DNA of 64,000 nt, from contig NZ_LZRD01000005.1 of assembly GCF_001687325.1 (NCBI RefSeq), positions 1 to 64,000 of the forward strand, read 5' to 3'. The first letter of the stretch is position 1, and the number at the start of each line of letters is the position of its first letter. This document shows positions 1 to 64,000 of this stretch, in pieces. The DNA is from Streptomyces sp. PTY087I2. Lineage in GTDB: Bacteria > Actinomycetota > Actinomycetes > Streptomycetales > Streptomycetaceae. The translations under genes were made by a program, and so were the position numbers. The notes under the pieces are model-generated. The model was not told the DNA's origin. It saw only the letters and a program-made list of their open reading frames with translations, and made no database searches.

Positions 1-241
1 CGGCCGGAGGCGCGGGGGAGGGAGACCGGGCGGGCGGCCGGCCCGGATCCGGCACGACCTCCAGCCCCTCACGGGCGGGAGGCTGCACGATCTGCGGGGC
101 CGCGCCCTGAGCCTCCCCGATGCCTCCCGGACCGGGGGAGGACGGGGAGGGAACGGTCCCGGGCGCCACCGAGACGCATCCGGAGACGGCGGTGACCGCC
201 AACCCGACCAGGAGTTTCGCGGTGATTCTGGTTCTCTGCAC
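1..241 (-). CDS. Putative lipoprotein, N-terminal part (runs off the window)
   Basis: About 80 codons of a leftward gene are visible, starting at a GTG at 241. Translation gives a basic N-terminus (QRTR), a hydrophobic stretch and a lipobox ending AVSGC with Cys22, so this should be a lipid-anchored exported protein. After the cysteine the chain is rich in Pro, Ser, Gly and Ala, like the flexible linkers that follow lipoprotein cysteines. The functional domain lies outside the window, so no activity can be named. The start could lie elsewhere because no strong ribosome binding site is visible. Confidence 0.6.
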   Translation of the reverse strand, partial: MQRTRITAKLLVGLAVTAVSGCVSVAPGTVPSPSSPGPGGIGEAQGAAPQIVQPPAREGLEVVPDPGRPPARSPSPAPPA

Positions 242-387
242 CCGGCCAACTCTGCGGTGCGGCCCCGCCCCGGGGGCCCCGGAGGGCGGGTAATGGCCCG
301 CACGAGTGACCCGGTCAGCACGGCGCCCCGCACCGCGCCGCCCGGGGCCACCGGCGTCCGGCAGTGCTCGCCGCCGACCCGGGGAGG

Positions 388-900
388 TCAGGCCCCGGTG
401 GCGCCGTCCACGCGCTCGCGCACCAGGTCGGCGTGGCCGTTGTGCCGGGCGTACTCCTCGATCATGTGCGTGTATATCCAGCGGAGATTGAACGGCTTGC
501 CCGACGAGCTGAGCCCCTGGGAGAAGTCGTCCAGGCCGAACGCGGCGGCGCTCTCGCGCGCCGCCGTCATCTCCGCCCGCCAGACCGCCTCCGTCTCGGC
601 CCAGGTGGTGGTCTCCGACACCTTGAAGTCCGCGTCCGGGTCCTCCTCGGTGGAGTAGAGGTCCGGCAATTCCTCGCCCGCCAGGATCTCGCGGAACCAG
701 AAGCGCTCCACCTCGGCCAGATGCTGTACGAGGCCGAGCAGGGTGAGCGCGGAGGGCGGCACGGACGCCTCGCGCAGCTGGGCGTCCGTGAGGCCCGTGC
801 ACTTCGCGATCAGCGTCTCGCGGTGGTAGTCCAGCCAGCCCTCCAGCATGGGGCGTTCGGCGGCGTCGAAGGCGGGTTCCGGGCGTTCGGCAAAAGTCAT
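388..900 (-). CDS. DinB/DUF664-family protein (mycothiol-dependent transferase-like)
   Basis: 170 residues. The protein matches the DinB-like four-helix bundle of the DUF664 type, common in actinobacteria and linked to mycothiol-dependent transfer or thiol protection. The metal-ligand pattern is visible: His60 in LVQHLAEVERFW, and His153 and His156 in ARHNGHAD. Starting at the ATG at 900 places MTFAERP at the N-terminus. Two upstream in-frame ATGs also exist, but this one gives the usual family length. It is divergent from the Gfo/Idh/MocA gene. The substrate is not predictable. Confidence 0.75.
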   Translation of the reverse strand: MTFAERPEPAFDAAERPMLEGWLDYHRETLIAKCTGLTDAQLREASVPPSALTLLGLVQHLAEVERFWFREILAGEELPDLYSTEEDPDADFKVSETTTWAETEAVWRAEMTAARESAAAFGLDDFSQGLSSSGKPFNLRWIYTHMIEEYARHNGHADLVRERVDGATGA

Positions 901-1043
901 GGGGTCATGGTGGCCCATGATCATGGGGCTGGCCAGGGGTTTTGCGGACGGACCGGCAGCAGGGTCCAAGGGGGCGGCGACGTATGCTGCCGGGGCGCGA
1001 ACAGCCGCGCACCGCGGCCCGGCACGGCGACAGGGAGACCCTC

Positions 1044-1949
1044 GTGAAGATCGGTTGCATCGGACTCGGCGACATCGCGCAGAAGGCGTACCTGCCGGTG
1101 CTCACCGCCGTACCGGGGGTCGAACCGCATCTTCAGACCCGTACCCCCGCCACGCTCCACACGGTCGGCGACGCCCACCGCGTTCCGGCCGAGGGCCGTC
1201 ACGAGACCCTCGACTCCCTGCTCGACGCGGGGCTGGACGCGGCGTTCGTGCATGCCCCGACGGCCGTGCACCCGCAGATCGTGGAGCGCCTCATCGACGC
1301 CGGCGTCGCCACCTATGTCGACAAGCCGATCGCCTACGAGTACGCCGAGTCCGAGCGGCTGGTGAACCTCGCCGAGGAACGCGGTGTCAGCCTCGCCGTC
1401 GGTTTCAACCGCCGTTTCGCCCCGGGCTACGCGCAGTGCGCGGAGCACCCGCGCGAGCTGATCCTCATGCAGAAGAACCGGGTCGGGCTGCCCGAGGCCC
1501 CCCGGACGATGATCCTCGACGACTTCATCCACGTCGTCGACACCCTGCGCTTCCTGGCCCCGGGCACCGTCGACCACACCACCGTGCGGGCCCGGATCGT
1601 GGACGGTCTGATGCACCACGTGGTGCTCCAGCTGTCCGGCGACGGATTCACCGCGATCGGCATGATGAACCGGCTGAACGGGTCGACCGAGGAGATCCTG
1701 GAAGTCTCCGGCCGGGACACCAAACGACAGGTCCTCAACCTCGCGGACATCGTCAACCACAAGGGGCAGCCCAGCGTGCGGCGGCGCGGCGACTGGGTCC
1801 CCGTGGCCCGGCAGCGCGGCATCGAGGCCTGCGTGCACGCCTTCCTCGACGCGGTGCGCCGGGGCGAGACGCTCAGCGCCCGGGACGCCCTGGCGACCCA
1901 TGAGCTGTGCGAGCGGGTGGTCCGGGAGGCCCTGGAGCAGGCCGCCTGA
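1044..1949 (+). CDS. Gfo/Idh/MocA-family NAD(P)-dependent oxidoreductase
   Basis: 301 residues. The N-terminal Rossmann fold begins at once with GCIGLGDIAQKAYLP (residues 4-18; the Gly-rich loop binds the nucleotide). D93-K94-P95 matches the catalytic (E/D)KP motif of sugar or inositol dehydrogenases. The C-terminal half is the mixed alpha/beta substrate domain. The GTG at 1044 follows AGGGAGA with good spacing. The last 77 bp overlap the end of the convergent lnt gene. The family oxidises or reduces sugars, inositols or amino sugars; the substrate here is unknown, and no sugar transporter is adjacent. Confidence 0.82.
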   Translation: MKIGCIGLGDIAQKAYLPVLTAVPGVEPHLQTRTPATLHTVGDAHRVPAEGRHETLDSLLDAGLDAAFVHAPTAVHPQIVERLIDAGVATYVDKPIAYEYAESERLVNLAEERGVSLAVGFNRRFAPGYAQCAEHPRELILMQKNRVGLPEAPRTMILDDFIHVVDTLRFLAPGTVDHTTVRARIVDGLMHHVVLQLSGDGFTAIGMMNRLNGSTEEILEVSGRDTKRQVLNLADIVNHKGQPSVRRRGDWVPVARQRGIEACVHAFLDAVRRGETLSARDALATHELCERVVREALEQAA

Positions 1950-3624
1950 GCGCCCGCAGCCCCTCGGCGGCGCACAGCGCGGCCAGCGCCGCGAACGCCC
2001 CGTACACCGGCCAGTCGCCGAACCGGCCGTAGAGCGTCTCCGCGCGCGCCAGCGGCAGGTCGAACACCTCCGCCGCGCTCGCGTCCGTGGCGAGCGGGCG
2101 GCCCACCCGCTCGCCCTCGGGCCCGTACGCCGCGCTGATCCCGGTGAGCGTGGCGTGGACCATCGGGCGGCCGTTCTCGGCGGCCCGCAGCGCCCCCAGC
2201 GACGCGTGCTGGGCCGGGGCCCAGCTGTCCTGGAACGTCGAGGTGGCGGACTGCGCGACGAGCACCTGCGCGCCGTCGCGCACCAGCCTGCGGCTCATGT
2301 CGGGGAACGCCGTCTCGAAGCAGACCAGCGGGCCGATCCGCAGCCCCCGTGCCCCGTCCGGCAGGGTCATCACCACCTGGCGGTTACCGCGCAGCCGGTC
2401 CTCGCCCGCCGCCTTGCCCACGGAGGTCGCCCACCCCAGCAGGGAGCGGGCCGGGACGTACTCGCCGAACGGGACAAGTCGCATCTTGTCGTAGCGGTCC
2501 CCGGTCGGCCCGTCGGGGCCCACGAGCACCGCCGACTTGAAGATCCCCGACCGCCCCGAACCGTCCGTCTGCCGCGCGTCCACATTGACCAGCAGATCCG
2601 CGCCGACCAGACGGGACAGCTCCGCCAGCCGCCGCGCGGTCTCCGGGTTCTCCCACGCCCCGGCCCCGATGCTGCTCTCGCCCCACACCACGAGGTCCAC
2701 GCCCCGGCCCGCCAGCGAGCGGGTCAGCTCCTCGCCCCGGTCGAGGCGGCGCGCGACGCTCCCCGGCCCCTCCACGATCCCCGGCTGCACGACGGCGATC
2801 CTGACCGTGCCCGCGCTCTCGGGCCGGGGCGCCCAGGCCCACATCGCGGTGACGGACAGGGCGCACACCAGGAGCACGACCCCGGCGGCCGTACGGGCGG
2901 CGGGAGCGGCGATCAGCAGCGCCACACCGGTGTTCACCGCCAGCACTAGCAGGCTCACCAGCCACACCCCGCCCACCGAGGCGACCCGCAGAGCGGGGGA
3001 GACCTCCCACTGACTCGCCCCGAGGAGCCCCCAGGGCCCGCCGAGCCCTTCCCAGGACCGGACCAGCTCGATCAGCAGCCACCCGGAGGGCACGACGACC
3101 ACGGCGGCCACGGCACGCCGCGCGGAGGGGGAGCCGCCGAGCAGCCGGGCCACGAGCAGGCCCCAGGGGGCCCAGAGCAGCCCGAGAAGGGCGGCCAGCA
3201 GCACGATGAAGACATGGAGGCTCGGCATCAGCCAGTGGTGCACGGCGATGACGAACCCGATGCCGCCGATCCACCCGTCCAGCGCCGCCCGGCGCGGCGT
3301 GTGCGCCGTACGGATCAGCGACAGCCAGGGGATCAGCGCCACATAGGCGAACCACCAGAGCCCGGGCGCGGGAAAGGCGAGCGCGGGCAGCGCCCCGGCG
3401 AGCAGCAGCGCACCGGCCCGGGTCCAGGGGGAGGCGAGGCGGCCGGCACCGGGGGAGCCCGGGCCGCCCGTCGTGGACCCGGCGCCGGTCGTGCTGCCGC
3501 TGGGCGTGCCTCCTGCGGGCGTGCCGTCGTCGGCGGAGCTGCCGCCGGGCGCGTCGGCGCCGCCGCTTCCGGAGGTGTCGGCCGCGTTCCGGCCGACCGG
3601 GAGACGCCCGCCCCGGATTCGCAT
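1873..3624 (-). CDS. lnt: Apolipoprotein N-acyltransferase
   Basis: 583 residues. Transfers an acyl chain to the N-terminal cysteine of lipoproteins at the cytoplasmic membrane. The N-terminal ~70 residues are a Gly/Ser/Thr-rich cytosolic tail, followed by several hydrophobic helices (about 75-275) and a nitrilase-like domain (about 285-530). The catalytic triad is present: Glu316 in VVWGESSIG, Lys380 in YDKMRLVPFGEYVP and Cys435 in PLVCFETAFPD. Streptomyces usually carry two Lnt paralogues, and which one this is cannot be told here. The 3' end overlaps the oppositely transcribed oxidoreductase gene by 77 bp. Confidence 0.9.
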   Translation of the reverse strand: MRIRGGRLPVGRNAADTSGSGGADAPGGSSADDGTPAGGTPSGSTTGAGSTTGGPGSPGAGRLASPWTRAGALLLAGALPALAFPAPGLWWFAYVALIPWLSLIRTAHTPRRAALDGWIGGIGFVIAVHHWLMPSLHVFIVLLAALLGLLWAPWGLLVARLLGGSPSARRAVAAVVVVPSGWLLIELVRSWEGLGGPWGLLGASQWEVSPALRVASVGGVWLVSLLVLAVNTGVALLIAAPAARTAAGVVLLVCALSVTAMWAWAPRPESAGTVRIAVVQPGIVEGPGSVARRLDRGEELTRSLAGRGVDLVVWGESSIGAGAWENPETARRLAELSRLVGADLLVNVDARQTDGSGRSGIFKSAVLVGPDGPTGDRYDKMRLVPFGEYVPARSLLGWATSVGKAAGEDRLRGNRQVVMTLPDGARGLRIGPLVCFETAFPDMSRRLVRDGAQVLVAQSATSTFQDSWAPAQHASLGALRAAENGRPMVHATLTGISAAYGPEGERVGRPLATDASAAEVFDLPLARAETLYGRFGDWPVYGAFAALAALCAAEGLRALRRPAPGPPGPPARTAHGSPGRPGR

Positions 3625-3799
3625 GCCGTGCCCTCCTCGGTCCTGCGCGGGCGGGCGATCGCCCCCGCCGCGTCGACCCCTGGATACCCAGTGTGGGGGA
3701 GGTGATCCCCGCCGGACACAGGACGCGGGCCGAGCGGGGCACGGCGTACGGCCCCGGGGCCGGGCGTCGCCCGGCAGGTGCGCAATTCGACGACAGGCT

Positions 3800-4297
3800 C
3801 TACGGACCCGGGGCCCGGCGCCACTTCTCGTGGACGGTGACCGTGCGGATCAGCCAGCCCGGCTCGGCGCGTTGCAGCGCGAAGGTGTACCGGCCGCCGG
3901 TCACGAAGTCGGGCGTGGCGCCGCCGGGCTGCCCGGCACCCGCCGCGTCCGGACCGTCCGCCGACTGCCGGGCCAGGCACATCGGATTGAGGTAGTCGGC
4001 CCGCACCTCGGCCCGGTCACCGGTGTAGCCGCCCAGGTCCTCCAGGTCTATCCGGCGGTTGACGATCAGGTGCTGGCGTACGGGGAAGAGACGCATCGTC
4101 TCCTCCAGCCACCGGGCCACCTCCTCGGCCGGGCCCTCCACGCCGCCCGCGCCCCGGTAGTCCGCGCGGCCGTCCGGGGTGAACAGGGCGCCGTAGTCCG
4201 CCCAGGCCCCGTCGTCGACGGCCACCGCGTACCCGGTGATCACCGCATCGATGGCAAGCCGGTCCATTACGGTCGCGAGCGCCACACGCTGTGTCAT
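3800..4297 (-). CDS. NTF2-like / SnoaL-like domain protein
   Basis: 165 residues, the length of a single cone-shaped NTF2-like domain. Typical features are an N-terminal helix leading to a DDGAWADYGALFTPDG segment (about residues 28-43), the central strands, and a closing GWLIRTVTVHEKWRR strand. Such proteins are small-molecule enzymes (dehydratases, isomerases) or ligand binders; the catalytic residues do not identify a reaction. A Gly/Ala-rich insert near residues 110-130 is probably a loop. The ATG at 4297 is the only sensible start. 175 bp separate it from lnt, and I see no gene in that gap. Confidence 0.7.
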   Translation of the reverse strand: MTQRVALATVMDRLAIDAVITGYAVAVDDGAWADYGALFTPDGRADYRGAGGVEGPAEEVARWLEETMRLFPVRQHLIVNRRIDLEDLGGYTGDRAEVRADYLNPMCLARQSADGPDAAGAGQPGGATPDFVTGGRYTFALQRAEPGWLIRTVTVHEKWRRAPGP

Positions 4298-4392
4298 CGG
4301 TCAAGTCTCGGTCAAGCCGCCCGCCGGGCCAAGAGGCCTGCGCCGACCTGAGCGCGGGCCATCTCCCCCCGGTGCGCGCCGGGGGAACGGTC

Positions 4393-5262
4393 TCAGCAGG
4401 GGACGACGGCGACCGGACCCAGCGCGTGCGTGACCGTCGTCTGCGCCACCGGGGACAGCCCGAGCCCGAGCGACTCGCCGCCCTTGCGGCGGCCGATCAC
4501 CGTCAGGGCCGCCGTCGCCGACGCGGTCACCAGGGTGCGCGAGGCGGAACCGTTGACCGGCTCCCGGACGATCTCCACCTGCGGATACTTCTCGTGCCAG
4601 CCCGAGGTCAGCTCGGCGAGCGTCCGGGCGGCCGACCCCGCCGCCTCCTGCCGGTCAAGCACCGGACCGCCCGCGAGCATCGAGGAGAACATCGTCCAGC
4701 CGTGGACGATCCGCAGCCGCGCGCCCGGCCGGGAGGCCGCGGTGGCGAAGGCGAACTCCAGGACCGCCTCGCTGCTCTCGTCGGCGGCCACCCCCGCCAC
4801 GATGTCCGTGAAGGCGTCCGCGTCCGCGCCCCGGTCGTCGTCCCCCTCGGGGCGGTCGTCCTGCACCACGACGACGGGACAGCTCGCCATCGACGCGGTG
4901 GCGAGGCTGTTGGAACCGATCATCAGCGAGCGGAAGCCGCCGAGCCCGCGCGATCCGACCACGATCATCGACGCGTCCCGGCCGAGCGAGACCAGGGCCG
5001 CCGACGGGAAGTCCAGCGGGGCCAGCGTCGACGGCCGCAGCTCCGGGGCGATGAGCGCGCTCCGGCGTACGGAATCGGCCAGCAGCGCCTCGGCCTCGCG
5101 CCGCCCGGTCTCCTCGTCGACCTGCCGGGTGAGCGGGCGGACATGGACGATCAGCAGCGGCAGCCCGCGTCGCACGGCTTCTCGGGTGGCCCAGTCCAGC
5201 GCCTGCCGGCTGTGCGTGGAGCCGTCGACGGCGGCGATCACGGGAAGATCGTTGGTGGTCAT
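4393..5262 (-). CDS. Universal stress protein, tandem UspA domains
   Basis: 289 residues, the standard size of actinobacterial double-Usp proteins. Domain 1 (about 6-140) starts PVIAAVDGSTHS and has the ATP-loop sequence VVGSRGLGGFRSLMIGSNS (G-x2-G-x9-G-S). Domain 2 (about 155-289) starts DIVAGVAADESS; its loop GRRKGGESLGLGLSPV is a variant and may bind nucleotide less well. The ATG at 5262 (MTTNDLPV) is chosen because the longer upstream frame runs back into the neighbouring gene. Such proteins act in the cytosol in hypoxia, dormancy or stress. It lies downstream of the ferric-reductase-like gene on the same strand. Confidence 0.87.
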   Translation of the reverse strand: MTTNDLPVIAAVDGSTHSRQALDWATREAVRRGLPLLIVHVRPLTRQVDEETGRREAEALLADSVRRSALIAPELRPSTLAPLDFPSAALVSLGRDASMIVVGSRGLGGFRSLMIGSNSLATASMASCPVVVVQDDRPEGDDDRGADADAFTDIVAGVAADESSEAVLEFAFATAASRPGARLRIVHGWTMFSSMLAGGPVLDRQEAAGSAARTLAELTSGWHEKYPQVEIVREPVNGSASRTLVTASATAALTVIGRRKGGESLGLGLSPVAQTTVTHALGPVAVVPC

Positions 5263-5336
5263 GCCTCCGAGCGTACGTCGCGGGCCGACGGCGCTCGTCC
5301 GTGGTGGCGGACGGCCGCTCGGTCGTGTCAGCAGGG

Positions 5337-6350
5337 TCAGTCGTGGTTGTGGGTGGAGGAGGTGTCCTCCGGGGGCACGCTGCGCCCGCCGTCCCTGCCA
5401 CTGGCCACGACGGCGACCAGCGCCACCACGACCGCCACCACCGCGAGCCGGCCGCCCAGCCGCAGCGCCCATCCCGCACGGGCCCCGGCGGTCGCGCCGG
5501 GCCGGCCGGGCAGCTTCTCGGAGCGGCGGGCGGGCCGCAGCAGCCGTAGGAGCAGCAGCGCGGCGATCGGGAGCTGGAGCAGCCAGACGGTGGTGCGGAA
5601 CCAGCCGTCGTACCAGACGTTGGTCCCGTACAGCAGGGTGTGCCAGACGCTGAGGACGTAGACGAGGATCACGAAGCGGTGCAGGACCCGCCAGGTTCTG
5701 GGGCCGATGCGGTGGCGTACGTAGAAGAGCAGCCCGAGCGGGATCGCGAGGTAGAGCGCCGCCTGGCCGACGGGGATGGCGATCCGCCCGGTCCCGGAGT
5801 CGTAGCCGCCGGGGACGAAGGCCTCCACGAAGGCGGTGGCGACGGCGGAGTTCCAGGCGGCCGTGTCGTGCCGGACCAGTTCGGCCGCGAAGAGCAGGGC
5901 GTGGGCCGCGATCAGGGCGATGGTGTTGAGGCTCGTCGTGCGGTGCAGGCGCTCCAGCCGGGGGCCCGACAGCGGCAGGCGGGAGGGGCGCGGGCCGGAC
6001 AGCATCAGCCCGAGGATGACCGTGCCCCAGGCCCAGAGCAGGGCGGACCAGCCGAACGCCTGGCTGAGGAAGTACATCCAGAAGCCGCCCGCGTCGGCCA
6101 TGAACGGCATCACGGTGACCGTGGAGGAGGTCTTGTTGCGGATGCGTATGTAGAGCAGGACGAAGACCGCCGCGGTGATGACGAGCGCCACAAGACCGTC
6201 GGGCCACGAGTCCCGGAGGTCGGAGCGGAGCGTCGGCCGTCTCGGCTCTCCCGGCCGCCGGGGCCCGGGGACCTGACTGTCGTCGGGCGCGGTGCTTTCG
6301 GGTGTCTCGGCGGCCGCTGCCGGTTCATGGGCGGGGGGCGGGTTCGTCAT
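5337..6350 (-). CDS. Ferric-reductase-like transmembrane protein
   Basis: 337 residues. After a Pro/Ala-rich cytosolic tail (1-50) there are about six to seven hydrophobic helices, with His residues in positions typical of b-type haem ligands (HRTTSLNTIALIAAHALL, and HRFVILVYVLSVWHTLLY). A last helix near 300-318 precedes an acidic, His-containing tail (TSSTHNHD). No FAD or NAD domain is present, so this is the membrane haem part only, like the YedZ/MsrQ or ferric-reductase-like family. The ATG at 6350 follows GAAGAGG. The start lies in a divergent promoter region containing a Crp-like palindrome. Confidence 0.78.
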   Translation of the reverse strand: MTNPPPAHEPAAAAETPESTAPDDSQVPGPRRPGEPRRPTLRSDLRDSWPDGLVALVITAAVFVLLYIRIRNKTSSTVTVMPFMADAGGFWMYFLSQAFGWSALLWAWGTVILGLMLSGPRPSRLPLSGPRLERLHRTTSLNTIALIAAHALLFAAELVRHDTAAWNSAVATAFVEAFVPGGYDSGTGRIAIPVGQAALYLAIPLGLLFYVRHRIGPRTWRVLHRFVILVYVLSVWHTLLYGTNVWYDGWFRTTVWLLQLPIAALLLLRLLRPARRSEKLPGRPGATAGARAGWALRLGGRLAVVAVVVALVAVVASGRDGGRSVPPEDTSSTHNHD

Positions 6351-6468
6351 GCGGCCTCTTCGGGGCGGGGATGAGGGGGCGGACGCGGCGGCCCCGGGCC
6401 ACGAGGCGTACGCAGACGCGTTGTTGGAGCAGTCGGGCGGCGGAAGGGGAAAGTTCCCGGCGCTACCA

Positions 6469-6484
6469 TGTGACATGGATCACA
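6469..6484. promoter_or_regulatory. Crp/FNR-type palindrome TGTGA-N6-TCACA
   Basis: The 16-bp sequence TGTGACATGGATCACA is a perfect match to the classical TGTGA-N6-TCACA half-site arrangement. It sits between the divergent ferric-reductase-like gene (start 6350) and the His-rich membrane protein gene (start about 6570). Streptomyces Crp prefers a related GTG-N6-GNCAC site, which this nearly fits. Binding is inferred from sequence only. Confidence 0.45.
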
Positions 6485-6569
6485 GATGGTGCTGGTGGGG
6501 CAAACGAGGTGAACTCCCCCTGTTTCGGCATCTGGTGCTCTTCTCGCCGGGGTGGGTACGGCTGGCACC

Positions 6570-7253
6570 ATGGCTGCCATGGGAGCCGGAACCGCACTCC
6601 GACTCGGGCGCACCGCGCTGTTCGCGGTCGTGTGCGTCGCCGTGTCCGGGCTCGGCCATGCCCTGATGTCCGGCGCGCCCCTGCCTCTGCTCGTGCAGGC
6701 CGCCGCGCTGCTGCCGGTGTGCGGGGCGGGCTGGTGGCTCGCCGCGCGGCAGCGGAGCGCCCCGGCGACCGTCGCCGCCCACGTCCTGGGTCAGTTGGGG
6801 CTGCACGCCTTCTTCTCCGGTGCCGGATCCTGGCTGCCGTCCGGAGCCGGCGCGCACCACGCGGGCGGTGGACACCACGCTTCGGGGGCGATGGGCCACT
6901 CCGCGCACGAGGTCCCGATCGGCGGCTCGTCGGATCTGATGGGGCTTCTGGCCGCCTTCGACGGAACGGCGTTCACCCTCGGCATGGCCGCCGCCCACGC
7001 GCTGGCCGGGCTGGTCTGCGGCTGGTGGCTGTGGCGCGGCGAGGTCGCCGTCGCCCGGCTGGGCCGCTGTCTGGCCCTGTTCGTCCGCGCCCCGCTGCGG
7101 ACGGCCTGGCTCCTGTGGTCCGCGACGCCGCCCGCCCCTGCGCCGCCCGCCCGGCGGCGCACCCGCCGCCGGGCCGGCCGCCGCCTCCAGGACCTTCTCG
7201 CCCTGCACGCCATCTCCCGGCGCGGGCCCCCGCTCTCCCTCCGCTTCCGCTGA
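6570..7253 (+). CDS. His-rich integral membrane protein, function unknown
   Basis: 227 residues from the ATG at 6570 (alternatives are GTG 6552 and ATG 6579). Four to five hydrophobic segments are visible. Between the third and fourth lies a loop of roughly residues 92-113 with seven histidines (HH, HH, GHSAHE) plus a Met, which looks able to bind Cu, Zn or Ni. The C-terminus is a strongly basic tail (RRRTRRRAGRR). I do not recognise a named family. The next gene downstream on the same strand is an ECF sigma factor, and the divergent gene is a haem membrane protein, so a role in metal or redox homeostasis is possible but unproven. Confidence 0.6.
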   Translation: MAAMGAGTALRLGRTALFAVVCVAVSGLGHALMSGAPLPLLVQAAALLPVCGAGWWLAARQRSAPATVAAHVLGQLGLHAFFSGAGSWLPSGAGAHHAGGGHHASGAMGHSAHEVPIGGSSDLMGLLAAFDGTAFTLGMAAAHALAGLVCGWWLWRGEVAVARLGRCLALFVRAPLRTAWLLWSATPPAPAPPARRRTRRRAGRRLQDLLALHAISRRGPPLSLRFR

Positions 7254-7264
7254 CCTCCATCCGC

Positions 7265-7318
7265 CCTCCGGCCTCTGCGCGCCGGAGGCGGTACGGGTGT
7301 GTGCCCCCGCGCACACCC
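7265..7318. terminator. Two adjacent hairpins between membrane protein and ECF sigma genes
   Basis: CCTCCGGC (7265-7272) pairs with GCCGGAGG (7281-7288). A second hairpin pairs GGGTGTGTGC (7295-7304) with GCGCACACCC (7309-7318) with one wobble. No U-run follows, as is common in Streptomyces. They could end transcription of the membrane protein gene or lie in the leader of the sigma gene. Confidence 0.5.
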
Positions 7319-7436
7319 CCGTGACAGGCATGCCGGTCCCCCGGGCCCGCCGCTCTCGGCGGCGCGTCCGGAACGGAACCGGTCACCGGAGCCGGGCGAC
7401 CGCTGCCGCGGCTCCGCAAGGACGCGAAGGACTGCT

Positions 7437-8306
7437 GTGACACTTCCTGCTCCCGCACTACCGGCTGCCCCCGCACAACCCGTTGCTCCCGCGCTATCGG
7501 CTTCCCCTGCACTACCGGTTGCTCCCGCACAACCCGTTGCCCCCGCACCACTGGTTGCTCCCGTACAACCGGTCGCCGCGCAACGCGCCGCGAAAACCGA
7601 GGCCGTGCCTCTGGCCGCTGTACGGTCACCTGCCGCCGCGCCGTCGGCGGGGGCGGCGACCGGCCCCCGGCCGCCGGTCCTCCGGGTGGCCGTCACCCGG
7701 CCGCCCCGGCCCCGGGTCCCGGCCGCCCGGCAGAACGACGGGCAGATCACCGACTGGGCGCTGGCCGCGGGCGGCGGGGACCGGGAGGCCGCCGACCGGT
7801 TCGTCCGGGCGACCTACGAGGACGTCCGCCGGTTCGTCGCCTACCTCAGCTCCGACGCCCCGGGCGCCGACGACCTGGCCCAGGAGACCTACCTGCGGGC
7901 GATGGGCGGACTGGCCCGGTTCGCGGGGCGGTCCTGCGCCCGGACCTGGCTGATGTCGATCGCGCGGCGCGTCGTCATCGACCGGCACCGGGCGGCCGCC
8001 GTACGGCCCCGGACCGCCGACACCGCGGACTGGCAGACCGCGGCGGAACGCGCCCAGCCCCGCCATCTGCCCGGATTCGAGGAGTCCGCTGCGGTGCTGG
8101 ACGCCCTGCGCCGATTGGACCCGGCCCGCCGCCAGGCCTTCGTGCTCACCCAACTGCTGGGCGCGTCCTACGAGGAGGCCGCGGCCGCAGCGGGCTGCCC
8201 GATCGGCACGGTCCGCTCCCGCGTGGCGCGGGCCCGCCGCGAACTCGCCGGACAGTGGCGCGCGGAACCGGCCGAACCCGCGCCCGGCGTGTCCGGCGGA
8301 TCGTGA
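7437..8306 (+). CDS. ECF-type RNA polymerase sigma factor with Ala/Pro repeat N-terminus
   Basis: 289 residues from the GTG at 7437, which is preceded by GAAGG with 6-nt spacing. The sigma region 2 core begins near residue 103 (DGQITDWALAAGGG, then DDLAQETYLRAM and the region 2.4-like helix). Region 4 is at about 222-272, with YEEAAAAAGCPIGTVRSRVARAR as the -35-binding helix-turn-helix. The first ~100 residues are unusual: a low-complexity chain of Pro, Ala, Val, Leu and Gln built from imperfect repeats. No anti-sigma gene is adjacent; the preceding His-rich membrane protein is a candidate sensor only by position. Regulon unknown. Confidence 0.82.
   Translation: MTLPAPALPAAPAQPVAPALSASPALPVAPAQPVAPAPLVAPVQPVAAQRAAKTEAVPLAAVRSPAAAPSAGAATGPRPPVLRVAVTRPPRPRVPAARQNDGQITDWALAAGGGDREAADRFVRATYEDVRRFVAYLSSDAPGADDLAQETYLRAMGGLARFAGRSCARTWLMSIARRVVIDRHRAAAVRPRTADTADWQTAAERAQPRHLPGFEESAAVLDALRRLDPARRQAFVLTQLLGASYEEAAAAAGCPIGTVRSRVARARRELAGQWRAEPAEPAPGVSGGS
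7446..7590 (+). repeat. Imperfect tandem repeats inside the ECF sigma gene
   Basis: The N-terminal coding region repeats units such as CCGTTGCTCCCGCACAACC and CCGTTGCCCCCGCACCAC, encoding APAQPVAPA- or APALPVAPA-like peptide units. About six to seven degenerate copies can be followed. Such arrays are prone to length change by slippage. Confidence 0.7.
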
Positions 8307-8343
8307 CCGTCGCCACGACGTCCGGCACGCCCCAGGGTGTGCC

Positions 8344-9570
8344 CTAAGCGGCGCCTGCCCGGGATCCCTCGGGGTCCCGGGCGGTACGGCGCCGGAGCAG
8401 GAACACCGGCAGCAGCAGGCACTGGAGGCAGACCGCCGCCCAGAACCCCCGCGCCGAGCCCGCCGCCTCCGCCGCCCCGTACAGCTGACCGCCCACCACC
8501 CCGCTCGCGAACGCTCCGATGCCCGCCGCCAGCCGCTGCCGCCCGAACACGCTCGCAGGGGCGGCGGACGAACGGGCCAGCGCCTCCAGGTCGTTCTTGA
8601 GGAAGAGCACGATCTCCCCGAGACACAGCAGCGCCCCGCCCACCGCGATCCCGGCGTGCCCTCCGGCGCCGATCGCCGCCATGCCCGCCGCCATCGCCCC
8701 GAACCCCCACCGCAACGCGGCCGGGTAGCCCATCGCGGCGACCCGTTCCGCCAGCAGCGGCTGGGCGACGACGAGGAGGGCCGCGTACCCGGTCAGGACG
8801 GCCCCGTAGAAGGCGGCGGATGTCCGGGGGACCGCGTACAGCGCCAGGTAGTGCTGGAAGAACATGAACGCGTACACGCTGAGCACGGTCACCACGAACG
8901 GCGAAGGCCCCGGGCGCGGCGCGTCCGGAACCCGGTCCGGGGCAGCGGCCCGTGTCTCCTCCCCCCGGTCCGCCGCCCCCGGCGGCAGCAGCGCGTGCCC
9001 GGCGCCGACGAGCGCGAACAGCACGGTGACGCAGGAGAACAGCACCCCGGGCGCGCCCATGACGAGGGGTGCGGCGGCCGGAGGGCCCAGCGCCATCCCC
9101 GCGTTGAACGCCGAACCGCTCGCCGACAGCAGCCGCGGGCGGGCCGTCTCCGGCGCGCCGTCCACCAAGTACGCCTTGTTCGCCGGGAGATACAGCGCCG
9201 CGCCCGCCGACACCAGCAGCAGCGCCCCGACCGCGAGGACCGGACTCGTCAGCCCGGGCACGAACGCGGCGAACCCCGCCGTACGCAGCGCCAGCGCCAG
9301 CAGCATCGCGCGCCGCAGCCCGATCCGCCCGGTCACCGGCCCCGCGACCGCGCCCCCGGCGAACTGGATCAGCGAGGCGACGGCCAGCACGAGGCCGACC
9401 GTGCCGAGGTCCAGGCCGAGCCGCTGGTGCAGCAGCACCGACATGTAGGGCAGCACGGCGAAGCTGCCCAGCGTGATCAGGAACGAGCCCGCCAGCAGGA
9501 ACCGTTGGGGACCGGTGAACGGAAGCCGTACGCGGGAACCAGGGGGCACCTTCGCGCGCAGCGGCCTCAC
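8344..9570 (-). CDS. MFS transporter, likely exporter of the upstream operon product
   Basis: 408 residues with about 11-12 hydrophobic segments. The N-terminal half has the loop 2-3 region GPVTGRIGLRRAMLLALALR, which corresponds to the MFS motif A position (G-x3-D-R-x-G-R) in a relaxed form. A charged central loop (about 210-240) divides the two halves. The GTG at 9570 lies 10 bp after the stop of the ATP-grasp gene, so it is the last gene of the four-gene operon running left from 12695. By context it probably exports (or imports) the product of the ligase and PLP enzyme. Substrate unknown. Confidence 0.82.
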   Translation of the reverse strand: MRPLRAKVPPGSRVRLPFTGPQRFLLAGSFLITLGSFAVLPYMSVLLHQRLGLDLGTVGLVLAVASLIQFAGGAVAGPVTGRIGLRRAMLLALALRTAGFAAFVPGLTSPVLAVGALLLVSAGAALYLPANKAYLVDGAPETARPRLLSASGSAFNAGMALGPPAAAPLVMGAPGVLFSCVTVLFALVGAGHALLPPGAADRGEETRAAAPDRVPDAPRPGPSPFVVTVLSVYAFMFFQHYLALYAVPRTSAAFYGAVLTGYAALLVVAQPLLAERVAAMGYPAALRWGFGAMAAGMAAIGAGGHAGIAVGGALLCLGEIVLFLKNDLEALARSSAAPASVFGRQRLAAGIGAFASGVVGGQLYGAAEAAGSARGFWAAVCLQCLLLPVFLLRRRTARDPEGSRAGAA

Positions 9571-9580
9571 CGCCCCGGGC

Positions 9581-10807
9581 TCACGGCTCGTCCGCGACGA
9601 CGACCGGGCGGACCCGCACGGCCGCGCTCCACGCCCGGTGCTGGGCCAGCTCCGCCGTGTGCCCCTCGGCCAGCACCATGCCCGTACAGCCCCGCTGGTC
9701 GCCGACGTGGACCACGCTCTCGCCGGGCTCGCGCACCGGGAACCACTCCACCGCCCCGGGAAACGCGGCGAGTTCGTCGAGCCCGAGCCAGCCCTTCAGC
9801 ACCCCGGGCCGCTCCGCGTACACCAACACGAAGCCGTACGCGGGGCCTTCGCCGTCGAGCGAGGCGTCCAGAAGTGCCGGGCGGCGGCCCAGAGCCTCGT
9901 CCATCATGGCCGTGTAGACGTTGGTCCGCAGCGTGCGGCACAGCACCTCGCCGACCAGCGCGCCGCCGATCCTCCGGTTGATCTCGACGAGTTCGGGCCC
10001 GTCGGCCGTCAGGATGAACTCCACGTGGGCGAAGCCCCGTTGATGCCCGGCCGCCGCCAGGACCCGGCCCGCCCACGCCTCGATCCCGGCCCGTTCGGCC
10101 TCCGGCAGCGCCACCGGGAACGCCGCCGCCTCCTCCCGTACCACCGCGGCCCGGGACGTCTGGCGGCTCAGCACCCCGAGCAGCCGGGTGGTCCCGTCCC
10201 AGCTGACGGTCTCCGCGCTGTACAGCGGACCGGCGAGGAACGCCTCGGCGAACAGCGCGCCCGCCAGGCGCTGTTCACCCGCCTCCGCCAGCGCCCGGTG
10301 CAGGGCCTCCTCGTCGTGCACGATCCACACATCGCGGGACGAGGTGCCCGCCGAGTCCTTCAGGACCGCGGGCAGCCCCACTGCCCGCAGCACCTCCCCG
10401 GCGCCTTCGGGACCCGGCGGGACGACCACGGCCGTACTGCGGCTCAGCCCGTGTGCGTGGAGCGTCTCCCGGACCCGGCGCTTGTCCCGCAGCAGCGCCA
10501 CAGCCTCCGGATCCGGTCCCGGGAGCCCGAGTTCACGGGCCAGGTCGGCGGCCGGCAGGCTCCAGGTGTCCGTCGTGTTGATCAGCCCGGCCAGGTCCGG
10601 CACGGCGGCCAGTGCCCGGCGGACGGCGTCCTGGTCCCAGGTGTCGACGTCGACGACGTCCAGCGCGTCCGGCGGCAGCACCGCCAACTCGTGCCGGTAG
10701 ACCGCGCGGTCGCCCGTCAGCAGGCACAGCCGGTGCCCCGCCTCCGCGGCGGCCTCCGCCATCCGCCCCAGGCCGAAGGACAGGGACTCCAGTGCGACGA
10801 TCGTCAT
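9581..10807 (-). CDS. ATP-grasp ligase (carboxylate-amine ligase type)
   Basis: 408 residues. The pre-ATP-grasp region (1-105) is followed by the ATP-binding subdomain with LPAVLKDSAGTSSRDVW (Lys and the flexible glycine/serine loop) and the Mg-binding ELVEINRRIGGALVGEV segment. These are diagnostic of ligases that join a carboxylate to an amine through an acyl-phosphate, such as dipeptide ligases and carboxylase-like members. The ATG at 10807 overlaps the stop of the PLP gene (ATGA), implying translational coupling. With an MFS gene behind it, it is likely to make a small amide-linked metabolite. Substrates cannot be read from the sequence. Confidence 0.85.
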   Translation of the reverse strand: MTIVALESLSFGLGRMAEAAAEAGHRLCLLTGDRAVYRHELAVLPPDALDVVDVDTWDQDAVRRALAAVPDLAGLINTTDTWSLPAADLARELGLPGPDPEAVALLRDKRRVRETLHAHGLSRSTAVVVPPGPEGAGEVLRAVGLPAVLKDSAGTSSRDVWIVHDEEALHRALAEAGEQRLAGALFAEAFLAGPLYSAETVSWDGTTRLLGVLSRQTSRAAVVREEAAAFPVALPEAERAGIEAWAGRVLAAAGHQRGFAHVEFILTADGPELVEINRRIGGALVGEVLCRTLRTNVYTAMMDEALGRRPALLDASLDGEGPAYGFVLVYAERPGVLKGWLGLDELAAFPGAVEWFPVREPGESVVHVGDQRGCTGMVLAEGHTAELAQHRAWSAAVRVRPVVVADEP

Positions 10808-11958
10808 GGCAGCAGCTCCACGCTCGGTACGGGGGAGGGGACATCGCCCTCATCGGTCCTGGCGGCCTCCGGAGCGGCGCGCCCGGCCCACTCCATCACC
10901 GACCACGGCGGCCGCAGTTCGTCCGGCGACGCGATGGTCCGGGGCCGCAGCCCCGCCGGGTCCAGCGCCTCGGCATGCCGGGCGAACACCCGTTCCGCGT
11001 AACGGTGTCCGGTGTCGGCGCCCAGCACCAGATGCAGCCGCCCGGGATCGCGGGCCGCCTCCCAGGAGGCCGTCAGATGGGCCGCCCCGGTGGAGAGACC
11101 CGCGAACACGGCGTGTTCCCGCAGCAGTCCGACCGCCCCGGCCATCGCATGGCGGAAGTCCAGCCAGTGGACGGTGTCGTACAGCTCGTGGCGGACGTTC
11201 CCGAACGGGATCGAGCTGCCGATGCCCGCGATGATCGCCTCCGGGTCCTCGAACCGCTCGCTCCCGAAAGTCACACTGCCGAACGGCTGGATGCCCACCA
11301 GCCGCACCGGCCGCCCCGACTCCCGCAGCGCACGCGCCAGTCCGCCGGTCGACGCACCCGTGCCCACCGCGCCGACCACGGTCAGCGGGCCTTCCGGCAG
11401 CGCCCCGGTCAGCAGCTCCGCGAACTCCCGGTAGCCCTCGTGGTGGACCCCGTCGTGGTACTGCCGCATCCAGTGGAAGTCCGGCCGCTCGGCCAGCAGC
11501 CGGCGCACATGGCGTACGCGCAGCTCCTGGTCCAGACGCAGGCTCTGCGAGGGCGGCATCGCGTCGACCGTCGCGCCGAGGATCTCCAACTGCGCTCGCA
11601 TGGTGGCGTCCACGGTGGTGGAGGCGACGATGTGGCAGCGCAGCCCGTAGCGGTGGCAGGCCATGGCGAGCGCCAGCGCGTAGATCCCGCTGGAGCTGTC
11701 GACCAGGGTCTGCCCGGGGACCACCCGGCCCCGGCGCAGCAGCGAGCGGACCGCGCCGAGGGCCGCGTACACCTTCATCGTCTCGAAGCGGGCGAGGACG
11801 ACGTCGTCGGTCAGCCGGATCAGGTCCGGGGTCTTCATGGCGTCGGTGATGTGGCGGTGGACGGTGGCGGCCGGCGTGGTGGCGGTGCGCGGAGCGGCGT
11901 CCGCCCCCGGCACGGGCGTGGTGGCGGTGCGCGGACGGGCGTCCGCCCCCGCCCTCAC
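10804..11958 (-). CDS. CysK/SbnA-like PLP-dependent enzyme (beta-substitution type)
   Basis: 384 residues from the GTG at 11958, whose GTGA overlaps the stop of the methyltransferase gene; ATG 11838 is the start if the repeat-bearing N-terminal extension is not translated. This is fold-type II PLP architecture. RFETMKVYAALGA holds the probable Schiff-base lysine. GAVGTGASTGGLARAL is the phosphate-binding loop. The substrate loop that reads SGNTG in cysteine synthases is SGIYA here, so the asparagine that touches the cofactor is lost. The family includes cysteine synthase and diaminopropionate synthase (SbnA). A non-proteinogenic amino acid product feeding the ATP-grasp ligase is a reasonable inference. 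Confidence 0.8.
   Translation of the reverse strand: MRAGADARPRTATTPVPGADAAPRTATTPAATVHRHITDAMKTPDLIRLTDDVVLARFETMKVYAALGAVRSLLRRGRVVPGQTLVDSSSGIYALALAMACHRYGLRCHIVASTTVDATMRAQLEILGATVDAMPPSQSLRLDQELRVRHVRRLLAERPDFHWMRQYHDGVHHEGYREFAELLTGALPEGPLTVVGAVGTGASTGGLARALRESGRPVRLVGIQPFGSVTFGSERFEDPEAIIAGIGSSIPFGNVRHELYDTVHWLDFRHAMAGAVGLLREHAVFAGLSTGAAHLTASWEAARDPGRLHLVLGADTGHRYAERVFARHAEALDPAGLRPRTIASPDELRPPWSVMEWAGRAAPEAARTDEGDVPSPVPSVELLP
11873..11951 (-). repeat. In-frame 42-bp duplication at the 5' end of the PLP enzyme gene
   Basis: Two ~37-bp near-identical units (11873-11909 and 11915-11951) lie at a period of 42 bp. Each encodes 14 residues, of the type GADAxPRTATTPxx. They lie between the coupled GTG start and the first ATG, so they form a tail that the family core does not need. 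Confidence 0.75.
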
Positions 11959-12695
11959 TTGCGCCGCCCGCGCACGATGAGCCGGTCCGAGCGCTGGTCG
12001 TAGCCGGATGCGTCGAACCCGCCGAAGCACTCCACGTCCGTGAAGCCCGCGCTCTCGAAGAGGGCGTGCAGCTCGGCCGCCGAGTAGAGCCAGGAGGTGA
12101 TGGAGGCGGTGCGGGCCGTCGTGCCGCGCACCAGCGTCCAGTCGGTGCGCAGCCGCCGCCAGCTGTCGAGGACGGTGTCACGCTGGACGACGTAGGAGCC
12201 GTCGGGCAGGTCGACCGCCTTCGGCCGCCCGATCCAGCCCGCCAGCACCTCCTTCCCCATCACGTCCACCAGGAGCTGCCCGCCCGGCGCGAGGCTCTCG
12301 TACGCGTTGCGCAGCACCTGGAGGTTGTCCTCGGCCTCGTCGAAGTAGCCGAACGACGTGAACACGTTCAGGATCACGTCGAAGGCGCCCGGCTCCCGGT
12401 ACGTGAGCATGTCGGCCCGCTCCAGCCGGACCGCGGCGCCCGCCGCGTCGCAGGCGGTACGGGCGCTCTCCAGCATCGACGGGGACAGGTCGACGCCCGT
12501 CACCTCGTACCCGCGGCCCGCCAGCGGCACCACGAAGAGGCCGGGCCCGCAGCACAGGTCCAGGACTCTCGTGCCCGGTGGGAAGTCCAGCAGCGGGGAG
12601 GACGCGACCAGGGCGGCGGCGGACTCGGCCCGTGCCGGTGGGAACATCGTCGGCGCGAAATCGGACCAGAGCGCGTCGTCCTCGTACCAGTGCAT
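11955..12695 (-). CDS. Class I SAM-dependent methyltransferase
   Basis: 246 residues. Motif I is VLDLCCGPGLF (about 44-54), followed by the acidic end of strand 2 in VTGVDLSPSML, and FDVILNVFTSFGYF as the motif IV region. The C-terminal part has the extra strands seen in small-molecule methyltransferases. The ATG at 12695 is chosen because GGGAGGAGA lies just upstream; the frame extends further 5' without a better start. First gene of the operon with the PLP enzyme, ATP-grasp ligase and MFS transporter. It probably N- or O-methylates the pathway intermediate or product. Confidence 0.83.
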   Translation of the reverse strand: MHWYEDDALWSDFAPTMFPPARAESAAALVASSPLLDFPPGTRVLDLCCGPGLFVVPLAGRGYEVTGVDLSPSMLESARTACDAAGAAVRLERADMLTYREPGAFDVILNVFTSFGYFDEAEDNLQVLRNAYESLAPGGQLLVDVMGKEVLAGWIGRPKAVDLPDGSYVVQRDTVLDSWRRLRTDWTLVRGTTARTASITSWLYSAAELHALFESAGFTDVECFGGFDASGYDQRSDRLIVRGRRK

Positions 12696-12853
12696 GCCTC
12701 GCGGTCTCCTCCCGGGCCCGGGGCCCCGTGGGTGTACTGCGGCGGTCACCCCGGCGGCCGTCCCGTCGCACCGGCCGCCGCTCGCGTCACCGGGAGGGCG
12801 TCCGCACCCGGCGTCTCTCCAGTAGTCGGCCGCCCCGGTGGGGAAGTTCCCGC

Positions 12854-12913
12854 GTAATCACAGGCCGATGTCCTGCCCGGGCCTTCCTCGTGATCACCGG
12901 GCGACGTGATCAC
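12854..12913. promoter_or_regulatory. Array of GTGATCAC palindromes (candidate operator)
   Basis: GTGATCAC occurs twice, at 12890-12897 and 12906-12913, exactly 16 bp apart. A one-mismatch copy, GTAATCAC, lies at 12854-12861. Each octamer is itself palindromic. Helically spaced repeats in a divergent promoter region suggest a transcription-factor site. The regulator is unknown; it could serve either transcription unit. Confidence 0.45.
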
Positions 12914-12978
12914 GGGACGACGCCAGGGGCCCGCTGCCGGAAGCCTCACCGGCGGTTCCCGGCCGGTGTGCAGGCGAC

Positions 12979-13017
12979 GTAACCGGCGTTGTTCGCCCGG
13001 TGTCATCCCTGGGTAAC
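12979..13017. promoter_or_regulatory. Possible GlnR boxes upstream of nitrate reductase
   Basis: GTAAC (12979-12983), GTCAT (13002-13006) and GTAAC (13013-13017) lie about 80-120 bp before the nitrate reductase start; the last two are 11 bp apart. GlnR sites in Streptomyces are built of GTnAC/GAAAC pentamers at 11-bp spacing, and nitrate assimilation genes are known GlnR targets. The GAAAC half-sites are not well conserved here, so this is a weak call. Confidence 0.3.
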
Positions 13018-13096
13018 GGGCCTTTCCTAGATTCGGGAGCGACCGCCGCCCGCCCCGCGTCCCTCCGGGAACGCCCGCCCCCGAAGGGCCCCGCAC

Positions 13097-16000
13097 ATGA
13101 CCGTGCCGACCCCGCCGCCGGACGCCCCCGCCACCGACCGGGTGCGTACGGTCTGCTCGTACTGCGGTGTCGGCTGCGGGATCGTCCTCGACATCGCCGC
13201 CGGGCCCGACGGCCGCCGCACCGTCGTGAAGGCGTCCGGCGACAAGGAGCACCCGTCGAACGCCGGCCGGCTGTGCACCAAGGGCGCGACCGGCGCGGAC
13301 CTCCTCGCCGCCCCCGGCCGGCTGACCACCGCCCTGGCCCGCGCCGACCGCAGCGAGCAGCCCGCCCCGCTCGGCCGGGACGCCGCCATCGCGGAGACGG
13401 CGCGCCGGCTGCGGTCCGTGCTGGACACCCACGGCCCGGACGCGGTGGCCCTCTACGTCTCCGGCCAGATGACGCTGGAGGCGCAGTACCTCGCCAACAA
13501 GCTGGCCAAGGGCTTCCTGCGGACCAACACCATCGAGTCCAACTCCCGGCTCTGCATGGCGAGCGCGGGCAGCGGCTACAAGCTGTCCCTCGGCGCGGAC
13601 GGACCGCCCGGCTCCTACGAGGACTTCGCCCACGCCGACGTCTTCCTCGTCACCGGCGCCAACATGGCCGACTGCCATCCGATCCTCTTCCTGCGGATGA
13701 TGGAGCGCGTCAAGGCGGGCGCGAAGCTCATCGTCGTCGACCCCCGGCGCAACGCGACCGCCGCCAAGGCGGACCTGTATCTGCGGATCCGGCCCGGTAC
13801 CGACCTGGCCCTCCTCAACGGCCTGCTGCACCTCCTCGTCGAGAACGGGCACACCGACCCGGAGTTCATCGCCCAGCACACCGAGGGCTGGGAGCAGATG
13901 CCCGCCTTCCTCCGCGACTACCCGCCCGCCGCGGTCGCGGAGATCACCGGCATCCCGGAGGACGACATCCGGCAGGCGGCCCGCTGGATCGGCGAGGCGG
14001 GCGAGTGGATGAGCTGCTGGACGATGGGGCTCAACCAGTCCACCCACGGCACCTGGAACACCAACGCGCTGATCAACCTGCACCTGGCGACCGGCGCGAT
14101 CTGCCGCCCCGGCAGCGGCCCGTTCTCGCTCACCGGCCAGCCCAACGCCATGGGCGGCCGCGAGATGGGCTACATGGGCCCCGGGCTGCCCGGCCAGCGA
14201 TCGGTCCTGTCCGACGAGGACCGCGCCTTCACCGAGGAGCTGTGGGGCATCGAACCCGGCACCCTGCGCGCGGACGGCTCGGGCAGCGGCACCGTCGACC
14301 TGTTCCGGCGCATGGCCGAGGGGGAGATCAAGGCCTGTTGGATCATCTGCACCAACCCGGTCGCCTCGGTCGCCAACCGCCGGACCGTCATCGAGGGCCT
14401 TGAGGCCGCCGAATTCGTCGTCACCCAGGACGTGTTCGCCGACACCGAGACCAACGCGTACGCCGATATCGTCCTGCCCGCCGCGCTCTGGGCCGAGTCC
14501 GAGGGCGTGATGATCAACTCGGAGCGCACGCTCACCCTCTCCCGCCGGGCCACCGACCCGCCCGGGGAGGCGTGGCCGGACTGGCGGATCATCGCGGAGG
14601 TCGCCTGCGCCCTGGGGTACGAGGACGCCTTCGGCTACACGAGCGCCGAGGAGATCTTCGCCGAGATCACCCGGGCCTGGAACCCGCACACCGGCTACGA
14701 CCTGCGCGGAGTGACGTACGAGCGGCTGCGCGGGACGCCGGTCCAGTGGCCGAGCGCGGACGCCGAAGGGCCCGCCCGCAACCCCGTGCGTTACCTCAAC
14801 GACGGTGTCAGCCAGGAGCTGACCGTACGGCCCGACGGCAGTGTGCCGAGGCTCGCCTTCCCGCTGCCCGGCGGCCGGGCCGTCTTCCACGCCCGCCCGC
14901 ATCTGCCGCCCGCCGAGATGCCCGACGAGGACTTCCCGTTCGTCCTGAACACCGGGCGGCTCCAGCACCAGTGGCACACCCTCACCAAGACCGCGAAGAT
15001 CACCAAACTGAACCGGCTGGACCCGGCCCCCTTCGTGGAGATCCACCCCGACGACGCGGCCGCGCTGGGGCTGGCCGAGGGCGACGGCGTCGAGGTCGCC
15101 TCGCGGCGCGGCCGCGCGGTGCTCCCGGCCCGGATCACGGACCGGGTCGCGGCGGGGGAGTGCTTCGCGCCGTTCCACTGGAACGACCTGTTCGGCGAGT
15201 ACCTCGGCGTGAACGCGGTGACGAACGACGCGGTCGACCCGATCTCGTTCCAGCCGGAGCTGAAGGTGTGCGCGGTCCGGCTGGCGAAGGTCGCGGCCCC
15301 GGCGGTACGCCTGGCTCCCGCCACGGCGGGGGCTCTCGGCCTGGCGGAGACCGGGGGCGGGGCGGATCCGGCGGACGGGATGGGGCCGGCGGATCGGATA
15401 GGGCCCGCGGGATCGGGCGACCGGGCGGGGCTCGCGGACCTGACGGGGCTGGCGGGCGCCCTGGGTCTGGCGGAGACCGCCCCGCCGGTCCTGACCGACG
15501 CGGAACGCCGCTATCTGGCCGGATTCCTGGCGGGCCTCGGCACCCGCCCGGCGGGCACCCCGGTGCTTCCGGCGGGCGCCCCGTTCGCCCCGGACCACGC
15601 CCTGTGGGTGGACGGAGTGCTGGCCGGCGCCTACTCCCGGCTCCCGGAGCCCCCGGGACCCGGGATCGCGCCCGCACCACCGGAGGATGCCCCGGAGGAA
15701 CAGAGCGGCCGCCCGGTCGTCGTGCTGTGGGCCTCGCAGACCGGCAACGCGGAGGAGGTCGCCGCGACGGCCGCCCGGACGCTGGCCGCCGAGGGGTACC
15801 GCACCACGCTCCTCGGCATGGACGACGGAACGCCCGACGCGCTGCCGAGCCCGGCCGACCTCCTCGTGGTCACCAGCACCTTCGGCGACGGCGACGCCCC
15901 CGACAACGGCTCCGGCTTCTGGGAGTCGCTGAACACCCCCGAGACCCCGCGCCTGGAAGGCGTCCGCTACGCCGTACTCGCGCTCGGCGACTCCACGTAC

Positions 16001-17353
16001 GACGACTTCTGCGGCCATGGCCGCCGCCTGGACGAACGCTTCGGCGAACTGGGCGCGGAGCGGCTGGTGCCGCGCACCGACTGCGAACCGGAGTACGAGC
16101 AGCCCTTCGGCCAGTGGCTCAAGGAGGTCAGGGCGGCACTGGAGGCGACGAATCCGGAAGGAACGACGGCATCGGAAGCCACGCCGACAAAGGCGATGAT
16201 CAGAGCAGCGGCACCGGGGGAGAAACAGCCCTCCAGGGCCGAGCCCGTCACAGCCCTCCTGACCGAGAACCGCCTCCTCAGCCTGCCCGGCGCGACGAAG
16301 GAAGTCCGCGCCTTCACGATCGACACGCGGCACGCGGAGACCCCGCTGACGTACACGGCCGGGGACGCCCTCGGCGTACGGCCGCTCAACTGCCCCGACC
16401 TGGTGGCCGAATGGCTGGCCGTCACCGGACTCGACCCGGCGGCCGAGGTGGACATCGACGGGCACGGGACGGTCGCGCTGGAGACGGCCCTGCACCGCCA
16501 CCTCGACATCACGCGCATCACCCCGGACCTGCTGCGCCTGGTCGCCGACCACACGGGGGACCGGTCCCTGAAGAAGCTGCTGCGCCCCGACAACAAGGGC
16601 GAGAGGGACCGGTGGACGTGGGGGCGGCAGGCCGTCGACGTGCTCGCCGAGTACCCGGTACGGGCCGCAGCCGCCACCTGGGCCGAGGTGCTGGGTCCGC
16701 TGCGCCCCCGGCTGTACTCCATAGCCAGCAGCCCTCTTGAGGACCCTCACCGGATGCGCCTCACGGTCTCCGTGATCCGGTACGAGAGCGACCTCGGCCG
16801 GATGCGGAAGGGCGTGGCCTCCACGTTCCTCGCGGACGCCGAACCGGACAGCCCCGTCCCGGTGTTCGTCCAGCGCAACGAGCGCTTCCGCCCGCCCGCC
16901 GACCCGGCCACCCCGATGATCATGGTGGGCCCGGGGACCGGAGTCGCCCCGTTCCTGGGGTTCCTGGAGGAACGCCGGGCGCTCGGCCACTCCGGCGCCA
17001 ACTGGCTGTTCTTCGGCGAGCAGCACCGCGCCACGGACTTCTACTACCGCGAGGAACTCGACGCGATGAGCCGCTCGGGCACTCTGACCCGGCTGGACAC
17101 CGCGTTCTCCCGCGACCAGCGGGCCAAGGTGTACGTCCAGGACCGGATGCGCGAGCACGGGGCCCAGCTCTGGTCCTGGCTCCGCGACGGCGCCCACCTC
17201 TACGTCTGCGGCGACGCCTCCCGCATGGCCAAGGACGTGGACCGGGCGCTGCGGGACATCGCCGTCGCCCACGGCGGACTCGAACCCGACGCGGCGGCCG
17301 CCCAGGTCAAACAGCTAGCCTCGGACCGCAGATACGTACGGGACGTGTACTGA
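13097..17353 (+). CDS. Bifunctional assimilatory nitrate reductase / CysJ-like flavoprotein fusion
   Basis: 1418 residues. The N-terminal part is a molybdenum bis-MGD nitrate reductase: a [4Fe-4S] site from Cys20, Cys23, Cys27 and Cys60, then the catalytic core, and a cofactor-binding domain from about 613 ([15 protein letters not shown]). A Gly/Ala-rich linker (about 735-870) with repeated LGLAET units leads to a flavodoxin domain ([11 protein letters not shown], about 876), an FAD domain from about 1045, and an NADPH-binding domain ([14 protein letters not shown], about 1275), ending in the CysJ-like RYVRDVY. The fusion should carry electrons from NADPH through FAD, FMN and Fe-S to nitrate in one cytosolic chain. 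Some actinobacteria encode this fusion. The ATG at 13097 gives the usual start. Confidence 0.92.
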
Positions 17354-17381
17354 CGGACCGACCGACCGAGGGAGTACGGGA

Positions 17382-17948
17382 ATGGCCTGGGCGGAAGTAC
17401 CGGTGGACACGAAACCACGGGCGGCGGGGGCGGTCCTGCTGATCGGCATCCCCGGCAGCGGCAAGAGCACGGTGGCCGCGGCGCTGGCCGCCCGGTTCGC
17501 CGCCTCCGCCCACATCGAGGTGGACGCCCTCCAGGAACTGATCGTCTCCGGCGGCCGGTGGCCCTCGCCCGACGGGGACGAGGAGGCGGACCGCCAGATC
17601 CTCCTCCGGGCCCGCAACGCCTGCCTGCTGGCGGACAGTTTCGCCGCCGCGGGCTTCCTCCCGGTCATCGACGACGTCGTCGTACGCCGCGCCCACCTGG
17701 ACTTCTACCGCGCCACGCTCACCGGCGGACCCCTGCACCGCGTCATCCTGGCCCCGGGCGCGGCGAAGGCCCGCGAGCGCGATCTCGCCCGGGACAAGAC
17801 GCTCACGACGGACTGGTCGTTCCTGGAGACGGCGATGCGCGACGAGCTGGCCGACGAGAAGATCTGGATCGACAGCGCGGACCTGACAGTGGCCGAAACG
17901 GTCGACGCGGTCCTGTCCGCGACGGGCCTGACGCCCGACCGACCCTGA
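17382..17948 (+). CDS. P-loop AAA-type kinase/phosphotransferase
   Basis: 188 residues. The Walker A motif GIPGSGKST is at 22-30, so it binds ATP or GTP. The size and the DDVVVRRAHLDFYR segment near the middle resemble small P-loop kinases of the chloramphenicol-phosphotransferase/AAA_33 kind, with an Arg-rich lid (KARERDLARDKT). GAGGGA precedes the ATG at 17382, 28 bp after the nitrate reductase stop, so the two may be co-transcribed. The substrate cannot be named. Confidence 0.72.
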   Translation: MAWAEVPVDTKPRAAGAVLLIGIPGSGKSTVAAALAARFAASAHIEVDALQELIVSGGRWPSPDGDEEADRQILLRARNACLLADSFAAAGFLPVIDDVVVRRAHLDFYRATLTGGPLHRVILAPGAAKARERDLARDKTLTTDWSFLETAMRDELADEKIWIDSADLTVAETVDAVLSATGLTPDRP

Positions 17949-18024
17949 CCCCCCGGCCGTTGTCAGACCCCCACCGTACGGTGGAACCATCTATCCGCGC
18001 TGCTGGCTGCTGCGCTGCTGGATC

Positions 18025-18052
18025 GCCCCGCCCGGCTGCTCCCGGGCGGGGC
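18025..18052. terminator. Bidirectional terminator hairpin
   Basis: GCCCCGCCCGG (18025-18035) pairs perfectly with CCGGGCGGGGC (18042-18052) across a 6-nt loop. It stands between the convergent kinase gene (ends 17948) and uppP (ends 18067), and could stop both transcripts. Confidence 0.8.
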
Positions 18053-18066
18053 GCACACCCGTCGGG

Positions 18067-18939
18067 TCAGCCCGCCGACTCGCCCGCGTGCGGGCTCAAC
18101 GCGCCGGACCAGATCAGGACGAAGATGAGGATGCCGAGCAGGATGCGGTAGATGACGAAGGGCATGAAGCTCTTGGTGGTGATGAACTTCATGAACCAGG
18201 CGATGACGGCGTAGCCGACGAAGAAGGCCACCAGGGTCGCGAAGATCGTCGGGCCCCAGGAGACGTGTCCCTCGCCCACGTCCTTGAGTTCGTACGCGCC
18301 CGAGGCGAGCACCGCGGGGATCGCCAGCAGGAACGAGTAGCGGGCGGCCGATTCTCGGGTGTAGCCCATCAGCAGGCCGCCGCTGATCGTCGCGCCCGAG
18401 CGGGAGACGCCGGGGATCAGCGCCATCGCCTGGCAGAAACCGTAGATCAGGCCGTCCCTGACGCCCAGGTCCTTGAGCGTCTTGCGCTCCTTCACCACCC
18501 GGTGCCTGCCGCCCGTCTCGTCGCGTGCGGCCAGCCGGTCGGCGACGCCGAGCACGATGCCCATGACGATCAGCGTCGTCGCGATCAGCCGCAGATCGCG
18601 GAACGGGCCCTCGATCTGGTCCTTGAGCGTGAGGCCCAGCACACCGATGGGGATCGAGCCGACGATGACCAGCCAGCCCATCTGGGCGTCGTGGTCGCTG
18701 CGCATCGCACGGTCCGTCAGGGAGCGGAACCAGGCCGACAGGATGCGCGCGATGTCCTTGCGGAAGTAGATCAGCACCGCCGCCTCGGTGCCGATCTGGG
18801 TGATCGCCGTGAACGCCGCCCCGGGGTCGTGCCAGCCGGCGAACGCGGCCGTCAGCCGCAGATGCGCGCTGGAGGAGATCGGCAGGAACTCGGTGAGTCC
18901 CTGAACAAGTCCCAGGACGAATGATTCGAACCAGCTCAT
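18067..18939 (-). CDS. uppP: Undecaprenyl-diphosphate phosphatase (UppP/BacA)
   Basis: 290 residues, multi-pass membrane protein. It dephosphorylates undecaprenyl pyrophosphate to recycle the lipid carrier of peptidoglycan synthesis; the family gives bacitracin tolerance. Both diagnostic motifs are present: Q13-G-L-T-E17-F-L-P-I-S-S-S-A-H26 and G-V178-S-R-S-G-A-T. The length equals the family norm. The ATG at 18939 (MSWFESF) is chosen over longer frames because it begins right at the first helix. Confidence 0.95.
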   Translation of the reverse strand: MSWFESFVLGLVQGLTEFLPISSSAHLRLTAAFAGWHDPGAAFTAITQIGTEAAVLIYFRKDIARILSAWFRSLTDRAMRSDHDAQMGWLVIVGSIPIGVLGLTLKDQIEGPFRDLRLIATTLIVMGIVLGVADRLAARDETGGRHRVVKERKTLKDLGVRDGLIYGFCQAMALIPGVSRSGATISGGLLMGYTRESAARYSFLLAIPAVLASGAYELKDVGEGHVSWGPTIFATLVAFFVGYAVIAWFMKFITTKSFMPFVIYRILLGILIFVLIWSGALSPHAGESAG

Positions 18940-19108
18940 GGGGCTTAGGCCATCCCGGAGGTGATCGTGCATCGGCCACGGGCGGCTGGGCCCGTCGGCT
19001 GCGTGCAAAGTGCGGAGTGCGGTCAAGGACAACGAGGTCGCGGGCAGCGTATCGCCTGAAAGTGAACGCCAGGTCGACTGGACCGGTCATCCACGTGCCC
19101 CCGTACGC

Positions 19109-19831
19109 TCAGTTGTCCGGCGTGTCCCGGCCCAGCCGGTGGCGTTTGCGCCAGGCGACCAGCGCCCCGCCGAGAGCGGACAGCACGATGAAGCCCATGG
19201 CGGCCAGGAACACCGGCGAGGTCGGCGACGCGGCCTCGCTGCCGGCTATCACGTACGCCGCCGTGTTCGGGATCGACCCGAGACCGGTCGCCAGGAGGAA
19301 CGGCGGAGCGCCCATCCGGGAGGTCGCCGCACAGTAGTTGGCGGCGGCGAACGGCACCCCGGGGAAGAGCCGCAGCGCCAGGACCGACCGGAAACCGTGC
19401 CGGCTCAGCACCCCGTCCGCCGCGGTGAGCAGCCTCCCGCGCAGCAGGGTCCGCAACGCGTCCTGCCCCAGCACCCGGCCCAGCATGAACGACACGCCCG
19501 CACCCAGCACCGTCCCCGCCAGCGCCGCCGCCAGACCCGTCTGCGCGCCGAACAACGCGCCCGCCGCGATGTTGAGCAGCGGGCGCGGCACGAACGCCAC
19601 CGTCAGCGCCCCGTACGCCAGACCGAAGACCATCGCCGCCGTGCCCCCGGTCAGCTGGGGCGGCCAGCCGGACGCCAGCAGCCGCTGCGGTTCGAACAGC
19701 AGCATCGTCGACGCGGCCCCGAGCAGGACGACGACGAGCATCGAGAACCGGGACCACGGCGACAGCAGTGTCCGGGTCAGGCGCAGGGCCGGACCCGAGG
19801 CGGGCCGGGCGGCGGGGACGGGGTCGAACAT
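19109..19831 (-). CDS. TVP38/TMEM64-family (SNARE-associated/DedA-like) membrane protein
   Basis: 240 residues. There is an N-terminal helix (about 30-46), then the VTT domain: the re-entrant region VPRPLLNIAAGALFGAQTG, an RVLGQDAL stretch, and the signature LRLFPGVPFAAANYCAATSR near 155-174, closed by a helix and a basic tail. The family comprises lipid scramblase or transporter-like proteins of the cytoplasmic membrane. The ATG at 19831 fits the usual start. 169 bp separate it from the uppP start, without a visible gene. Confidence 0.85.
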   Translation of the reverse strand: MFDPVPAARPASGPALRLTRTLLSPWSRFSMLVVVLLGAASTMLLFEPQRLLASGWPPQLTGGTAAMVFGLAYGALTVAFVPRPLLNIAAGALFGAQTGLAAALAGTVLGAGVSFMLGRVLGQDALRTLLRGRLLTAADGVLSRHGFRSVLALRLFPGVPFAAANYCAATSRMGAPPFLLATGLGSIPNTAAYVIAGSEAASPTSPVFLAAMGFIVLSALGGALVAWRKRHRLGRDTPDN

Positions 19832-19880
19832 TCGGGGAGACTAACCGAAAAGGATGTGTGATCGCCGTAATGTGCGTCGC

Positions 19881-20594
19881 GTGAACCCCGCCGCCGACGC
19901 CCCTGTTCCGCCGGTCAGCGCCCTCGCCGACACCGTCCTGGAGCGGCTCGTCGCCGCCTACGCCCCCGCCGCCGACCCCGTACGGGCCGAGGGCGCCGCC
20001 GCGTACATGAAGCACGTCGCACCCTTCCTCGGGATCCCCACCCCCGAGCGCCGGGCCCTGTCGCGGACCGTACTGGCGGGCACCGGGCGGCCGGACGAGC
20101 GGGACTGCACGGCCATCGCGCTGCGCTGCTGGCAACTGTCCGAGCGTGAATATCACTACTTCGCCGTCGACTATCTGCGGCGCCACGCCGGCCGCTGCAC
20201 CTCCGGCTTCCTCCCCGTCCTGCATCACCTCGTCACCACCGTCCCCTGGTGGGACACCGTCGACCTGCTCGCCGCGCATGTCGCGGGCCCCCTGGTCGCC
20301 GCCGACCCGGCGCTCGCCCGGGAGATGGACCGCTGGATCGACGACCCCAGCCTCTGGGCCGCCAGGACCGCCCTCCTCCACCAGCTGCGCTACAAGGAAG
20401 CCACCGACGCCGACCGGCTGTTCGGCTACTGCCTGCGCCGCGCGGACCACCCCGACTTCTTCATCCGCAAGGCGATCGGCTGGGCCCTGCGCGAGTACGC
20501 CAGGACCGACCCCACCGCCGTACGCGACTTCGTCGACGGCGCGCGGCCCCGGCTGTCGCCGCTCTCCGTGCGCGAGGCCCTCAAGAACCTCTGA
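19881..20594 (+). CDS. DNA alkylation repair protein (AlkD-like HEAT-repeat glycosylase)
   Basis: About 237 residues; GTG 19881 chosen, ATG 19854 possible but without a correctly spaced ribosome site. The whole chain is a HEAT-like solenoid. The hallmark AlkD residues are visible in VPWWDTVDLLAAH (Trp/Asp of the alkyl-base pocket), WAARTALLHQLRYK and FIRKAIGWALREYA. The family removes N3- and N7-alkylated purines by trapping the extrahelical lesion. It is divergent from the TVP38-like gene by a short gap. Confidence 0.85.
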   Translation: MNPAADAPVPPVSALADTVLERLVAAYAPAADPVRAEGAAAYMKHVAPFLGIPTPERRALSRTVLAGTGRPDERDCTAIALRCWQLSEREYHYFAVDYLRRHAGRCTSGFLPVLHHLVTTVPWWDTVDLLAAHVAGPLVAADPALAREMDRWIDDPSLWAARTALLHQLRYKEATDADRLFGYCLRRADHPDFFIRKAIGWALREYARTDPTAVRDFVDGARPRLSPLSVREALKNL

Positions 20595-20921
20595 GAGCCG
20601 ACCGAAAACCATTCGACGTGGCCGCCGCGCCCGGCCATGATCAGGGGCATGTTCCGGTACGCCTTCCTCGCAGCGCCGTCCGCAGTCGCGGACGCGCCGA
20701 AGGCTGCCGTGAACGACGCGGTCGCCGAGGCATGCGCCCGGACCGCAGCAGCAGTTGTCGCAGCAGCAGCCGCATCGGCGTTCGCCGTTGCCGCAGCGCC
20801 CATCGGCGGCGCCCGAAGCTGACCCTCCCCCGACAGTCCGGCGGACCCCGCAAGGGGAGGGTCGGCGGGGCCCTGGGGTTCATCTCTCTTCCCGGCTTCG
20901 AGTTCTCCGAAGGAATCAGCC
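20595..20921 (+). promoter_or_regulatory. 327-bp structured leader/promoter region of tuf3
   Basis: No supported gene; a 60-codon Ala-rich ORF at 20641-20822 looks spurious. The striking element is at 20822-20864, where GACCCTCCCC pairs with GGGGAGGGTC around a loop containing a smaller GTCC/GGAC hairpin. It ends about 57 nt before the EF-Tu start. It could be a terminator of the upstream gene or an attenuator in the tuf3 leader. Confidence 0.5.
20822..20864 (+). terminator. Nested hairpin before tuf3 (terminator or attenuator)
   Basis: A ten-base-pair perfect stem (20822-20831 with 20855-20864) encloses an inner stem of GTCC and GGAC (20837-20847). No U-run follows. The position is consistent either with the end of the AlkD transcript or with regulation of the EF-Tu paralogue. 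Confidence 0.5.
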
Positions 20922-22097
20922 ATGTCCAAGACGGCTTACGTACGCACCAAGCCGCACCTCAACATCGGCACCATGGGCCACGTCGACCACGGCAAGACCA
21001 CCCTCACCGCCGCCATCACCAAGGTCCTCAGCGAGCGCGGCGGCGGTTCCACCTCCTACGTGTCCTTCGACCGGATCGACCGGGCCCCCGAGGAGGCGCA
21101 GCGCGGCATCACCATCAACATCGCGCACGTCGAGTACGAGACCGACACCCGCCACTACGCCCACGTCGACATGCCCGGGCACGCCGACTACATCAAGAAC
21201 ATGGTCACCGGAGCGGCGCAGCTCGACGGGGCGATCCTCGTCGTCTCCGCGCTCGACGGGATCATGCCGCAGACCGCCGAGCACGTCCTGCTGGCCCGTC
21301 AAGTGGGCGTCGACCACATCGTCGTCGCCCTCAACAAGGCCGACGCGGGCGACCCCGAGCTGACCGACCTGGTCGAGCTGGAGGTCCGCGAGCTGCTCTC
21401 CGCGCACGGGTACGGCGGCGACACCGTCCCCGTGGTCCGGGTCTCCGGGCTCAAGGCGCTGGAGGGCGACCCGCGGTGGACGGCGGCGATCGAAGGGCTG
21501 CTGGACGCCGTCGACACGTACGTACCGATGCCGGTGCGCTACACCGACGCCCCGTTCCTGCTGTCCGTCGAGAACGTCCTGACCATCACCGGCCGGGGCA
21601 CCGTCGTCACCGGCGCCGTCGAGCGCGGCACCGTCCGCGTCGGCGACAGGGTCCAGGTGCTGGGCGCGGACATCGAGACGGTCGTCACCGGCCTGGAGAC
21701 CTTCGGCAAGCCGATGGAGTCCGCCGAGGCCGGGGACAACGTCGCGCTGCTGCTGCGCGGGGTGGAGCGCGACCGGGTCCGCCGCGGCCATGTCGTGGCC
21801 GCACCCGGCAGCGTCACGCCGAGCCGCCGGTTCACCGCGCAGGTGTACGTGCTGTCGGCGAAGGAGGGCGGCCGGACCACCCCGGTCGCCACCGGCTACC
21901 GGCCGCAGTTCTACATCCGTACGGCGGACGTCGTCGGCGACGTCGACCTCGGCGAGGCGGCGGTCGCGCGCCCCGGCGACACGGTCACCATGACCGTCGA
22001 GCTGGGCCGTGACGTGCCGCTGGAGTCCGGTCTCGGCTTCGCGATCCGCGAGGGCGGCCGCACGGTCGGCGCGGGAACGGTGACCGAGCTGCTCTGA
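20922..22097 (+). CDS. tuf3: Divergent elongation factor Tu (EF-Tu3)
   Basis: 391 residues, three-domain EF-Tu: G domain 1-200, beta-barrel domains about 205-391. G1 is [10 protein letters not shown]3 is [12 protein letters not shown], where housekeeping EF-Tu has DCPGHADY; the catalytic His is kept. G4 is NKAD rather than NKCD and G5 is SGLK. Domain 3 differs from the usual GRHTPFF-NNYRPQFYFRT motif (here [18 protein letters not shown]), near the elfamycin-binding area. It stands alone, outside any str operon. Streptomyces species are known to carry such a tuf3, reported to be stress or stringent-response controlled. The ATG at 20922 is clear. Confidence 0.9.
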
Positions 22098-22105
22098 CAC
22101 CGCCC

Positions 22106-22142
22106 GCTGCCCGCCACCCCTCGGTTCGGGGTGGCGGGCAGC
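22106..22142 (+). terminator. Strong hairpin after tuf3
   Basis: GCTGCCCGCCACCCC (22106-22120) pairs perfectly over 15 bp with GGGGTGGCGGGCAGC (22128-22142), loop TCGGTTC. It begins 9 nt after the tuf3 stop. No U-tract, typical for the genus. Confidence 0.9.
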
Positions 22143-22160
22143 GGCGGCGACAATGGAGAG

Positions 22161-23006
22161 GTGAACGAGCCGATACCCGTCATCCGCGAGGTCGACTGCG
22201 GCACCGCCCGGCTGCTGCCCGACGTGGACCGCGACCGGGCCTGGCTGCTCACGGTCGACGACGCGCCCCAGTCCTACGTCGACCTCGACGACCCGTCCTA
22301 CCTGGAGTTCGAGTACGTACGCCGGCTCGCCCACGTCGTGGACGGCGCGGCCGAGCCCGGCGCGCCCCTGGACGTCCTGCACCTGGGCGGTGGCGCGCTG
22401 ACCCTGCCCCGCTACGTGGCCGCGACCCGCCCCGGCTCGCGGCAGGACGTCGTCGACGCCGACCGGGGGCTGCTGGGGCTGGTCCGGGAACATCTGCCGC
22501 TGCCCGACGGGAGCGGCATCACGCTGCACGCGGCCGACGCCCGGGAGCGGCTGGAAGCGGCGGCCCCCGCCTCCGCCGACCTCCTGATCGCGGACGTCTT
22601 CGGCGGCTCCCGGGTACCGGCACACCTCACGTCCGTCGAGTACGCGCGGGCGGCCGGGCGGGCCCTGCGCGCGGACGGGATCTACGCGGCCAACCTGGCC
22701 GACAGCGCCCCGTTCGCCTTCCTCCGCTCCCAGTTGGCGAACTTCGCCGCCGTCTTCCCGGAGCTGGCGCTGGTCGGGGAACCGGCGGTGCTGCGCGGGC
22801 GGCGCTTCGGCAACGTCGTCCTGCTCGCCTCTTACGCGCCCGTCGACGTGGACCCGCTCGTCCGCCGCTGTGCCGCGGACGTCTTCCCGGCGCGGGTCAC
22901 CCACGGTGCCGCGCTGACCCGGTTCATCGGCGGGGCCCGCCCGGTGGCGGACGCGGACGCGGTCGCCTCGCCCGAACCGCCCGACGGGGCCTTCAGCGTC
23001 GGCTGA
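22161..23006 (+). CDS. Spermidine-synthase-like protein (SpeE fold)
   Basis: 281 residues. The central Rossmann fold has VLHLGGGALTLPRYVA (motif I, where spermidine synthases read VLxIGGGxG) and LLIADVFGG as the later acidic motif. The polyamine-site residues of true spermidine synthases are not obvious, so this is one of the actinobacterial SpeE-like or fused-MFS homologues whose reaction is unknown. GGAGAG directly precedes the GTG at 22161. It may be transcribed separately, as a strong terminator lies just upstream. Confidence 0.75.
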   Translation: MNEPIPVIREVDCGTARLLPDVDRDRAWLLTVDDAPQSYVDLDDPSYLEFEYVRRLAHVVDGAAEPGAPLDVLHLGGGALTLPRYVAATRPGSRQDVVDADRGLLGLVREHLPLPDGSGITLHAADARERLEAAAPASADLLIADVFGGSRVPAHLTSVEYARAAGRALRADGIYAANLADSAPFAFLRSQLANFAAVFPELALVGEPAVLRGRRFGNVVLLASYAPVDVDPLVRRCAADVFPARVTHGAALTRFIGGARPVADADAVASPEPPDGAFSVG

Positions 23007-23073
23007 GGCTCCCGGCGGGCGGGGCGGGGCGGGGCGGCAGAGTGGTGCGGGAACGCGCTGCGCGGTACGGGTG

Positions 23074-24168
23074 TCAGCCGGTGGGCTCACCCGCGAGGCG
23101 GACCGTGCTCAGGATCTGCTGGATGGTGGTGTCCGGCAGCTCGTCCTTGACGCCGGTGGCGGCGTAGAGGACCCAGGTCGAGAAGTCGCCCTTGGAGTTC
23201 TTGAAGGAGAACGCGATCGACTTCCCGTCGCTGTCGCACTTCTCCTTGTTGGCCAGCTCCAGGGCGGTGGCCTGCGCGACGCTGCCGGAGAGACCCGACT
23301 TGGTGGTGAAGGGCTTGGCCTTGCCGATCTTGACCTTGGACTTCGGGTCGAGCTGGGAGTAGGCGGCCCACACCCAGTTGGCGGCCTCGTTCCGCGCGGC
23401 CTCGTCGGTGCTCTTGGCGCCCTGGGCGCCCTTCGTCCCGACGCCGGCGAGCCCGGTGTCCTCCTCGCGGCCGTCCCCGTCGGAGTCGTCGACGCACCAC
23501 TTGCTCTTGTAGTAGGCGGGTGCGGAGAAGCCGGCGACCGGCGACCCGTCCTCCTTCTTGGCGTCCTCGAAGCCGGCGAACGTTCCCGAACTGGCGACCT
23601 CCCAGTCACCGGGAACGTCGAACTGCGTGCCCCACTTGGGGTTGGTGACGACCTTCCAGCCCGGAATGAGCGGCTTGGGGTCGCCGTCGGAGCCCCGCGG
23701 GTTCTCCACGGGCGGCGCGGAGCCGGTGGCCGTCTCGCTGGGCTTGGCACTCGGCGACGCGGTCTTCTTGTCGTCGGCGACGTTCTTGCCCTCGTCGTCG
23801 TCCTTGCCGAGGACGAGGAATCCGGTGACGCCCGCCGCGATCACGACGGCCAGCGCAGCGACGATCGCCACGATCGTCGTCTTCTTCTTGTCGTCGCCGG
23901 GCTTCGGCCCGCCGGGCGGACCCGGGACGGCGTACTGCGGCACCGTCGGCTGCTGGTAGGGATTGGGCTGCGGGTAGCCCGGCTGCCCGCCGGGCTGGCC
24001 CTGCGGGTACCCGTAGCCCGGCTCCGCGGGCTGCCCCGGCTGGCCCTGCGGCGGATATCCCGGCTGCTGATAGGGATTCGGCTGCTGGTACCCCGGCTGC
24101 TGGTACGGGTTCTGGTTCTGGTCCTGCGGGTTCTGCTCGCCCCCGGGCGGCTGCGTTCCTGGCCACAT
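23074..24168 (-). CDS. Membrane-anchored extracytoplasmic protein with Pro/Gln/Gly/Tyr-rich N-tail
   Basis: 364 residues. Residues 1-90 are low complexity, dominated by repeats of the type PNPYQQPGY and PQGQPG. A Lys-rich stop (DDKKK) precedes one transmembrane helix at about 97-120. A charged linker then leads to a globular domain (about 165-360) carrying two Cys residues. The topology suggests a cytosolic PQGY tail and an outside domain. Similar layouts occur in many Streptomyces cell-surface proteins; the outer domain I do not recognise with certainty. The ATG at 24168 is the natural start. Confidence 0.7.
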   Translation of the reverse strand: MWPGTQPPGGEQNPQDQNQNPYQQPGYQQPNPYQQPGYPPQGQPGQPAEPGYGYPQGQPGGQPGYPQPNPYQQPTVPQYAVPGPPGGPKPGDDKKKTTIVAIVAALAVVIAAGVTGFLVLGKDDDEGKNVADDKKTASPSAKPSETATGSAPPVENPRGSDGDPKPLIPGWKVVTNPKWGTQFDVPGDWEVASSGTFAGFEDAKKEDGSPVAGFSAPAYYKSKWCVDDSDGDGREEDTGLAGVGTKGAQGAKSTDEAARNEAANWVWAAYSQLDPKSKVKIGKAKPFTTKSGLSGSVAQATALELANKEKCDSDGKSIAFSFKNSKGDFSTWVLYAATGVKDELPDTTIQQILSTVRLAGEPTG

Positions 24169-24274
24169 GGCCAGTAACCATAGATGGGCCGTGCGCCCAC
24201 TTCTACGCCAGCCCTGTACCGGAGCCGTCACAAGGGGATGGCCAAACGGTGCTACTGGTGAGTAACCTTCGGGC

Positions 24275-24727
24275 ATGAGCGCTGAACAGATGACCGTGGG
24301 CGAGATGCTCGTCGCGACGGTTCCGATGGCCCGGACCCTCAACCTCGAATTCCTGGAGACCACCCCGGAGCGGGCCGTCGTCCGGCTGCCCGACCAGGCG
24401 GACTACCACAACCACGTCGGCGGACCCCACGCCGGAGCGATGTTCACGCTCGCCGAATCCGCCAGCGGCGCGATCGTCATCGCCGCCTTCGGCGACCAGA
24501 TGTCACGGGCCGTGCCGCTCGCCGTGAAGGCCGAGATCGGCTACAAGAAGCTCGCCATGGGCGAGGTCACCGCCACCGCGACCCTCGGCCGCCCGATCGC
24601 CGACGTGGTCGCCGACCTGGACGCCGGACAGCGGCCGGAATTCCCCGTCGCCATCGAGATCACGCGCGCCGACGGAGCGGTCACCGGCGAGATGACCGTC
24701 GTCTGGACCCTGCGCCCCAACGGCTGA
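24275..24727 (+). CDS. Hotdog-fold thioesterase-like protein (DUF4442)
   Basis: 150 residues, single hotdog domain. DYHNHVGGPHAGAMFTLAESASG (about residues 47-69) is the typical helix-start region carrying the His/Gly and Glu residues used by acyl-CoA thioesterases. VPLAVKAEIGYKKLAMGEVTA forms the next strands. It probably hydrolyses or binds an acyl thioester in the cytosol. It is divergent from the membrane-anchored protein gene and closed by a strong hairpin. Confidence 0.78.
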   Translation: MSAEQMTVGEMLVATVPMARTLNLEFLETTPERAVVRLPDQADYHNHVGGPHAGAMFTLAESASGAIVIAAFGDQMSRAVPLAVKAEIGYKKLAMGEVTATATLGRPIADVVADLDAGQRPEFPVAIEITRADGAVTGEMTVVWTLRPNG

Positions 24728-24749
24728 CCACCGCTGTACGTACATGCGA

Positions 24750-24791
24750 CCGGGCCGCCGCCCCTCCCGTTCCGGAGGGACGGCGGCCCGG
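24750..24791. terminator. Bidirectional terminator hairpin
   Basis: CCGGGCCGCCG plus CCCTCC (from 24750) pairs with GGAGGG plus CGGCGGCCCGG (to 24791) with one internal mismatch, loop CGTTCC. It lies between the convergent DUF4442 gene and the gamma-carbonic anhydrase gene. Confidence 0.85.
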
Positions 24792-24817
24792 CTCGGTGTT
24801 CCGGCAGGACGCGGGCG

Positions 24818-25348
24818 TCAGCCCTCGTGCGCCGCGCGGTGCGCCTTCGCCAGCTCCACGTACCCCGCCGCGTTGAAGCGGATGCTCTCCAGCTCCTCGG
24901 CGGTCAGCTGCCGCTTCACCTTCGCGGGCACCCCCGCGACGAGCGAGCCCGGCGGCACCCGCATCCCCTGCGGTACGAGAGCCTGCGCCGCGACCAGCGA
25001 ACCCGCCCCGATGTGCGCGCCGTTGAGCACCGTGGCGCCCATCCCGACCAGCACATCGTCCTCGATCACACAGCCGTGCAGCACCGCGTTGTGGCCGACC
25101 GAGACCCGCGCGCCCACGGTGAGCGGGAACCCGGGGTCGGTGTGCACACTGCAATTGTCCTGGATGTTGCTGTCCGGGCCGAGCGTGATCGGACCGCAGT
25201 CGGCGCGCAGCACGGCCTGGTACCAGACGCTGGAGCCCGGGGCGAGCGTCACCTCACCGATCACCACGGACGTCGGGGCCACAAAGGCGTCCACGTCGAT
25301 GTCCGGCTCCTTGCCGCCCATGCCCGTGATCAACGCCTGCTCCGCCAT
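24818..25348 (-). CDS. Gamma-carbonic anhydrase family protein
   Basis: 176 residues of left-handed beta-helix hexapeptide repeats. The three zinc ligands occur in the classic spacing: His69 (NCSVHTD), His86 (SVGHNA) and His91 (VLHGC). It ends in an amphipathic C-terminal helix. Many bacterial members are CaiE/PaaY/YrdA-like and may be carbonic anhydrases or acyl-CoA thioesterases. AGGAGCAGGCG precedes the ATG at 25348, which is preferred to the longer frame. Divergent from another hexapeptide protein. Confidence 0.88.
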   Translation of the reverse strand: MAEQALITGMGGKEPDIDVDAFVAPTSVVIGEVTLAPGSSVWYQAVLRADCGPITLGPDSNIQDNCSVHTDPGFPLTVGARVSVGHNAVLHGCVIEDDVLVGMGATVLNGAHIGAGSLVAAQALVPQGMRVPPGSLVAGVPAKVKRQLTAEELESIRFNAAGYVELAKAHRAAHEG

Positions 25349-25508
25349 CGCCTGCTCCTTCGCGCCGGTGTGGTGCTCCTGGGCCCTCTCCACCGGATCG
25401 GGCCGACTCTCACGGTAGGCGACGGCCCCCGGCGGGCGCCGCGCAGTGGGGCGAACATCACAGGTCACCGCGGGGATCGCCCACCGCGCCGCCGACTACC
25501 GTGAGCGC

Positions 25509-26258
25509 GTGCCGAAGAACCGAAACACGTTCTCCTTCCTCGCCCGCCTCCCGCGCCGCGCCGCCTCCCGCGCGGTCCACCTCGGCTGGGCCTGGGCACA
25601 GCGGGCGGGCGCGGTCACCGCCGAGCACCCCGGGCGGCTGCGGTTCGGCGCGATCGGCGCGGGCACCCGGCTCGCCTTCCCGCAGGGCACCGTGTTCGGG
25701 GAGCCGTGGATCGAACTGGGCGCGCACTGCATCATCGGCGAGCAGGTCACTCTCACCGCCGGGATGATGCCGGACCTGGACCTGGGGCCCGACCCGATCC
25801 TCACGCTGGGCGACGGGGTGGTGCTGGGGCGCGGCAGCCATGTGATCGCCGACACGACGGTGAGCATCGGCTCGGACACGTACTGCGGTCCGTTCGTCTA
25901 CATCACCTCCACCAACCACAGCTACGACGACCCGCACGAGCCCGTGGGCAAGCAGTGGCCCCGGATGGAACCCGTCGCGATCGGCCCCGGCTGCTGGATC
26001 GGCACCGGCGCGGTGATCCTGCCCGGGGCCCGGCTCGGCCGGAACGTGGTGGTCGCGGCGGGCGCCGTCGTCCGGGGCGAGGTCCCCGACCACGCGGTGG
26101 TCGCCGGAGCCCCCGCCCGTGTCGTCCGCAGCTGGGACCCGGAGAAGGGCTGGCAGCCGCCCCTGCGCACGCCCGCACCCGTGCCGATCCCGAAGGGCGT
26201 CACGCCCGAGCAGCTGCTGGCCCTCGCCGAGCTGGACGAGGTACGGGAAACGCCGTAG
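25509..26258 (+). CDS. Hexapeptide-repeat acyltransferase (LbH family)
   Basis: 249 residues. The left-handed beta-helix spans about 55-205; the active-site-like segment is YITSTNHSYDDPHEPVG (His and Asn of xenobiotic/nodulation-type acetyltransferases), followed by repeats such as IGPGCWIGTGAVILPGA and VVAAGAVVRGEVPDH. It probably transfers an acetyl group from acetyl-CoA to a sugar or other hydroxyl/amine substrate. Start GTG at 25509 (PKNRNTFSF). The N-terminal basic region is longer than in minimal family members. Substrate unknown. Confidence 0.8.
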   Translation: MPKNRNTFSFLARLPRRAASRAVHLGWAWAQRAGAVTAEHPGRLRFGAIGAGTRLAFPQGTVFGEPWIELGAHCIIGEQVTLTAGMMPDLDLGPDPILTLGDGVVLGRGSHVIADTTVSIGSDTYCGPFVYITSTNHSYDDPHEPVGKQWPRMEPVAIGPGCWIGTGAVILPGARLGRNVVVAAGAVVRGEVPDHAVVAGAPARVVRSWDPEKGWQPPLRTPAPVPIPKGVTPEQLLALAELDEVRETP

Positions 26259-26413
26259 GCCCCCGTAAGCCCTGTGAGGCGGCGGCACGGCCTGGTGAAC
26301 GGTGGAGTGCGCTGTACGGCAGTGCAATATTCTTGACCCCGGCATGCGCCGTACGTGGCCTGGCCACCCGTACGCCGGTATCCGCACTCCGCCATCCACC
26401 GCAGGGACGGTAC

Positions 26414-26986
26414 GTGTCCGACCTCGACCAGCTCACCCAGTCGCTGGCCCGCAATCTCAAGCGCTGGCGGGGCGAGCGCGGCTTCACCCTCGACGCCCTC
26501 GCGGCCCGCTCCGGAGTCAGCCGCGGGATGATCATCCAGATCGAGCAGGCGCGGACGAACCCGAGCGTCGGCACCACGGTGAAGCTGGCCGACGCGCTCG
26601 GCGTCGCCATCACCACACTGCTCGACCACGAGCAGGGACCCCAGGTCCGGCTGGTCCCCGAAAGCCGGGCCGTCCGCATGTGGTCGACCGAGGCGGGCAG
26701 CTCCACCACGCTGCTCGTCGGAGCGGAGGCCCGCGGCCCGCTCGAACTGTGGACCTGCCGGCTGATGCCCGGCGAGGGCACCACGTCCGCCCCGCACCCC
26801 GAGGGCACCGTCGAACTCCTCCACGTCACCGAGGGCGAACTGACCCTCCTCGTCGACGGTCTCACCCACGCCGTCCCCGCCGGGACCTCCGCCACCTTCG
26901 AGGCGCACGTGCCGCACGGCTACCGCAACGAGGGCGGCGAACCGACGGTCTTCACCATGGCCGTAGCCATCCCGCCCGTCCGCTGA
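26414..26986 (+). CDS. XRE-family HTH regulator with cupin domain
   Basis: 190 residues. An N-terminal helix-turn-helix (about 13-67) reads TLDALAARSGVSRGMIIQIEQ. The C-terminal cupin (about 110-185) has PHPEGTVELLHVTEGELTLL and the second cupin box near VPHGYRNEG, probably a ligand sensor. The GTG at 26414 follows CAGGGA at workable spacing. The 155-bp gap before it contains TTGACC and short inverted sequences that may be its promoter. Members regulate polyamine, sugar or amino-acid metabolism; the target is not evident, though the YbaK gene follows closely. Confidence 0.85.
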   Translation: MSDLDQLTQSLARNLKRWRGERGFTLDALAARSGVSRGMIIQIEQARTNPSVGTTVKLADALGVAITTLLDHEQGPQVRLVPESRAVRMWSTEAGSSTTLLVGAEARGPLELWTCRLMPGEGTTSAPHPEGTVELLHVTEGELTLLVDGLTHAVPAGTSATFEAHVPHGYRNEGGEPTVFTMAVAIPPVR

Positions 26987-27074
26987 GACGCCTTCGCCGG
27001 GGCGCCTTTCGCCGGGATGACCGCCCGCTGAGACGCCCGGCCGGCCCCGCCCCACCGCTGTTAGCGTGAGCGCC

Positions 27075-27629
27075 ATGCGCGCACCCATCGGCACCTTCGA
27101 GGACGCCGCTCCCGCCGCGGAACGGCTCGACCTGCTCCCCGCCCCCGTCGTCGCGGCGCTCACCGCGGGCTGGGGCGAGTTCACCGCCGAGCAGCTCGTC
27201 CACGTCGACAGCGACCCGGCCGTCGCCGACACCGCCCTCTTCGCCGAGCACCACGGCGTCGAACTGCTCGACACCTCGGCCAACTGCGTCGTCGTGGCGG
27301 GCAAGCGCGGCCAGGACGTCACCCTCGCCGCCTGCGTGGTGCTCTCCCGCACCCGGGTCGACGTCAACGGCGCGGTCCGCAAGCACCTCGGTGCCCGTAA
27401 GGCATCCTTCGCCCCGATGGAGACGGTGGTCGGCGAGAGCGGCATGGAGTACGGCGGCATCACCCCGATCGGCCTGCCCGCCGCTTGGCCCCTCCTGCTG
27501 GACCCGGCCGTCGTGGACGAGGAGTGGGTCCTGATCGGCAGCGGCAGTCGGCGCGGCAAACTCATCGTCCCCGGCAAGGCGCTCGCCGCCCTCCCGGGCG
27601 CGGTGATCGTCGAGGGCCTGGGCGTCTGA
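27075..27629 (+). CDS. YbaK/EbsC-family aminoacyl-tRNA deacylase-like protein
   Basis: 184 residues from ATG 27075 (GTG 27066 adds three residues). The single YbaK/ProX editing domain has NCVVVAGKRGQDVTLAACVV, followed by KHLGARKASFAPMETV, the segment holding the conserved Lys and substrate loop, and GGITPIGLP. The family hydrolyses mischarged tRNAs such as Cys- or Ala-tRNA(Pro) in trans. It stands 88 bp behind the XRE-cupin gene on the same strand. Confidence 0.82.
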   Translation: MRAPIGTFEDAAPAAERLDLLPAPVVAALTAGWGEFTAEQLVHVDSDPAVADTALFAEHHGVELLDTSANCVVVAGKRGQDVTLAACVVLSRTRVDVNGAVRKHLGARKASFAPMETVVGESGMEYGGITPIGLPAAWPLLLDPAVVDEEWVLIGSGSRRGKLIVPGKALAALPGAVIVEGLGV

Positions 27630-27702
27630 GCCTCCCCCTTCGAAGGGTCGGGGGCGGGCGGGTCACCCCTTGAACGGCCCGGGGCGGCCGGAGGTGGCCG
27701 GC

Positions 27703-28536
27703 TCAACTCCCGGCTGTCCGGTGCTTCGTGAGCCAGTCCGTGGCGAAGTCGACCGCCGCCCGCAGCCGGACGAGCCGGCACTCCGCCGCGCCCACCCGCC
27801 CCGTCCGTACGTCACCCTCGGCGGCGGCCTCCTCGAACGCCGCGCCCAGGGCGGCGAAGTCCCCGTCGTCCAGGGCGACATCCTCGTACTCCCACCACCG
27901 GCGCACCCCCCGCGACGCCACCACACAGCGGTAGCTCCGGCGCGGCGGGCCGGGCATCCGGTACTCGCCCAGGTGGAACGCCGTACACGTGGCGTAGCCG
28001 GTGCCGAGCAGCAGGATCCGGGCATCCGCCTCGTACAGCCGGGCCAGCGGCGAGTCCTCCCCGAGGTGGCAGTCGGGGCGGTGCCCGGCGAGCAGCCGCG
28101 CAGCCCCGGGGCCGAGCCCGGCGAACGAGGTCTGCGGATGCGCGCTGCGCCCGGCCCCCGCCGCCGTCCGTACGGTCTCGGCCAGCGCGCCCATCGACGG
28201 CGCGGGCGTCAGCGCCGGGTCGTACGCGGGCATCGCGGCGCGCACCGCGTCGACCGCCCCGGCGTTCAGCCCCCGCACCCGCTCGCGGTAGTGCGGGGAG
28301 GTGTCGGAGTTCTCCGTGGTGAAGGCAGGGACCACCACCGTCCCCGACGGTCCGACGGCCCGGCGCAACGCGCCCAGCACCTCCCGCGCCCCGCCCGCCG
28401 CCGGCCCCAGCGCGCGCAGCGAGGCATGCACCAGGAGCACATCACCGGGCCGGACGCCGAGCGCGGTCAGCGCGGCCGTCGTCCGGGCCCTGCTGTCGGT
28501 CACGTTCGACACGTCGAGTACGTCCACGTCGTCCAC
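27703..28536 (-). CDS. Aminoglycoside 3-N-acetyltransferase family protein
   Basis: 277 residues from GTG 28536; the frame extends upstream into the CoA-binding gene, but 277 is the family length. Family landmarks are LLVHASLRALGP near the start, TVVVPAFTTENSD, the HPQTSFAGLGPGA segment and GEDSPLARLYEADARILLLG with the acidic active-site area. Members acetylate 2-deoxystreptamine antibiotics with acetyl-CoA, but many chromosomal homologues give no resistance. No biosynthetic genes are adjacent, so a housekeeping or silent resistance role is possible. Confidence 0.8.
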   Translation of the reverse strand: MDDVDVLDVSNVTDSRARTTAALTALGVRPGDVLLVHASLRALGPAAGGAREVLGALRRAVGPSGTVVVPAFTTENSDTSPHYRERVRGLNAGAVDAVRAAMPAYDPALTPAPSMGALAETVRTAAGAGRSAHPQTSFAGLGPGAARLLAGHRPDCHLGEDSPLARLYEADARILLLGTGYATCTAFHLGEYRMPGPPRRSYRCVVASRGVRRWWEYEDVALDDGDFAALGAAFEEAAAEGDVRTGRVGAAECRLVRLRAAVDFATDWLTKHRTAGS

Positions 28537-28582
28537 GGCGGGGATTCTGCCCGCCCCGGGATGTCCCTCACACCCGGGCAGC

Positions 28583-28999
28583 TCAGGCGCGTGCGCCCAG
28601 CCGCGGAATTTCGATCGCGGGGCACCGGTCCATGACCATGTCGAGGCCCGCCGCACGCGTCCGCCCGTAGGCGTCCCGGTCCACGACACCGAGCTGGAAC
28701 CACACCGCCTTCGCGCCGACCGCCACCGCCTCGTCCGCGACGGCGCCCGCCAGCTCGCTGTTGACGAACACGTCCACCACGTCGACCGGGAAGGGGATGT
28801 CCGCGAGCGAGGCGTACCCCTGTTCCCCGTGGACCGTCTCGGCCTTCGGGTGGACCGGCACCACCCGCTTGCCGAACCGCTGGAGGACCTCCGCCACCCC
28901 GTACGCCGCCCGGGAACGGTTGCCGGACAGGCCCACCACCGCCCAGGTGTCGCCTGTGTCCTGGAGAATCCGCCTGATCGTCACGTCGTCTGCGTTCAT
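28583..28999 (-). CDS. CoA-binding (YccU-like) domain protein
   Basis: 138 residues, one Rossmann-type CoA-binding domain. WAVVGLSGNRSRAAYGVAEVL is the Gly-rich loop, followed by KRVVPVHPKAETVHG and FVNSELAGAVADEAVAVGAKAVWFQLGV. It ends CPAIEIPRL, where many family members have a conserved RCP/KC motif (here DRCPAIE). It resembles the succinyl-CoA synthetase alpha N-domain alone. The reaction is unknown. It is just upstream of the AAC(3)-like gene on the same strand (46 bp), so the pair may be one transcript. Confidence 0.83.
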   Translation of the reverse strand: MNADDVTIRRILQDTGDTWAVVGLSGNRSRAAYGVAEVLQRFGKRVVPVHPKAETVHGEQGYASLADIPFPVDVVDVFVNSELAGAVADEAVAVGAKAVWFQLGVVDRDAYGRTRAAGLDMVMDRCPAIEIPRLGARA

Positions 29000-29073
29000 G
29001 CCGGGACAACCCACGGCCCCCACTCCCCATTCCCGCCGGGATCCGCCCTCGCGGCGGCGCATAGGGTGGACGG

Positions 29074-29706
29074 ATGCAGGAGCAGTACCGGACCGTCGCC
29101 CGCGCGGGTGTGCACGAGAGCGAGATCAACCGATCCCGTTTCCTCTGCTCGCTCGCCCCAGCCGCCACCGAGGAGGAGGCGCAGGACTTCGTCGCCCGCG
29201 TCCGCAAGGAGCACCCGACCGCCACCCACAACTGCTTCGCGTACGTGATCGGCGCCGACGCCTCCGTACAGAAGGCGAGCGACGACGGCGAACCCGGCGG
29301 CACGGCGGGCGTTCCCATGCTCCAGATGCTGATGCGGCGGGAGACGCGGTACGTCGTCGCGGTCGTCACCCGCTACTACGGCGGGGTAAAACTCGGGGCG
29401 GGCGGGCTGATCCGGGCGTACGGGGGAGTGGTCGGCGAAGCCCTCGACGCGCTCGGCACGATCACCCGGCGGCGCTTCCGGCTCGCCACGATCCGGGTCG
29501 ACCACCAGCGGGCTGGAAAGCTGGAGAACGACCTGCGGGCCACCGGGCGGGACGTCCGCGAGGTGCGGTACGCCGAGGCCGTCACCATCGAGATCGGGCT
29601 GCCGGACGGCGACGTCGAGGCGTTCACCGGCTGGCTGGCCGACGTGACCGCGGGGACCGCGACCCTGGAGCTGGGCGGCGAGGCGTACGGGGACGCGGCC
29701 GCGTGA
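29074..29706 (+). CDS. YigZ/IMPACT-family protein
   Basis: 210 residues. The Impact N-domain signature TRYYGGVKLGAGGLIRAYGG is at about 110-129, preceded by ASDDGEPGGTAGVPML; a C-terminal DUF1949 domain follows (about 145-205). The family is conserved; the eukaryotic member affects translation control and the bacterial function is not settled. ATG at 29074, divergent from the CoA-binding gene by 74 bp. Confidence 0.88.
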   Translation: MQEQYRTVARAGVHESEINRSRFLCSLAPAATEEEAQDFVARVRKEHPTATHNCFAYVIGADASVQKASDDGEPGGTAGVPMLQMLMRRETRYVVAVVTRYYGGVKLGAGGLIRAYGGVVGEALDALGTITRRRFRLATIRVDHQRAGKLENDLRATGRDVREVRYAEAVTIEIGLPDGDVEAFTGWLADVTAGTATLELGGEAYGDAAA

Positions 29707-29736
29707 ACCTCGTGAACCTCTTGAGGTGAGGGCAGT

Positions 29737-29775
29737 CCCACGGGTGCCCACGGGTGTCCACGGGTGCCCGTGGGG
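29737..29775. repeat. Short tandem repeat of CCACGGGTG units
   Basis: CCACGGGTG occurs three times in register (spacing about 10 bp) followed by a related CCCGTGGGG, in the gap between yigZ and the sbcDC unit. It could also form small hairpins (CCCACGGG with CCCGTGGG). Confidence 0.6.
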
Positions 29776-29887
29776 GGCCAAAATCATGATCGATGCGGGT
29801 TCGGCGGGCCGGCGGCGTTAGCGTGGTCGGTGCCGAGCGGGATCACGGGCCGCCGGTGCGCGGCCCACGGGGTGGAGGACGACGACG

Positions 29888-29920
29888 ATGCAGGCCAAGA
29901 CCGGCGGAGTGATGGCGTGA
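29888..29920 (+). CDS. Possible 10-codon leader ORF coupled to sbcD
   Basis: An ATG at 29888 opens a 10-residue ORF (MQAKTGGVMA) preceded by GGTGGAGG. Its TGA (29918-29920) overlaps the GTG start of sbcD as GTGA. The tight overlap suggests that ribosomes finishing the leader could restart on sbcD. It may also be chance, since the same bases serve as the sbcD ribosome binding site (GGCGGAG). Confidence 0.35.
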   Translation: MQAKTGGVMA

Positions 29921-31086
29921 GGCTCCTGCACACCTCGGACTGGCACCTGGGCCGGTCCTTCCACCGTGTCTCACTGCTGGACGCCCAGGCCGCCTACCTC
30001 GACCACCTCATCGCGACCGTCGAGGAGCGCGAGGTGGACGTGGTCCTCGTCGCGGGCGACGTCTACGACCGTGCCGTCCCGCCGCTCAGCGCCGTCGAGC
30101 TGTTCGACCGGGCGCTGCACCGGCTCGCCGACGCCGGTGTCCCGACCGTCATGATCTCCGGCAACCACGATTCCGCCCGCCGGCTCGGCGTCGGCGCCGG
30201 GCTCCTCGACCGGGCCGGGATCCATCTGCGGACCGACCCTGAGGGCTGCGCCACCCCCGTCGTGCTCGCCGACGACCACGGCGACGTGGCGTTCTACGGG
30301 CTGCCCTACCTGGAGCCCGCCCTGGTCAAGGACGCCCTGGGAGCGGGCAAAGCCGGTCACGAGGCGGTGCTCACCGCCGCCATGGACCGGGTCCGCGCCG
30401 ACCTCGCCACCCGCCCCGCCGGAACCCGCTCCGTCGTCCTCGCGCACGCCTTCGTGGCGGGCGGGGAGCCCAGCGACAGCGAACGCGACATCACCGTCGG
30501 CGGGGTCGCCGCCGTCCCCGCCGGGGTCTTCGACGGCGTCGACTACGCGGCCCTCGGCCATCTCCACGGCTCTCAGCGGGTCACGGACCGGGTCCGCTAC
30601 TCCGGCTCCCCGCTCGCCTACTCCTTCTCCGAGGCCGGCCACCGCAAGACCACGTGGCTCATCGACCTCGACGCCGACGGGAACATCGCCGCCGAGGAAC
30701 GGATCGACTGCCCCGTGGAGCGGCCCCTCGCCCGGCTCCGCGGCCGCCTCGACACCCTCCTGGAGGACTCCGCCCTGGACCGCCACGAGCACGCCTGGGT
30801 CGAGGCCACCCTCACCGACCCGGTACGCCCCGCCGAGCCCATGGCCCGCCTTTCCCGGCGCTTCCCGCACACCCTCAGCCTCGTCTTCGACCCCGAGCGG
30901 CCGCCGGAGGATCCGCTCGCCTCCTACGCCCAGCGCCTCAAGGACCGCGACGACCACCAGATCGCCGAGGACTTCGTCGCCCATGTGCGCGGCGGCAGCG
31001 GCCCCAGCGACCTCGAACGCACCGTGCTGCGCGCCGCGTTCGACGATGTACGGGTGGACGAGACCGTGCGCGAGGTGTCCCGGTGA
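29917..31086 (+). CDS. sbcD: Exonuclease SbcD (Mre11-like nuclease subunit)
   Basis: 389 residues. Metallophosphoesterase motifs in order: SDWHLGRSF (Asp8, His10), VLVAGDVYDR, ISGNHDSARR, and GHLHGSQ near the end of the nuclease domain; a C-terminal capping domain follows. With SbcC it forms an ATP-dependent double-strand exonuclease and hairpin endonuclease that processes palindromes and replication-linked ends. The GTG at 29917 has GGCGGAG at 8-nt spacing. Its stop overlaps the sbcC start (GTGA). Confidence 0.93.
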   Translation: MRLLHTSDWHLGRSFHRVSLLDAQAAYLDHLIATVEEREVDVVLVAGDVYDRAVPPLSAVELFDRALHRLADAGVPTVMISGNHDSARRLGVGAGLLDRAGIHLRTDPEGCATPVVLADDHGDVAFYGLPYLEPALVKDALGAGKAGHEAVLTAAMDRVRADLATRPAGTRSVVLAHAFVAGGEPSDSERDITVGGVAAVPAGVFDGVDYAALGHLHGSQRVTDRVRYSGSPLAYSFSEAGHRKTTWLIDLDADGNIAAEERIDCPVERPLARLRGRLDTLLEDSALDRHEHAWVEATLTDPVRPAEPMARLSRRFPHTLSLVFDPERPPEDPLASYAQRLKDRDDHQIAEDFVAHVRGGSGPSDLERTVLRAAFDDVRVDETVREVSR

Positions 31087-34000
31087 GACTGCACCGCCTG
31101 AGCATCACCGCCTTCGGCCCGTTCGGCGCCACCCAGGAAGTCGACTTCGACGCCCTGTCCTCCGCCGGCCTCTTCCTGCTCCACGGACCCACCGGCGCGG
31201 GCAAGACCTCCGTCCTGGACGCCGTCTGCTTCGCCCTGTACGGGGCGGTCCCCGGCGCCCGGCAGAGCCCCGGGGCCTCCCTGCGCAGCGACCACGCGCC
31301 CGTGGACCTGCCCACCGAGGTCCAGCTGGAGCTGACCGTCGGCGGCCGACGCCTCGAAGTCACCCGCAGCCCTGCCCAGCCCCGTCCCAAGAAGCGGGGC
31401 GACGGCTTCACGATGGAGAAGGCCCAGAGCAGGCTGCGCGGTTACGACCCCGAGCGCGGCTGGCACGCCCTCAGTAAGTCGCACCAGGAGATCGGCGAGG
31501 AGCTGACCCAGCTCATCGGCATGAGCCGGGACCAGTTCTGCCAGGTGGTGCTGTTGCCGCAGGGTGACTTCGCCCGCTTCCTGCGCTCGGACGCCGAGGC
31601 CCGCGGCAAGCTCCTCGGCCGGCTCTTCGACACCCGCCGCTTCGCCGCCGTCGAGGAACGCCTAGCCGAACTGCGCCGGGGTGCCGAGGCCAAGGTCACC
31701 GCCGCCGACGAAGGCATCCTCGCCCTCGCCCAGCGCATCGCCCAGGCGGCCGGACCCGCCGGGGCCGAGGCTACCCCGATCACCGCCCGGCCCGGCGAAC
31801 CCGGCCTCGCGGAAGCGGTGTTGGAGTGGGCCGCGATCGCCCGGTCCGGGGCCCGTGAACGGCTCGACATCGCCCACCGCGTCGTCGCCGGGGCCGAGGA
31901 CCGGCAGCGTGACGCCCGCCACGCCCTGGACGCCGTACGCGAACTCGCCCGCCTCCAGGAGCGGTACGAGGAGACCCGCCGACGCTTTGCGGCGCTGGAG
32001 GAACGGCGCCCGGAACACGACCGCTGCCAGGAGGAGTTGGACCGCGCCCGCAAGGCCGACCGGGTCGCCCCGGCGCTGGAACTGCGGGAGGAGGCGGAGC
32101 GGGTGTATTCGGCCGCGCGCGACAACCTCGGCCGGGCCAGGGCCCAGCTGCCGCCCGACCTCGCCGACGCGGGCCCCGACCAACTCGCCGAGCTGGAGCG
32201 GAAGTTCCAGCAGGAGCTGGGCGGCCTGGAGTCCGCCCGCCGGGCCGAGGCGCGCAGCGCCGAGATCGACGAGGAGCGGGACCGGCTGGAGCGCGAATCC
32301 CGGGCCGACGACGCGACCGTCCGGGACACGGAGGTCTGGCTCGCGGGCTGGGACACCGTCCACGCCGGGCTCCGGGAGTCCATCGCGACCGCGCAGGAGG
32401 CCGCGACCCGCGCCGAACAGCTCGCCGGACTCCTCGCCCCGGCCCGCCGCCGCCTGGAGGCCGCCCGCCGCCGCGACGCGCTGGCCGCCGAGGTCCGGAC
32501 CGCCAGGGAAGTGCTCGCCGGGGCCCGCGAGCGCGCCCTCGCCGCCCATGAGACCTGGCTCGGGCTGCGGGAGCGGCGGCTGCGGGACATCGCGGCGGAG
32601 CTGGCCGCCGGCCTCGTCGACGGCGCACCCTGCACCGTCTGCGGCTCCGCCGAGCACCCGGCCCCCGCCACGGAGGGCGACGGCCACGTCGACCGCGCCA
32701 CGGAAGAGACCGCCCTCGCCGCCCACCGTGACGCCGAGGAGACCCGTACCCGCGCGGAGCAGGCCCTCGGACTCGTCCGCGAACGCCATGCCACTGCCGA
32801 TGCGGAGGCGCGTGAGGGGTGGGCGGAGTCCCGGGGCGCGGACGCCCGCGACCCGGAGGCGTGTGGCGAGCAGGCGCGTGACGAGCTGGCCCGAGGCGCC
32901 CAGGCCCGCGACCTGGAGGCGTCCGCGACCGCCCCGGTGGCGAGTGGCGACGACGGCGACGACCGGGCGGTGCCGGACCCCGGCCCGTCCGTCGGTGAAC
33001 TCCGCGACGCCGTCGACCGGTTGACCGCCGAGCACGCCGAGGCGCACCGCCTCGCCGCCGGGACGCACGCCGCCCGTGAGGCCCTGGACGCCGCCGAGCG
33101 CGAGCACGCAGGCCGCCTCGAACTCCGGCAGGAGGCCGAGCGCCGCGCCGCCGCCCGCACCTCCCGGCGCGAGGCGCTGGACCGCGAGCAGGCCGCGCTG
33201 CACGGTGAACTCGCCGCCGTCCGGGGCGAGTCCGGGTCCGTCGCCGCCTACGCGGACCGCCTCACGCGGCGGGTGGCACTGCTGGCGGAGGCCGCCGAAG
33301 CCGTACGCACCGAACAGGACGCCGCCCAGCGCCGCAAGGAAGCCGACGACAGGCTCTCCGACGCGGCGTTCCGGGCCGGCTTCGACACCCCGGAGGCCGC
33401 CGCCGCGACGCTGCTCGACGCCGCCGCACAGCGCGACCTCCAGCACCGGATCGACGCCTGGCAGGCGGAGGCCGCGGCGGTCGCCGACCGGCGTGCCGAG
33501 CGCGACGCCCGCGAGGCCGCCGAACAGCCCCCGGCCCAACCGTCAGTGGTGCAGGGCGAGTTCGAGACGGCGGAATGGCTGCTGCGGGAGGCCGCATCGG
33601 CACGCGCGGCCGCCCGCGACCGGTGCGCCGAACTCGACCGGCTCTCGGCCCGGGCCGCCGACGAGGTACGGCGGCTCGGCCCCGTACGCCAGGAGTACGA
33701 GCGGATCGCCCGGCTCGCGGGCCTCGCGGCGGGCACCTCCGCCGACAACGAACGCAAGATGCGCCTGGAGGCGTACGTCCTGGCCGCCCGCCTCGAACAG
33801 GTGGCGGCCGCCGCCACCGCACGGCTCCAGCGGATGTCCTCGGGCCGCTACACGCTGGTCCACTCCGATGCCCGCGCCGGCGGCCGCCGCGCCGGACTCG
33901 GGCTGCATGTGGTCGACGCCTGGACCGGCAGCGAACGCGACACCGCGACGCTGTCCGGCGGGGAGACGTTCTTCGCCTCGCTGGCCCTCGCGCTGGGCCT

Positions 34001-34241
34001 CGCCGACGTCGTGACCGAGGAGGCCGGCGGCGTACGCCTGGACACCCTCTTCATCGACGAGGGGTTCGGCAGCCTGGACGACCAGACGCTGGACGAGGTG
34101 CTGGACGTGCTGGACTCGCTGCGCGAGCGGGACCGCAGCGTCGGCATCGTCAGCCATGTCGCCGATCTGCGCCGCCGGATCCCGGCCCGGCTCGAAGTGG
34201 TGAAGGAGCGGCAGGGCTCGTCGGTGCGGCACCGCCTGTGA
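31083..34241 (+). CDS. sbcC: Exonuclease SbcC (Rad50-like ATPase subunit)
   Basis: 1052 residues. Walker A GPTGAGKT at 35-42, long coiled-coil arms (about 180-500 and 560-900), a zinc hook Cys517-x-x-Cys520 at the apex, the ABC signature TLSGGET near 956 and Walker B DTLFIDEGFGSLD near 990. This is the ATPase and tether partner of SbcD. The GTG at 31083 overlaps the sbcD stop, so the two are translationally coupled. The second arm contains a stretch rich in Ala, Arg, Asp and Glu near 575-640 that looks like a low-complexity insertion. Confidence 0.93.
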   Translation: MRLHRLSITAFGPFGATQEVDFDALSSAGLFLLHGPTGAGKTSVLDAVCFALYGAVPGARQSPGASLRSDHAPVDLPTEVQLELTVGGRRLEVTRSPAQPRPKKRGDGFTMEKAQSRLRGYDPERGWHALSKSHQEIGEELTQLIGMSRDQFCQVVLLPQGDFARFLRSDAEARGKLLGRLFDTRRFAAVEERLAELRRGAEAKVTAADEGILALAQRIAQAAGPAGAEATPITARPGEPGLAEAVLEWAAIARSGARERLDIAHRVVAGAEDRQRDARHALDAVRELARLQERYEETRRRFAALEERRPEHDRCQEELDRARKADRVAPALELREEAERVYSAARDNLGRARAQLPPDLADAGPDQLAELERKFQQELGGLESARRAEARSAEIDEERDRLERESRADDATVRDTEVWLAGWDTVHAGLRESIATAQEAATRAEQLAGLLAPARRRLEAARRRDALAAEVRTAREVLAGARERALAAHETWLGLRERRLRDIAAELAAGLVDGAPCTVCGSAEHPAPATEGDGHVDRATEETALAAHRDAEETRTRAEQALGLVRERHATADAEAREGWAESRGADARDPEACGEQARDELARGAQARDLEASATAPVASGDDGDDRAVPDPGPSVGELRDAVDRLTAEHAEAHRLAAGTHAAREALDAAEREHAGRLELRQEAERRAAARTSRREALDREQAALHGELAAVRGESGSVAAYADRLTRRVALLAEAAEAVRTEQDAAQRRKEADDRLSDAAFRAGFDTPEAAAATLLDAAAQRDLQHRIDAWQAEAAAVADRRAERDAREAAEQPPAQPSVVQGEFETAEWLLREAASARAAARDRCAELDRLSARAADEVRRLGPVRQEYERIARLAGLAAGTSADNERKMRLEAYVLAARLEQVAAAATARLQRMSSGRYTLVHSDARAGGRRAGLGLHVVDAWTGSERDTATLSGGETFFASLALALGLADVVTEEAGGVRLDTLFIDEGFGSLDDQTLDEVLDVLDSLRERDRSVGIVSHVADLRRRIPARLEVVKERQGSSVRHRL

Positions 34242-34263
34242 CGCCGGGCCCCCTCCGGGCGGT

Positions 34264-34710
34264 TCAGCGGCCGATCGCGCGGCGGGGGAGCGGTGAGGAG
34301 TACACGATGCTCGTGGTGACGGAGCCCAGCGCCCCGATCCGCCCGGTGGTCTCCTCCAGATGCCTCATCGAGCGGGCCGTGACCTTGAGGACGAAACAGT
34401 CGTCGCCGGTGACGTGGTGGGCCTCGATGATCTCCGGCGTGGTGTCCAGCAGATCGTGGAAGGGCTTGTAGTTCCCGTTCGGGTAGCGCAGGCGTACCAG
34501 GGCGAGGATGGGCAGCCCGAGCCGCTCGGCGTCGACCACCGCCGCGTACCCGCTGATCACCCCCAGCTCCTCCAGCCGCCGCACCCGCTCCGTCACGGCG
34601 CTCGGCGACATGGCCACGGCCCGGGCGAGCTCGGCGAAGGTGGCGCGGCCGTCGCGCTGGAGGACGTCGAGGATGCGCCAGTCGGTGGCGTCCGGGGAAT
34701 AGTCGGTCAC
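34264..34710 (-). CDS. Lrp/AsnC-family transcriptional regulator
   Basis: 148 residues from GTG 34710 (ATG 34746 adds 12 residues; GGTGAG supports the GTG). The winged HTH is at about 6-60 (DWRILDVLQRDGRATFAELARAV, then SPSAVTERVRRLEELGVI). The RAM/effector domain is about 70-145 with HHVTGDDCFVLKV. It is divergent from the rhodanese gene across an 88-bp gap that carries an inverted repeat, so it probably controls that gene and itself in response to an amino acid. Confidence 0.88.
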   Translation of the reverse strand: MTDYSPDATDWRILDVLQRDGRATFAELARAVAMSPSAVTERVRRLEELGVISGYAAVVDAERLGLPILALVRLRYPNGNYKPFHDLLDTTPEIIEAHHVTGDDCFVLKVTARSMRHLEETTGRIGALGSVTTSIVYSSPLPRRAIGR

Positions 34711-34730
34711 CTCACCGAGGCAACAGGGAA

Positions 34731-34761
34731 ATCCCCGGCGGATCAAGAGGAGCGCCGGGGA
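34731..34761. promoter_or_regulatory. Inverted repeat in the AsnC/rhodanese divergent promoter
   Basis: CCCCGGCG (34733-34740) and CGCCGGGG (34753-34760) form an 8-bp inverted repeat with a 12-bp spacer, flanked by AT and AAT. The layout fits a dimeric Lrp-type operator serving both genes. Confidence 0.4.
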
Positions 34762-34798
34762 ATCTCACTTCCCGGGCCGGTTTCCCGGTCATAGATTC

Positions 34799-35293
34799 AT
34801 GGTCATGACCTCGCACTCCACGGCCACGGCCGCCAACCCCGTCCTGCGCGTCGCACCCGCGTCACCCGCCGCCGCGGCCGCCTACTTCGGCGCTTCGCTC
34901 GCCTTCCATGCGGATGTCTCCGACGTCGCCTCCGCGCTCGCCGCCGACGGCGACCCCGGGTTCGTCGTCCTGGACAGCCGCTCCACCGCCTCCTGGGACC
35001 AGGGACACATCCCCGGGGCCGTCCATCTGCCCACCGCCCTCATCCCCGAGCAGGCGGCGGCGCTGCTGGACCCGGCCGTCCCCGTGGTCACGTACTGCTG
35101 GGGGCCGGGCTGCAACGGCGCGACCCGCGCGGCCCTGGCCCTCGCCCAACTGGGTTTCCAGGTCAAGGAGATGCTCGGCGGGTTCGAGTACTGGGTGCGG
35201 GAAGGGTTTGCCTACGAGACCTGGGAGGGCGGCGAGCGGCGCGCGCCCGACCCGCTGACTGCTCCGGTCGACGCGGCGGACTGCGGCTGCTGA
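34799..35293 (+). CDS. Rhodanese-like sulfurtransferase
   Basis: 164 residues. One rhodanese domain is at about 40-150: VVLDSRSTASWDQGHIPGA is the conserved N-side motif, and TYCWGPGCNGATRAA carries Cys100 and Cys105 at the active-site loop (one of them the persulfide carrier). The C-terminus ends in a Cys-Gly-Cys tail, unusual and possibly metal- or sulfur-related. ATG 34799 or 34805. It is divergent from an AsnC-type regulator, so it may answer to cysteine or another amino acid. Confidence 0.85.
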   Translation: MVMTSHSTATAANPVLRVAPASPAAAAAYFGASLAFHADVSDVASALAADGDPGFVVLDSRSTASWDQGHIPGAVHLPTALIPEQAAALLDPAVPVVTYCWGPGCNGATRAALALAQLGFQVKEMLGGFEYWVREGFAYETWEGGERRAPDPLTAPVDAADCGC

Positions 35294-35336
35294 TCCTCAC
35301 GGGTCCGGGCGGAGGCCCCCACGGCTCCCGCGGGGT

Positions 35337-36218
35337 TCAGCGCACCCCAGCAGCCGCCAGCGCGGCGAACAGGTCCCCCGTCTCCGCCCCGGCGGGACCC
35401 CCGCTGACCTGGCCGTCGCCCACCTCCACCACCCGCCACACCCCGTCCTCGCGCAACGCCAGGTCGGTGGTGACCCAGCGCAGCCCGAGCCGGCCCACCG
35501 TCTCCCGCAGGGCGGGGAGTTCGGGGACGGGGTGGTGGTCGGGGGTGTCCGGGTGGGCGGTGACGAGCACCGCCTCCCCGTCCACCCACCACACCCGCGC
35601 CTCGCCGCCCGCGACGAACCGCTCGAAGGCCCGCAGCACCAGGCCGCCCGCGAGAAAGTCACCCTGGAGTTCGACGAATCGCCCGACCACGGAAGCCAGT
35701 TGCTTCCGGTCCGTGAGCTCCGGAACGTAACAGGCCTCGTGCCACTCGTGCTTGCGGGACTTCACGAAGTCCTTCACGATGCCGGGCCCCGGCCCCAGCG
35801 GCGCCGCGAGCCCGGCCAGCTCGTCCGCGGAGGGCGGCGGATCTCCCGGAACCGCCGTCCGCCAGACACTGCGCGGCGTCAGCCCGTCGAACTCCTCGTA
35901 CCAACCCGGGAGTTCATGCGCCCGCCGGTAGCCGACGGCGTCGGTGAGCAAGGTGCAGCCCCGCGCGCCGAGCGCCGTCTCCAGCTCCGCGTACCGGGCG
36001 GAGGGGATCATCCAGCCGCGGTACCAGTACGGTCCGGAGTCCCGCGCGACCCGGGCCACCGCCCCGGCCGCGTCCCCGGCGAGCAGCGCGTCATGATCGA
36101 GCAGGGCGATCCGGCCGCCCGTCGCGCGCGCCGCCGCGAGGTCCTCGGCGAACTGCGGATCGGGCCGCGACGCCCTCAACGGGTCGGCGCAGAAAAGGAA
36201 TCCGTTGCGCTCGGTCAT
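35337..36218 (-). CDS. ATP-grasp domain protein, R2K clade (DUF4343-like)
   Basis: 293 residues. The C-terminal half contains VKDFVKSRKHEWHEACYVPE and later VWWVDGEAVLV and WRVVEVGDGQVSGGP, which match the R2K-type ATP-grasp fold (paired Arg/Lys residues and the Glu/Gly-rich Mg end). The N-terminal ~100 residues form the partner domain. R2K proteins are peptide-ligase-like and are linked in comparative studies to phage or polymorphic-toxin settings, or to peptide tagging. AAGGAAGG precedes the ATG at 36218. Substrate unknown. Confidence 0.75.
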   Translation of the reverse strand: MTERNGFLFCADPLRASRPDPQFAEDLAAARATGGRIALLDHDALLAGDAAGAVARVARDSGPYWYRGWMIPSARYAELETALGARGCTLLTDAVGYRRAHELPGWYEEFDGLTPRSVWRTAVPGDPPPSADELAGLAAPLGPGPGIVKDFVKSRKHEWHEACYVPELTDRKQLASVVGRFVELQGDFLAGGLVLRAFERFVAGGEARVWWVDGEAVLVTAHPDTPDHHPVPELPALRETVGRLGLRWVTTDLALREDGVWRVVEVGDGQVSGGPAGAETGDLFAALAAAGVR

Positions 36219-36275
36219 GACAGGCTGCCTTCCTTCACCTGAGGAGACTCCGGACCGTACGGGTCACTGTGTGAG

Positions 36276-37964
36276 TCAGAGCCGCGACAGCTCGTCCACC
36301 AGATCGTCGAGACCCAGCGACCCCTGCGAGAGCGCCGCCATGTGCCACGCCTTCAGATCGAACGCGTCGCCGTGCGCGGCGCGCGCGTTCTCCCGGCCGA
36401 GCAGCCAGGCGCGCTCGCCCAGCTTGTAGCCGATGGCCTGGCCGGGCATCGACAGATAGCGGGTCAGCTCGCTCTCCACGAAGTCGGCGGGGCGGCCGCT
36501 GTGGTTGCCGAAGAACTCCTGGGCCAGATCGGGGGTCCAGCGCTCGCCCGGGTGGAAGGGGGAGTCCGCCGGGATCTCCAGCTCCAGGTGCATGCCGATG
36601 TCGACGATGACCCGGCAGGCGCGCATCATCTGGGCGTCCAGATAGCCGAGCCGCCGCTCCGGGTCGGGCAGGAAGCCCAGCTCGTCCATCAGCCGCTCCG
36701 CGTACAGCGCCCAGCCCTCGGCGTTCGCGCTGACCATGCCGACCGACGCCTGGTAGCGGGAGAGGGTGTCGGCGACATGTGTCCACTGCGCGAGCTGCAA
36801 GTGGTGGCCGGGAACGCCCTCGTGGTACCAGGTGGAGACCAGGTCGTACACCGGGAAACGGGTCTCGCCCATGGTGGGCAGCCAGGTGCGCCCCGGGCGG
36901 GAGAAGTCCTCGGAGGGGCTGGTGTAGTACGGCGCGGCGGCCCCGCCGGGCGGGGCGATCCGGGACTCCACCTTCCGTACCCGCTCCGCGAGGTCGAAGT
37001 GCGTGCCGTCCAGCGCCTCGATCGCCTCGTCCATCAGGCCCTGGAGCCAGTCGCGGACCTCGTCCACCCCTTCGATGTGCTTGCCGTGCACATCCAGATG
37101 GGCGAGCGCCTCCCAGGGGCCGGACCCCGGCAGTACCTTCTCGGCCTCCACCTTCATCTCGGCGAGCAGCCGGTGGTACTCCGACCAGCCGTACGCGTAC
37201 GCCTCGTCGAGATCCAGGTCGGTGCCGTTGTACAGCCGCGACCAGCGGGCGTAGCGCTCCCGGCCGACCGGGTCGGGGGCGCCCTCGATCGCCGGGGCGT
37301 ACACATCGCGCACCCAGTCTCGCAGCGCGAGCGCCGAGGCCGTCGCCTGCGCGGCGGCCTCGTCCAACTCCGCCCGCAGGGACGCGGGGCCAGGGGCCAC
37401 GAACTCGGCGAAGAACCCCTCGCTCCCGCCTTCCCCGCCCCACTCCGTCAGCTGCCCGATGAACGTGGCGGTCGCGCGCGGGCCGCCGTACAGCTTGCGC
37501 TCCAGACCGAGCGCGAGCGAGGCGCGGTACCCCTCGTACGCGGCGGGCACCGCGCGCAGCCGCTCCACGATCGCCGCCCAGTCCTCGTCCGTCGCGGTCG
37601 GCGTGAGGGTGAAGACCTCGGTGATGCTGTGGGCGGGCGACGACAGGTTGGAGACGGCCCGCAGGCCCTCCTCGGCCTCGTGCACGGCGAGTTCCGCCGT
37701 CAGGCGCTCCCGCAGGAGCCGTCCGCAGCGCCGCTCGGCATCGCTGTCCGCGCCGGGGAGCTGTTCGGCGGCGTCCAGCTTCCGCAGCGTCGCGCGGATG
37801 AGGTCGGCGACCGCCGCCTGGCCGGCCGGTGAGAAGTCGGGCAGCCGGCGCGAGCTTTCGGGCACACCCAGAAAGGTGCCCGTGATGGGGTCGAGTTCGA
37901 TGAGTGCGTCGACGTAGGCGTCGGCGACCTGACGGGGCAGCGCGCTGCTCGAAGTGTCTGACAT
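36276..37964 (-). CDS. DUF885-family metallopeptidase-like protein
   Basis: 562 residues, the usual length for DUF885 proteins. The zinc-site sequence WYHEGVPGHHLQ has His381, Glu382, His387 and His388, and a downstream NAEGWALYAERL supplies the third ligand and a conserved Glu. No signal peptide is seen, so it is cytosolic. Members are dipeptidase-like; the physiological substrate is not known. ATG 37964 (MSDTSSS). It follows the AsnC-2 gene on the same strand but a hairpin separates them. Confidence 0.85.
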   Translation of the reverse strand: MSDTSSSALPRQVADAYVDALIELDPITGTFLGVPESSRRLPDFSPAGQAAVADLIRATLRKLDAAEQLPGADSDAERRCGRLLRERLTAELAVHEAEEGLRAVSNLSSPAHSITEVFTLTPTATDEDWAAIVERLRAVPAAYEGYRASLALGLERKLYGGPRATATFIGQLTEWGGEGGSEGFFAEFVAPGPASLRAELDEAAAQATASALALRDWVRDVYAPAIEGAPDPVGRERYARWSRLYNGTDLDLDEAYAYGWSEYHRLLAEMKVEAEKVLPGSGPWEALAHLDVHGKHIEGVDEVRDWLQGLMDEAIEALDGTHFDLAERVRKVESRIAPPGGAAAPYYTSPSEDFSRPGRTWLPTMGETRFPVYDLVSTWYHEGVPGHHLQLAQWTHVADTLSRYQASVGMVSANAEGWALYAERLMDELGFLPDPERRLGYLDAQMMRACRVIVDIGMHLELEIPADSPFHPGERWTPDLAQEFFGNHSGRPADFVESELTRYLSMPGQAIGYKLGERAWLLGRENARAAHGDAFDLKAWHMAALSQGSLGLDDLVDELSRL

Positions 37965-37983
37965 GCGGACATCCTCGTACGGC

Positions 37984-38014
37984 GGCGGCCCTCCCGTCAC
38001 CACCGGGGGCCGCC
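37984..38014 (-). terminator. Hairpin between the second AsnC gene and the DUF885 gene
   Basis: GGCGGCCC (37984-37991) pairs with GGGCCGCC (38007-38014). It follows the stop of the leftward AsnC gene by about 20 nt and precedes the DUF885 start. Confidence 0.6.
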
Positions 38015-38034
38015 CGGTGTCCGGACCCGGCCGG

Positions 38035-38514
38035 TCAGTTCGCGGCGGGCGGAAGCAACGGACCGCACTCCCACTGCTGGAAGATCAGCCGGGTGTCCAC
38101 CCGGGCCACCTCCCGGCGCGAGGTGAACTCGTCCAGGACCAGCCGCTGAAGATCCGCCGCGTCGGCCACCGCCACCTGCACCAGATAGTCGTCGGGGCCG
38201 GTGAGATGGAACAGCGCACGCGACTCCGGCAGCGACCTGATCCGGTCGACGAACGGCCCGATCAACTCCCGGCGGTGCGGCCTGACCTGCACCAGCAGCA
38301 GCGCCTGGAGCCCCCGGCCGAGCTTCGCCGGATCGAGGCGCAACTGGTCCCCGAGGATCACCCCGCTGCGGCGCAGCCGGGCCACCCGGTCCAGACAGGT
38401 CGAAGCGGCCACGCCGACCTCGGCCGCCAGCTCGCGGTACGTGGTCCGCGCATCGTTCTGCAACAGCCGCAGAATCTGTAGATCCACCGGATCAAGAGCG
38501 ACGGAATCGGACAT
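38035..38514 (-). CDS. Lrp/AsnC-family transcriptional regulator (second)
   Basis: 159 residues. The winged HTH spans 8-62 (DLQILRLLQNDARTTYRELAAEVGVAASTCLDRVARL), and the ligand domain has LFHLTGPDDYLVQVAV. It is divergent from a trans-sulfuration-type PLP lyase gene with only 59 bp between, the arrangement of cysteine- or methionine-responsive regulators that switch on amino-acid degradation. ATG 38514. Confidence 0.9.
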   Translation of the reverse strand: MSDSVALDPVDLQILRLLQNDARTTYRELAAEVGVAASTCLDRVARLRRSGVILGDQLRLDPAKLGRGLQALLLVQVRPHRRELIGPFVDRIRSLPESRALFHLTGPDDYLVQVAVADAADLQRLVLDEFTSRREVARVDTRLIFQQWECGPLLPPAAN

Positions 38515-38522
38515 GTGGCGAA

Positions 38523-38547
38523 CGTAGCACGGGGAACGGTCGCTACG
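38523..38547. promoter_or_regulatory. Inverted repeat in the AsnC/PLP-lyase divergent promoter
   Basis: CGTAGC (38523-38528) and GCTACG (38542-38547) are six-base arms with a 13-base spacer, placed inside the 59-bp region that must hold both promoters. A likely operator for the AsnC protein. Confidence 0.45.
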
Positions 38548-38573
38548 AACCGGTAACTGTTCAGAGTGACGCC

Positions 38574-39788
38574 ATGGACAACGAAGTCTCGATGACGCCC
38601 CTTGCTCCCACCCCGTCCAGGGCTCTCGCCACCGAAGCCGTGCACGCCGGACGCGACGACCTCGCCTCCCTCGGCGTGCACGCCCCGCCGATCGACCTGT
38701 CCACCACCTACCCCTCCTACGACTCGCGCGACGAGGCGATGCGTATCGACGCCTTCGCCACCACCGGCTCCCTCCCCGACGGGCCGCCCGTCTACGCCCG
38801 GCTCGACAACCCCACCACGGGCCGCTTCGAGACGGCGCTCGCCCGGCTGGAGGGGACCGACAGCGCGGTCGCCTTCGCCAGCGGGATGGCCGCGCTCACC
38901 GCCGTCCTGCTCGCCCGCGCGAGCCAGGGGCTGCGCCATGTCGTCGCGGTCCGCCCGCTCTACGGGTGCAGCGACCATCTGCTCGGCGCCGGGCTGCTGG
39001 GCACCGAGGTGACCTGGACCGACCCGGCTGGCATCGCCGACGCCATCCGCCCGGACACCGGCCTGGTGATGGTCGAGACGCCGGCCAACCCGACCCTGGC
39101 CGAGGTCGACATCCGGGCCGTCGCCCACGCCTGCGGAACCGTGCCGCTGCTGGTCGACAACACCTTCGCCACCCCCGTCCTCCAGCGCCCCGTCGAACAC
39201 GGCGCCCGCATCGTCCTGCACAGCGCCACCAAGTACCTCGGCGGCCACGGGGACGTCATGGGCGGCGTCGTCGCCTGCGACGAGGAGTTCGCCGCGACGC
39301 TGCGCCAGGTCCGGTTCGCCACCGGCGGGGTGCTGCACCCGCTGGCCGGCTATCTGCTGCTGCGCGGCCTGTCCACGCTGCCGGTACGCGTCCGGGCGGC
39401 CTCGACGAGCGCCGCCGAACTGGTCCGCAGGCTCACCGCCGACCCGCGGATCGCCCGGGTGCACTACCCGCGGATCGGCGGCGCGATGATCTCCTTCGAG
39501 GTGTACGGGGACCCGCACCGGGTGATCTCCGGGGTGCGGCTCATCACGCCCGCCGTCAGCCTCGGCAGCGTGGACTCGCTGATCCAGCACCCGGCCTCTA
39601 TCAGCCACCGCATCGTGGAGGAGGGAGACCGGCGGGCGGCCGGCGTCGGCGACCGGCTGCTGCGGATGTCGGTCGGCCTGGAGGACGTCGAGGACCTGTG
39701 GGCGGATCTGTGCCAGGCGCTCAGCGACGGGCCCGTTCCGTCGGCACGGACGGCCGAGCGGCCTCTTCACTCGTCAGCCGGGCGGTGA
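38574..39788 (+). CDS. Trans-sulfuration family PLP enzyme (cystathionine/methionine lyase-like)
   Basis: 404 residues. The chain has YARLDNPTTGRFETALARLE, the cofactor-stacking region GSLP/YG, VETPANPTLAEVDI, VDNTFATPVLQRP and the PLP lysine Lys220 in HSATKYLGGHGD. The C-terminal region has SLGSVDSLIQHPAS, where substrate-carboxylate residues lie. The family includes cystathionine gamma-lyase, beta-lyase and methionine gamma-lyase; the specificity cannot be fixed. Its 3' end overlaps the convergent ACT-GNAT gene by 68 bp. It is probably controlled by the divergent AsnC regulator. Confidence 0.88.
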   Translation: MDNEVSMTPLAPTPSRALATEAVHAGRDDLASLGVHAPPIDLSTTYPSYDSRDEAMRIDAFATTGSLPDGPPVYARLDNPTTGRFETALARLEGTDSAVAFASGMAALTAVLLARASQGLRHVVAVRPLYGCSDHLLGAGLLGTEVTWTDPAGIADAIRPDTGLVMVETPANPTLAEVDIRAVAHACGTVPLLVDNTFATPVLQRPVEHGARIVLHSATKYLGGHGDVMGGVVACDEEFAATLRQVRFATGGVLHPLAGYLLLRGLSTLPVRVRAASTSAAELVRRLTADPRIARVHYPRIGGAMISFEVYGDPHRVISGVRLITPAVSLGSVDSLIQHPASISHRIVEEGDRRAAGVGDRLLRMSVGLEDVEDLWADLCQALSDGPVPSARTAERPLHSSAGR

Positions 39789-41157
39789 TGACGAGCGTGC
39801 CCTCCTCGATCTGGTAGTCGAGGGGAAGCTCCAGCGCGCGCATCGCGGCCACCATGCCGGTGTTGCGGGACTGCGTCACCGCGTACACGCTGTCGCAGCC
39901 CGCTTCCTCGGCCAGCGCCACCAGGCGGCGGAGCAGCTCGGAGCCGATGCCCCGGCGCTGCCAGTCGTCCTCGACGAGGAGGGCCACCTCGGTCTCGTCG
40001 CCGTCCCAGAGGAGGTGGCCCAGCGCCACCAGCCTGCCCGACGCCGTCTGCACCGCCAGGGTGCGGCCGAAGCGGGGGCTCAGCAGATGGTCGAGATAGC
40101 GGTCGGCGTCCGCGACGGGGCCGTGGTAGCGCAGGCCCAGGGTGTTCTGCGAGCAGCGGTCGTGCATGGCGCGGGCGGCGGCGAGATCGGCGCGGTCCGC
40201 GCGGCGCACGGTGATCTCGTTGCCCTCGGGCAGCGTGAGGACGTCCTCGCTGCGCGGCACACGGGGACCGAGCCGGGCATCCAGCTCGACCAGGGCGCGC
40301 GCCCGCGCGAACTCGGTCGGCGTGAACGGCAGATAGGGCCGCTCCACGGAGATCACCCCGCCGGACGGGTCCCGCAGCCGCATCACCGTCTCCTCCAGCA
40401 CGCCCTCGACCGGGGCGCTCTGCCCGGTCGCCCGGCCCGTGACGGAGACGGCGGGCAGCGAGTGGATCGTGCACCGGCCGAGCAACTGGCGCAGGGCGAG
40501 CGGCAGCTCGGCCGCGTCCAGCGCCGTCCGCGTGGCCAGCGACAGCACCCGGGTCGGGGTGTCCACCAAGTCGTGGGCGTCCGCCCGCTCGATCCAGGTG
40601 GAGGCGCCGCCCGCGGCCGCGATCCTCCGGGACAGCTCCTGCGCCTGGAGCGAGGCCGGGGCCCGCAGCAGGAACTCGTCGACGGTCCCCTGGGCGAGCG
40701 GGTGCGTCTGGAGGGTCAGGATGTCGACGCGGAGCCCGGCGAGCGCCGTGCACAGCGCGGCCAGGCTGCCCGGGGCGTCGAGCACCGTCGTCCGCATCCG
40801 CCACAGCGTGGTCCCGGTCTCCTCGGCGCCGGTCACCCCGCCCCCGCCGGTGCCCTCGGCCTCGCCCGCCGTCGCACCGGTCCCGCCCGTCGCGCCGGCC
40901 CCGACCGGCGCGGCGTCCGCCTCGTCCGACGGGGGTGCGTGACTGTGGCGCCGGGCCCACCAGGTGTGGAACGCGGCCGTGGCCACCAGCGCCACCGCCG
41001 AGGCCATGAGCAGGTAGGGCCCGTCCGGCTGGTGTCCGATCAGGTTGGCGATCGCGTCGGCCACGGCCACGGCGGTGAACAGGGCGGCCAGTTCGATCAG
41101 GTCCCGCCGCCAGTGGTGCGGACGGCGGGCGCTCTTCGCGGAGGTCACATCAGTCAT
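39721..41157 (-). CDS. ACT-domain GNAT acetyltransferase with N-terminal membrane helices
   Basis: 478 residues. Two hydrophobic helices lie at about 20-64. A Gly/Ala/Thr-rich linker (75-115) leads to an ACT domain (about 118-190, starting RMRTTVLDAPGSLAALCTAL). The C-terminal GNAT domain (about 300-465) has the acetyl-CoA loop DDWQRRGIGSELLRRL. Actinobacterial ACT-GNAT proteins are known as amino-acid-regulated protein lysine acetyltransferases. The gene is convergent with the PLP lyase and overlaps its end. ATG 41157 has GTGAGG upstream. Confidence 0.87.
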   Translation of the reverse strand: MTDVTSAKSARRPHHWRRDLIELAALFTAVAVADAIANLIGHQPDGPYLLMASAVALVATAAFHTWWARRHSHAPPSDEADAAPVGAGATGGTGATAGEAEGTGGGGVTGAEETGTTLWRMRTTVLDAPGSLAALCTALAGLRVDILTLQTHPLAQGTVDEFLLRAPASLQAQELSRRIAAAGGASTWIERADAHDLVDTPTRVLSLATRTALDAAELPLALRQLLGRCTIHSLPAVSVTGRATGQSAPVEGVLEETVMRLRDPSGGVISVERPYLPFTPTEFARARALVELDARLGPRVPRSEDVLTLPEGNEITVRRADRADLAAARAMHDRCSQNTLGLRYHGPVADADRYLDHLLSPRFGRTLAVQTASGRLVALGHLLWDGDETEVALLVEDDWQRRGIGSELLRRLVALAEEAGCDSVYAVTQSRNTGMVAAMRALELPLDYQIEEGTLVITARLTSEEAARPSVPTERARR

Positions 41158-41233
41158 ATCCTCACTGTGAACGAACGGTGTTGCCTGATCACGAACGCCT
41201 TGTGACTGATGGGTTACGTGTTGATCTGGTCCC

Positions 41234-44005
41234 CTATCGTCGCTTTTCGGTCAGATTCCGGGGCGCCGTTCCTTGATCCTTCCGCTCTCCGAACGCGGCG
41301 AGCAGCCGGGCGGCCTGGCGGACCGTCTGGGACGAGCCCTTGCGCCCCGCTGTCGCCGCGAGCCCCGCTATCGGCTCGATCCCGCCCGTACCGCAGCGCT
41401 CGGCGCACTCGGCCGCCACGGACAGCAGATCCCCGAGTCCCCGGGGCGTCTTCTCGTACGCCAGGAGGCCCGGCAGCATCGCCGCCAGCACGGTCAGCAC
41501 CGTCCGGCAGGCGCCGGTGGCGGCCGCCGTGCCGAGCGCGTCGGCCGTACGGTTCACCTTCACCAGGTCGCGGTCGACCAGGATCGCCAGCTCCCGCCCG
41601 AGCAACGCCCCGTCCAGCCGCCCCCGCGCGGCCAGCACGAGCAGCGTGTCCACCGCCGCCGTCCGGTCCTCCGGGTGCCGGGCGCCGAGTCCGTAGGCCA
41701 GCGCGAGATGCATCGCCCCGCCGATCTCGCCCGCGCTCTCGGCCAGCGCGGGCAGGAACCCGACGGCTCCCCGCTGCCCCTGATCGGCGGCGAACATCAG
41801 GTCCGGCATCAGCCAGGCGGCCAGCGTCTCCGGATCGCCGGGCAGGGTGGCCGTCCAGTGCGAGGACCGTTCGGGACCCCAGTGGTAGCACTCCTGGGCG
41901 CGGGGGAGCTGGGCCCGGCCCAGCCAGTGGAAGGCCTCCGGGAACTCGCGCTGGATCACCAGCCGTTCGCGGGTGGCCAGCAGCACCTGACGGGCCCCGG
42001 TCGTCTTCCGCTGCCACCAAGTGCCCTCCGAGGGGCGGGAGACGGCGGTCGCCGGATGCCGCAGCACCGGGGCCACCGACTCCTCGGCACGGATCCAGGC
42101 GGCCAGCCGGTCGCCCTCGCCGGTCCCCAGAGCCTCGGCCGCCGCGGCGGCCTCCGCCCGCTCGGGGCGGTCACTTCGACGGACCCGCAGCAGGGCCTGG
42201 GCGAAGTCGGCGGGACCCGGGTGGACACCCAGCTCCCGGTAGGTTCGCAGCCGTTCCACGAGCTCGGCCGCCTCGACCGCCCCCGTGTGCCAGGTCGGCG
42301 TCGCCAGCAGGAACGGCACCCGCCCGGCCGCTATCGCCTCCGACGCCTCCCACACCCGGTCGAGCAGCACCCCGTTGAGCGCGGCATGGGCACAGGCGTC
42401 CGACCCCGTCACGACCGTCTTCGCCCGCCACGCGACCCTGTCCCGCTCGGAGACCAGGCCCAGCAGCGAGGCCACCACGACGGAGAGCCCGTGCGAGGTC
42501 GAGATACCCCGCGGATCGACCATGTACGGAGACAGGCCGTGCTCGACGAAATGCACCCCGGCCAGCGCCTCCCGCAAGCTCCCCGTCAGCTCCTCCCGGT
42601 CGCTCCGGGCCAGCCGGACGAGACCGTCGAGCGCCCGCTCGAATCCGGTGATCCCGGCCGAGGTGTCCAGGACGGCCGACGCCGGGATCCAGCGCTCCGA
42701 CGCATGCGCCTTCACCCGGGCCGCCACCTCCTCGACCAACTCGGCCACGGTCTCCGGCGCCGGCTCCTGACGCCGCAGCACCGGCGCGGGCGGCAGGAAC
42801 TCCTCGTACGTCTCCTGCGGCACCTCCTCCACGAGACCGCCGAACAGGGTGGTGACCGCCTCCCGGTGCACGGGGCCCAACTGCGCGGCGGCCGAGGCCA
42901 GCAGCTCCCGCACCTCCGGACCGGTGGCGGCGGGGAGATACCGGGCGACCAGCTTCAGGGCCCGCTCCTGGACATCGATGGCCTCGTGGCCGAACGCCTC
43001 GGCGACCGCCGGAAGAAGCTCATCCGCCGTCGAGGAGTCCCGGCGCAGCACCTTCCCCAGCAGGGTCAGCTGGGCCCGTACCAGCTTCTTCTCCTGGCGG
43101 AAGAGGACCGCCCCCGACACGTCCGCCAGCTCCCGGACCGGCAACTCACCCCGCGCGTCGAGCCGTACGAGCACCTGCTGCGCGTGCGAGGCGACCGGGG
43201 CGATGCCGTCCGCCGCCATCGCCGTCCAGTCCCGCAGATGGCTTTTCTCCTCGTCCTCCGTGGCCTCCAGCCGCTGGAGAACGGCCAGGAAGAACCGCTG
43301 GTCGACGGATTTGCCGCCGCGCATCAGACGCGCCACGCACCGCTCCACCAGATACGACCGGTCGAGCACCCCCTCCTCGGCCAGCGTGCACAGCGCTCCC
43401 GGCCAGTGGTCCTGCGGATCCGGTGCGTCGTAGAAATCGACCTGCGGTGGCAACTCCGCCATCTCGAACAGCCGGGGCGCCAATACAGCGGTGTGCGGAT
43501 CGTCCCGCAGGACCTCGGTCAGCGGACGCCGGGTCCGGTGCCGCCAGCGCGCCGCGCCGACCAGCTCCGTCCAGCCCGTCACCAGGTTGTCCGTGACGGG
43601 GATCGGGACCCGGGCGATCCGCGTCAGCTCGCCGACAAAGATGTACTCCGCGTCGGACAGGGCCGAGCGCCCCGCGAAGCGGTGGGCGAGGTCGCCGAGC
43701 CACGCCGGATCGCGATCCTTCAGCGAGGCGAGGATCAACGGATACGGGGAACGGGTCCAGTCACGCAGATCACGGCCGCCGATCCAGGCGGCACACGCCG
43801 CCGCCCCGGTGTGACAGCCCGCGCCGGCCACCAGCAGCGCCTTGCGGATCCGGTCGCGCCGCCGCCAGTCCCAGCCCCGCACCTCCTTGCGCAGCTCCTT
43901 CAGCTCGGCGAGCGCGGAACGGCGGCCCGGCCGGTCCAGGGCGAGCACCAGCGGCGGCACATCGTGGTGACGTCCCGCCCGCACGGCGGTCAGCAGCTCG
44001 TTCAT
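41234..44005 (-). CDS. DUF6493-family large repeat protein, partner of SWIM protein
   Basis: 923 residues, no signal peptide or membrane segment. The chain is mostly helical, and the middle looks like HEAT/ARM-type solenoid units (for example PAVAEAFGHEAIDVQERALKL). There is no clear catalytic motif. I place it in DUF6493 from its overall pattern and its SWIM neighbour. The ATG at 44005 overlaps the stop of the SWIM gene (ATGA) and has GGAGGTGCGCG before it, so the two proteins are made together. Related pairs resemble MolR-like proteins; the function is undescribed. Confidence 0.7.
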   Translation of the reverse strand: MNELLTAVRAGRHHDVPPLVLALDRPGRRSALAELKELRKEVRGWDWRRRDRIRKALLVAGAGCHTGAAACAAWIGGRDLRDWTRSPYPLILASLKDRDPAWLGDLAHRFAGRSALSDAEYIFVGELTRIARVPIPVTDNLVTGWTELVGAARWRHRTRRPLTEVLRDDPHTAVLAPRLFEMAELPPQVDFYDAPDPQDHWPGALCTLAEEGVLDRSYLVERCVARLMRGGKSVDQRFFLAVLQRLEATEDEEKSHLRDWTAMAADGIAPVASHAQQVLVRLDARGELPVRELADVSGAVLFRQEKKLVRAQLTLLGKVLRRDSSTADELLPAVAEAFGHEAIDVQERALKLVARYLPAATGPEVRELLASAAAQLGPVHREAVTTLFGGLVEEVPQETYEEFLPPAPVLRRQEPAPETVAELVEEVAARVKAHASERWIPASAVLDTSAGITGFERALDGLVRLARSDREELTGSLREALAGVHFVEHGLSPYMVDPRGISTSHGLSVVVASLLGLVSERDRVAWRAKTVVTGSDACAHAALNGVLLDRVWEASEAIAAGRVPFLLATPTWHTGAVEAAELVERLRTYRELGVHPGPADFAQALLRVRRSDRPERAEAAAAAEALGTGEGDRLAAWIRAEESVAPVLRHPATAVSRPSEGTWWQRKTTGARQVLLATRERLVIQREFPEAFHWLGRAQLPRAQECYHWGPERSSHWTATLPGDPETLAAWLMPDLMFAADQGQRGAVGFLPALAESAGEIGGAMHLALAYGLGARHPEDRTAAVDTLLVLAARGRLDGALLGRELAILVDRDLVKVNRTADALGTAAATGACRTVLTVLAAMLPGLLAYEKTPRGLGDLLSVAAECAERCGTGGIEPIAGLAATAGRKGSSQTVRQAARLLAAFGERKDQGTAPRNLTEKRR

Positions 44006-45381
44006 CGCGCACCTCCGGCGACCGTCGCACCCCGGCGGACCATGCGCACGGCGAGCGCGTGTTTGCAGGGCCCCCGACGCCCCCGGTAGTCCGCCCACCA
44101 CTGACACGTACAGCTGAACGTGGAACCGCTCTCCCGCACGTGGTAGCGGCGGTCCCCGGAAGCGACCGTCGCCCGCGAACCGTCGAGGGACACCGCGCCC
44201 TCACCGGCCAGCCGCCGGGCGGCCACGAGCCGCGGATTGTGCCGCTCCGCCCGGTCCGCGTCGTACGGCAGCTCGCGGTGGAAGTACGCCGCGTCCGCCA
44301 GGTCGTACCCCACGCGGCCCGCCGTGCCCAGCCGGGTCAGCGCGGCCCGCACCCGCTCCACGCTCAGCCCCGACTGCTCGGCCAGCGACGCCGGTTCGAT
44401 CCGGGGCTCCCAGGCGAGCAGCACCGACACCAGCTCCGCGTCGGCCGCCGCGTCATCCGTGGCCAGCGCCTCCAGGACGCCGCCCTCGCCCGAGAACCCC
44501 CGCGCGGAATCGGGGGAGAGCGTCAGCGTGAGCCGCATCCCGGGCAGCACCACCTCCCAGGCGCTCGCCGCCGCCGCACCGTCGGCCACCGGCCCGTACA
44601 CCCGCAGGGCCGTCGCGTCGCGCAGCACCCGCTGCAACGCCGCCAGCCGCTCCGGGCCCGGCAGGCACACCGCGCCCGGCACCGGCCGGGTCGTGGGGCG
44701 CAGGGACCCGCCCGACGCCACCACCCACCGGGCGCCGCGCGCGGCGTTCCCCGAGGACGGGGTGCGGGGCAGCGAACGCAGGAACGCCACCGCCCGCGCC
44801 GCCGTCAGCTCGGCCCGCAGATCGAATCCGGCCGAGGCGACCTGCGCCTCCGCGAAACCGCGCAGCCACCGGTCGGGCAGCGGCACCTTCTTCTCCACCA
44901 CCGGACCGTCCAGCGTGGTCACCGCAAGCTCATCGGGTCCCACCCGCAGATGCAGCGGATCGTCCGCCGTAATCCGCGAAAGCGCCTCCCGCAGCGGAGC
45001 GTTCACATCCACATTCGTCGTCCCGTGGCCCGTCTCCTGCCCGTCCAGCCCCTCCTGGAGCACATCGAGCCGGGCGTACACCCCGCAGCAGCCGGAGAAC
45101 GACTCGAACCGCAGCCGGTCCCCGTTCCCCGTCACCACCGGGTCCAGCGAGGCGGGCAGCGTGCGCTGGTAGTAGCGGGCGGCGGCCACGTCCGCCACCG
45201 CCAGCAGCCCGCGCGCCGCTATGCGCGGATCGGAGAGGAAGCCCGCGAAGAACCGCGGATGCGCCTCGGCTCCGCGCGGGGTGAGCCCTCCTGCGGTCTC
45301 CAGACCGAGGGAGGGCCCCACCTGCGAGGACTCCAGGGTGGACGGGCGTGCGTAGGCCAAGGCCTGAACGGATCGGCTCAT
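44002..45381 (-). CDS. SWIM zinc-finger protein
   Basis: 459 residues. The zinc site lies at the far C-terminus: Cys424, Cys426, Cys439 and His441 (CTCQWW, then PCKHALAV), matching CxCx(n)CxH. The long N-terminal part (1-400) is uncharacterised; around residues 320-380 is a WHTH-like piece (EQSGLSVERVRAALTRLGTAGRVGYDLAD). SWIM domains bind nucleic acid or protein. The gene is the first of a two-gene operon with the DUF6493 gene. The ATG at 45381 gives MSRSVQAL. Confidence 0.85.
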   Translation of the reverse strand: MSRSVQALAYARPSTLESSQVGPSLGLETAGGLTPRGAEAHPRFFAGFLSDPRIAARGLLAVADVAAARYYQRTLPASLDPVVTGNGDRLRFESFSGCCGVYARLDVLQEGLDGQETGHGTTNVDVNAPLREALSRITADDPLHLRVGPDELAVTTLDGPVVEKKVPLPDRWLRGFAEAQVASAGFDLRAELTAARAVAFLRSLPRTPSSGNAARGARWVVASGGSLRPTTRPVPGAVCLPGPERLAALQRVLRDATALRVYGPVADGAAAASAWEVVLPGMRLTLTLSPDSARGFSGEGGVLEALATDDAAADAELVSVLLAWEPRIEPASLAEQSGLSVERVRAALTRLGTAGRVGYDLADAAYFHRELPYDADRAERHNPRLVAARRLAGEGAVSLDGSRATVASGDRRYHVRESGSTFSCTCQWWADYRGRRGPCKHALAVRMVRRGATVAGGAR

Positions 45382-45453
45382 GGAAAAAAGCGTAGAACCC
45401 ACCACTGACAACGGCCCTCGCCGAAGCCGCCGTTCGCCCTCCGAAGCCCCTGT

Positions 45454-47046
45454 CTACTGGCCGACGCGGCCCGGCCGGAGCACCTTGGTGAAGAGCACCG
45501 ACCCTCCTTCAGCCCGCAGCCGCACCGTCAGTTCCGCACTGCCCCCGTCGATCTCCACCTCGCCGAAATACTGGGGCGACTCCATCGGCGAGACATTGGC
45601 CCGGTCGGGGGCCCGCACGAAGACCCGGTCGGGGCCGAACGTGCCGTCCAGCGCATTGGCCGGGAAGCCGCCCGCGGCCAGCGGGCCCGACACGAACTCC
45701 CAGAACGGGGCGAAGTCCTTGAACGCCGCCCGCTCCGGCGCGTAGTGCTGGGCCGAGGTGTAGTGGACGTCGGCCGTCAGCCACACCGTGCCGGTGATCC
45801 CGCGGTGTTTGACGAAGCGGAGCAGCTCGGCGATCTGGAGCTCCCGCCCGAGCGGGGCCCCGGGGTCGCCCTGCGCCACGGCCTCGAAGTCCGTCGCACC
45901 GTCCGGGACCACCAGGCCGAGCGGCATGTCGGCGGCGATCACCTTCCACTCCGCCCGGGAGGCGGCGAGCGAGCGCTTCAGCCACCGCAGCTGCTCGGCG
46001 CCGAGGATGCCCGTCGTGTCGTCGGGCTGCCGATTGGGGGAGTTGGCGTTGCGGTACGACCGCATGTCGAGCACGAACACGTCGAGCAGCGGACCGTGGT
46101 GGACGACCCGGTACATCCGTGACCGGCGCCCGGAACCGTGCGAAGGGGCGAGCGGCACGTACTCGTGGAAGGCCCGCACGGAGCGCGCCGCGAGGATGTC
46201 CACGTTCTTCTCGGTGTAGCGGGCGTCGTCGAGGATCTGGCCGGGATACCAGTTGTTGCGCACCTCGTGGTCGTCCCACTGCACGACGGACGGCACCTGC
46301 GCGTTGAAGCGGCGGACGTTCCCGTCGAGCAGGTTGTAGCGGAAGTTGCCCCGGTACTCGTCCAGCGTCTCGGCGACCTTCGCCTTCTCCTCGGTCATGA
46401 CGTTGCGCCAGATCCGGCCGTCCGGCAGCGTCACGCTCTCCTCCAGCGGACCGTCCGCGTAGATGCTGTCGCCGCTGCACAGGAAGAAGTCCGGGTCCAG
46501 GCGGCGCATCTCCTCGTACACCCGGTAGCCGCCGATGTCCGGGTTGATGCCCCAGCCCTGGCCCGCGATATCGCCCGACCACAGGAAACGCACCCCGGAC
46601 CGGCGCCGCGCCGGAGCCGTGCGGAACGTCCCGTACACCGGTTTTCCGGTACGGCGCGGATCGGCCGGATCGGCGAGCGTCACACGGTAGTGCACCTGCT
46701 CGCCCGGCGGCAGCCCGTACAGCGGCGTGGTCCCCGTGAAGTCCGTGCCGGGCCCGATCGACGGCCCGTGCCACCTGCGGACCCGCCGGAACGACTCGGT
46801 CGCCGAGGTCTCCACCAGCATCCGGGCCGGCCGGTCCGAGCGCACCCACAGCAGCGCCGACGAAGAGGTGACGCCGCCCACCTGCACACCCCAGGACGCC
46901 TCGGGCCGCCCCGCCAGGTGCAGCGCGGGAGCCGCCGATGCGACCGCGGTCGGGAGGGCGAGGGCCGCCGGGGCGATCAGCGAACCGCGCAGGACGGCAC
47001 GACGGCCGGGAGAGGAAACGAGCGGACGGTGCGGACGGTGGGACAT
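45454..47046 (-). CDS. phoD: Alkaline phosphatase PhoD family, Tat-exported
   Basis: 530 residues. A twin-arginine signal sequence is at 1-40 (GRRAVLRGSLIAPAALALP then AxA). The PhoD N-domain (about 52-150) precedes the phosphoesterase core: WSGDIAGQGW, CSGDSIYADGP, QWDDHEVRNNWYPG, FVLDMRSYRN and LTADVHYTSAQHY, which carry the Fe/Ca ligands. The secreted enzyme releases phosphate from esters; Pho control is usual in Streptomyces, though no clear Pho box was identified here. CTGGAGG is upstream of ATG 47046. Confidence 0.92.
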   Translation of the reverse strand: MSHRPHRPLVSSPGRRAVLRGSLIAPAALALPTAVASAAPALHLAGRPEASWGVQVGGVTSSSALLWVRSDRPARMLVETSATESFRRVRRWHGPSIGPGTDFTGTTPLYGLPPGEQVHYRVTLADPADPRRTGKPVYGTFRTAPARRRSGVRFLWSGDIAGQGWGINPDIGGYRVYEEMRRLDPDFFLCSGDSIYADGPLEESVTLPDGRIWRNVMTEEKAKVAETLDEYRGNFRYNLLDGNVRRFNAQVPSVVQWDDHEVRNNWYPGQILDDARYTEKNVDILAARSVRAFHEYVPLAPSHGSGRRSRMYRVVHHGPLLDVFVLDMRSYRNANSPNRQPDDTTGILGAEQLRWLKRSLAASRAEWKVIAADMPLGLVVPDGATDFEAVAQGDPGAPLGRELQIAELLRFVKHRGITGTVWLTADVHYTSAQHYAPERAAFKDFAPFWEFVSGPLAAGGFPANALDGTFGPDRVFVRAPDRANVSPMESPQYFGEVEIDGGSAELTVRLRAEGGSVLFTKVLRPGRVGQ

Positions 47047-47343
47047 CGAAGCGCCTCCAGGGAGGTGGTCGGGCGGTGCACTGTACGGGGAAGGGCACGG
47101 CCCGCCCGGTACGGAGCCGGTCTGCGCCATGCCTAGTGCCCTGCGGCGGCCGGAGCCCGAACCCCGGGTGAACTGCGCCCGTCGGCCGGGCCGGTGGGCA
47201 TTCGAGGCCGGGCGGTCGGGCCTGACCGGCGGCACCGGTCGCCGGTTGGCGCTGGCCGTCGGTTGGCACCGGCCGTCGGTCGGCCGAGACTGGGTGGCCG
47301 CTCCCGGCCGGTCGTGCCCCAGCCCGTCGACACCGGCTGCCGG
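47047..47343. other. 297-bp gap with GCCGTCGGTTGGC-type repeats
   Basis: No gene is supported. It holds the phoD promoter at its left and, near 47245-47300, repeated words such as GCCGTCGGTTGGC and GGCCGTCGGTCGGC. Confidence 0.5.
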
Positions 47344-47952
47344 TCAGCCGGAGCCGGAGCCGGCCCGTCCGGTCCGCCATGCCTCCGCCAGCGCCGCGAC
47401 TCCCCGGGCGATGTCGCCCGGGGCGAGATGGGCGTACCCGAGAACGAGCGGCAGGGTGCCGTCCTCGGAGCCGGCCGTTCCGCAGTCGCGCAGCGGTCGC
47501 AGCGCGATGCCCGCCCCCGCCGCCCGTTCCAGGAAGACGTCCTCGGGGCCGTACCGTGCGGGCAGCCGGGCGATGATGTGCAGCCCCGCCGCGATCCCGC
47601 TGACCGCCGTGCCGGGGAAGTGCTCGTCGAGCGCGGCCACCATCGCGTCCCGGCGTTCCCGGTAGGCCCGTTGGCAGCGCCGCAACCCGGCGAGTTCACG
47701 GCTGGAGGGCAGCCGCGTGCCGCCCGCGAGCCGGCCGGAGCGGACCGCCTCCCGGAGCGCGGACCGCAGCGCGCGCCCCCGCCCGCGCGCCGGCGCGGCA
47801 GCGGCGGGCAGCAGCAACTCCCAGGCCGGAGAGAGCGATTCCGCCGTCGGGCGATGCGGATCGCTCCCCGAACCGGCCCCCGACCCAGCTCCCGACTCGG
47901 CCTCCGTCCCGGCGCCGGGATCCGGCCCCGAATTGGTCCCCGAACTCGTCAT
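47344..47952 (-). pseudogene. Internally deleted MocR/PdxR-type regulator (GntR-aminotransferase)
   Basis: 202 codons, open throughout. After a Gly/Ser/Asp-rich tail it shows the first half of a GntR-type wing (ALRSALREAVRSGRLAGG then LPSSRELA), and then continues at once with sequence typical of the end of the fused aminotransferase domain (CQRAYRERRDAMVAAL, then AGLHIIARLP). MocR proteins need about 450-500 residues. The recognition helix, linker and most of the aminotransferase, including the PLP lysine, are missing, so an in-frame deletion at about 47693 is inferred. It is divergent from a DMT permease, the usual kind of MocR target. Confidence 0.7.
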
Positions 47953-47958
47953 GGAAGT

Positions 47959-47975
47959 GGACCTTAAACCGGTCC
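47959..47975. promoter_or_regulatory. GGACC-N7-GGTCC inverted repeat before DMT permease
   Basis: GGACC (47959-47963) and GGTCC (47971-47975) lie in the 47-bp space between the broken MocR gene and the permease gene. A candidate for the ancestral MocR operator. Confidence 0.35.
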
Positions 47976-47999
47976 GTCGCCGACCCTAGCGTCGGCCCC

Positions 48000-49313
48000 A
48001 TGAACGCAACCTCTCTGCGCGGGGCCCTTCTCGCGGCCCTCGCGTGTGTGCTGGTGGGGGCCTCCTTCACGGCCAACAGCGTCCTCGGCGACTACCCGTT
48101 CGCGGGCGGCCAGGCACTCCGCTACGGTCTCGCCGCGCTGCTGCTCATTCCGTTCCTGCGCCGCGACCCCGACTCCGCGACGGCCCGGCTCCGACGCCTC
48201 ACCCGCCGCCAGTGGGGGCGGATCGCCCTGCTCGCCGCCGTGGGCATGGTCGGGTTCAACCTGGCGGTCCTGACGGCCGAACAGACGGCGGAACCGGCTG
48301 TTCCGGGCGTCTTCGTGGGCTGTGCGCCGATCGTGGTCGGCGTACTCGTCCCGCTGCTCGACGGCCGTCGTCCGTCCCGCGTCACGCTGTACGCGGCGGG
48401 CCTCGTCGCCGTCGGGGCGTTCACCGTCCAGGGCTGGGGGCGCACCGACCTGGCGGGCGTGCTGTTCTCGGTGGGCGCGCTCGCGGGCGAGGTCGGCTTC
48501 GCGGTCCTGGCCGTTCCGGTTCTGCGGCCGCTGGGCCCGAAACTCCTCTCCGCGACGGTCTGCGGCGTCGCGGCCGTCGAGTCGGCGCTGCTCGGTCTGC
48601 TGCTGGACGGCGGCTCGTTCCTGCGGGTCCCGACGGGCGGCGAGGCGACGGCCCTGCTGTGGCAGGCCGTCGTCGTCACCGTGATCGGGTTCGTCTGCTG
48701 GTACAGCGGGATGCAGCGCATCGGTGCGGAACGCGCCACGCTCTTCTCCGGGCTGATCCCGGTCTCCGCCGCCCTGACCGCCCCCGTGGTCGGAGCCGGG
48801 ACGTACGGCCTGGCACAGGGCGCGGGCAGCCTTCTGGTCGGCGCCGGTGTGGCGTACGGCTCCGGCGTCCTCGGCCGACGCGGAACTCCTTGCGGACGGC
48901 GCGAAACCCCCGGCGGACGGCGCATGACCCCCGGCGGACGGGACGGAACCTCCGGCGGACGGCCTGAGCGCCCCACACCAGAAGGCCGCACACCGGAGCG
49001 CCCCACGCCGGAAGCCCCGCGCGACCGCTCAGCGGCTGGTGTCCAGGATGACGCGGGCCACCAGCGCCGGGTCGTCGTTCATCGGAACGTGCCCGCAGCC
49101 GGGCAGCCGCACGAGCCGGGCGTCGGGGATGACCCGCTTGGCGCGGATCCCCTGCCGGCGCAGCAGGATCCGGTCGCGGGTGCCCCAGGCGACGGTGACG
49201 GGGATGCCCTTCACGTCATCACCGAAGAGGGTGTCCCGGCCGACCTCCAGCGTCTGGTGGAAGCCGGTCGCTTCGCGCAGGGCGAGCGTCTCGGCGACGG
49301 CGGCCTCCGGTGA
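48000..49313 (+). CDS. DMT/EamA-family permease, ORF extended past its normal end
   Basis: 437 codons. Residues 1-293 form a normal ten-helix EamA transporter (two five-helix halves, from LRGALLAALACVLVGAS to LLVGAGVAYGSGVLG). From about 294 the frame enters tandem repeats (GRRETPG-like and PERPTPE-like units) and then 285 bp on the strand opposite the alpha/beta hydrolase gene before meeting a stop at 49311. The tail is not a permease feature and probably reflects a lost stop or a frameshift in the repeats. Substrate unknown; members export amino acids or metabolites. Confidence 0.75.
   Translation: MNATSLRGALLAALACVLVGASFTANSVLGDYPFAGGQALRYGLAALLLIPFLRRDPDSATARLRRLTRRQWGRIALLAAVGMVGFNLAVLTAEQTAEPAVPGVFVGCAPIVVGVLVPLLDGRRPSRVTLYAAGLVAVGAFTVQGWGRTDLAGVLFSVGALAGEVGFAVLAVPVLRPLGPKLLSATVCGVAAVESALLGLLLDGGSFLRVPTGGEATALLWQAVVVTVIGFVCWYSGMQRIGAERATLFSGLIPVSAALTAPVVGAGTYGLAQGAGSLLVGAGVAYGSGVLGRRGTPCGRRETPGGRRMTPGGRDGTSGGRPERPTPEGRTPERPTPEAPRDRSAAGVQDDAGHQRRVVVHRNVPAAGQPHEPGVGDDPLGADPLPAQQDPVAGAPGDGDGDALHVITEEGVPADLQRLVEAGRFAQGERLGDGGLR
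48878..49020 (+). repeat. 21-bp and 30-bp tandem repeats at the 3' part of the permease ORF
   Basis: Three 21-bp units begin at 48896, 48917 and 48938 (ACGGCGC-AAACCCCCGGCGG type), with a partial 18-bp unit before them. These are followed by two copies of a GAGCGCCCCACxCC unit about 30 bp apart. They encode seven- and ten-residue repeats. Confidence 0.75.
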
Positions 49314-49859
49314 ACGCCGGCCGGGCCGGGCGTAGATGGTGCTGGTGAGGGCCGTCCGGCCCGCCGCGCTGCGCGACAGGCGCTCGATCAGCGGCACCGG
49401 CAGGGCCAGCGCGCTCCGGCGCATCGCCCGCAGGGTGCCGAAGGCGTAGAGCCGCTCCGCCTCCGTCCAGAAGCCCGCCGGGGACAGGGCGGTCACCGAC
49501 CGCGCCATGTCGGTACGGCCGAGCTCCAGCGCGAGCAGCCCGCCCAGCGAGTTCCCGGCCACATGGGGGCGGTCCAGGCCGAGTTCGGAGCAGAAGGCGC
49601 CGAGGACCGGGCCGACGGTCGCGAGATCGTACGGAACTCCGTCCGGCAGCGCGGGCGAGGTGCCGAAGCCGGGCAGGTCGACGGCGATCACCTCACGCTC
49701 GGCGGCCAGGATCCGCGTCACCGGGTCCCAGGCCTGGAGGTGGTGGCCGATGCCGTGCAGGAGCAGCAACGGTTCGCCCGAGCCGGTCCGTTCGTACGCG
49801 ACCGAGACCGGTCGGGGGCCGTCGGCCGTGGCGACGGTGAAGGAGACCGTGGTGGTCAT
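49029..49859 (-). CDS. Alpha/beta-fold hydrolase
   Basis: 276 residues. The catalytic triad is Ser104 (AGNSLGG), Asp229 (GTRDRIL) and His257 (GCGHVPM); the oxyanion-hole motif LLHGIGHH is at 34-40. It is an esterase, epoxide hydrolase or haloalkane dehalogenase-like member, substrate unknown. It is divergent from an ECF41 sigma gene, whose family often controls an adjacent enzyme gene. The 3' end lies opposite the extended permease ORF. ATG 49859 (MTTTVSF). Confidence 0.88.
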   Translation of the reverse strand: MTTTVSFTVATADGPRPVSVAYERTGSGEPLLLLHGIGHHLQAWDPVTRILAAEREVIAVDLPGFGTSPALPDGVPYDLATVGPVLGAFCSELGLDRPHVAGNSLGGLLALELGRTDMARSVTALSPAGFWTEAERLYAFGTLRAMRRSALALPVPLIERLSRSAAGRTALTSTIYARPGRRSPEAAVAETLALREATGFHQTLEVGRDTLFGDDVKGIPVTVAWGTRDRILLRRQGIRAKRVIPDARLVRLPGCGHVPMNDDPALVARVILDTSR

Positions 49860-49981
49860 GCTGCCGCTCCCTGGAGTGGGTAGACATCTCGTCAATAACA
49901 ATTACCGTCGGGTAGCTTGCAGTTCAAGAGGCTCGGCGATTCCCGCTGGACACCCCGTGGCCCGTGGGCTGGGATGGATCG

Positions 49982-50866
49982 ATGACCGTCGACGTCGCGA
50001 CCGAGATCTTCGAAGAGCACCGGCCCGTCCTCACCGGTGTCGCCTACCGCATGCTCGGCCGCGTCGCCGACGCCGAGGACGTCGTCCAGGAAGCGTGGCT
50101 GCGGTGGGCGGCGGCGGGCCGCGAGGACGTCCGGGAGCCGCGGGCCTTTCTCGTACGGATCACCACCCGGCTGGCCATCGACCGGCTCAGGCATCTTCAG
50201 TCGCGCCGGGAGACGTACCCGGGGCCCTGGCTGCCGGAGCCGGTGGTCACGGACTTCGGGCCCACGCTGCCCGACACCGCGGAACGCGCCGTCCTCGCCG
50301 AATCCGTCTCGCTCGCCGTGCTGGTCGTCCTCGAATCGCTCTCGCCGCTGGAGCGCGCGGTGTTCGTGCTCCGGGAGGCCTTCGGATTCCCGTACGCCGA
50401 GATCGCCACCACCCTGGACCGTACCGAGGCGGCCGTCCGGCAGCTCGCGGGCCGCGCCAGGCGACACGTGGAGGAGCGCAAGCCGCGCTACGACGTGGAC
50501 CCGGCCGAACGGCGCGACCTCACCGAACGCTTCCTGGCCGCCGCCTCCGGAGGCGGCATCGAGCAGCTGCTCGCCCTGCTCGCCCCGGACGTCCGGCTCG
50601 TCACCGACGGCGGGGGCAAGGCGAAGGCGGCGCTGCGGGTCATCGAGACCGCGGACAAGGTCGGCCGCTTCCTCTTCGCGGTGGCGGGCGAAGTCGACCC
50701 CGACGGGGAGGTCCGCGTCATGGAGCTCAACGGCGGACCCGCCGTGGTCTTCTTCAGTGGAGGGAAAGCCGACACCGTCTTTCAGATCGAAGTCAGCCAA
50801 GGTGTCATTCAATGCGCCTATATCATTCGTAATCCGGACAAGCTCTCCGGATTGCCTGTCGAATAG
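49982..50866 (+). CDS. ECF41-type sigma factor with C-terminal SnoaL-like domain (SigJ-like)
   Basis: 294 residues from ATG 49982. Regions 2 and 4 (about 5-70 and 105-165) are followed by a SnoaL-like domain (about 175-290). All three ECF41 landmarks are visible: WLPEP in the linker, DGGGK in the C-domain and NPDKL near the end. In this group the fused domain replaces a separate anti-sigma factor. The target is usually a neighbouring enzyme gene, here plausibly the divergent hydrolase. Low-GC sequence in the gap (49895-49915) may carry the promoters. Confidence 0.92.
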   Translation: MTVDVATEIFEEHRPVLTGVAYRMLGRVADAEDVVQEAWLRWAAAGREDVREPRAFLVRITTRLAIDRLRHLQSRRETYPGPWLPEPVVTDFGPTLPDTAERAVLAESVSLAVLVVLESLSPLERAVFVLREAFGFPYAEIATTLDRTEAAVRQLAGRARRHVEERKPRYDVDPAERRDLTERFLAAASGGGIEQLLALLAPDVRLVTDGGGKAKAALRVIETADKVGRFLFAVAGEVDPDGEVRVMELNGGPAVVFFSGGKADTVFQIEVSQGVIQCAYIIRNPDKLSGLPVE

Positions 50867-50930
50867 CCGCACGCGCCAGGGGCCGTCCCGGTCCCCATCA
50901 GTCCCACGGGTCTGCCGCGTGCCTGGTCAG

Positions 50931-50960
50931 AGCCCCGCCGTCCATCGCGATGGCGGGGCT
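50931..50960 (+). terminator. Intrinsic terminator after the ECF41 gene
   Basis: AGCCCCGCC (50931-50939) pairs with GGCGGGGCT (50952-50960), the loop being able to fold further (ATCGCGAT). It is followed by TTTGTGCT. About 65 nt after the sigma gene stop. Confidence 0.8.
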
Positions 50961-51046
50961 TTGTGCTGCGCTCGCCTCACGGCACCGCGAACGTCGTGTG
51001 AACGCTCTGCGCCAGAGTCCCGTTTCGTTCCGTTACGGAATAAGGA

Positions 51047-51081
51047 TTGGTCTTGACCAAGGGGGTATGCCGTCCTAGGGT
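51047..51081 (+). promoter_or_regulatory. dre-like operator overlapping the GntR promoter
   Basis: TTGGTCTTGACCAA (51047-51060) is nearly a perfect palindrome and differs at a central base from the DasR consensus core TGGTCTAGACCA. TTGACC (51053-51058) also fits a -35 box, with TAGGGT (51076-51081) as a -10 box at 17-bp spacing. A protein on the operator would block the promoter, so autoregulation is likely. An AU-rich leader (51104-51113) precedes the gene. Confidence 0.6.
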
Positions 51082-51151
51082 CTCCACTTAAGGCAGGAAC
51101 CTTTAATAAATAACGTCGCGGAATTGGCGCCGGGCGATTGCGGAGGACAGG

Positions 51152-51922
51152 GTGGGGACCACGCAGCTGGAATCGGTACAGGAGCCGAAGTACTGGCACC
51201 TCAAGACCGTGCTCAGTGAGGCACTCGACTCGGACTTTGCGGTGGGGGAGATCCTGCCCAACGAGCGGGACCTCGCGGCGCGGTTCGGTGTCGCGCGAGC
51301 CACGCTCCGGCAGGCCTTGGAGCAGCTCGAACTCGAAGGCAGACTGCAACGCCGCCGTGGTGTCGGGACGACCGTCGCCCCGCCGCGCGTGGGTGTCGCC
51401 GTCTCCACCGACCAGCGGGAGTGGGCGGACGGCGTCGGCAGCGAGGCCTGGCAGCCGCTCGACAGCACCATGGGCAAGGCCCCGGCGCCGGTGGCCGCGA
51501 TGCTCGGAACGGACCCCGCCGAGCCGGTGCACGTGGTGCGCCGGATCCGCGACACCCAGGGGCAGGCGGTAGCGGCGGAGCTGCTGTACGTCCCCGCCTC
51601 CTCGGTCCCCGACCTCTCCGCCATCGAGGCCCCGTCCGGCGCCGTCCGCGCCCGGAGCGTCCTGCGCGAGCTGCACCGGCTCGGGCTCCAGGGCCAGGAC
51701 CGCTCCGTGGAGCTCGGCTCCGCGCGGGCGGACGACGCGAAGGAACTGGACCGGCTCCCCGGCGCCCCCGTCCTCGTCGTCACCACCCGGTATTTCACCG
51801 TGGACGGTACGGCGGCCGTCTCGGTCGCCACCTACCGCGCGGACACCTGCCGGCTCACCTTCGGAGACTCCGGCGCGCTGGAGATCAGCCACGACGACCA
51901 GCCGGAGCGCCAGGCCTCCTGA
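51152..51922 (+). CDS. GntR-family (HutC/DasR-like) transcriptional regulator
   Basis: 256 residues. A GntR winged HTH is at about 12-75 (PNERDLAARFGVARATLRQALEQLELEG, RRRGVGTTVAPP), followed by a UTRA-type sensor domain (about 90-240). The N-terminal pattern EPKYWHLKTVLSEAL is like DasR, the GlcNAc-responsive regulator of chitin use and development, so this is a DasR paralogue or relative. GGAGGA precedes the GTG at 51152. The upstream palindrome matches DasR-type sites. Confidence 0.88.
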   Translation: MGTTQLESVQEPKYWHLKTVLSEALDSDFAVGEILPNERDLAARFGVARATLRQALEQLELEGRLQRRRGVGTTVAPPRVGVAVSTDQREWADGVGSEAWQPLDSTMGKAPAPVAAMLGTDPAEPVHVVRRIRDTQGQAVAAELLYVPASSVPDLSAIEAPSGAVRARSVLRELHRLGLQGQDRSVELGSARADDAKELDRLPGAPVLVVTTRYFTVDGTAAVSVATYRADTCRLTFGDSGALEISHDDQPERQAS

Positions 51923-51944
51923 CACCGGCGGCCCGCTGGACCCC

Positions 51945-51997
51945 GCGCCCGCCGTTCTTCCCGACGACTTCGGTTCTCGGGGGAGAACGGCGGGCGC
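51945..51997. terminator. Long hairpin terminator between GntR and ROK genes
   Basis: GCGCCCGCCGTTCT (51945-51958) pairs over 14 bp with AGAACGGCGGGCGC (51984-51997). The enclosed sequence can extend the stem (CCCGA with TCGGG). It is 23 nt beyond the GntR stop. Confidence 0.85.
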
Positions 51998-52021
51998 GAG
52001 TCGTTGAGGCCAGCCTGCGCG

Positions 52022-52244
52022 TGACGCGCTCGGTCCAGGTCTGCCCACGCCTGCCGCCGCCCAGTCCCTGGCCCGCTTGCGCCTGTCGCGCGTCGTCCTG
52101 GTCTGCTTGCGTCTGACCCGCTCAGTCCCCGGCCCGCCCGCGCCCGCGCCAGAGGCACTTAGTCCCCGGCCCGCCTACGCCTGACGCGCTCCGTCCCGGC
52201 CCGCCCGCGCCCGGCGACGCGCTCCGCCCTGCCCCGCCCGCCCC
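52022..52244. repeat. Seven degenerate tandem units of ~31 bp
   Basis: Units start near 52022, 52052, 52084, 52114, 52145, 52182 and 52212. Most follow the pattern TGACGCGCTCxGTCCCxGGC then CCGCCxGCGCC. The best pair is at 52114 and 52182. Non-coding; origin unknown. Confidence 0.6.
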
Positions 52245-52254
52245 CGACGCGCGG

Positions 52255-53412
52255 TCAGCGGCGGGCCGTCACGGCTCCCTCGACGGCGAACAGTTCCTCT
52301 TCGACATGGTCCAGGGCCAGCCGCAGGGCCCCCGTCGCGACGGCGGCCTCTCCGAGCAGCGACAGGGTCACCCGGGGCGGGCGCAGGCAGTAGCGGGCCA
52401 GCTCCTTGCGGAGGGGTTCCAGCACCCCGTCCAGTCCGGCGGCCCAGCCGCCGACCACGACCAGCTCCGGGTCGAGCGCCAGCACCAGCGCCGCCACATC
52501 GTGCACCAGCCGCTGAACGAACCGCTCGACCGCCGCCTGGGCCCCCGCGTCGCCCTCCTTGGCCTTGGCGAACACCACGGCCACCGCCTGCTCGTCCAGC
52601 GGGTCCAGCGGTGTGTCCGTCGTCGACAGCAGATGCTCCGGCGTCAGCTCCCTGCCCAGCAGGTGCAGTGCGCCGATCTCCCCGGCGGCCCCGCCGAACC
52701 CCCGGTGCAGCCGCCCGCCGATCAGAGAGCCCGCACCGGGGCTCAGCCCTGCCAGGACGAAGACCACGTCGTCGGACTCGGTGGCCGCACCCTTCCAGTG
52801 CTCCGCCACCGCGGCGGCGTTGGCATCGTTCTCGACGAGTACGGGGCAGCGGAACGAACGACGCAGCCGCTCCCCGAGAGGGAGGCCGGTCCAGTCCGGC
52901 AGGGCCGTGCCCAGCCGTACGGTGCCGTCGGCCTCCACGATCCCGGGGCTGCCCACGCCGACCGCGCGCAGACTGCTCCGGGCCACTCCGGTGCGGCGCA
53001 GCACGTCCGCGATGACGGCCCGGACCTGGTCGAGCCGGTCGTCCGCGCCGGCGGTCTCCGACACCACGCGGGAGCCGGCCCCGATGATCCGACCGTCCAG
53101 CCCCGAGATGAGCGCTGAGACCCGGTGCGGGCCGATCTCCACACCCAGGAGGTGTCCCGCCTCGGCCCGGAAGCGGAACCTCCGGGCGGGGCGTCCCTGG
53201 CGTCGCGCCTCGCTCTCGTCGGGCACGGCCTCGACCACGAGACCCGCTTCGAAAAGCCCCTCGACGACCCCTTCGACCGTCGGCCGGGACAGCCCCGTGA
53301 TCCGCGTCAGGTCCGTCAGCGTCGGCGCGCCGGCCCCCCTCAGGGCGTGCAGCACTACCGCGGAATTGATCCGCCGCAACAGCGACGGGTCCCCACCGGT
53401 CAGCCGGCCCAC
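52255..53412 (-). CDS. ROK-family transcriptional regulator
   Basis: 385 residues from GTG 53412, supported by GGGAGG upstream; a GTG at 53517 overlaps the response-regulator stop but lacks a clear ribosome site. A winged HTH is at about 15-70 (TLTDLTRITGLSRPTVEGVVEGL), and the ROK sugar-kinase-like domain follows with LLGVEIGPHRVSAL and VENDANAAAVAE (about 190). The usual ROK CxCGxxGC zinc motif is absent (GEIGALHLLGREL). Such proteins are sugar-responsive repressors. It follows the two-component genes on the same strand. Confidence 0.88.
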   Translation of the reverse strand: MGRLTGGDPSLLRRINSAVVLHALRGAGAPTLTDLTRITGLSRPTVEGVVEGLFEAGLVVEAVPDESEARRQGRPARRFRFRAEAGHLLGVEIGPHRVSALISGLDGRIIGAGSRVVSETAGADDRLDQVRAVIADVLRRTGVARSSLRAVGVGSPGIVEADGTVRLGTALPDWTGLPLGERLRRSFRCPVLVENDANAAAVAEHWKGAATESDDVVFVLAGLSPGAGSLIGGRLHRGFGGAAGEIGALHLLGRELTPEHLLSTTDTPLDPLDEQAVAVVFAKAKEGDAGAQAAVERFVQRLVHDVAALVLALDPELVVVGGWAAGLDGVLEPLRKELARYCLRPPRVTLSLLGEAAVATGALRLALDHVEEELFAVEGAVTARR

Positions 53413-53513
53413 GGTATGTCCTCCCAGCTCGTGCGCATGTTCTGCCGGATCGTACTCGCTGGCCGGGACCCCTGCGACCAGCGAGGAAAGCCGGTACCGA
53501 GCCGCAACCTGGG

Positions 53514-54164
53514 TCACCCCGGGGCGACGAATCCGGACTCGTAGGCGGCGATGACCGCCTGCGTGCGGTCCCGCGCGCCCAACTTCGCCAGGACCGAGCT
53601 GACATGGGTCTTGACCGTCTGGATCCCGACGACGAGGTCGGCCGCGATTTCCGCGTTCGACAGCCCTCGGGCCATCAGCCGGAGCACTGCCGCCTCCCGG
53701 TCGGTGAGTGCCGCCCGATCGAGGGCGGCCCGCGCCTTGTCCGTCCCGTACTCGGCGGCGAGCTGCCGGACCGCCGCCGGAAACAGCAACGATTCACCCT
53801 CGGCCACCAGCCGCACGGCGTGCACGATCTCCGCCGGCCTGGCGCGCTTGAGCAGAAAGCCGTCCGCCCCCGCCCTCAACGCCTCGTACACGTACTCGTC
53901 GTTCTCGAACGTCGTCACCACCAGGATCTTCGGAGGATCCGGCACCGTACGCAGCACCAGCCGGGTCGCCTCGATGCCGTCCATCAGCGGCATCCGCACA
54001 TCCATCGCCACCACGTCGGGCCGCAACCGGTTCACCAGGGGGATCACCGCGGCGCCGTCCGCCGCCTCACCCACCACCTCGATATCGGGCTGGGCCTCCA
54101 GGACGGCACGCAGACCGGCGCGCACCAAGGGCTCGTCATCGACCAGAAGAACGGTGAAGGGCAT
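53514..54164 (-). CDS. NarL/LuxR-type response regulator
   Basis: 216 residues. The receiver domain has acidic residues Asp9 and Asp10, phosphoacceptor Asp55 (VAMDVRMPLMDG) and a conserved Lys near 105 (LLKRA). The LuxR HTH is at about 150-210 (LTDREAAVLRLMARGLSNAEIA). Its start overlaps the kinase gene end by 29 bp. It probably controls the divergent ABC exporter genes. Confidence 0.92.
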   Translation of the reverse strand: MPFTVLLVDDEPLVRAGLRAVLEAQPDIEVVGEAADGAAVIPLVNRLRPDVVAMDVRMPLMDGIEATRLVLRTVPDPPKILVVTTFENDEYVYEALRAGADGFLLKRARPAEIVHAVRLVAEGESLLFPAAVRQLAAEYGTDKARAALDRAALTDREAAVLRLMARGLSNAEIAADLVVGIQTVKTHVSSVLAKLGARDRTQAVIAAYESGFVAPG

Positions 54165-55329
54165 CCGACCAGCGTATGCCGTCCAGAGGGAGGCTCACGC
54201 GCACCCGCCACTCACCCTCCCGCGACTCCGTCCGTGCTTTCCCGCCCAGCAACGCGGCCCGCTCCCGTATACCGCGCAGTCCACTGCCGCTCCCCGGCAG
54301 ACCGGCCGTCCCGGACAGCGGGTTGACCACCTCCAGCTCCAGCCGCTCGTCGGCCACCGTGATGCTCACCCGGACGGAAACCGGTCCCGCGTGACGGAGC
54401 ACATTGGTCAGACTCTCCTGAAGAATCCGATACCCCTCCCGGGAAACCGGTGCCGGGACCAGGCCGAGATCCCCGGACACCCGCGCATCCACCGTCGCCC
54501 CGGAACTTCTCGCGGAGTCCAGAAGCCGCTCCGCCTCTCTCAGCGTCGGCCGCCGGCTCACGGGTGTGCCGGATTCGCGCAGCACCCGCAGCACCCGCTC
54601 CAGGTCCTCCAGCGCATCGCGGCCCGTCTCCTCGATGGCGGCCAGCGCCCGCTCCGTGAAGACGGGATCGTTCGCCGCCCGCGCCGCACCGGCCTGCACC
54701 ACCGCCACCGTCAGCGCATGGCCGATGGAATCGTGCAGCTCCCGAGCCATGCGATTGCGCTCCAGCAACTGCTCGGTCAGCTCCTCCAGCACACTCAGCC
54801 GGTCCGTCGGCGAGGGGCCCAGCAGCCACCGGGCGGCGGCCGTACTGAGCCGGCCCCCGAGCACCACGAGAACGAGCAGCGGAACGATCGGCAGCGGTGC
54901 GAGCAGCACGTTCCACCAGTGCGGGCTCAAACCTTCCACCAGCCCGCCCGGAGGCCTGCCCGTCACCGAAAGGACGAGCTCGATCGAGGCCACGGGCAAC
55001 CACAGGGCCAAAATCGCGGCGGCCGATATCAGGAGCCGCACCTCCAGCCAGAGCACGGTCCGCCACCGCTCGGCCCAACTGACCGAGGACGCCACCGCGA
55101 TGGAGGCGTCGGGCTGCCCGCGCTCGGACGGAGTCAGCAGCAACTGCGCCTGTAGGCCCTCCTCGAGACGCATCGCGGGTATGAGGCCCACCGGCACCGC
55201 GAAGAGCAGGGGCATCCAGAGCTGGTCGGAGATGAAGAACCACACGCTGGCAGCGGCGGCCGGAATGAACATGTGCAACCAGCGGCTGTAAGTGACCGCG
55301 CTGGTCAGCGGGGTGAGGATGCGGTGCAT
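54136..55329 (-). CDS. Membrane sensor histidine kinase (HisKA_3, NarL-partner type)
   Basis: 397 residues. Hydrophobic helices lie at about 18-50 and 95-160, with little extracytoplasmic sequence between, as in intramembrane-sensing kinases. The phosphoacceptor is His199 in ARELHDSIGHALTV. The ATPase domain ends with GLRGIRERAALLGG. GAGGAC precedes ATG 55329. It is divergent from the ABC transporter pair by 108 bp, an arrangement common for envelope-stress or peptide-sensing systems. Confidence 0.9.
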   Translation of the reverse strand: MHRILTPLTSAVTYSRWLHMFIPAAAASVWFFISDQLWMPLLFAVPVGLIPAMRLEEGLQAQLLLTPSERGQPDASIAVASSVSWAERWRTVLWLEVRLLISAAAILALWLPVASIELVLSVTGRPPGGLVEGLSPHWWNVLLAPLPIVPLLVLVVLGGRLSTAAARWLLGPSPTDRLSVLEELTEQLLERNRMARELHDSIGHALTVAVVQAGAARAANDPVFTERALAAIEETGRDALEDLERVLRVLRESGTPVSRRPTLREAERLLDSARSSGATVDARVSGDLGLVPAPVSREGYRILQESLTNVLRHAGPVSVRVSITVADERLELEVVNPLSGTAGLPGSGSGLRGIRERAALLGGKARTESREGEWRVRVSLPLDGIRWSDALHRSSGR

Positions 55330-55437
55330 GTCCTCATCGTCCCAGCGGGCCGAGCGGACCGGCTCCCCCATGAGAGGGAGACGAACCCCGCCGGCGGGGG
55401 AAGCGGCACACCCGCCGCACCGGCCAGGCTCGAAGAC

Positions 55438-56370
55438 ATGACCAGCATCGACGTCCACGAACTCACCAAGGAGTACGGAACCACCCGTGCGGTGGACCGC
55501 CTCAGCTTCCGCGTGCGACCGGGCAGGGTCACCGGATTCCTCGGCCCCAACGGCGCCGGCAAGTCCACGACCATGCGTCTCGTTCTCGGCCTGGACCGGC
55601 CGACCGGCGGCTCCGCCACGATCGGCGGGCGGCCCTACGCGGAGCTCCCCGAACCGCTGCGCACCGTCGGCGCCCTGCTCGACGCCCAGGCCGCGCACGG
55701 CTCACGCACAGCGCGCAGCCACCTGTCGGCACTCGCCGTGAGCAACGGCATACCCATGTCGCGGGTGGCGGCAGTGCTGGAGGAGACCGGACTCGGCGAC
55801 GTGAGCACCCGGCGCATCAAGTCCTTCTCCCTCGGCATGCGCCAGCGTCTTGGGATCGCGGCCGCCCTGCTCGGCGACCCGCAGGTGGTCATGCTGGACG
55901 AGCCGTCGAACGGGCTGGACCCCGAGGGCATCATCTGGATCCGCGAACTCATGAAACGACTCGCCCGCGAGGGCCGGACGGTGCTGGTCTCCAGCCACCT
56001 CATGAACGAGACCGCCTCCTTCGCCGACCACCTGGTGGTGCTCGGCCGGGGCCGCCTGCTCGCCGACATGCCGATGAAGGAGTTCCTCGACTCCCGCAGC
56101 CGCCCCCGTGTACGCCTGCGCACGACCGAACCCGGCAGGCTCCGCCCGGCGCTGACCACCAGGGGTCTGACCGGGATACAGGCCGAGGACGACCGCTGGA
56201 CGATCGACGGCGTCACAGCGGAAGAGATCGGAGCGATCGCCGCCGCCGAGGGCATTCCCCTGCTCGAACTGGGCGATGAACGGGCCACGTTGGAACAGGC
56301 CTACCTCGACCTCACGGCCGACGACACCCCCTTCGCCGCAACGACCACCCGCGACCGCACGGAGGCGTGA
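55438..56370 (+). CDS. ABC transporter ATP-binding protein
   Basis: 310 residues. Walker A GPNGAGKST is at 36-44, the signature is SFSLGMRQR (129-137), and Walker B ends LDEP (Asp154-Glu155), followed by NGLDPEG and the switch His in VSSHLM. The C-terminal ~90 residues form the accessory domain typical of DrrA/BcrA-like exporters. It works with the permease just downstream. Divergent from the kinase gene. Confidence 0.93.
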   Translation: MTSIDVHELTKEYGTTRAVDRLSFRVRPGRVTGFLGPNGAGKSTTMRLVLGLDRPTGGSATIGGRPYAELPEPLRTVGALLDAQAAHGSRTARSHLSALAVSNGIPMSRVAAVLEETGLGDVSTRRIKSFSLGMRQRLGIAAALLGDPQVVMLDEPSNGLDPEGIIWIRELMKRLAREGRTVLVSSHLMNETASFADHLVVLGRGRLLADMPMKEFLDSRSRPRVRLRTTEPGRLRPALTTRGLTGIQAEDDRWTIDGVTAEEIGAIAAAEGIPLLELGDERATLEQAYLDLTADDTPFAATTTRDRTEA

Positions 56371-56372
56371 AC

Positions 56373-57110
56373 ATGACCTTGACGGCAGTACTCCACTCCG
56401 AGTGGATCAAGATCAGGTCGATACGGTCGGCCTACGGCTCCCTGATGGCCGTCTTCGCCATCACCCTCATCGTCACCGTGCTCGTCCTCGGGACCGTCGG
56501 CCAGGAGCAGGCGGAGCGGGCCGGATCCGATGCGGTCCTCAACGCCTTCTTCGCACTGAACTTCGGGCAGATCGCGGCCATCGCGTTCGGAGCGACCGCG
56601 GTTTCCTCGGAGTTCCTCAACGGAGCCCTGCGTATATCGCTCGCCGCGGTTCCCCGCCGCTCCCTCTTCTACGCGGCGAAGATGACGGCGATCGGCGGGG
56701 CGACGCTCGTCATCGGGCTGGTGACCAGCTTCGCGACGTTCCTGGTGGGGCAACTCTTCCTGGAGGAGCACGCGATCGGCCTGGGGCACCCCGGTGCGCT
56801 GCGCGCCGCCATCGGAGGAGGGGTCTATCTCGCGCTGATGGCGCTGCTCGCGGCAGGTCTCGCGGCACTCATGCGCAGCGCTGTCGCGGTGCTCAGTCTG
56901 CTCATACCGCTCCTTCTGATCGTCCCCTTCGTGCTCGTGGACGTCGCCACCGCGGTCGTGCGGTATCTGCCCGACCGCGCCGGGCAGGCGGTGCTGCACC
57001 AGAATCCGGGAGACGGCCTGGGGCCATGGACGGGCCTGGTAGTGGCAACCGCATGGGCGTCGGCAGCGCTCCTGGCGGGCTGGTGGGCGGTCCGCAACCG
57101 GGACGCGTGA
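56373..57110 (+). CDS. ABC transporter permease
   Basis: 245 residues, six hydrophobic helices, ABC-2 type. It begins MTLTAVLHSEWIKIRSIRS, the usual amphipathic start of these permeases. ATG 56373 has GGAGG at 7-nt spacing; the GTG at 56367 overlaps the ATPase stop. The last helix ends in a short basic tail. Together with the ATPase it probably exports an antibiotic, peptide or lipid. Confidence 0.9.
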   Translation: MTLTAVLHSEWIKIRSIRSAYGSLMAVFAITLIVTVLVLGTVGQEQAERAGSDAVLNAFFALNFGQIAAIAFGATAVSSEFLNGALRISLAAVPRRSLFYAAKMTAIGGATLVIGLVTSFATFLVGQLFLEEHAIGLGHPGALRAAIGGGVYLALMALLAAGLAALMRSAVAVLSLLIPLLLIVPFVLVDVATAVVRYLPDRAGQAVLHQNPGDGLGPWTGLVVATAWASAALLAGWWAVRNRDA

Positions 57111-57142
57111 GGCCCAAACCGAAAGGAGGCGGCGGGCTCGCC

Positions 57143-57757
57143 TCAGTCGGTCAGTGCCGGGCCGACGGTCGGCCGGCCGGCGGGGAGGGGCGGGTGAGCA
57201 CAGCCTCCCGGAGGGGAGGAGCAGTCGAGCACGGCCTCCCGGAGGCGGGCGTACTCCTCGGCCATGCTCTGCACCGTCCAGTGGGCGTTGAGGCCGCTGG
57301 GGTTGGGGAGGGCCCACACGCGGGCGCCGCCGATCGTGCGCTCCTGCCGGCCGATGCGGGCCTTGGGCTTCCCGAAGGCCGTGCGGTAGGCGGTGATGCC
57401 GACCACGGCGAGCCACTGTGGGGCGAGCCGTTCGACCTTGGCGGTCAGGTCGGCCCCGCCCTTGCGGAACTCCTCCGCGTCCAGCTCGTCCGCCCGGGCC
57501 GTGGCCCGCGCCACCACGTTGGTGATCCCGAGTCCGAGGCCGAGCAGCTCGCCCTGCTCCGCCGGACGCAACTGCCGCGGGGTGAAACCGGAGCGGTGCA
57601 GGACCGGCCAGAACCGGTTCCCCGGGTGGGCGAAGTGGTGGCCCGTCACCGCGGTCGTCAGGCTCGGGTTGATGCCGCAGAAGAGCACGCGCAGACCGTC
57701 CGCGGCCACATCGGCGACGATGCGGCCACGGGCGGCGTTGAGCTCTTCGGGCGTCAT
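57143..57757 (-). CDS. mug: G/U(T)-mismatch-specific uracil-DNA glycosylase
   Basis: 204 residues. Family motifs GINPSL (about 29-34) and NPSGLN (about 151-156) carry the catalytic Asn and the base-intercalating loop. The family removes uracil or ethenocytosine opposite guanine. The C-terminal ~30 residues (Pro/Gly/Cys-rich) extend past the usual domain. ATG 57757. Confidence 0.9.
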   Translation of the reverse strand: MTPEELNAARGRIVADVAADGLRVLFCGINPSLTTAVTGHHFAHPGNRFWPVLHRSGFTPRQLRPAEQGELLGLGLGITNVVARATARADELDAEEFRKGGADLTAKVERLAPQWLAVVGITAYRTAFGKPKARIGRQERTIGGARVWALPNPSGLNAHWTVQSMAEEYARLREAVLDCSSPPGGCAHPPLPAGRPTVGPALTD

Positions 57758-57809
57758 GCGACCTCGGAATTCGTACGGCTTCGGGGCCGTACGGTGACGG
57801 CGGCGCCGG

Positions 57810-59252
57810 TCAGAGGATCGAGCCGGGGGTGTAGCCCGCGGCCTCGGGGTGCTGCTTGGTGATCTCCTCGATCCGGGCGACCAGCGACGTCACCTGGTCA
57901 CCGGCGGCGCCCGTGAACGACAGCTTGTCGGCCATCAGCTCGTCCAGCTGCGCGCGGTCCAGCGGGATCCGCTCGTCCGCGGCGAGCTTGTCGAGCAGCT
58001 CGTTGCGCTCGGCGCCCTGCTCCCGCATCGCGAGGGCGGAGGCGACCGCGTTCTCCTTGATCGCCTCGTGCGCCAGCTCACGGCCGACCCCGGCCCGTAC
58101 GGCGCCCATCAGGACCTTGGTGGTGGCCAGGAAGGGGAGGTAGCGGTCCAGCTCGCGCGCCACGACCGCGGGGAACGCGCCGAACTCGTCCAGCACCGTC
58201 AGGAAGGTCTCCAGGAGGCCGTCGAACGCGAAGAACGCGTCCGGGAGCGCCACCCGGCGGACCACGGAGCAGGACACGTCGCCCTCGTTCCACTGGTCGC
58301 CCGCCAGCTCACCCGTCATCGAGGCGTAGCCGCGCAGGATCACCATCAGACCGTTGACCCGCTCGCAGGAGCGCGTGTTCATCTTGTGCGGCATCGCGGA
58401 CGAGCCGACCTGGCCGGGCTTGAAGCCCTCGGTCACCAGCTCGTGGCCCGCCATCAGCCGGATGGTCTTCGCCACCGACGAGGGCGCCGCGGCCAGCTGC
58501 ACCAGGGCGGTGACCACGTCGTAGTCGAGCGACCGGGGGTAGACCTGGCCGACCGAGGTGAACGCCTCGGCGAAGCCGAGATGCCCGGCGATGCGCTGCT
58601 CCAGCTCGGCGAGCTTGCCCGCGTCGCCGCCGAGCAGGTCCAGCATGTCCTGCGCGGTGCCGACCGGGCCCTTGATCCCGCGCAGCGGGTAGCGGGAGAG
58701 CAGGTCCTCCAGGCGGCCGTAGGCGACCAGCAGCTCGTCGGCGGCGGTCGCGAAGCGCTTGCCCAGCGTCGTCGCCTGCGCGGCGACGTTGTGCGAGCGT
58801 CCGGCGATCACCAGCTCGCGGTACTCCGCCGCGAGCTTGCCGAGCCGGGCCAGCACGGCCACGGTGCGGTCGCGCATCAGCTCCAGCGAGAGGCGGATCT
58901 GCAACTGCTCGACGTTCTCCGTCAGATCCCGCGAGGTCATGCCCTTGTGGACCTGCTCATGACCGGCGAGGGCGTTGAACTCCTCGATCCGGGCCTTCAC
59001 GTCATGCCGGGTGACCTTCTCGCGCTCGGCGATGGAGGCCAGGTCCACCTGGTCCAGCACCCGCTCGTAGTCGGCCAGCGCCGCGTCGGGCACCTCGATC
59101 CCGAGGTCCTTCTGAGCGCGCAGCACCGCCAGCCACAGCTGACGCTCCAGCTTCACCTTCTGCTCGGGGGACCAGAGGACGGCCAGCTCCGCGGAGGCGT
59201 AGCGGCCGGCCAGGACATTGGGGATGCGAGGCTTCGCAGACACGGCGTTCAC
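57810..59252 (-). CDS. purB: Adenylosuccinate lyase
   Basis: 480 residues. The fumarase/aspartase superfamily signature SSAMPHKMNTRSCERV (about 284) contains the mobile catalytic Ser loop. H-bond residues occur in HEQVHKGMTSRDLTENV and AGRSHNVAAQATT. The enzyme acts twice in purine synthesis, on SAICAR and adenylosuccinate, releasing fumarate. GTG 59252 (NAVSAKPRIP) is the typical Streptomyces start. Confidence 0.95.
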   Translation of the reverse strand: MNAVSAKPRIPNVLAGRYASAELAVLWSPEQKVKLERQLWLAVLRAQKDLGIEVPDAALADYERVLDQVDLASIAEREKVTRHDVKARIEEFNALAGHEQVHKGMTSRDLTENVEQLQIRLSLELMRDRTVAVLARLGKLAAEYRELVIAGRSHNVAAQATTLGKRFATAADELLVAYGRLEDLLSRYPLRGIKGPVGTAQDMLDLLGGDAGKLAELEQRIAGHLGFAEAFTSVGQVYPRSLDYDVVTALVQLAAAPSSVAKTIRLMAGHELVTEGFKPGQVGSSAMPHKMNTRSCERVNGLMVILRGYASMTGELAGDQWNEGDVSCSVVRRVALPDAFFAFDGLLETFLTVLDEFGAFPAVVARELDRYLPFLATTKVLMGAVRAGVGRELAHEAIKENAVASALAMREQGAERNELLDKLAADERIPLDRAQLDELMADKLSFTGAAGDQVTSLVARIEEITKQHPEAAGYTPGSIL

Positions 59253-59314
59253 GTAGACGGATTCTACTGGCGATTCGTGCAGGCCAGCGCCGCGCCCCCG
59301 TTTGTGGCTTGCTA

Positions 59315-59349
59315 CGAGGGAGGGCCGGCCACGCACGAGGGAGGGCCGC
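59315..59349. repeat. Direct repeat ACGAGGGAGGGCCG
   Basis: Two copies of ACGAGGGAGGGCCG start at 59315 and 59336 (21-bp period), with a third ACGAGGG just after. They are in the short gap upstream of purB and downstream of the SGNH hydrolase gene. Confidence 0.6.
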
Positions 59350-60197
59350 TACGAGGGTGCGGGGGAGGCGGCCCGGCGCCACTCCGTCACCGGGCCGGGG
59401 GTCTCGGCGTCCGCGGGCGTGATCCAGAAGGCCTGGCCCGTCGCCGCGTCGAACTGGGCGCCCGAGCGTCCGTCGCCGGAGGAACGGCCGGTGAGCCGCC
59501 GTCCGATCCAGGGGGCCAGGTGCTGCCGGGCGAAGCGGATGTCCTCCGCTCGCCGGGCCGCCCAGCGCGGCGGCGCGGTCGCGGGCATCCGCGCACGCCA
59601 GTCCAGCTCCGCCGGCAGCCCCAGCGTCTGCCAGACGGCCTCGGCGACGCGCCGGTGGCCCTCGGCGGTGAGGTGGAGCCGGTCGACGTCCCACATCCGG
59701 GGGTCGGCGATCGAGGGCGCGGAGTAGAGGTCCACCACCGCGGCGCCGTGCTGCCCGGCCAGCTCGTCGATCAGGGCGAACAGCGCCTCCACCCGGGGGC
59801 GGAACCGGTCGAACACCGGCCCGCTGCGGCCGGGGCTGCGCATCAGCACCAGCTGCTTGCAGGTCGGTGCGAGACGCTCCACGGCCTCTTCGAGCCGACC
59901 CCTGACCATCCCCATGTCGCACTTGGGTCGCAAGGTGTCGTTGAGGCCGCCGACGAGCGTGACCACATCGGCCCGGAGCGCGGCCGCCGCCTCCACCTGC
60001 TCGTCGACGATCTGGCCGATGAGCTTTCCGCGTACGGCGAGATTGGCGTACCGGAAACCGGGGGACCGGACCGCGAGCCGGGCGGCGAGGACGTCGGCCC
60101 AGCCGCGGTACGTACCGTCGGCGAGCAGGTCGGACATGCCCTCGGTGAACGAGTCGCCGACCGCGACGAGACTGGTGTAGGAGGCATTCAATTCCAT
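59349..60197 (-). CDS. SGNH/GDSL-type hydrolase
   Basis: 282 residues. Block I GDSFTEG has Ser16, block II Gly57, block III GGLND with Asn86, and block V Asp172-x-x-His175 (DRLH). No signal peptide is seen, so it is probably a cytosolic esterase or lipase. The C-terminal 80 residues extend beyond the core domain. ATG 60197. Confidence 0.9.
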   Translation of the reverse strand: MELNASYTSLVAVGDSFTEGMSDLLADGTYRGWADVLAARLAVRSPGFRYANLAVRGKLIGQIVDEQVEAAAALRADVVTLVGGLNDTLRPKCDMGMVRGRLEEAVERLAPTCKQLVLMRSPGRSGPVFDRFRPRVEALFALIDELAGQHGAAVVDLYSAPSIADPRMWDVDRLHLTAEGHRRVAEAVWQTLGLPAELDWRARMPATAPPRWAARRAEDIRFARQHLAPWIGRRLTGRSSGDGRSGAQFDAATGQAFWITPADAETPGPVTEWRRAASPAPS

Positions 60198-60252
60198 GGC
60201 CCGATGAGCGTACCGGTCGGTAGGTCGGTAGGCCAGCCGGTCGGCCGGGAGG

Positions 60253-61272
60253 TCAGCGGGACCCCGGCCGTCCGACGAGTTCGCGGAGCACGTCCTCCAT
60301 CGTGACCATGCCCGCCAGCCGCCCGTCCTCGTCGAGGACCGCCGCCAGATGGGTCCGGCTGCGGCGCAGCGCGGTCAGCGCGTCGTCCAGCGGGGTCGCC
60401 GCCCGGACCCGGGCGATCGGCCGCATCGCCGACACCGGGAAGGGAACGTCGCGGGGCGTGGCGTCCAGGGCGTCCTTCACATGGAGGTAGCCGAGGATGC
60501 GCTGCTCGCTGTCCATCACCGGGAAGCGGGAGAACCCGGACTCGGACGAGAGCCGCTCCAGCTCCTCCGGGGTCGTGCCGACCCTCGCGTACAGCACCCG
60601 GTCGACCGGCATCACCACGTCCCGCACCGGCCGGCGGCCCAGCTCCAGAGCATGGTGGAGGCGTTGCGCGGAACGGTCGTCGACCAGCCCGGCGTCCCCC
60701 GCGTCCTGCACCATCCGGGCCAGTTCGTCGTCCGAGAACGTCGCGGAGACCTCGTCCTTCGTCTCCACCCGCAACAGCTTCAGCAGCGCGTTGGCGAACG
60801 CGTTGATCGTGAAGATCACCGGCCGCAGGGCCCGGGCCATCGCGACCAGCGGCGGACCCAGAAGCAGGGCGCTCCGGGCCGGTTCGGCCAGGGCGATGTT
60901 CTTCGGGACCATCTCGCCCAGCAGCATGTGCAGATACGTCGCCACGCTCAGCGCGATGACGAACGACAGCGGGTGCACCAGGCCGTGCGGCACCCCGACC
61001 GCGTCGAAGACCGGCTCCAGCAGATGCGCGATGGCCGGTTCGGCGACGATGCCCAGCACCAGGGTGCAGAGCGTGATGCCGAGCTGGGCGGCGGCGAGCA
61101 GCGCCGATACGTGCTCCAGGCCCCAGATGACGCTGCGGGCCCGCCGGTTGCCGGCCTCGGCCTCCGGTTCGATCTGGCTGCGGCGCACCGAGATCAGGGC
61201 GAATTCGGCGCCCACGAAGAAGGCGTTGGCCACGAGGGTCAGCAGACCGATGAAGAGCTGGAGAACGATCAC
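60253..61272 (-). CDS. CNNM/HlyC-CorC-family transporter (DUF21-CBS), smaller paralogue
   Basis: 339 residues. The DUF21 membrane domain (about 1-190, with the GEMVPKN motif) is followed by a CBS pair (about 205-330; FSRFPVMDSEQRILGYLHVKD). No C-terminal CorC_HlyC domain. The family is linked to Mg efflux or co-resistance. GTG 61272 overlaps the stop of the upstream paralogue (GTGA), so they are coupled. Confidence 0.88.
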   Translation of the reverse strand: MIVLQLFIGLLTLVANAFFVGAEFALISVRRSQIEPEAEAGNRRARSVIWGLEHVSALLAAAQLGITLCTLVLGIVAEPAIAHLLEPVFDAVGVPHGLVHPLSFVIALSVATYLHMLLGEMVPKNIALAEPARSALLLGPPLVAMARALRPVIFTINAFANALLKLLRVETKDEVSATFSDDELARMVQDAGDAGLVDDRSAQRLHHALELGRRPVRDVVMPVDRVLYARVGTTPEELERLSSESGFSRFPVMDSEQRILGYLHVKDALDATPRDVPFPVSAMRPIARVRAATPLDDALTALRRSRTHLAAVLDEDGRLAGMVTMEDVLRELVGRPGSR

Positions 61273-62606
61273 CGTCCGTCCTCCGTCCGGTCCTCGGACC
61301 CCGGCAGCGGGGCGTGCAGCAGGGCCCGCGCGGCCCGGCGGCCCGACGCGTCCACCACATCGATCCGCCAGCCCGCCAGCTCGACGCTGTCGTCCACCGT
61401 CGGGATCCGCCCGAGCTCGGCGGCGATCAGCCCGGCGAGGGTCTCGTAGGGCCCCTCCGGCACCCGCAGACCGATCCTGCGGAGCTGGTCGGTGCGCGCC
61501 GCCCCGTCGGCCGACCACAGGGTGCGGCCGTCGGCGTCCTCACCGGCGGCGGCGAGATCGGGCGTCTCGTGCGGATCGTGTTCGTCGCGGACCTCGCCGA
61601 CGACTTCCTCCACGATGTCCTCCAGCGTCGCGACCCCGGCCGTACCGCCGTACTCGTCGATCACCACGGCCATGGCGAGCTTCCCGGACAGCCGGTCCAG
61701 CAGCCTGTCCACGGTGAGCGTCTCCGGTGCGAGCAGGGGCTCGCGCAGCAGCTCCGAGACGCGGGTCCGGGGCCGCCGGTCGGCGGGGATCGCCAGCACG
61801 TCCTTGATATGGGCCACGCCGACCACGGTGTCCAGGCTGCCCCGGTAGACGGGGAAGCGGGACAGACCGGTCGCCCGCGTGGCGTTGGCGACATCCTCGG
61901 CCGTCGCGTGCAGGTCCAGCGCGGTCACCTGGACCCGCGGGGTCATCACGTTCTCCGCCGTCAGCTCCGAGAGGTTCAGGGTGCGGACGAACAGCTCGGC
62001 GGTGTCCGCCTCCAGCGCGCCCTCCTTCGCGGAGTGCCGGGCCAGCGCCACCAGCTCCTGCGGGCTGCGGGCGGAGGCCAGCTCCTCGGTCGGCTCCAGA
62101 CCGAAGCGGCGCACGATCCGGTTGGCGGTGTTGTTCAGATGGCTGATGAAGGGCCGGAACACCGCCGTGAACCCGCGCTGCGGTGTCGCCACCGCCTTGG
62201 CCACGGCCAGCGGGGAGGAGATCGCCCAGTTCTTCGGGACCAGCTCGCCGACCACCATCAGGACCACCGTGGACAGCGCCGTACCGATGACGAGCGCCAG
62301 GGTGGACGCGGCGGCGGGATGCAGCCCCGCCGCCTCGACGGGGCCGCGGATCAGCTTGGCGATGGACGGCTCGGAGAGCATGCCGATCACCAGGTTGGTG
62401 ACGGTGATGCCGAGCTGGGCCCCCGAGAGCTGGAACGTGAGACTCCGGACGGCCTTCAGCGCGCTCGCGGCACCCCGCTCGCTCCGCTCGACAGCCCGTT
62501 CGAGTTCGCCGCGCTCCACCGTGGTCAGGGAGAACTCCGCCGCGACGAACGCGCCGCAGGCGACGCAGAGCAGCAGGGCGACGAGCAGCAGAAGCACTTC
62601 GGTCAT
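61269..62606 (-). CDS. CNNM/HlyC-CorC-family transporter, larger paralogue
   Basis: 445 residues. DUF21 domain (1-190, GELVPKN), CBS pair (about 215-340; FPVYRGSLDTVVGVAHIKD and IDEYGGTAGVATLED) and a C-terminal CorC_HlyC domain (about 360-440). Probably a Mg/Co-related membrane transporter forming a heteromeric pair with the coupled downstream gene. ATG 62606. Confidence 0.9.
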   Translation of the reverse strand: MTEVLLLLVALLLCVACGAFVAAEFSLTTVERGELERAVERSERGAASALKAVRSLTFQLSGAQLGITVTNLVIGMLSEPSIAKLIRGPVEAAGLHPAAASTLALVIGTALSTVVLMVVGELVPKNWAISSPLAVAKAVATPQRGFTAVFRPFISHLNNTANRIVRRFGLEPTEELASARSPQELVALARHSAKEGALEADTAELFVRTLNLSELTAENVMTPRVQVTALDLHATAEDVANATRATGLSRFPVYRGSLDTVVGVAHIKDVLAIPADRRPRTRVSELLREPLLAPETLTVDRLLDRLSGKLAMAVVIDEYGGTAGVATLEDIVEEVVGEVRDEHDPHETPDLAAAGEDADGRTLWSADGAARTDQLRRIGLRVPEGPYETLAGLIAAELGRIPTVDDSVELAGWRIDVVDASGRRAARALLHAPLPGSEDRTEDGR

Positions 62607-62720
62607 CGGTTCACCTCCGTCCCATGATCGGGCAGGGGCGGGGGGACCGCGCGGTGTCGGAGGAGCCGGAGGAGCACGTCATCGTAGGCGTCTGCCCAGC
62701 AGCGGCCCTCTCCTACCGCG

Positions 62721-63152
62721 TCAGTCCGTCAGATGCCTCACCCAGCGGCTCCACTGCGGCTCGGGCCCATACCCCGCCGCGCGCCAGGCGTGGTGGGCCG
62801 AGGCGTTGCGGTCGAGGACCATGGCGTCGGCGCGCCGCCCGCCCAGAGCGGTGAACCGTTCCTCCGCCGCCGCGAGGAGGGCGCTCCCCACGCCCCGGCG
62901 CCGCTGGTCCGGGTGGACCGCGAGGCGGTAGAGATGGCAGCGCCAGCCGTCGAACCCCGCGATGACCGTGCCGACCAGCACCCCCTCCCGCTCGGCCAGG
63001 ATCAACGCTTCGGGGTCCCGTTCCACCAGGCGGGCGACCCCGTCCCCGTCGTCGCTGATGCTGGTGCCCTCGGCGGCCACCTTCCAGAAGGCGAGGACCT
63101 CGTCCAGATCGGCCGGGGTCGCGGACCGTATCGACATCGAAAGATCGTTCAT
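62721..63152 (-). CDS. GNAT-family N-acetyltransferase
   Basis: 143 residues from ATG 63152; GGTGGG lies 9 nt upstream. The acetyl-CoA-binding motif A is VHPDQRRRGVGSALLAAAE (about 77-95), followed by MVLDRNASAHHAWRAAGYG. Substrate unknown. Divergent from the toxin-antitoxin operon. Confidence 0.88.
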   Translation of the reverse strand: MNDLSMSIRSATPADLDEVLAFWKVAAEGTSISDDGDGVARLVERDPEALILAEREGVLVGTVIAGFDGWRCHLYRLAVHPDQRRRGVGSALLAAAEERFTALGGRRADAMVLDRNASAHHAWRAAGYGPEPQWSRWVRHLTD

Positions 63153-63228
63153 GGCGGCCATCCCACCATCCGCCGCACCGGGGCGTCGATCGCATTCCGG
63201 ATGGCGGTCGCACGCTCCCCTTGCCGGT

Positions 63229-63248
63229 GCTAGCGCGACCGCGCTAGC
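63229..63248. promoter_or_regulatory. GCTAGCGC inverted repeat before the antitoxin gene
   Basis: GCTAGCGC (63229-63236) and GCGCTAGC (63241-63248) form eight-base arms with a four-base spacer, nine bases before the antitoxin GTG. A likely operator for the ribbon-helix-helix antitoxin. Confidence 0.6.
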
Positions 63249-63256
63249 GTGGTCGG

Positions 63257-63484
63257 GTGCCCAAGACACAGCTGAACGTCCGAGTGGACGAGGCCACCGC
63301 CGAGGCCGCGCGGCAGCGCGCGCTGGAGAGGGGGATGAGCGTGAACCGCTACATAGAGGAACTCGTCCAGCGGGACGCGGGCGAGGCGGGACACACCTTC
63401 GTCGAGGCCGCGGCCGACTTCATGAAGCAGTACGAGTCGGTGTTCGCCGAGGAGTTCGGCCCGGAGCGCGAAGGCACCCGTTGA
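63257..63484 (+). CDS. Ribbon-helix-helix (CopG/Arc-type) antitoxin
   Basis: 75 residues. PKTQLNVRVDEATAEAARQRA gives the beta-strand and first helix of the RHH fold, and SVNRYIEELVQRD the second helix. The C-terminal part (FVEAAADFMKQYESVFAEEFG) is the toxin-binding tail. GTG 63257 lies just after a palindromic operator. Its stop overlaps the toxin TTG start (TTGA). Confidence 0.85.
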   Translation: MPKTQLNVRVDEATAEAARQRALERGMSVNRYIEELVQRDAGEAGHTFVEAAADFMKQYESVFAEEFGPEREGTR

Positions 63485-63852
63485 ACCTGCGGATCGACCT
63501 CTCCTGGCTGCTGATGGTCGCCGAGCACAAGACGCCCGGAGACCCGCAGGTCGTCGACTGGGGCGCGCTCGTCGCCGCCGTGGCCCGGCACGACGCGGAG
63601 ATCTTCGGCAGCACCGTCTACAGCGACCCGCACGCACGGGCGGCCGCCCTGTTGCAGCTGCTGCTGCATGTGCCCGCGCTCGAACACTCCAACGCGATGT
63701 TCGCCTCGGCCGTCGCGTACGGCTACCTCGTCGCCTCCGGGCTCAAGGTCATCACCTCGCCCGAGCAGGTCCGCGATCTGGCGCTGCTGGTGAAGCAGGG
63801 CAAGGCGGACGTACGGGCGATCGCCGACGAGCTGCGCCGGTGGAGCGTGTGA
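63481..63852 (+). CDS. Fic/Doc-family toxin-like protein with degenerate catalytic motif
   Basis: 123 residues from a TTG at 63481, supported by GAAGG at 6-nt spacing and the TTGA overlap with the antitoxin. All-helical Doc-like fold: ARAAALLQLLLHVPALEHSN is the segment where Doc/Fic enzymes have HxFxDGNKR. Here only fragments (His, Asn) remain, so AMP- or phospho-transfer activity is doubtful. It ends GKADVRAIADELRRWSV. A Streptomyces family of toxin-antitoxin partners carries this form. Confidence 0.75.
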   Translation: MNLRIDLSWLLMVAEHKTPGDPQVVDWGALVAAVARHDAEIFGSTVYSDPHARAAALLQLLLHVPALEHSNAMFASAVAYGYLVASGLKVITSPEQVRDLALLVKQGKADVRAIADELRRWSV

Positions 63853-63873
63853 GGCTTCAGTCCCCGTCCTCGT

Positions 63874-64000
63874 TCAGCCCCCGTCTTCCGTGAACGGCTT
63901 GCGGGCCACGCCCAGGACACAGGGCGACGAGGGCATCTGAAGGCCCGTCTCCGGAATGCGCAGCCTGCGGTACGTGCCCAGCTCGAAGCCCGCCGCCTCG
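63874..64000 (-). CDS. C-terminal end of a SAM-methyltransferase-like protein (partial)
   Basis: The last 41 codons of a leftward gene that enters from beyond the window. The sequence EAAGFELGTYRRLRIP and then a VLGVARKP strand before a short acidic tail resembles the closing beta-hairpin of class I methyltransferases. Too short for a certain assignment. Confidence 0.4.
   Translation of the reverse strand, partial: EAAGFELGTYRRLRIPETGLQMPSSPCVLGVARKPFTEDGG

Follow-up and report, generated by a model that had tools for sequence, protein, structure and literature searches.

What does a compact four-gene operon of Streptomyces sp. PTY087I2 make, and under which conditions would its product be needed? 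In the window, the whole stretch of 64,000 nucleotides that was analysed, ORF coordinates place four genes on the minus strand, listed here in order of reading:

11955 to 12695, minus strand: class I SAM-dependent methyltransferase (MT), 246 aa (Methyltransf_25, E = 1.3e-19)
10804 to 11958, minus strand: CysK/SbnA-like PLP enzyme, 384 aa (PALP, E = 1.2e-30)
9581 to 10807, minus strand: ATP-grasp ligase, L-amino-acid-ligase type, 408 aa (LAL_C2, E = 2.8e-13; ATP-grasp_4, E = 4.1e-9)
8344 to 9570, minus strand: MFS transporter, presumed exporter, 408 aa (MFS_1, E = 2.1e-17)

The GTG start of the PLP gene shares GTGA with the MT stop, the ATG start of the ATP-grasp gene shares ATGA with the PLP stop, and 10 bp separate the ligase stop from the MFS gene. 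An initial annotation of this DNA had described exactly this layout, and Pfam backs each of its four family assignments. The top NCBIfam name of the MT, daptide methyltransferase, was rejected at 69 bits against a cut-off of 175. Pfam detected no IucA/IucC domain of NIS siderophore synthetases in the four operon proteins, and an Rfam search of window positions 4000 to 18000 returned nothing at gathering score.

We analysed the neighbourhood of the PLP gene in the best 80 of 91 relatives. The MT was found in 74 of these 80 loci, the ATP-grasp gene in 77, both in 72 and the MFS gene in 48, some of the absences being due to short contigs. This grouping is not chance, and the linkage kept in relatives bears out the earlier proposal of a small dedicated biosynthetic operon, for which a gene-neighbourhood search had been suggested as a check. 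By genus label, the loci span ten actinobacterial genera; Streptomyces griseus and S. globisporus are among the species with the operon. The distribution is nevertheless patchy: a PLP orthologue with at least 65% identity was present in 24 of 150 Streptomyces genomes.

Many relatives' clusters also encode uptake genes. Among the same best 80 of 91, with Pfam run on examples, FecCD-type permeases occurred in 31 loci, ABC ATPases in 34 and substrate-binding proteins in 27, and the permease gene often lies between the MT and PLP genes. Because these importer genes share the cluster in so many relatives, they support the metallophore that the initial annotation had offered as one option. In the strain's own genome, no close FecCD homologue was found (27 matches, all at 50% identity or below).

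A promoter of the type used by mycobacterial SigC precedes the operon:

12825 to 12851, minus strand: SigC-type promoter, GGGAAC-N17-CGAC, continuing TACTGG, conserved in relatives

Its outer end lies 156 bp ahead of the MT start. Among relatives with at least 300 bp upstream of the MT (drawn from the best 80 of 91, shorter loci being left out), GGGAAC-N17-CGAC was present in 67 of 73 upstream regions, compared with 0.2% of base shuffles. It was likewise found in all 16 whole-genome Streptomyces loci with an MT in reach, the window itself being one of the 16. The consensus of 68 MT sites was cGGGAAC-N17-CGACTACTGg; one of the 68 is a short-contig artefact, apparently L048, where the contig ends inside the MT. 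The same motif stood upstream of FecCD in 14 of 31 relatives' loci, but upstream of none of 42 SigC-like genes, 34 ABC genes or 25 binding-protein genes in these loci.

It is this conservation that establishes the promoter, since motif numbers alone prove nothing. Within the genome, GGGAACTT-N15-CGAC gave 4 sites against 3 for a reversed control, the motif extended with CGACTA gave 3 against 2, and a loose motif gave 46 against 32; with counts so near the control, genome-wide rarity was not accepted as evidence. The loose motif matched 3 times within the window against 1.07 expected, a number reached by 9 of 100 shuffles. One strict site (C6:258233) falls inside an ORF resembling a sugar-binding protein and was counted as chance. 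A further GGGAAC-N17-CGAC inside the PLP gene (11176 to 11202) encodes a conserved peptide and was taken as coincidence; 22 "ATP-grasp" ORFs in one motif tally were attributed to this internal site, and that tally was excluded from the counts.

A sigma-factor gene adjoins the operon, convergent with the MFS gene:

7725 to 8246, plus strand: conserved core of a SigC-like ECF sigma factor (ORF 7299 to 8306, start position provisional)

Against the Mycobacterium tuberculosis SigC model NF007231 it scored 169.1 bits, about 100 bits above the next best match in the genome (69.6). We call it SigC-like only, because the cut-off of 219 was not reached, as in all 150 Streptomyces genomes. Of the 62 loci flanked by 6 kb or more on each side, 39 contained a SigC-like gene, in several arrangements among the matches listed, and 23 did not. 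Over the 150 Streptomyces genomes, SigC was found in 22 of the 24 with a PLP orthologue (at least 65% identity) versus 84 of the 126 others (Fisher p = 0.014, hand count); the two exceptions were G092 and the draft genome G028 (about 1300 contigs). That so many genomes lacking the operon carry SigC counts against a tight tie. Nevertheless, the neighbouring sigma factor would plausibly pair with this promoter. Because of the promoter and the adjoining sigma gene, both missed in the initial annotation, copper becomes the likely metal.

Further genes near the sigma gene carry the motif or accompany it:

6552 to 7253, plus strand: His-rich membrane-protein-like ORF adjoining the sigma gene, without a Pfam match
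6432 to 6458, minus strand: second SigC-type promoter by motif match, GGGAACTTT-N14-CGAC
5337 to 6350, minus strand: ferric-reductase-like membrane protein (Ferric_reduct, 36 bits, cut-off 28)

For the ferric-reductase-like gene we took the ATG that follows the promoter as the start; the longest possible ORF begins at 6476. A site lies near this gene in 23 of the 28 relatives' loci that hold it, and a homologue of the His-rich ORF occurs in 29 of the best 80 of 91. The motif also precedes PepSY genes (13 of 17 Streptomyces genomes), and a P450-like gene is found under the same promoter in Saccharothrix and Goodfellowiella.

The assignment of copper draws on mycobacteria. Excerpts of PMC7924339 place ppe1-nrp and ctpB under SigC control and describe a sigC mutant as growing poorly when the medium is copper-deficient, and excerpts of PMC9600254 state that mutants without nrp, fadD10 or ppe1 are sensitised to starvation for copper but not for zinc. 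The ppe1-nrp diisonitrile chalkophore operon and ctpB resemble our locus in the GGGAAC-N17-CGAC promoter and a SigC-type sigma factor, and a role in copper starvation is proposed for our locus too. All 14 of the 14 mycobacterial loci, defined by an FcoT match (G280 carries a second such match), had the motif upstream of FcoT on the same strand, 12 times exactly and twice with CGGAAC. From the motif to PPE1-type ORFs in 13 loci and to TauD-type ORFs in 4, the distance was 21 to 173 bp. A further site was located 22 to 43 bp ahead of heavy-metal P-type ATPase-like ORFs in 4 loci; Pfam was run on one PPE ORF, one TauD ORF and two of the ATPase ORFs. Counting against the copper reading, the PPE gene behind the best-formed site of the mycobacterial genome G244 was rejected as ppe1, its region being an ESX (EccA/B/C) locus and not a chalkophore cluster. 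Unlike the mycobacterial nrp clusters, the four operon proteins lack any Pfam match of the NRPS, FadD, FcoT or TauD type; the chemistry differs, and many relatives of the window operon add FecCD uptake genes.

Taken together, the operon probably makes and exports a copper-binding chalkophore under copper scarcity, by a route free of NRPS and within a SigC regulon. The enzymes suggest how. With 107 bits against a PALP cut-off of 35, the PLP enzyme belongs to the fold-type II PLP family. Its presumed PLP lysine, K62, is invariant in all 32 rows of alignment A2 and aligns with the lysine of eight PALP proteins from the same genome, disregarding wrong-strand translations of places among these eight, and with that of SbnA (staphyloferrin B) and CysK-like enzymes. 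The fold is also theirs (5d84, Z = 34.4, rmsd 2.4, 297 residues aligned). It differs from them in a shortened loop ahead of the lysine and in having SSSGIYA where related PLP enzymes show SGN, so that the Asn of SGN is replaced by Ile. The SbnA model TIGR03945 gave 130.7 bits, far under its curated cut-off of 349.95. The enzyme is SbnA-like, but neither SbnA membership nor diaminopropionate, earlier given as an example of what such enzymes make, was adopted for it. Unlike the SbnA system, the four operon proteins contain no SbnB-like match by Pfam.

The ligase scored 50.3 bits for LAL_C2 (cut-off 29.4) and 36.7 bits for ATP-grasp (cut-off 27), which places it in the L-amino-acid-ligase type. 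The LAL_C2 domain is shared with BL00235 and YwfE/BacD, and the model fold is close to 3vot (Z = 38.2, rmsd 3.0, 380 residues aligned); identity to these enzymes is nevertheless only about 20%, and the window ligase sits in a metallophore-type cluster. For the initial annotation, a known primary-metabolism enzyme would have refuted its idea; no such name scored over cut-off.

For the chalkophore we propose the following sequence of events. By analogy with mycobacteria, the neighbouring SigC-like sigma factor would be active in copper starvation and would transcribe the operon from GGGAAC-N17-CGAC. Judging from its family, the PLP enzyme may convert an activated serine into a beta-substituted alanine or an aminopolycarboxylic acid, which the ATP-grasp enzyme, going by family and structural model, would link to a second amino acid through an amide. 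The methyltransferase would add a methyl group to this scaffold and the MFS protein would secrete the product. The copper complex could then re-enter through a FecCD/ABC/binding-protein importer, cluster-encoded in many relatives but not here, and reduction or handling of the copper may fall to the ferric-reductase-like and His-rich/PepSY membrane proteins, which share the promoter.

A metallophore for zinc, cobalt, nickel or iron, with SigC also serving other metals or copper shortage being one trigger among several, is unlikely. In its favour, iron chelates and B12 are cargoes of FecCD-type importers, and the relatives' importer drew its best NCBIfam names from putative F420-0, B12, heme and iron transporters, none of which passed cut-off among the matches shown. 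Enzymes of the SbnA type contribute to both iron and zinc chelators. Moreover, paralogous PLP genes (about 55 to 62% identity; L119 to L131) adjoin FecCD genes at 11 of 13 loci, both loci checked among these contain a DUF364 "heavy-metal chelation" gene, and no SigC-type site directly precedes the paralogous PLP genes. The toolkit is therefore not restricted to copper. Against this reading, the promoter matches that of a copper-specific mycobacterial operon, and a search of 32 upstream regions of relatives (400 bp each) for Zur, DmdR, Nur and NikR boxes gave none within mismatch limits, a weak negative, the consensus strings being generic.

Closeness of the ligase model to dipeptide-forming 3vot and YwfE/BacD would also suit an exported dipeptide resembling bacilysin, acting as an antibiotic or a signal, with the MFS protein in export or self-protection and no metallophore involved; we regard this as improbable, since 31 of the 80 loci carry FecCD-type uptake genes and the ferric-reductase-like and PepSY genes share the SigC-type promoter. 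A primary or cofactor pathway, for example handling of F420 precursors or corrinoids, is very improbable: the relatives' importer does carry sub-cut-off F420-0 and BtuC-like names, but in Pfam and NCBIfam none of the four operon proteins scores over cut-off for any name from the biosynthesis of F420 or corrinoids, and a PLP orthologue limited to 24 of 150 Streptomyces genomes is unlike a core pathway.

Beyond this locus, we lean slightly towards SigC being a copper-starvation switch in much of Actinomycetota that has recruited chemically unrelated chalkophores. Mycobacteria would use diisonitrile lipopeptides, and the present operon would stand for a new and very small NRPS-free class, in which an amino acid made by the PLP enzyme ends up in a methylated amide; judged by label, some ten genera have it, frequently along with a dedicated importer and, in the two genera named above, the P450-like gene. 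A word-matching search of open-licence PMC papers found no ATP-grasp chalkophore or zincophore and no Streptomyces copper metallophore involving an ATP-grasp enzyme. To our knowledge, few chalkophores have been described, and those known to us are RiPP, NRPS or NRPS/PKS products. If our proposal is true, a four-gene NRPS-free route explains copper supply in many Streptomyces and related genera, one motif and one sigma factor offer a handle for further copper-acquisition genes, and a sigma factor has kept its role while the molecule it controls changed. A small NRPS-free metallophore route is reportedly encoded by the [S,S]-EDDS zincophore genes of Amycolatopsis japonicum; as to control, that system is zinc dependent according to the title of its report, whereas the present operon has a SigC-type promoter.

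The positions, GTGA and ATGA overlaps and 10-bp gap reported for the four genes in the initial annotation all proved correct. The features of the region are the following:

7448-7573, seven tandem copies of an 18-bp unit, separating a His-rich ORF from the conserved core region of the sigma factor gene
8344-12695, minus strand, operon of methyltransferase (MT), PLP enzyme, ATP-grasp ligase and MFS transporter genes
12825-12851, minus strand, SigC-type promoter site (GGGAAC-N17-CGAC)
12889-12922, two CGTGATCACCGGACGA-like units upstream of the operon promoter, possibly an operator
13097-17353, plus strand, fused gene divergent from the operon, with molybdopterin-oxidoreductase (nitrate-reductase-like) and flavodoxin, FAD and NAD (sulfite-reductase-flavoprotein-like) domains

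Pfam places the four products, in gene order, among the class I methyltransferases, the PALP-fold PLP enzymes, the ATP-grasp ligases (here with a C-terminal domain of L-amino-acid-ligase type) and the MFS transporters. None of the four proteins received an over-cut-off name among the NCBIfam matches listed. The predicted model of the ligase (pLDDT 93.6, built from 27 sequences) was nearest to L-amino acid ligases (3vot, Z 38.2, rmsd 3.0, 380 aligned; YwfE/BacD, Z about 34). The PLP enzyme model (pLDDT 82.3, from 32 sequences) adopted the CysK/SbnA fold, with 4jbl (Z 34.6) and SbnA 5d84 (Z 34.4) tied. Lysine 62 of this enzyme is invariant (32/32 rows of alignment A2) and aligns with the lysine found in eight PALP proteins from this genome. 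In contrast to these proteins, the loop preceding lysine 62 is shortened, and Ile, Val or Thr takes the place of their SGN asparagine in the five subfamily rows compared. Because of these features, the PLP enzyme represents a distinct CysK-like subfamily with the presumed catalytic lysine intact.

To find relatives of the PLP enzyme, one genome per species was scanned and the best 80 of 91 loci were kept. Their labels were Streptomyces, Saccharopolyspora, Kibdelosporangium, Actinosynnema, Amycolatopsis, Saccharothrix, Actinokineospora, Sphaerisporangium and Goodfellowiella, together with Rhodococcus rhodnii, whose locus is almost Kibdelosporangium-like, and Sulfitobacter, where the PLP gene is accompanied by only a weak ATP-grasp match (26%). 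Within these best 80 of 91 loci, MT was present in 74, the ligase in 77 and both in 72, and transport genes were represented by MFS (48 loci), FecCD (31), ABC ATPase (34) and binding protein (27). The order MT-FecCD-ABC-SBP (substrate-binding protein)-PLP-ligase was found in Amycolatopsis, Kibdelosporangium, some Saccharopolyspora and several Streptomyces, in some cases with MFS (Pfam on examples). Biosynthetic genes flanked by an exporter and a chelate-type importer are the usual anatomy of metallophore loci. The window's own genome contained 27 FecCD-type matches, all of 50% identity or less, and no close homologue of the relatives' importer was found among them.

The relatives share an upstream element, CGGGAAC-N17-CGACTACTG. 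GGGAAC-N17-CGAC preceded MT in 67 of the 73 loci with at least 300 bp upstream, as against 0.2% in base-shuffled sequence, and among the spacings from 12 to 22 that were tried, those other than 17 were rarer (14 in 13 cases, 12 in 2, 18 in 1). The same site preceded FecCD in 14/31 cases, MFS in 4/47, PLP in 5/80 and the ligase in 1/76, and ABC (0/34), the binding protein (0/25) and the sigma gene (0/42) in none. MT was in reach in 16 of 24 whole-genome Streptomyces loci and had the site in 16/16, a set that includes the window itself and overlaps in species with the named-genome set. As regards the possible operator, GTGATCAC was not noticed in the upstream sequences of 13 relatives.

Other genes lie behind such sites: a ferric-reductase-like gene (site nearby in 23/28 relatives' loci), a P450-like gene (five loci, Pfam on one) and a zf-HC2 protein gene (six loci, Pfam on one). 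The strict form, GGGAACTT-N15-CGAC, occurred four times in the own genome. Three of these sites lie in front of genes, namely the operon, the ferric-reductase-like gene and, on contig 24 (L142:7665-10019), a His-rich, membrane-protein-like ORF with a PepSY_TM gene; the fourth lies inside an ORF. A reversed control pattern occurred three times, and motif rarity alone therefore proves nothing. The site before the PepSY gene is nevertheless conserved: a PepSY gene was found in 17 of 41 genomes searched, with the site upstream in 13 of the 17 (Streptomyces); one genome (G013) has this gene and the conserved site though it lacks a close PLP relative.

Convergent with the MFS gene is a gene for an ECF sigma factor, which of all proteins of the own genome best matches the SigC model of M. 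tuberculosis (169 bits versus 69.6 for the next best, though below the cut-off of 219 bits). The start of this gene is uncertain owing to the tandem repeat. A SigC-like gene lies inside 44/80 loci (39/62 of those flanked by 6 kb or more on each side), in several different arrangements. Of 150 Streptomyces genomes, 24 have a PLP orthologue at 65% identity or higher; SigC was present in 22 of these 24 and in 84 of the 126 others (Fisher p 0.014, hand count); since genomes share descent, this value is only a guide.

In mycobacteria, SigC is reported to induce ppe1-nrp and ctpB, and a sigC mutant to fall behind when the medium is short of copper, although in that medium ctpB shows no differential expression relative to the parent strain (PMC7924339); the nrp product is reported to be a chalkophore for copper, not zinc (PMC9600254). 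We searched FcoT, an enzyme of the ppe1-nrp operon, in 60 genomes whose SigC scores and PPE genes point to mycobacteria, and took the best locus of each of the 14 genomes in which it was present. All 14 loci had GGGAAC-N17-CGAC upstream on the FcoT strand (two with CGGAAC), about 2.4 to 2.7 kb away in 13 and 1.0 kb in L194. PPE1-type-like ORFs stood behind the sites in 13 loci (Pfam on one PPE) and TauD-type dioxygenase-like ORFs in L191, L194, L202 and L204 (Pfam on one; the spacing is 16 at one site, and CGGAAC occurs at one). A further site preceded a heavy-metal P-type ATPase-like ORF in four loci (Pfam on two). The mycobacterial promoter is the same as the Streptomyces one and fronts kinds of genes reportedly controlled by SigC. 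However, in the mycobacterial genome G244, which has a clear SigC, the best-formed site fronts an ESX locus: in L176 (G244:C8:283001-303000), it precedes a PPE gene, EccA/B and an FtsK/SpoIIIE-type gene. An adjoining ORF resembles a putative metal-binding lipoprotein.

Metallophores and chalkophores are known kinds of compound. The gene set, its linkage, the promoter and the sigma gene are established by the results above. We infer that in Streptomyces, copper shortage would act through SigC, pairing with the promoter site, to have the operon transcribed; its enzymes would make a small chelator, which would be exported and then taken back up with copper. A keyword search of open-licence literature returned no description of the four-gene combination under SigC.

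A related toolkit exists without a SigC-type promoter before the PLP gene. FecCD genes adjoin PLP paralogues (about 55-62% identity) in 11 of 13 whole-genome loci (L119-L121, L123 and L125-L131, out of L119-L131), and a SigC-type site directly preceded none of the paralogues; in L127 one lies before a binding-protein gene. Both paralogue loci checked (L119, L127) carry a DUF364 ('putative heavy-metal chelation') gene. These loci probably represent a sister family of metallophores controlled by a different regulator. A GHMP kinase gene, possibly for a serine kinase, lies near the PLP gene in all three loci checked (L119, L133, L137), which suggests a PLP substrate of the phosphoserine type. In L137, an argininosuccinate-lyase-like gene adjoins the ATP-grasp match. 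Finally, on contig 20 of the own genome (about 80954-84346), a PALP gene lies less than 4 kb from an FecCD permease, possibly a second metallophore locus.
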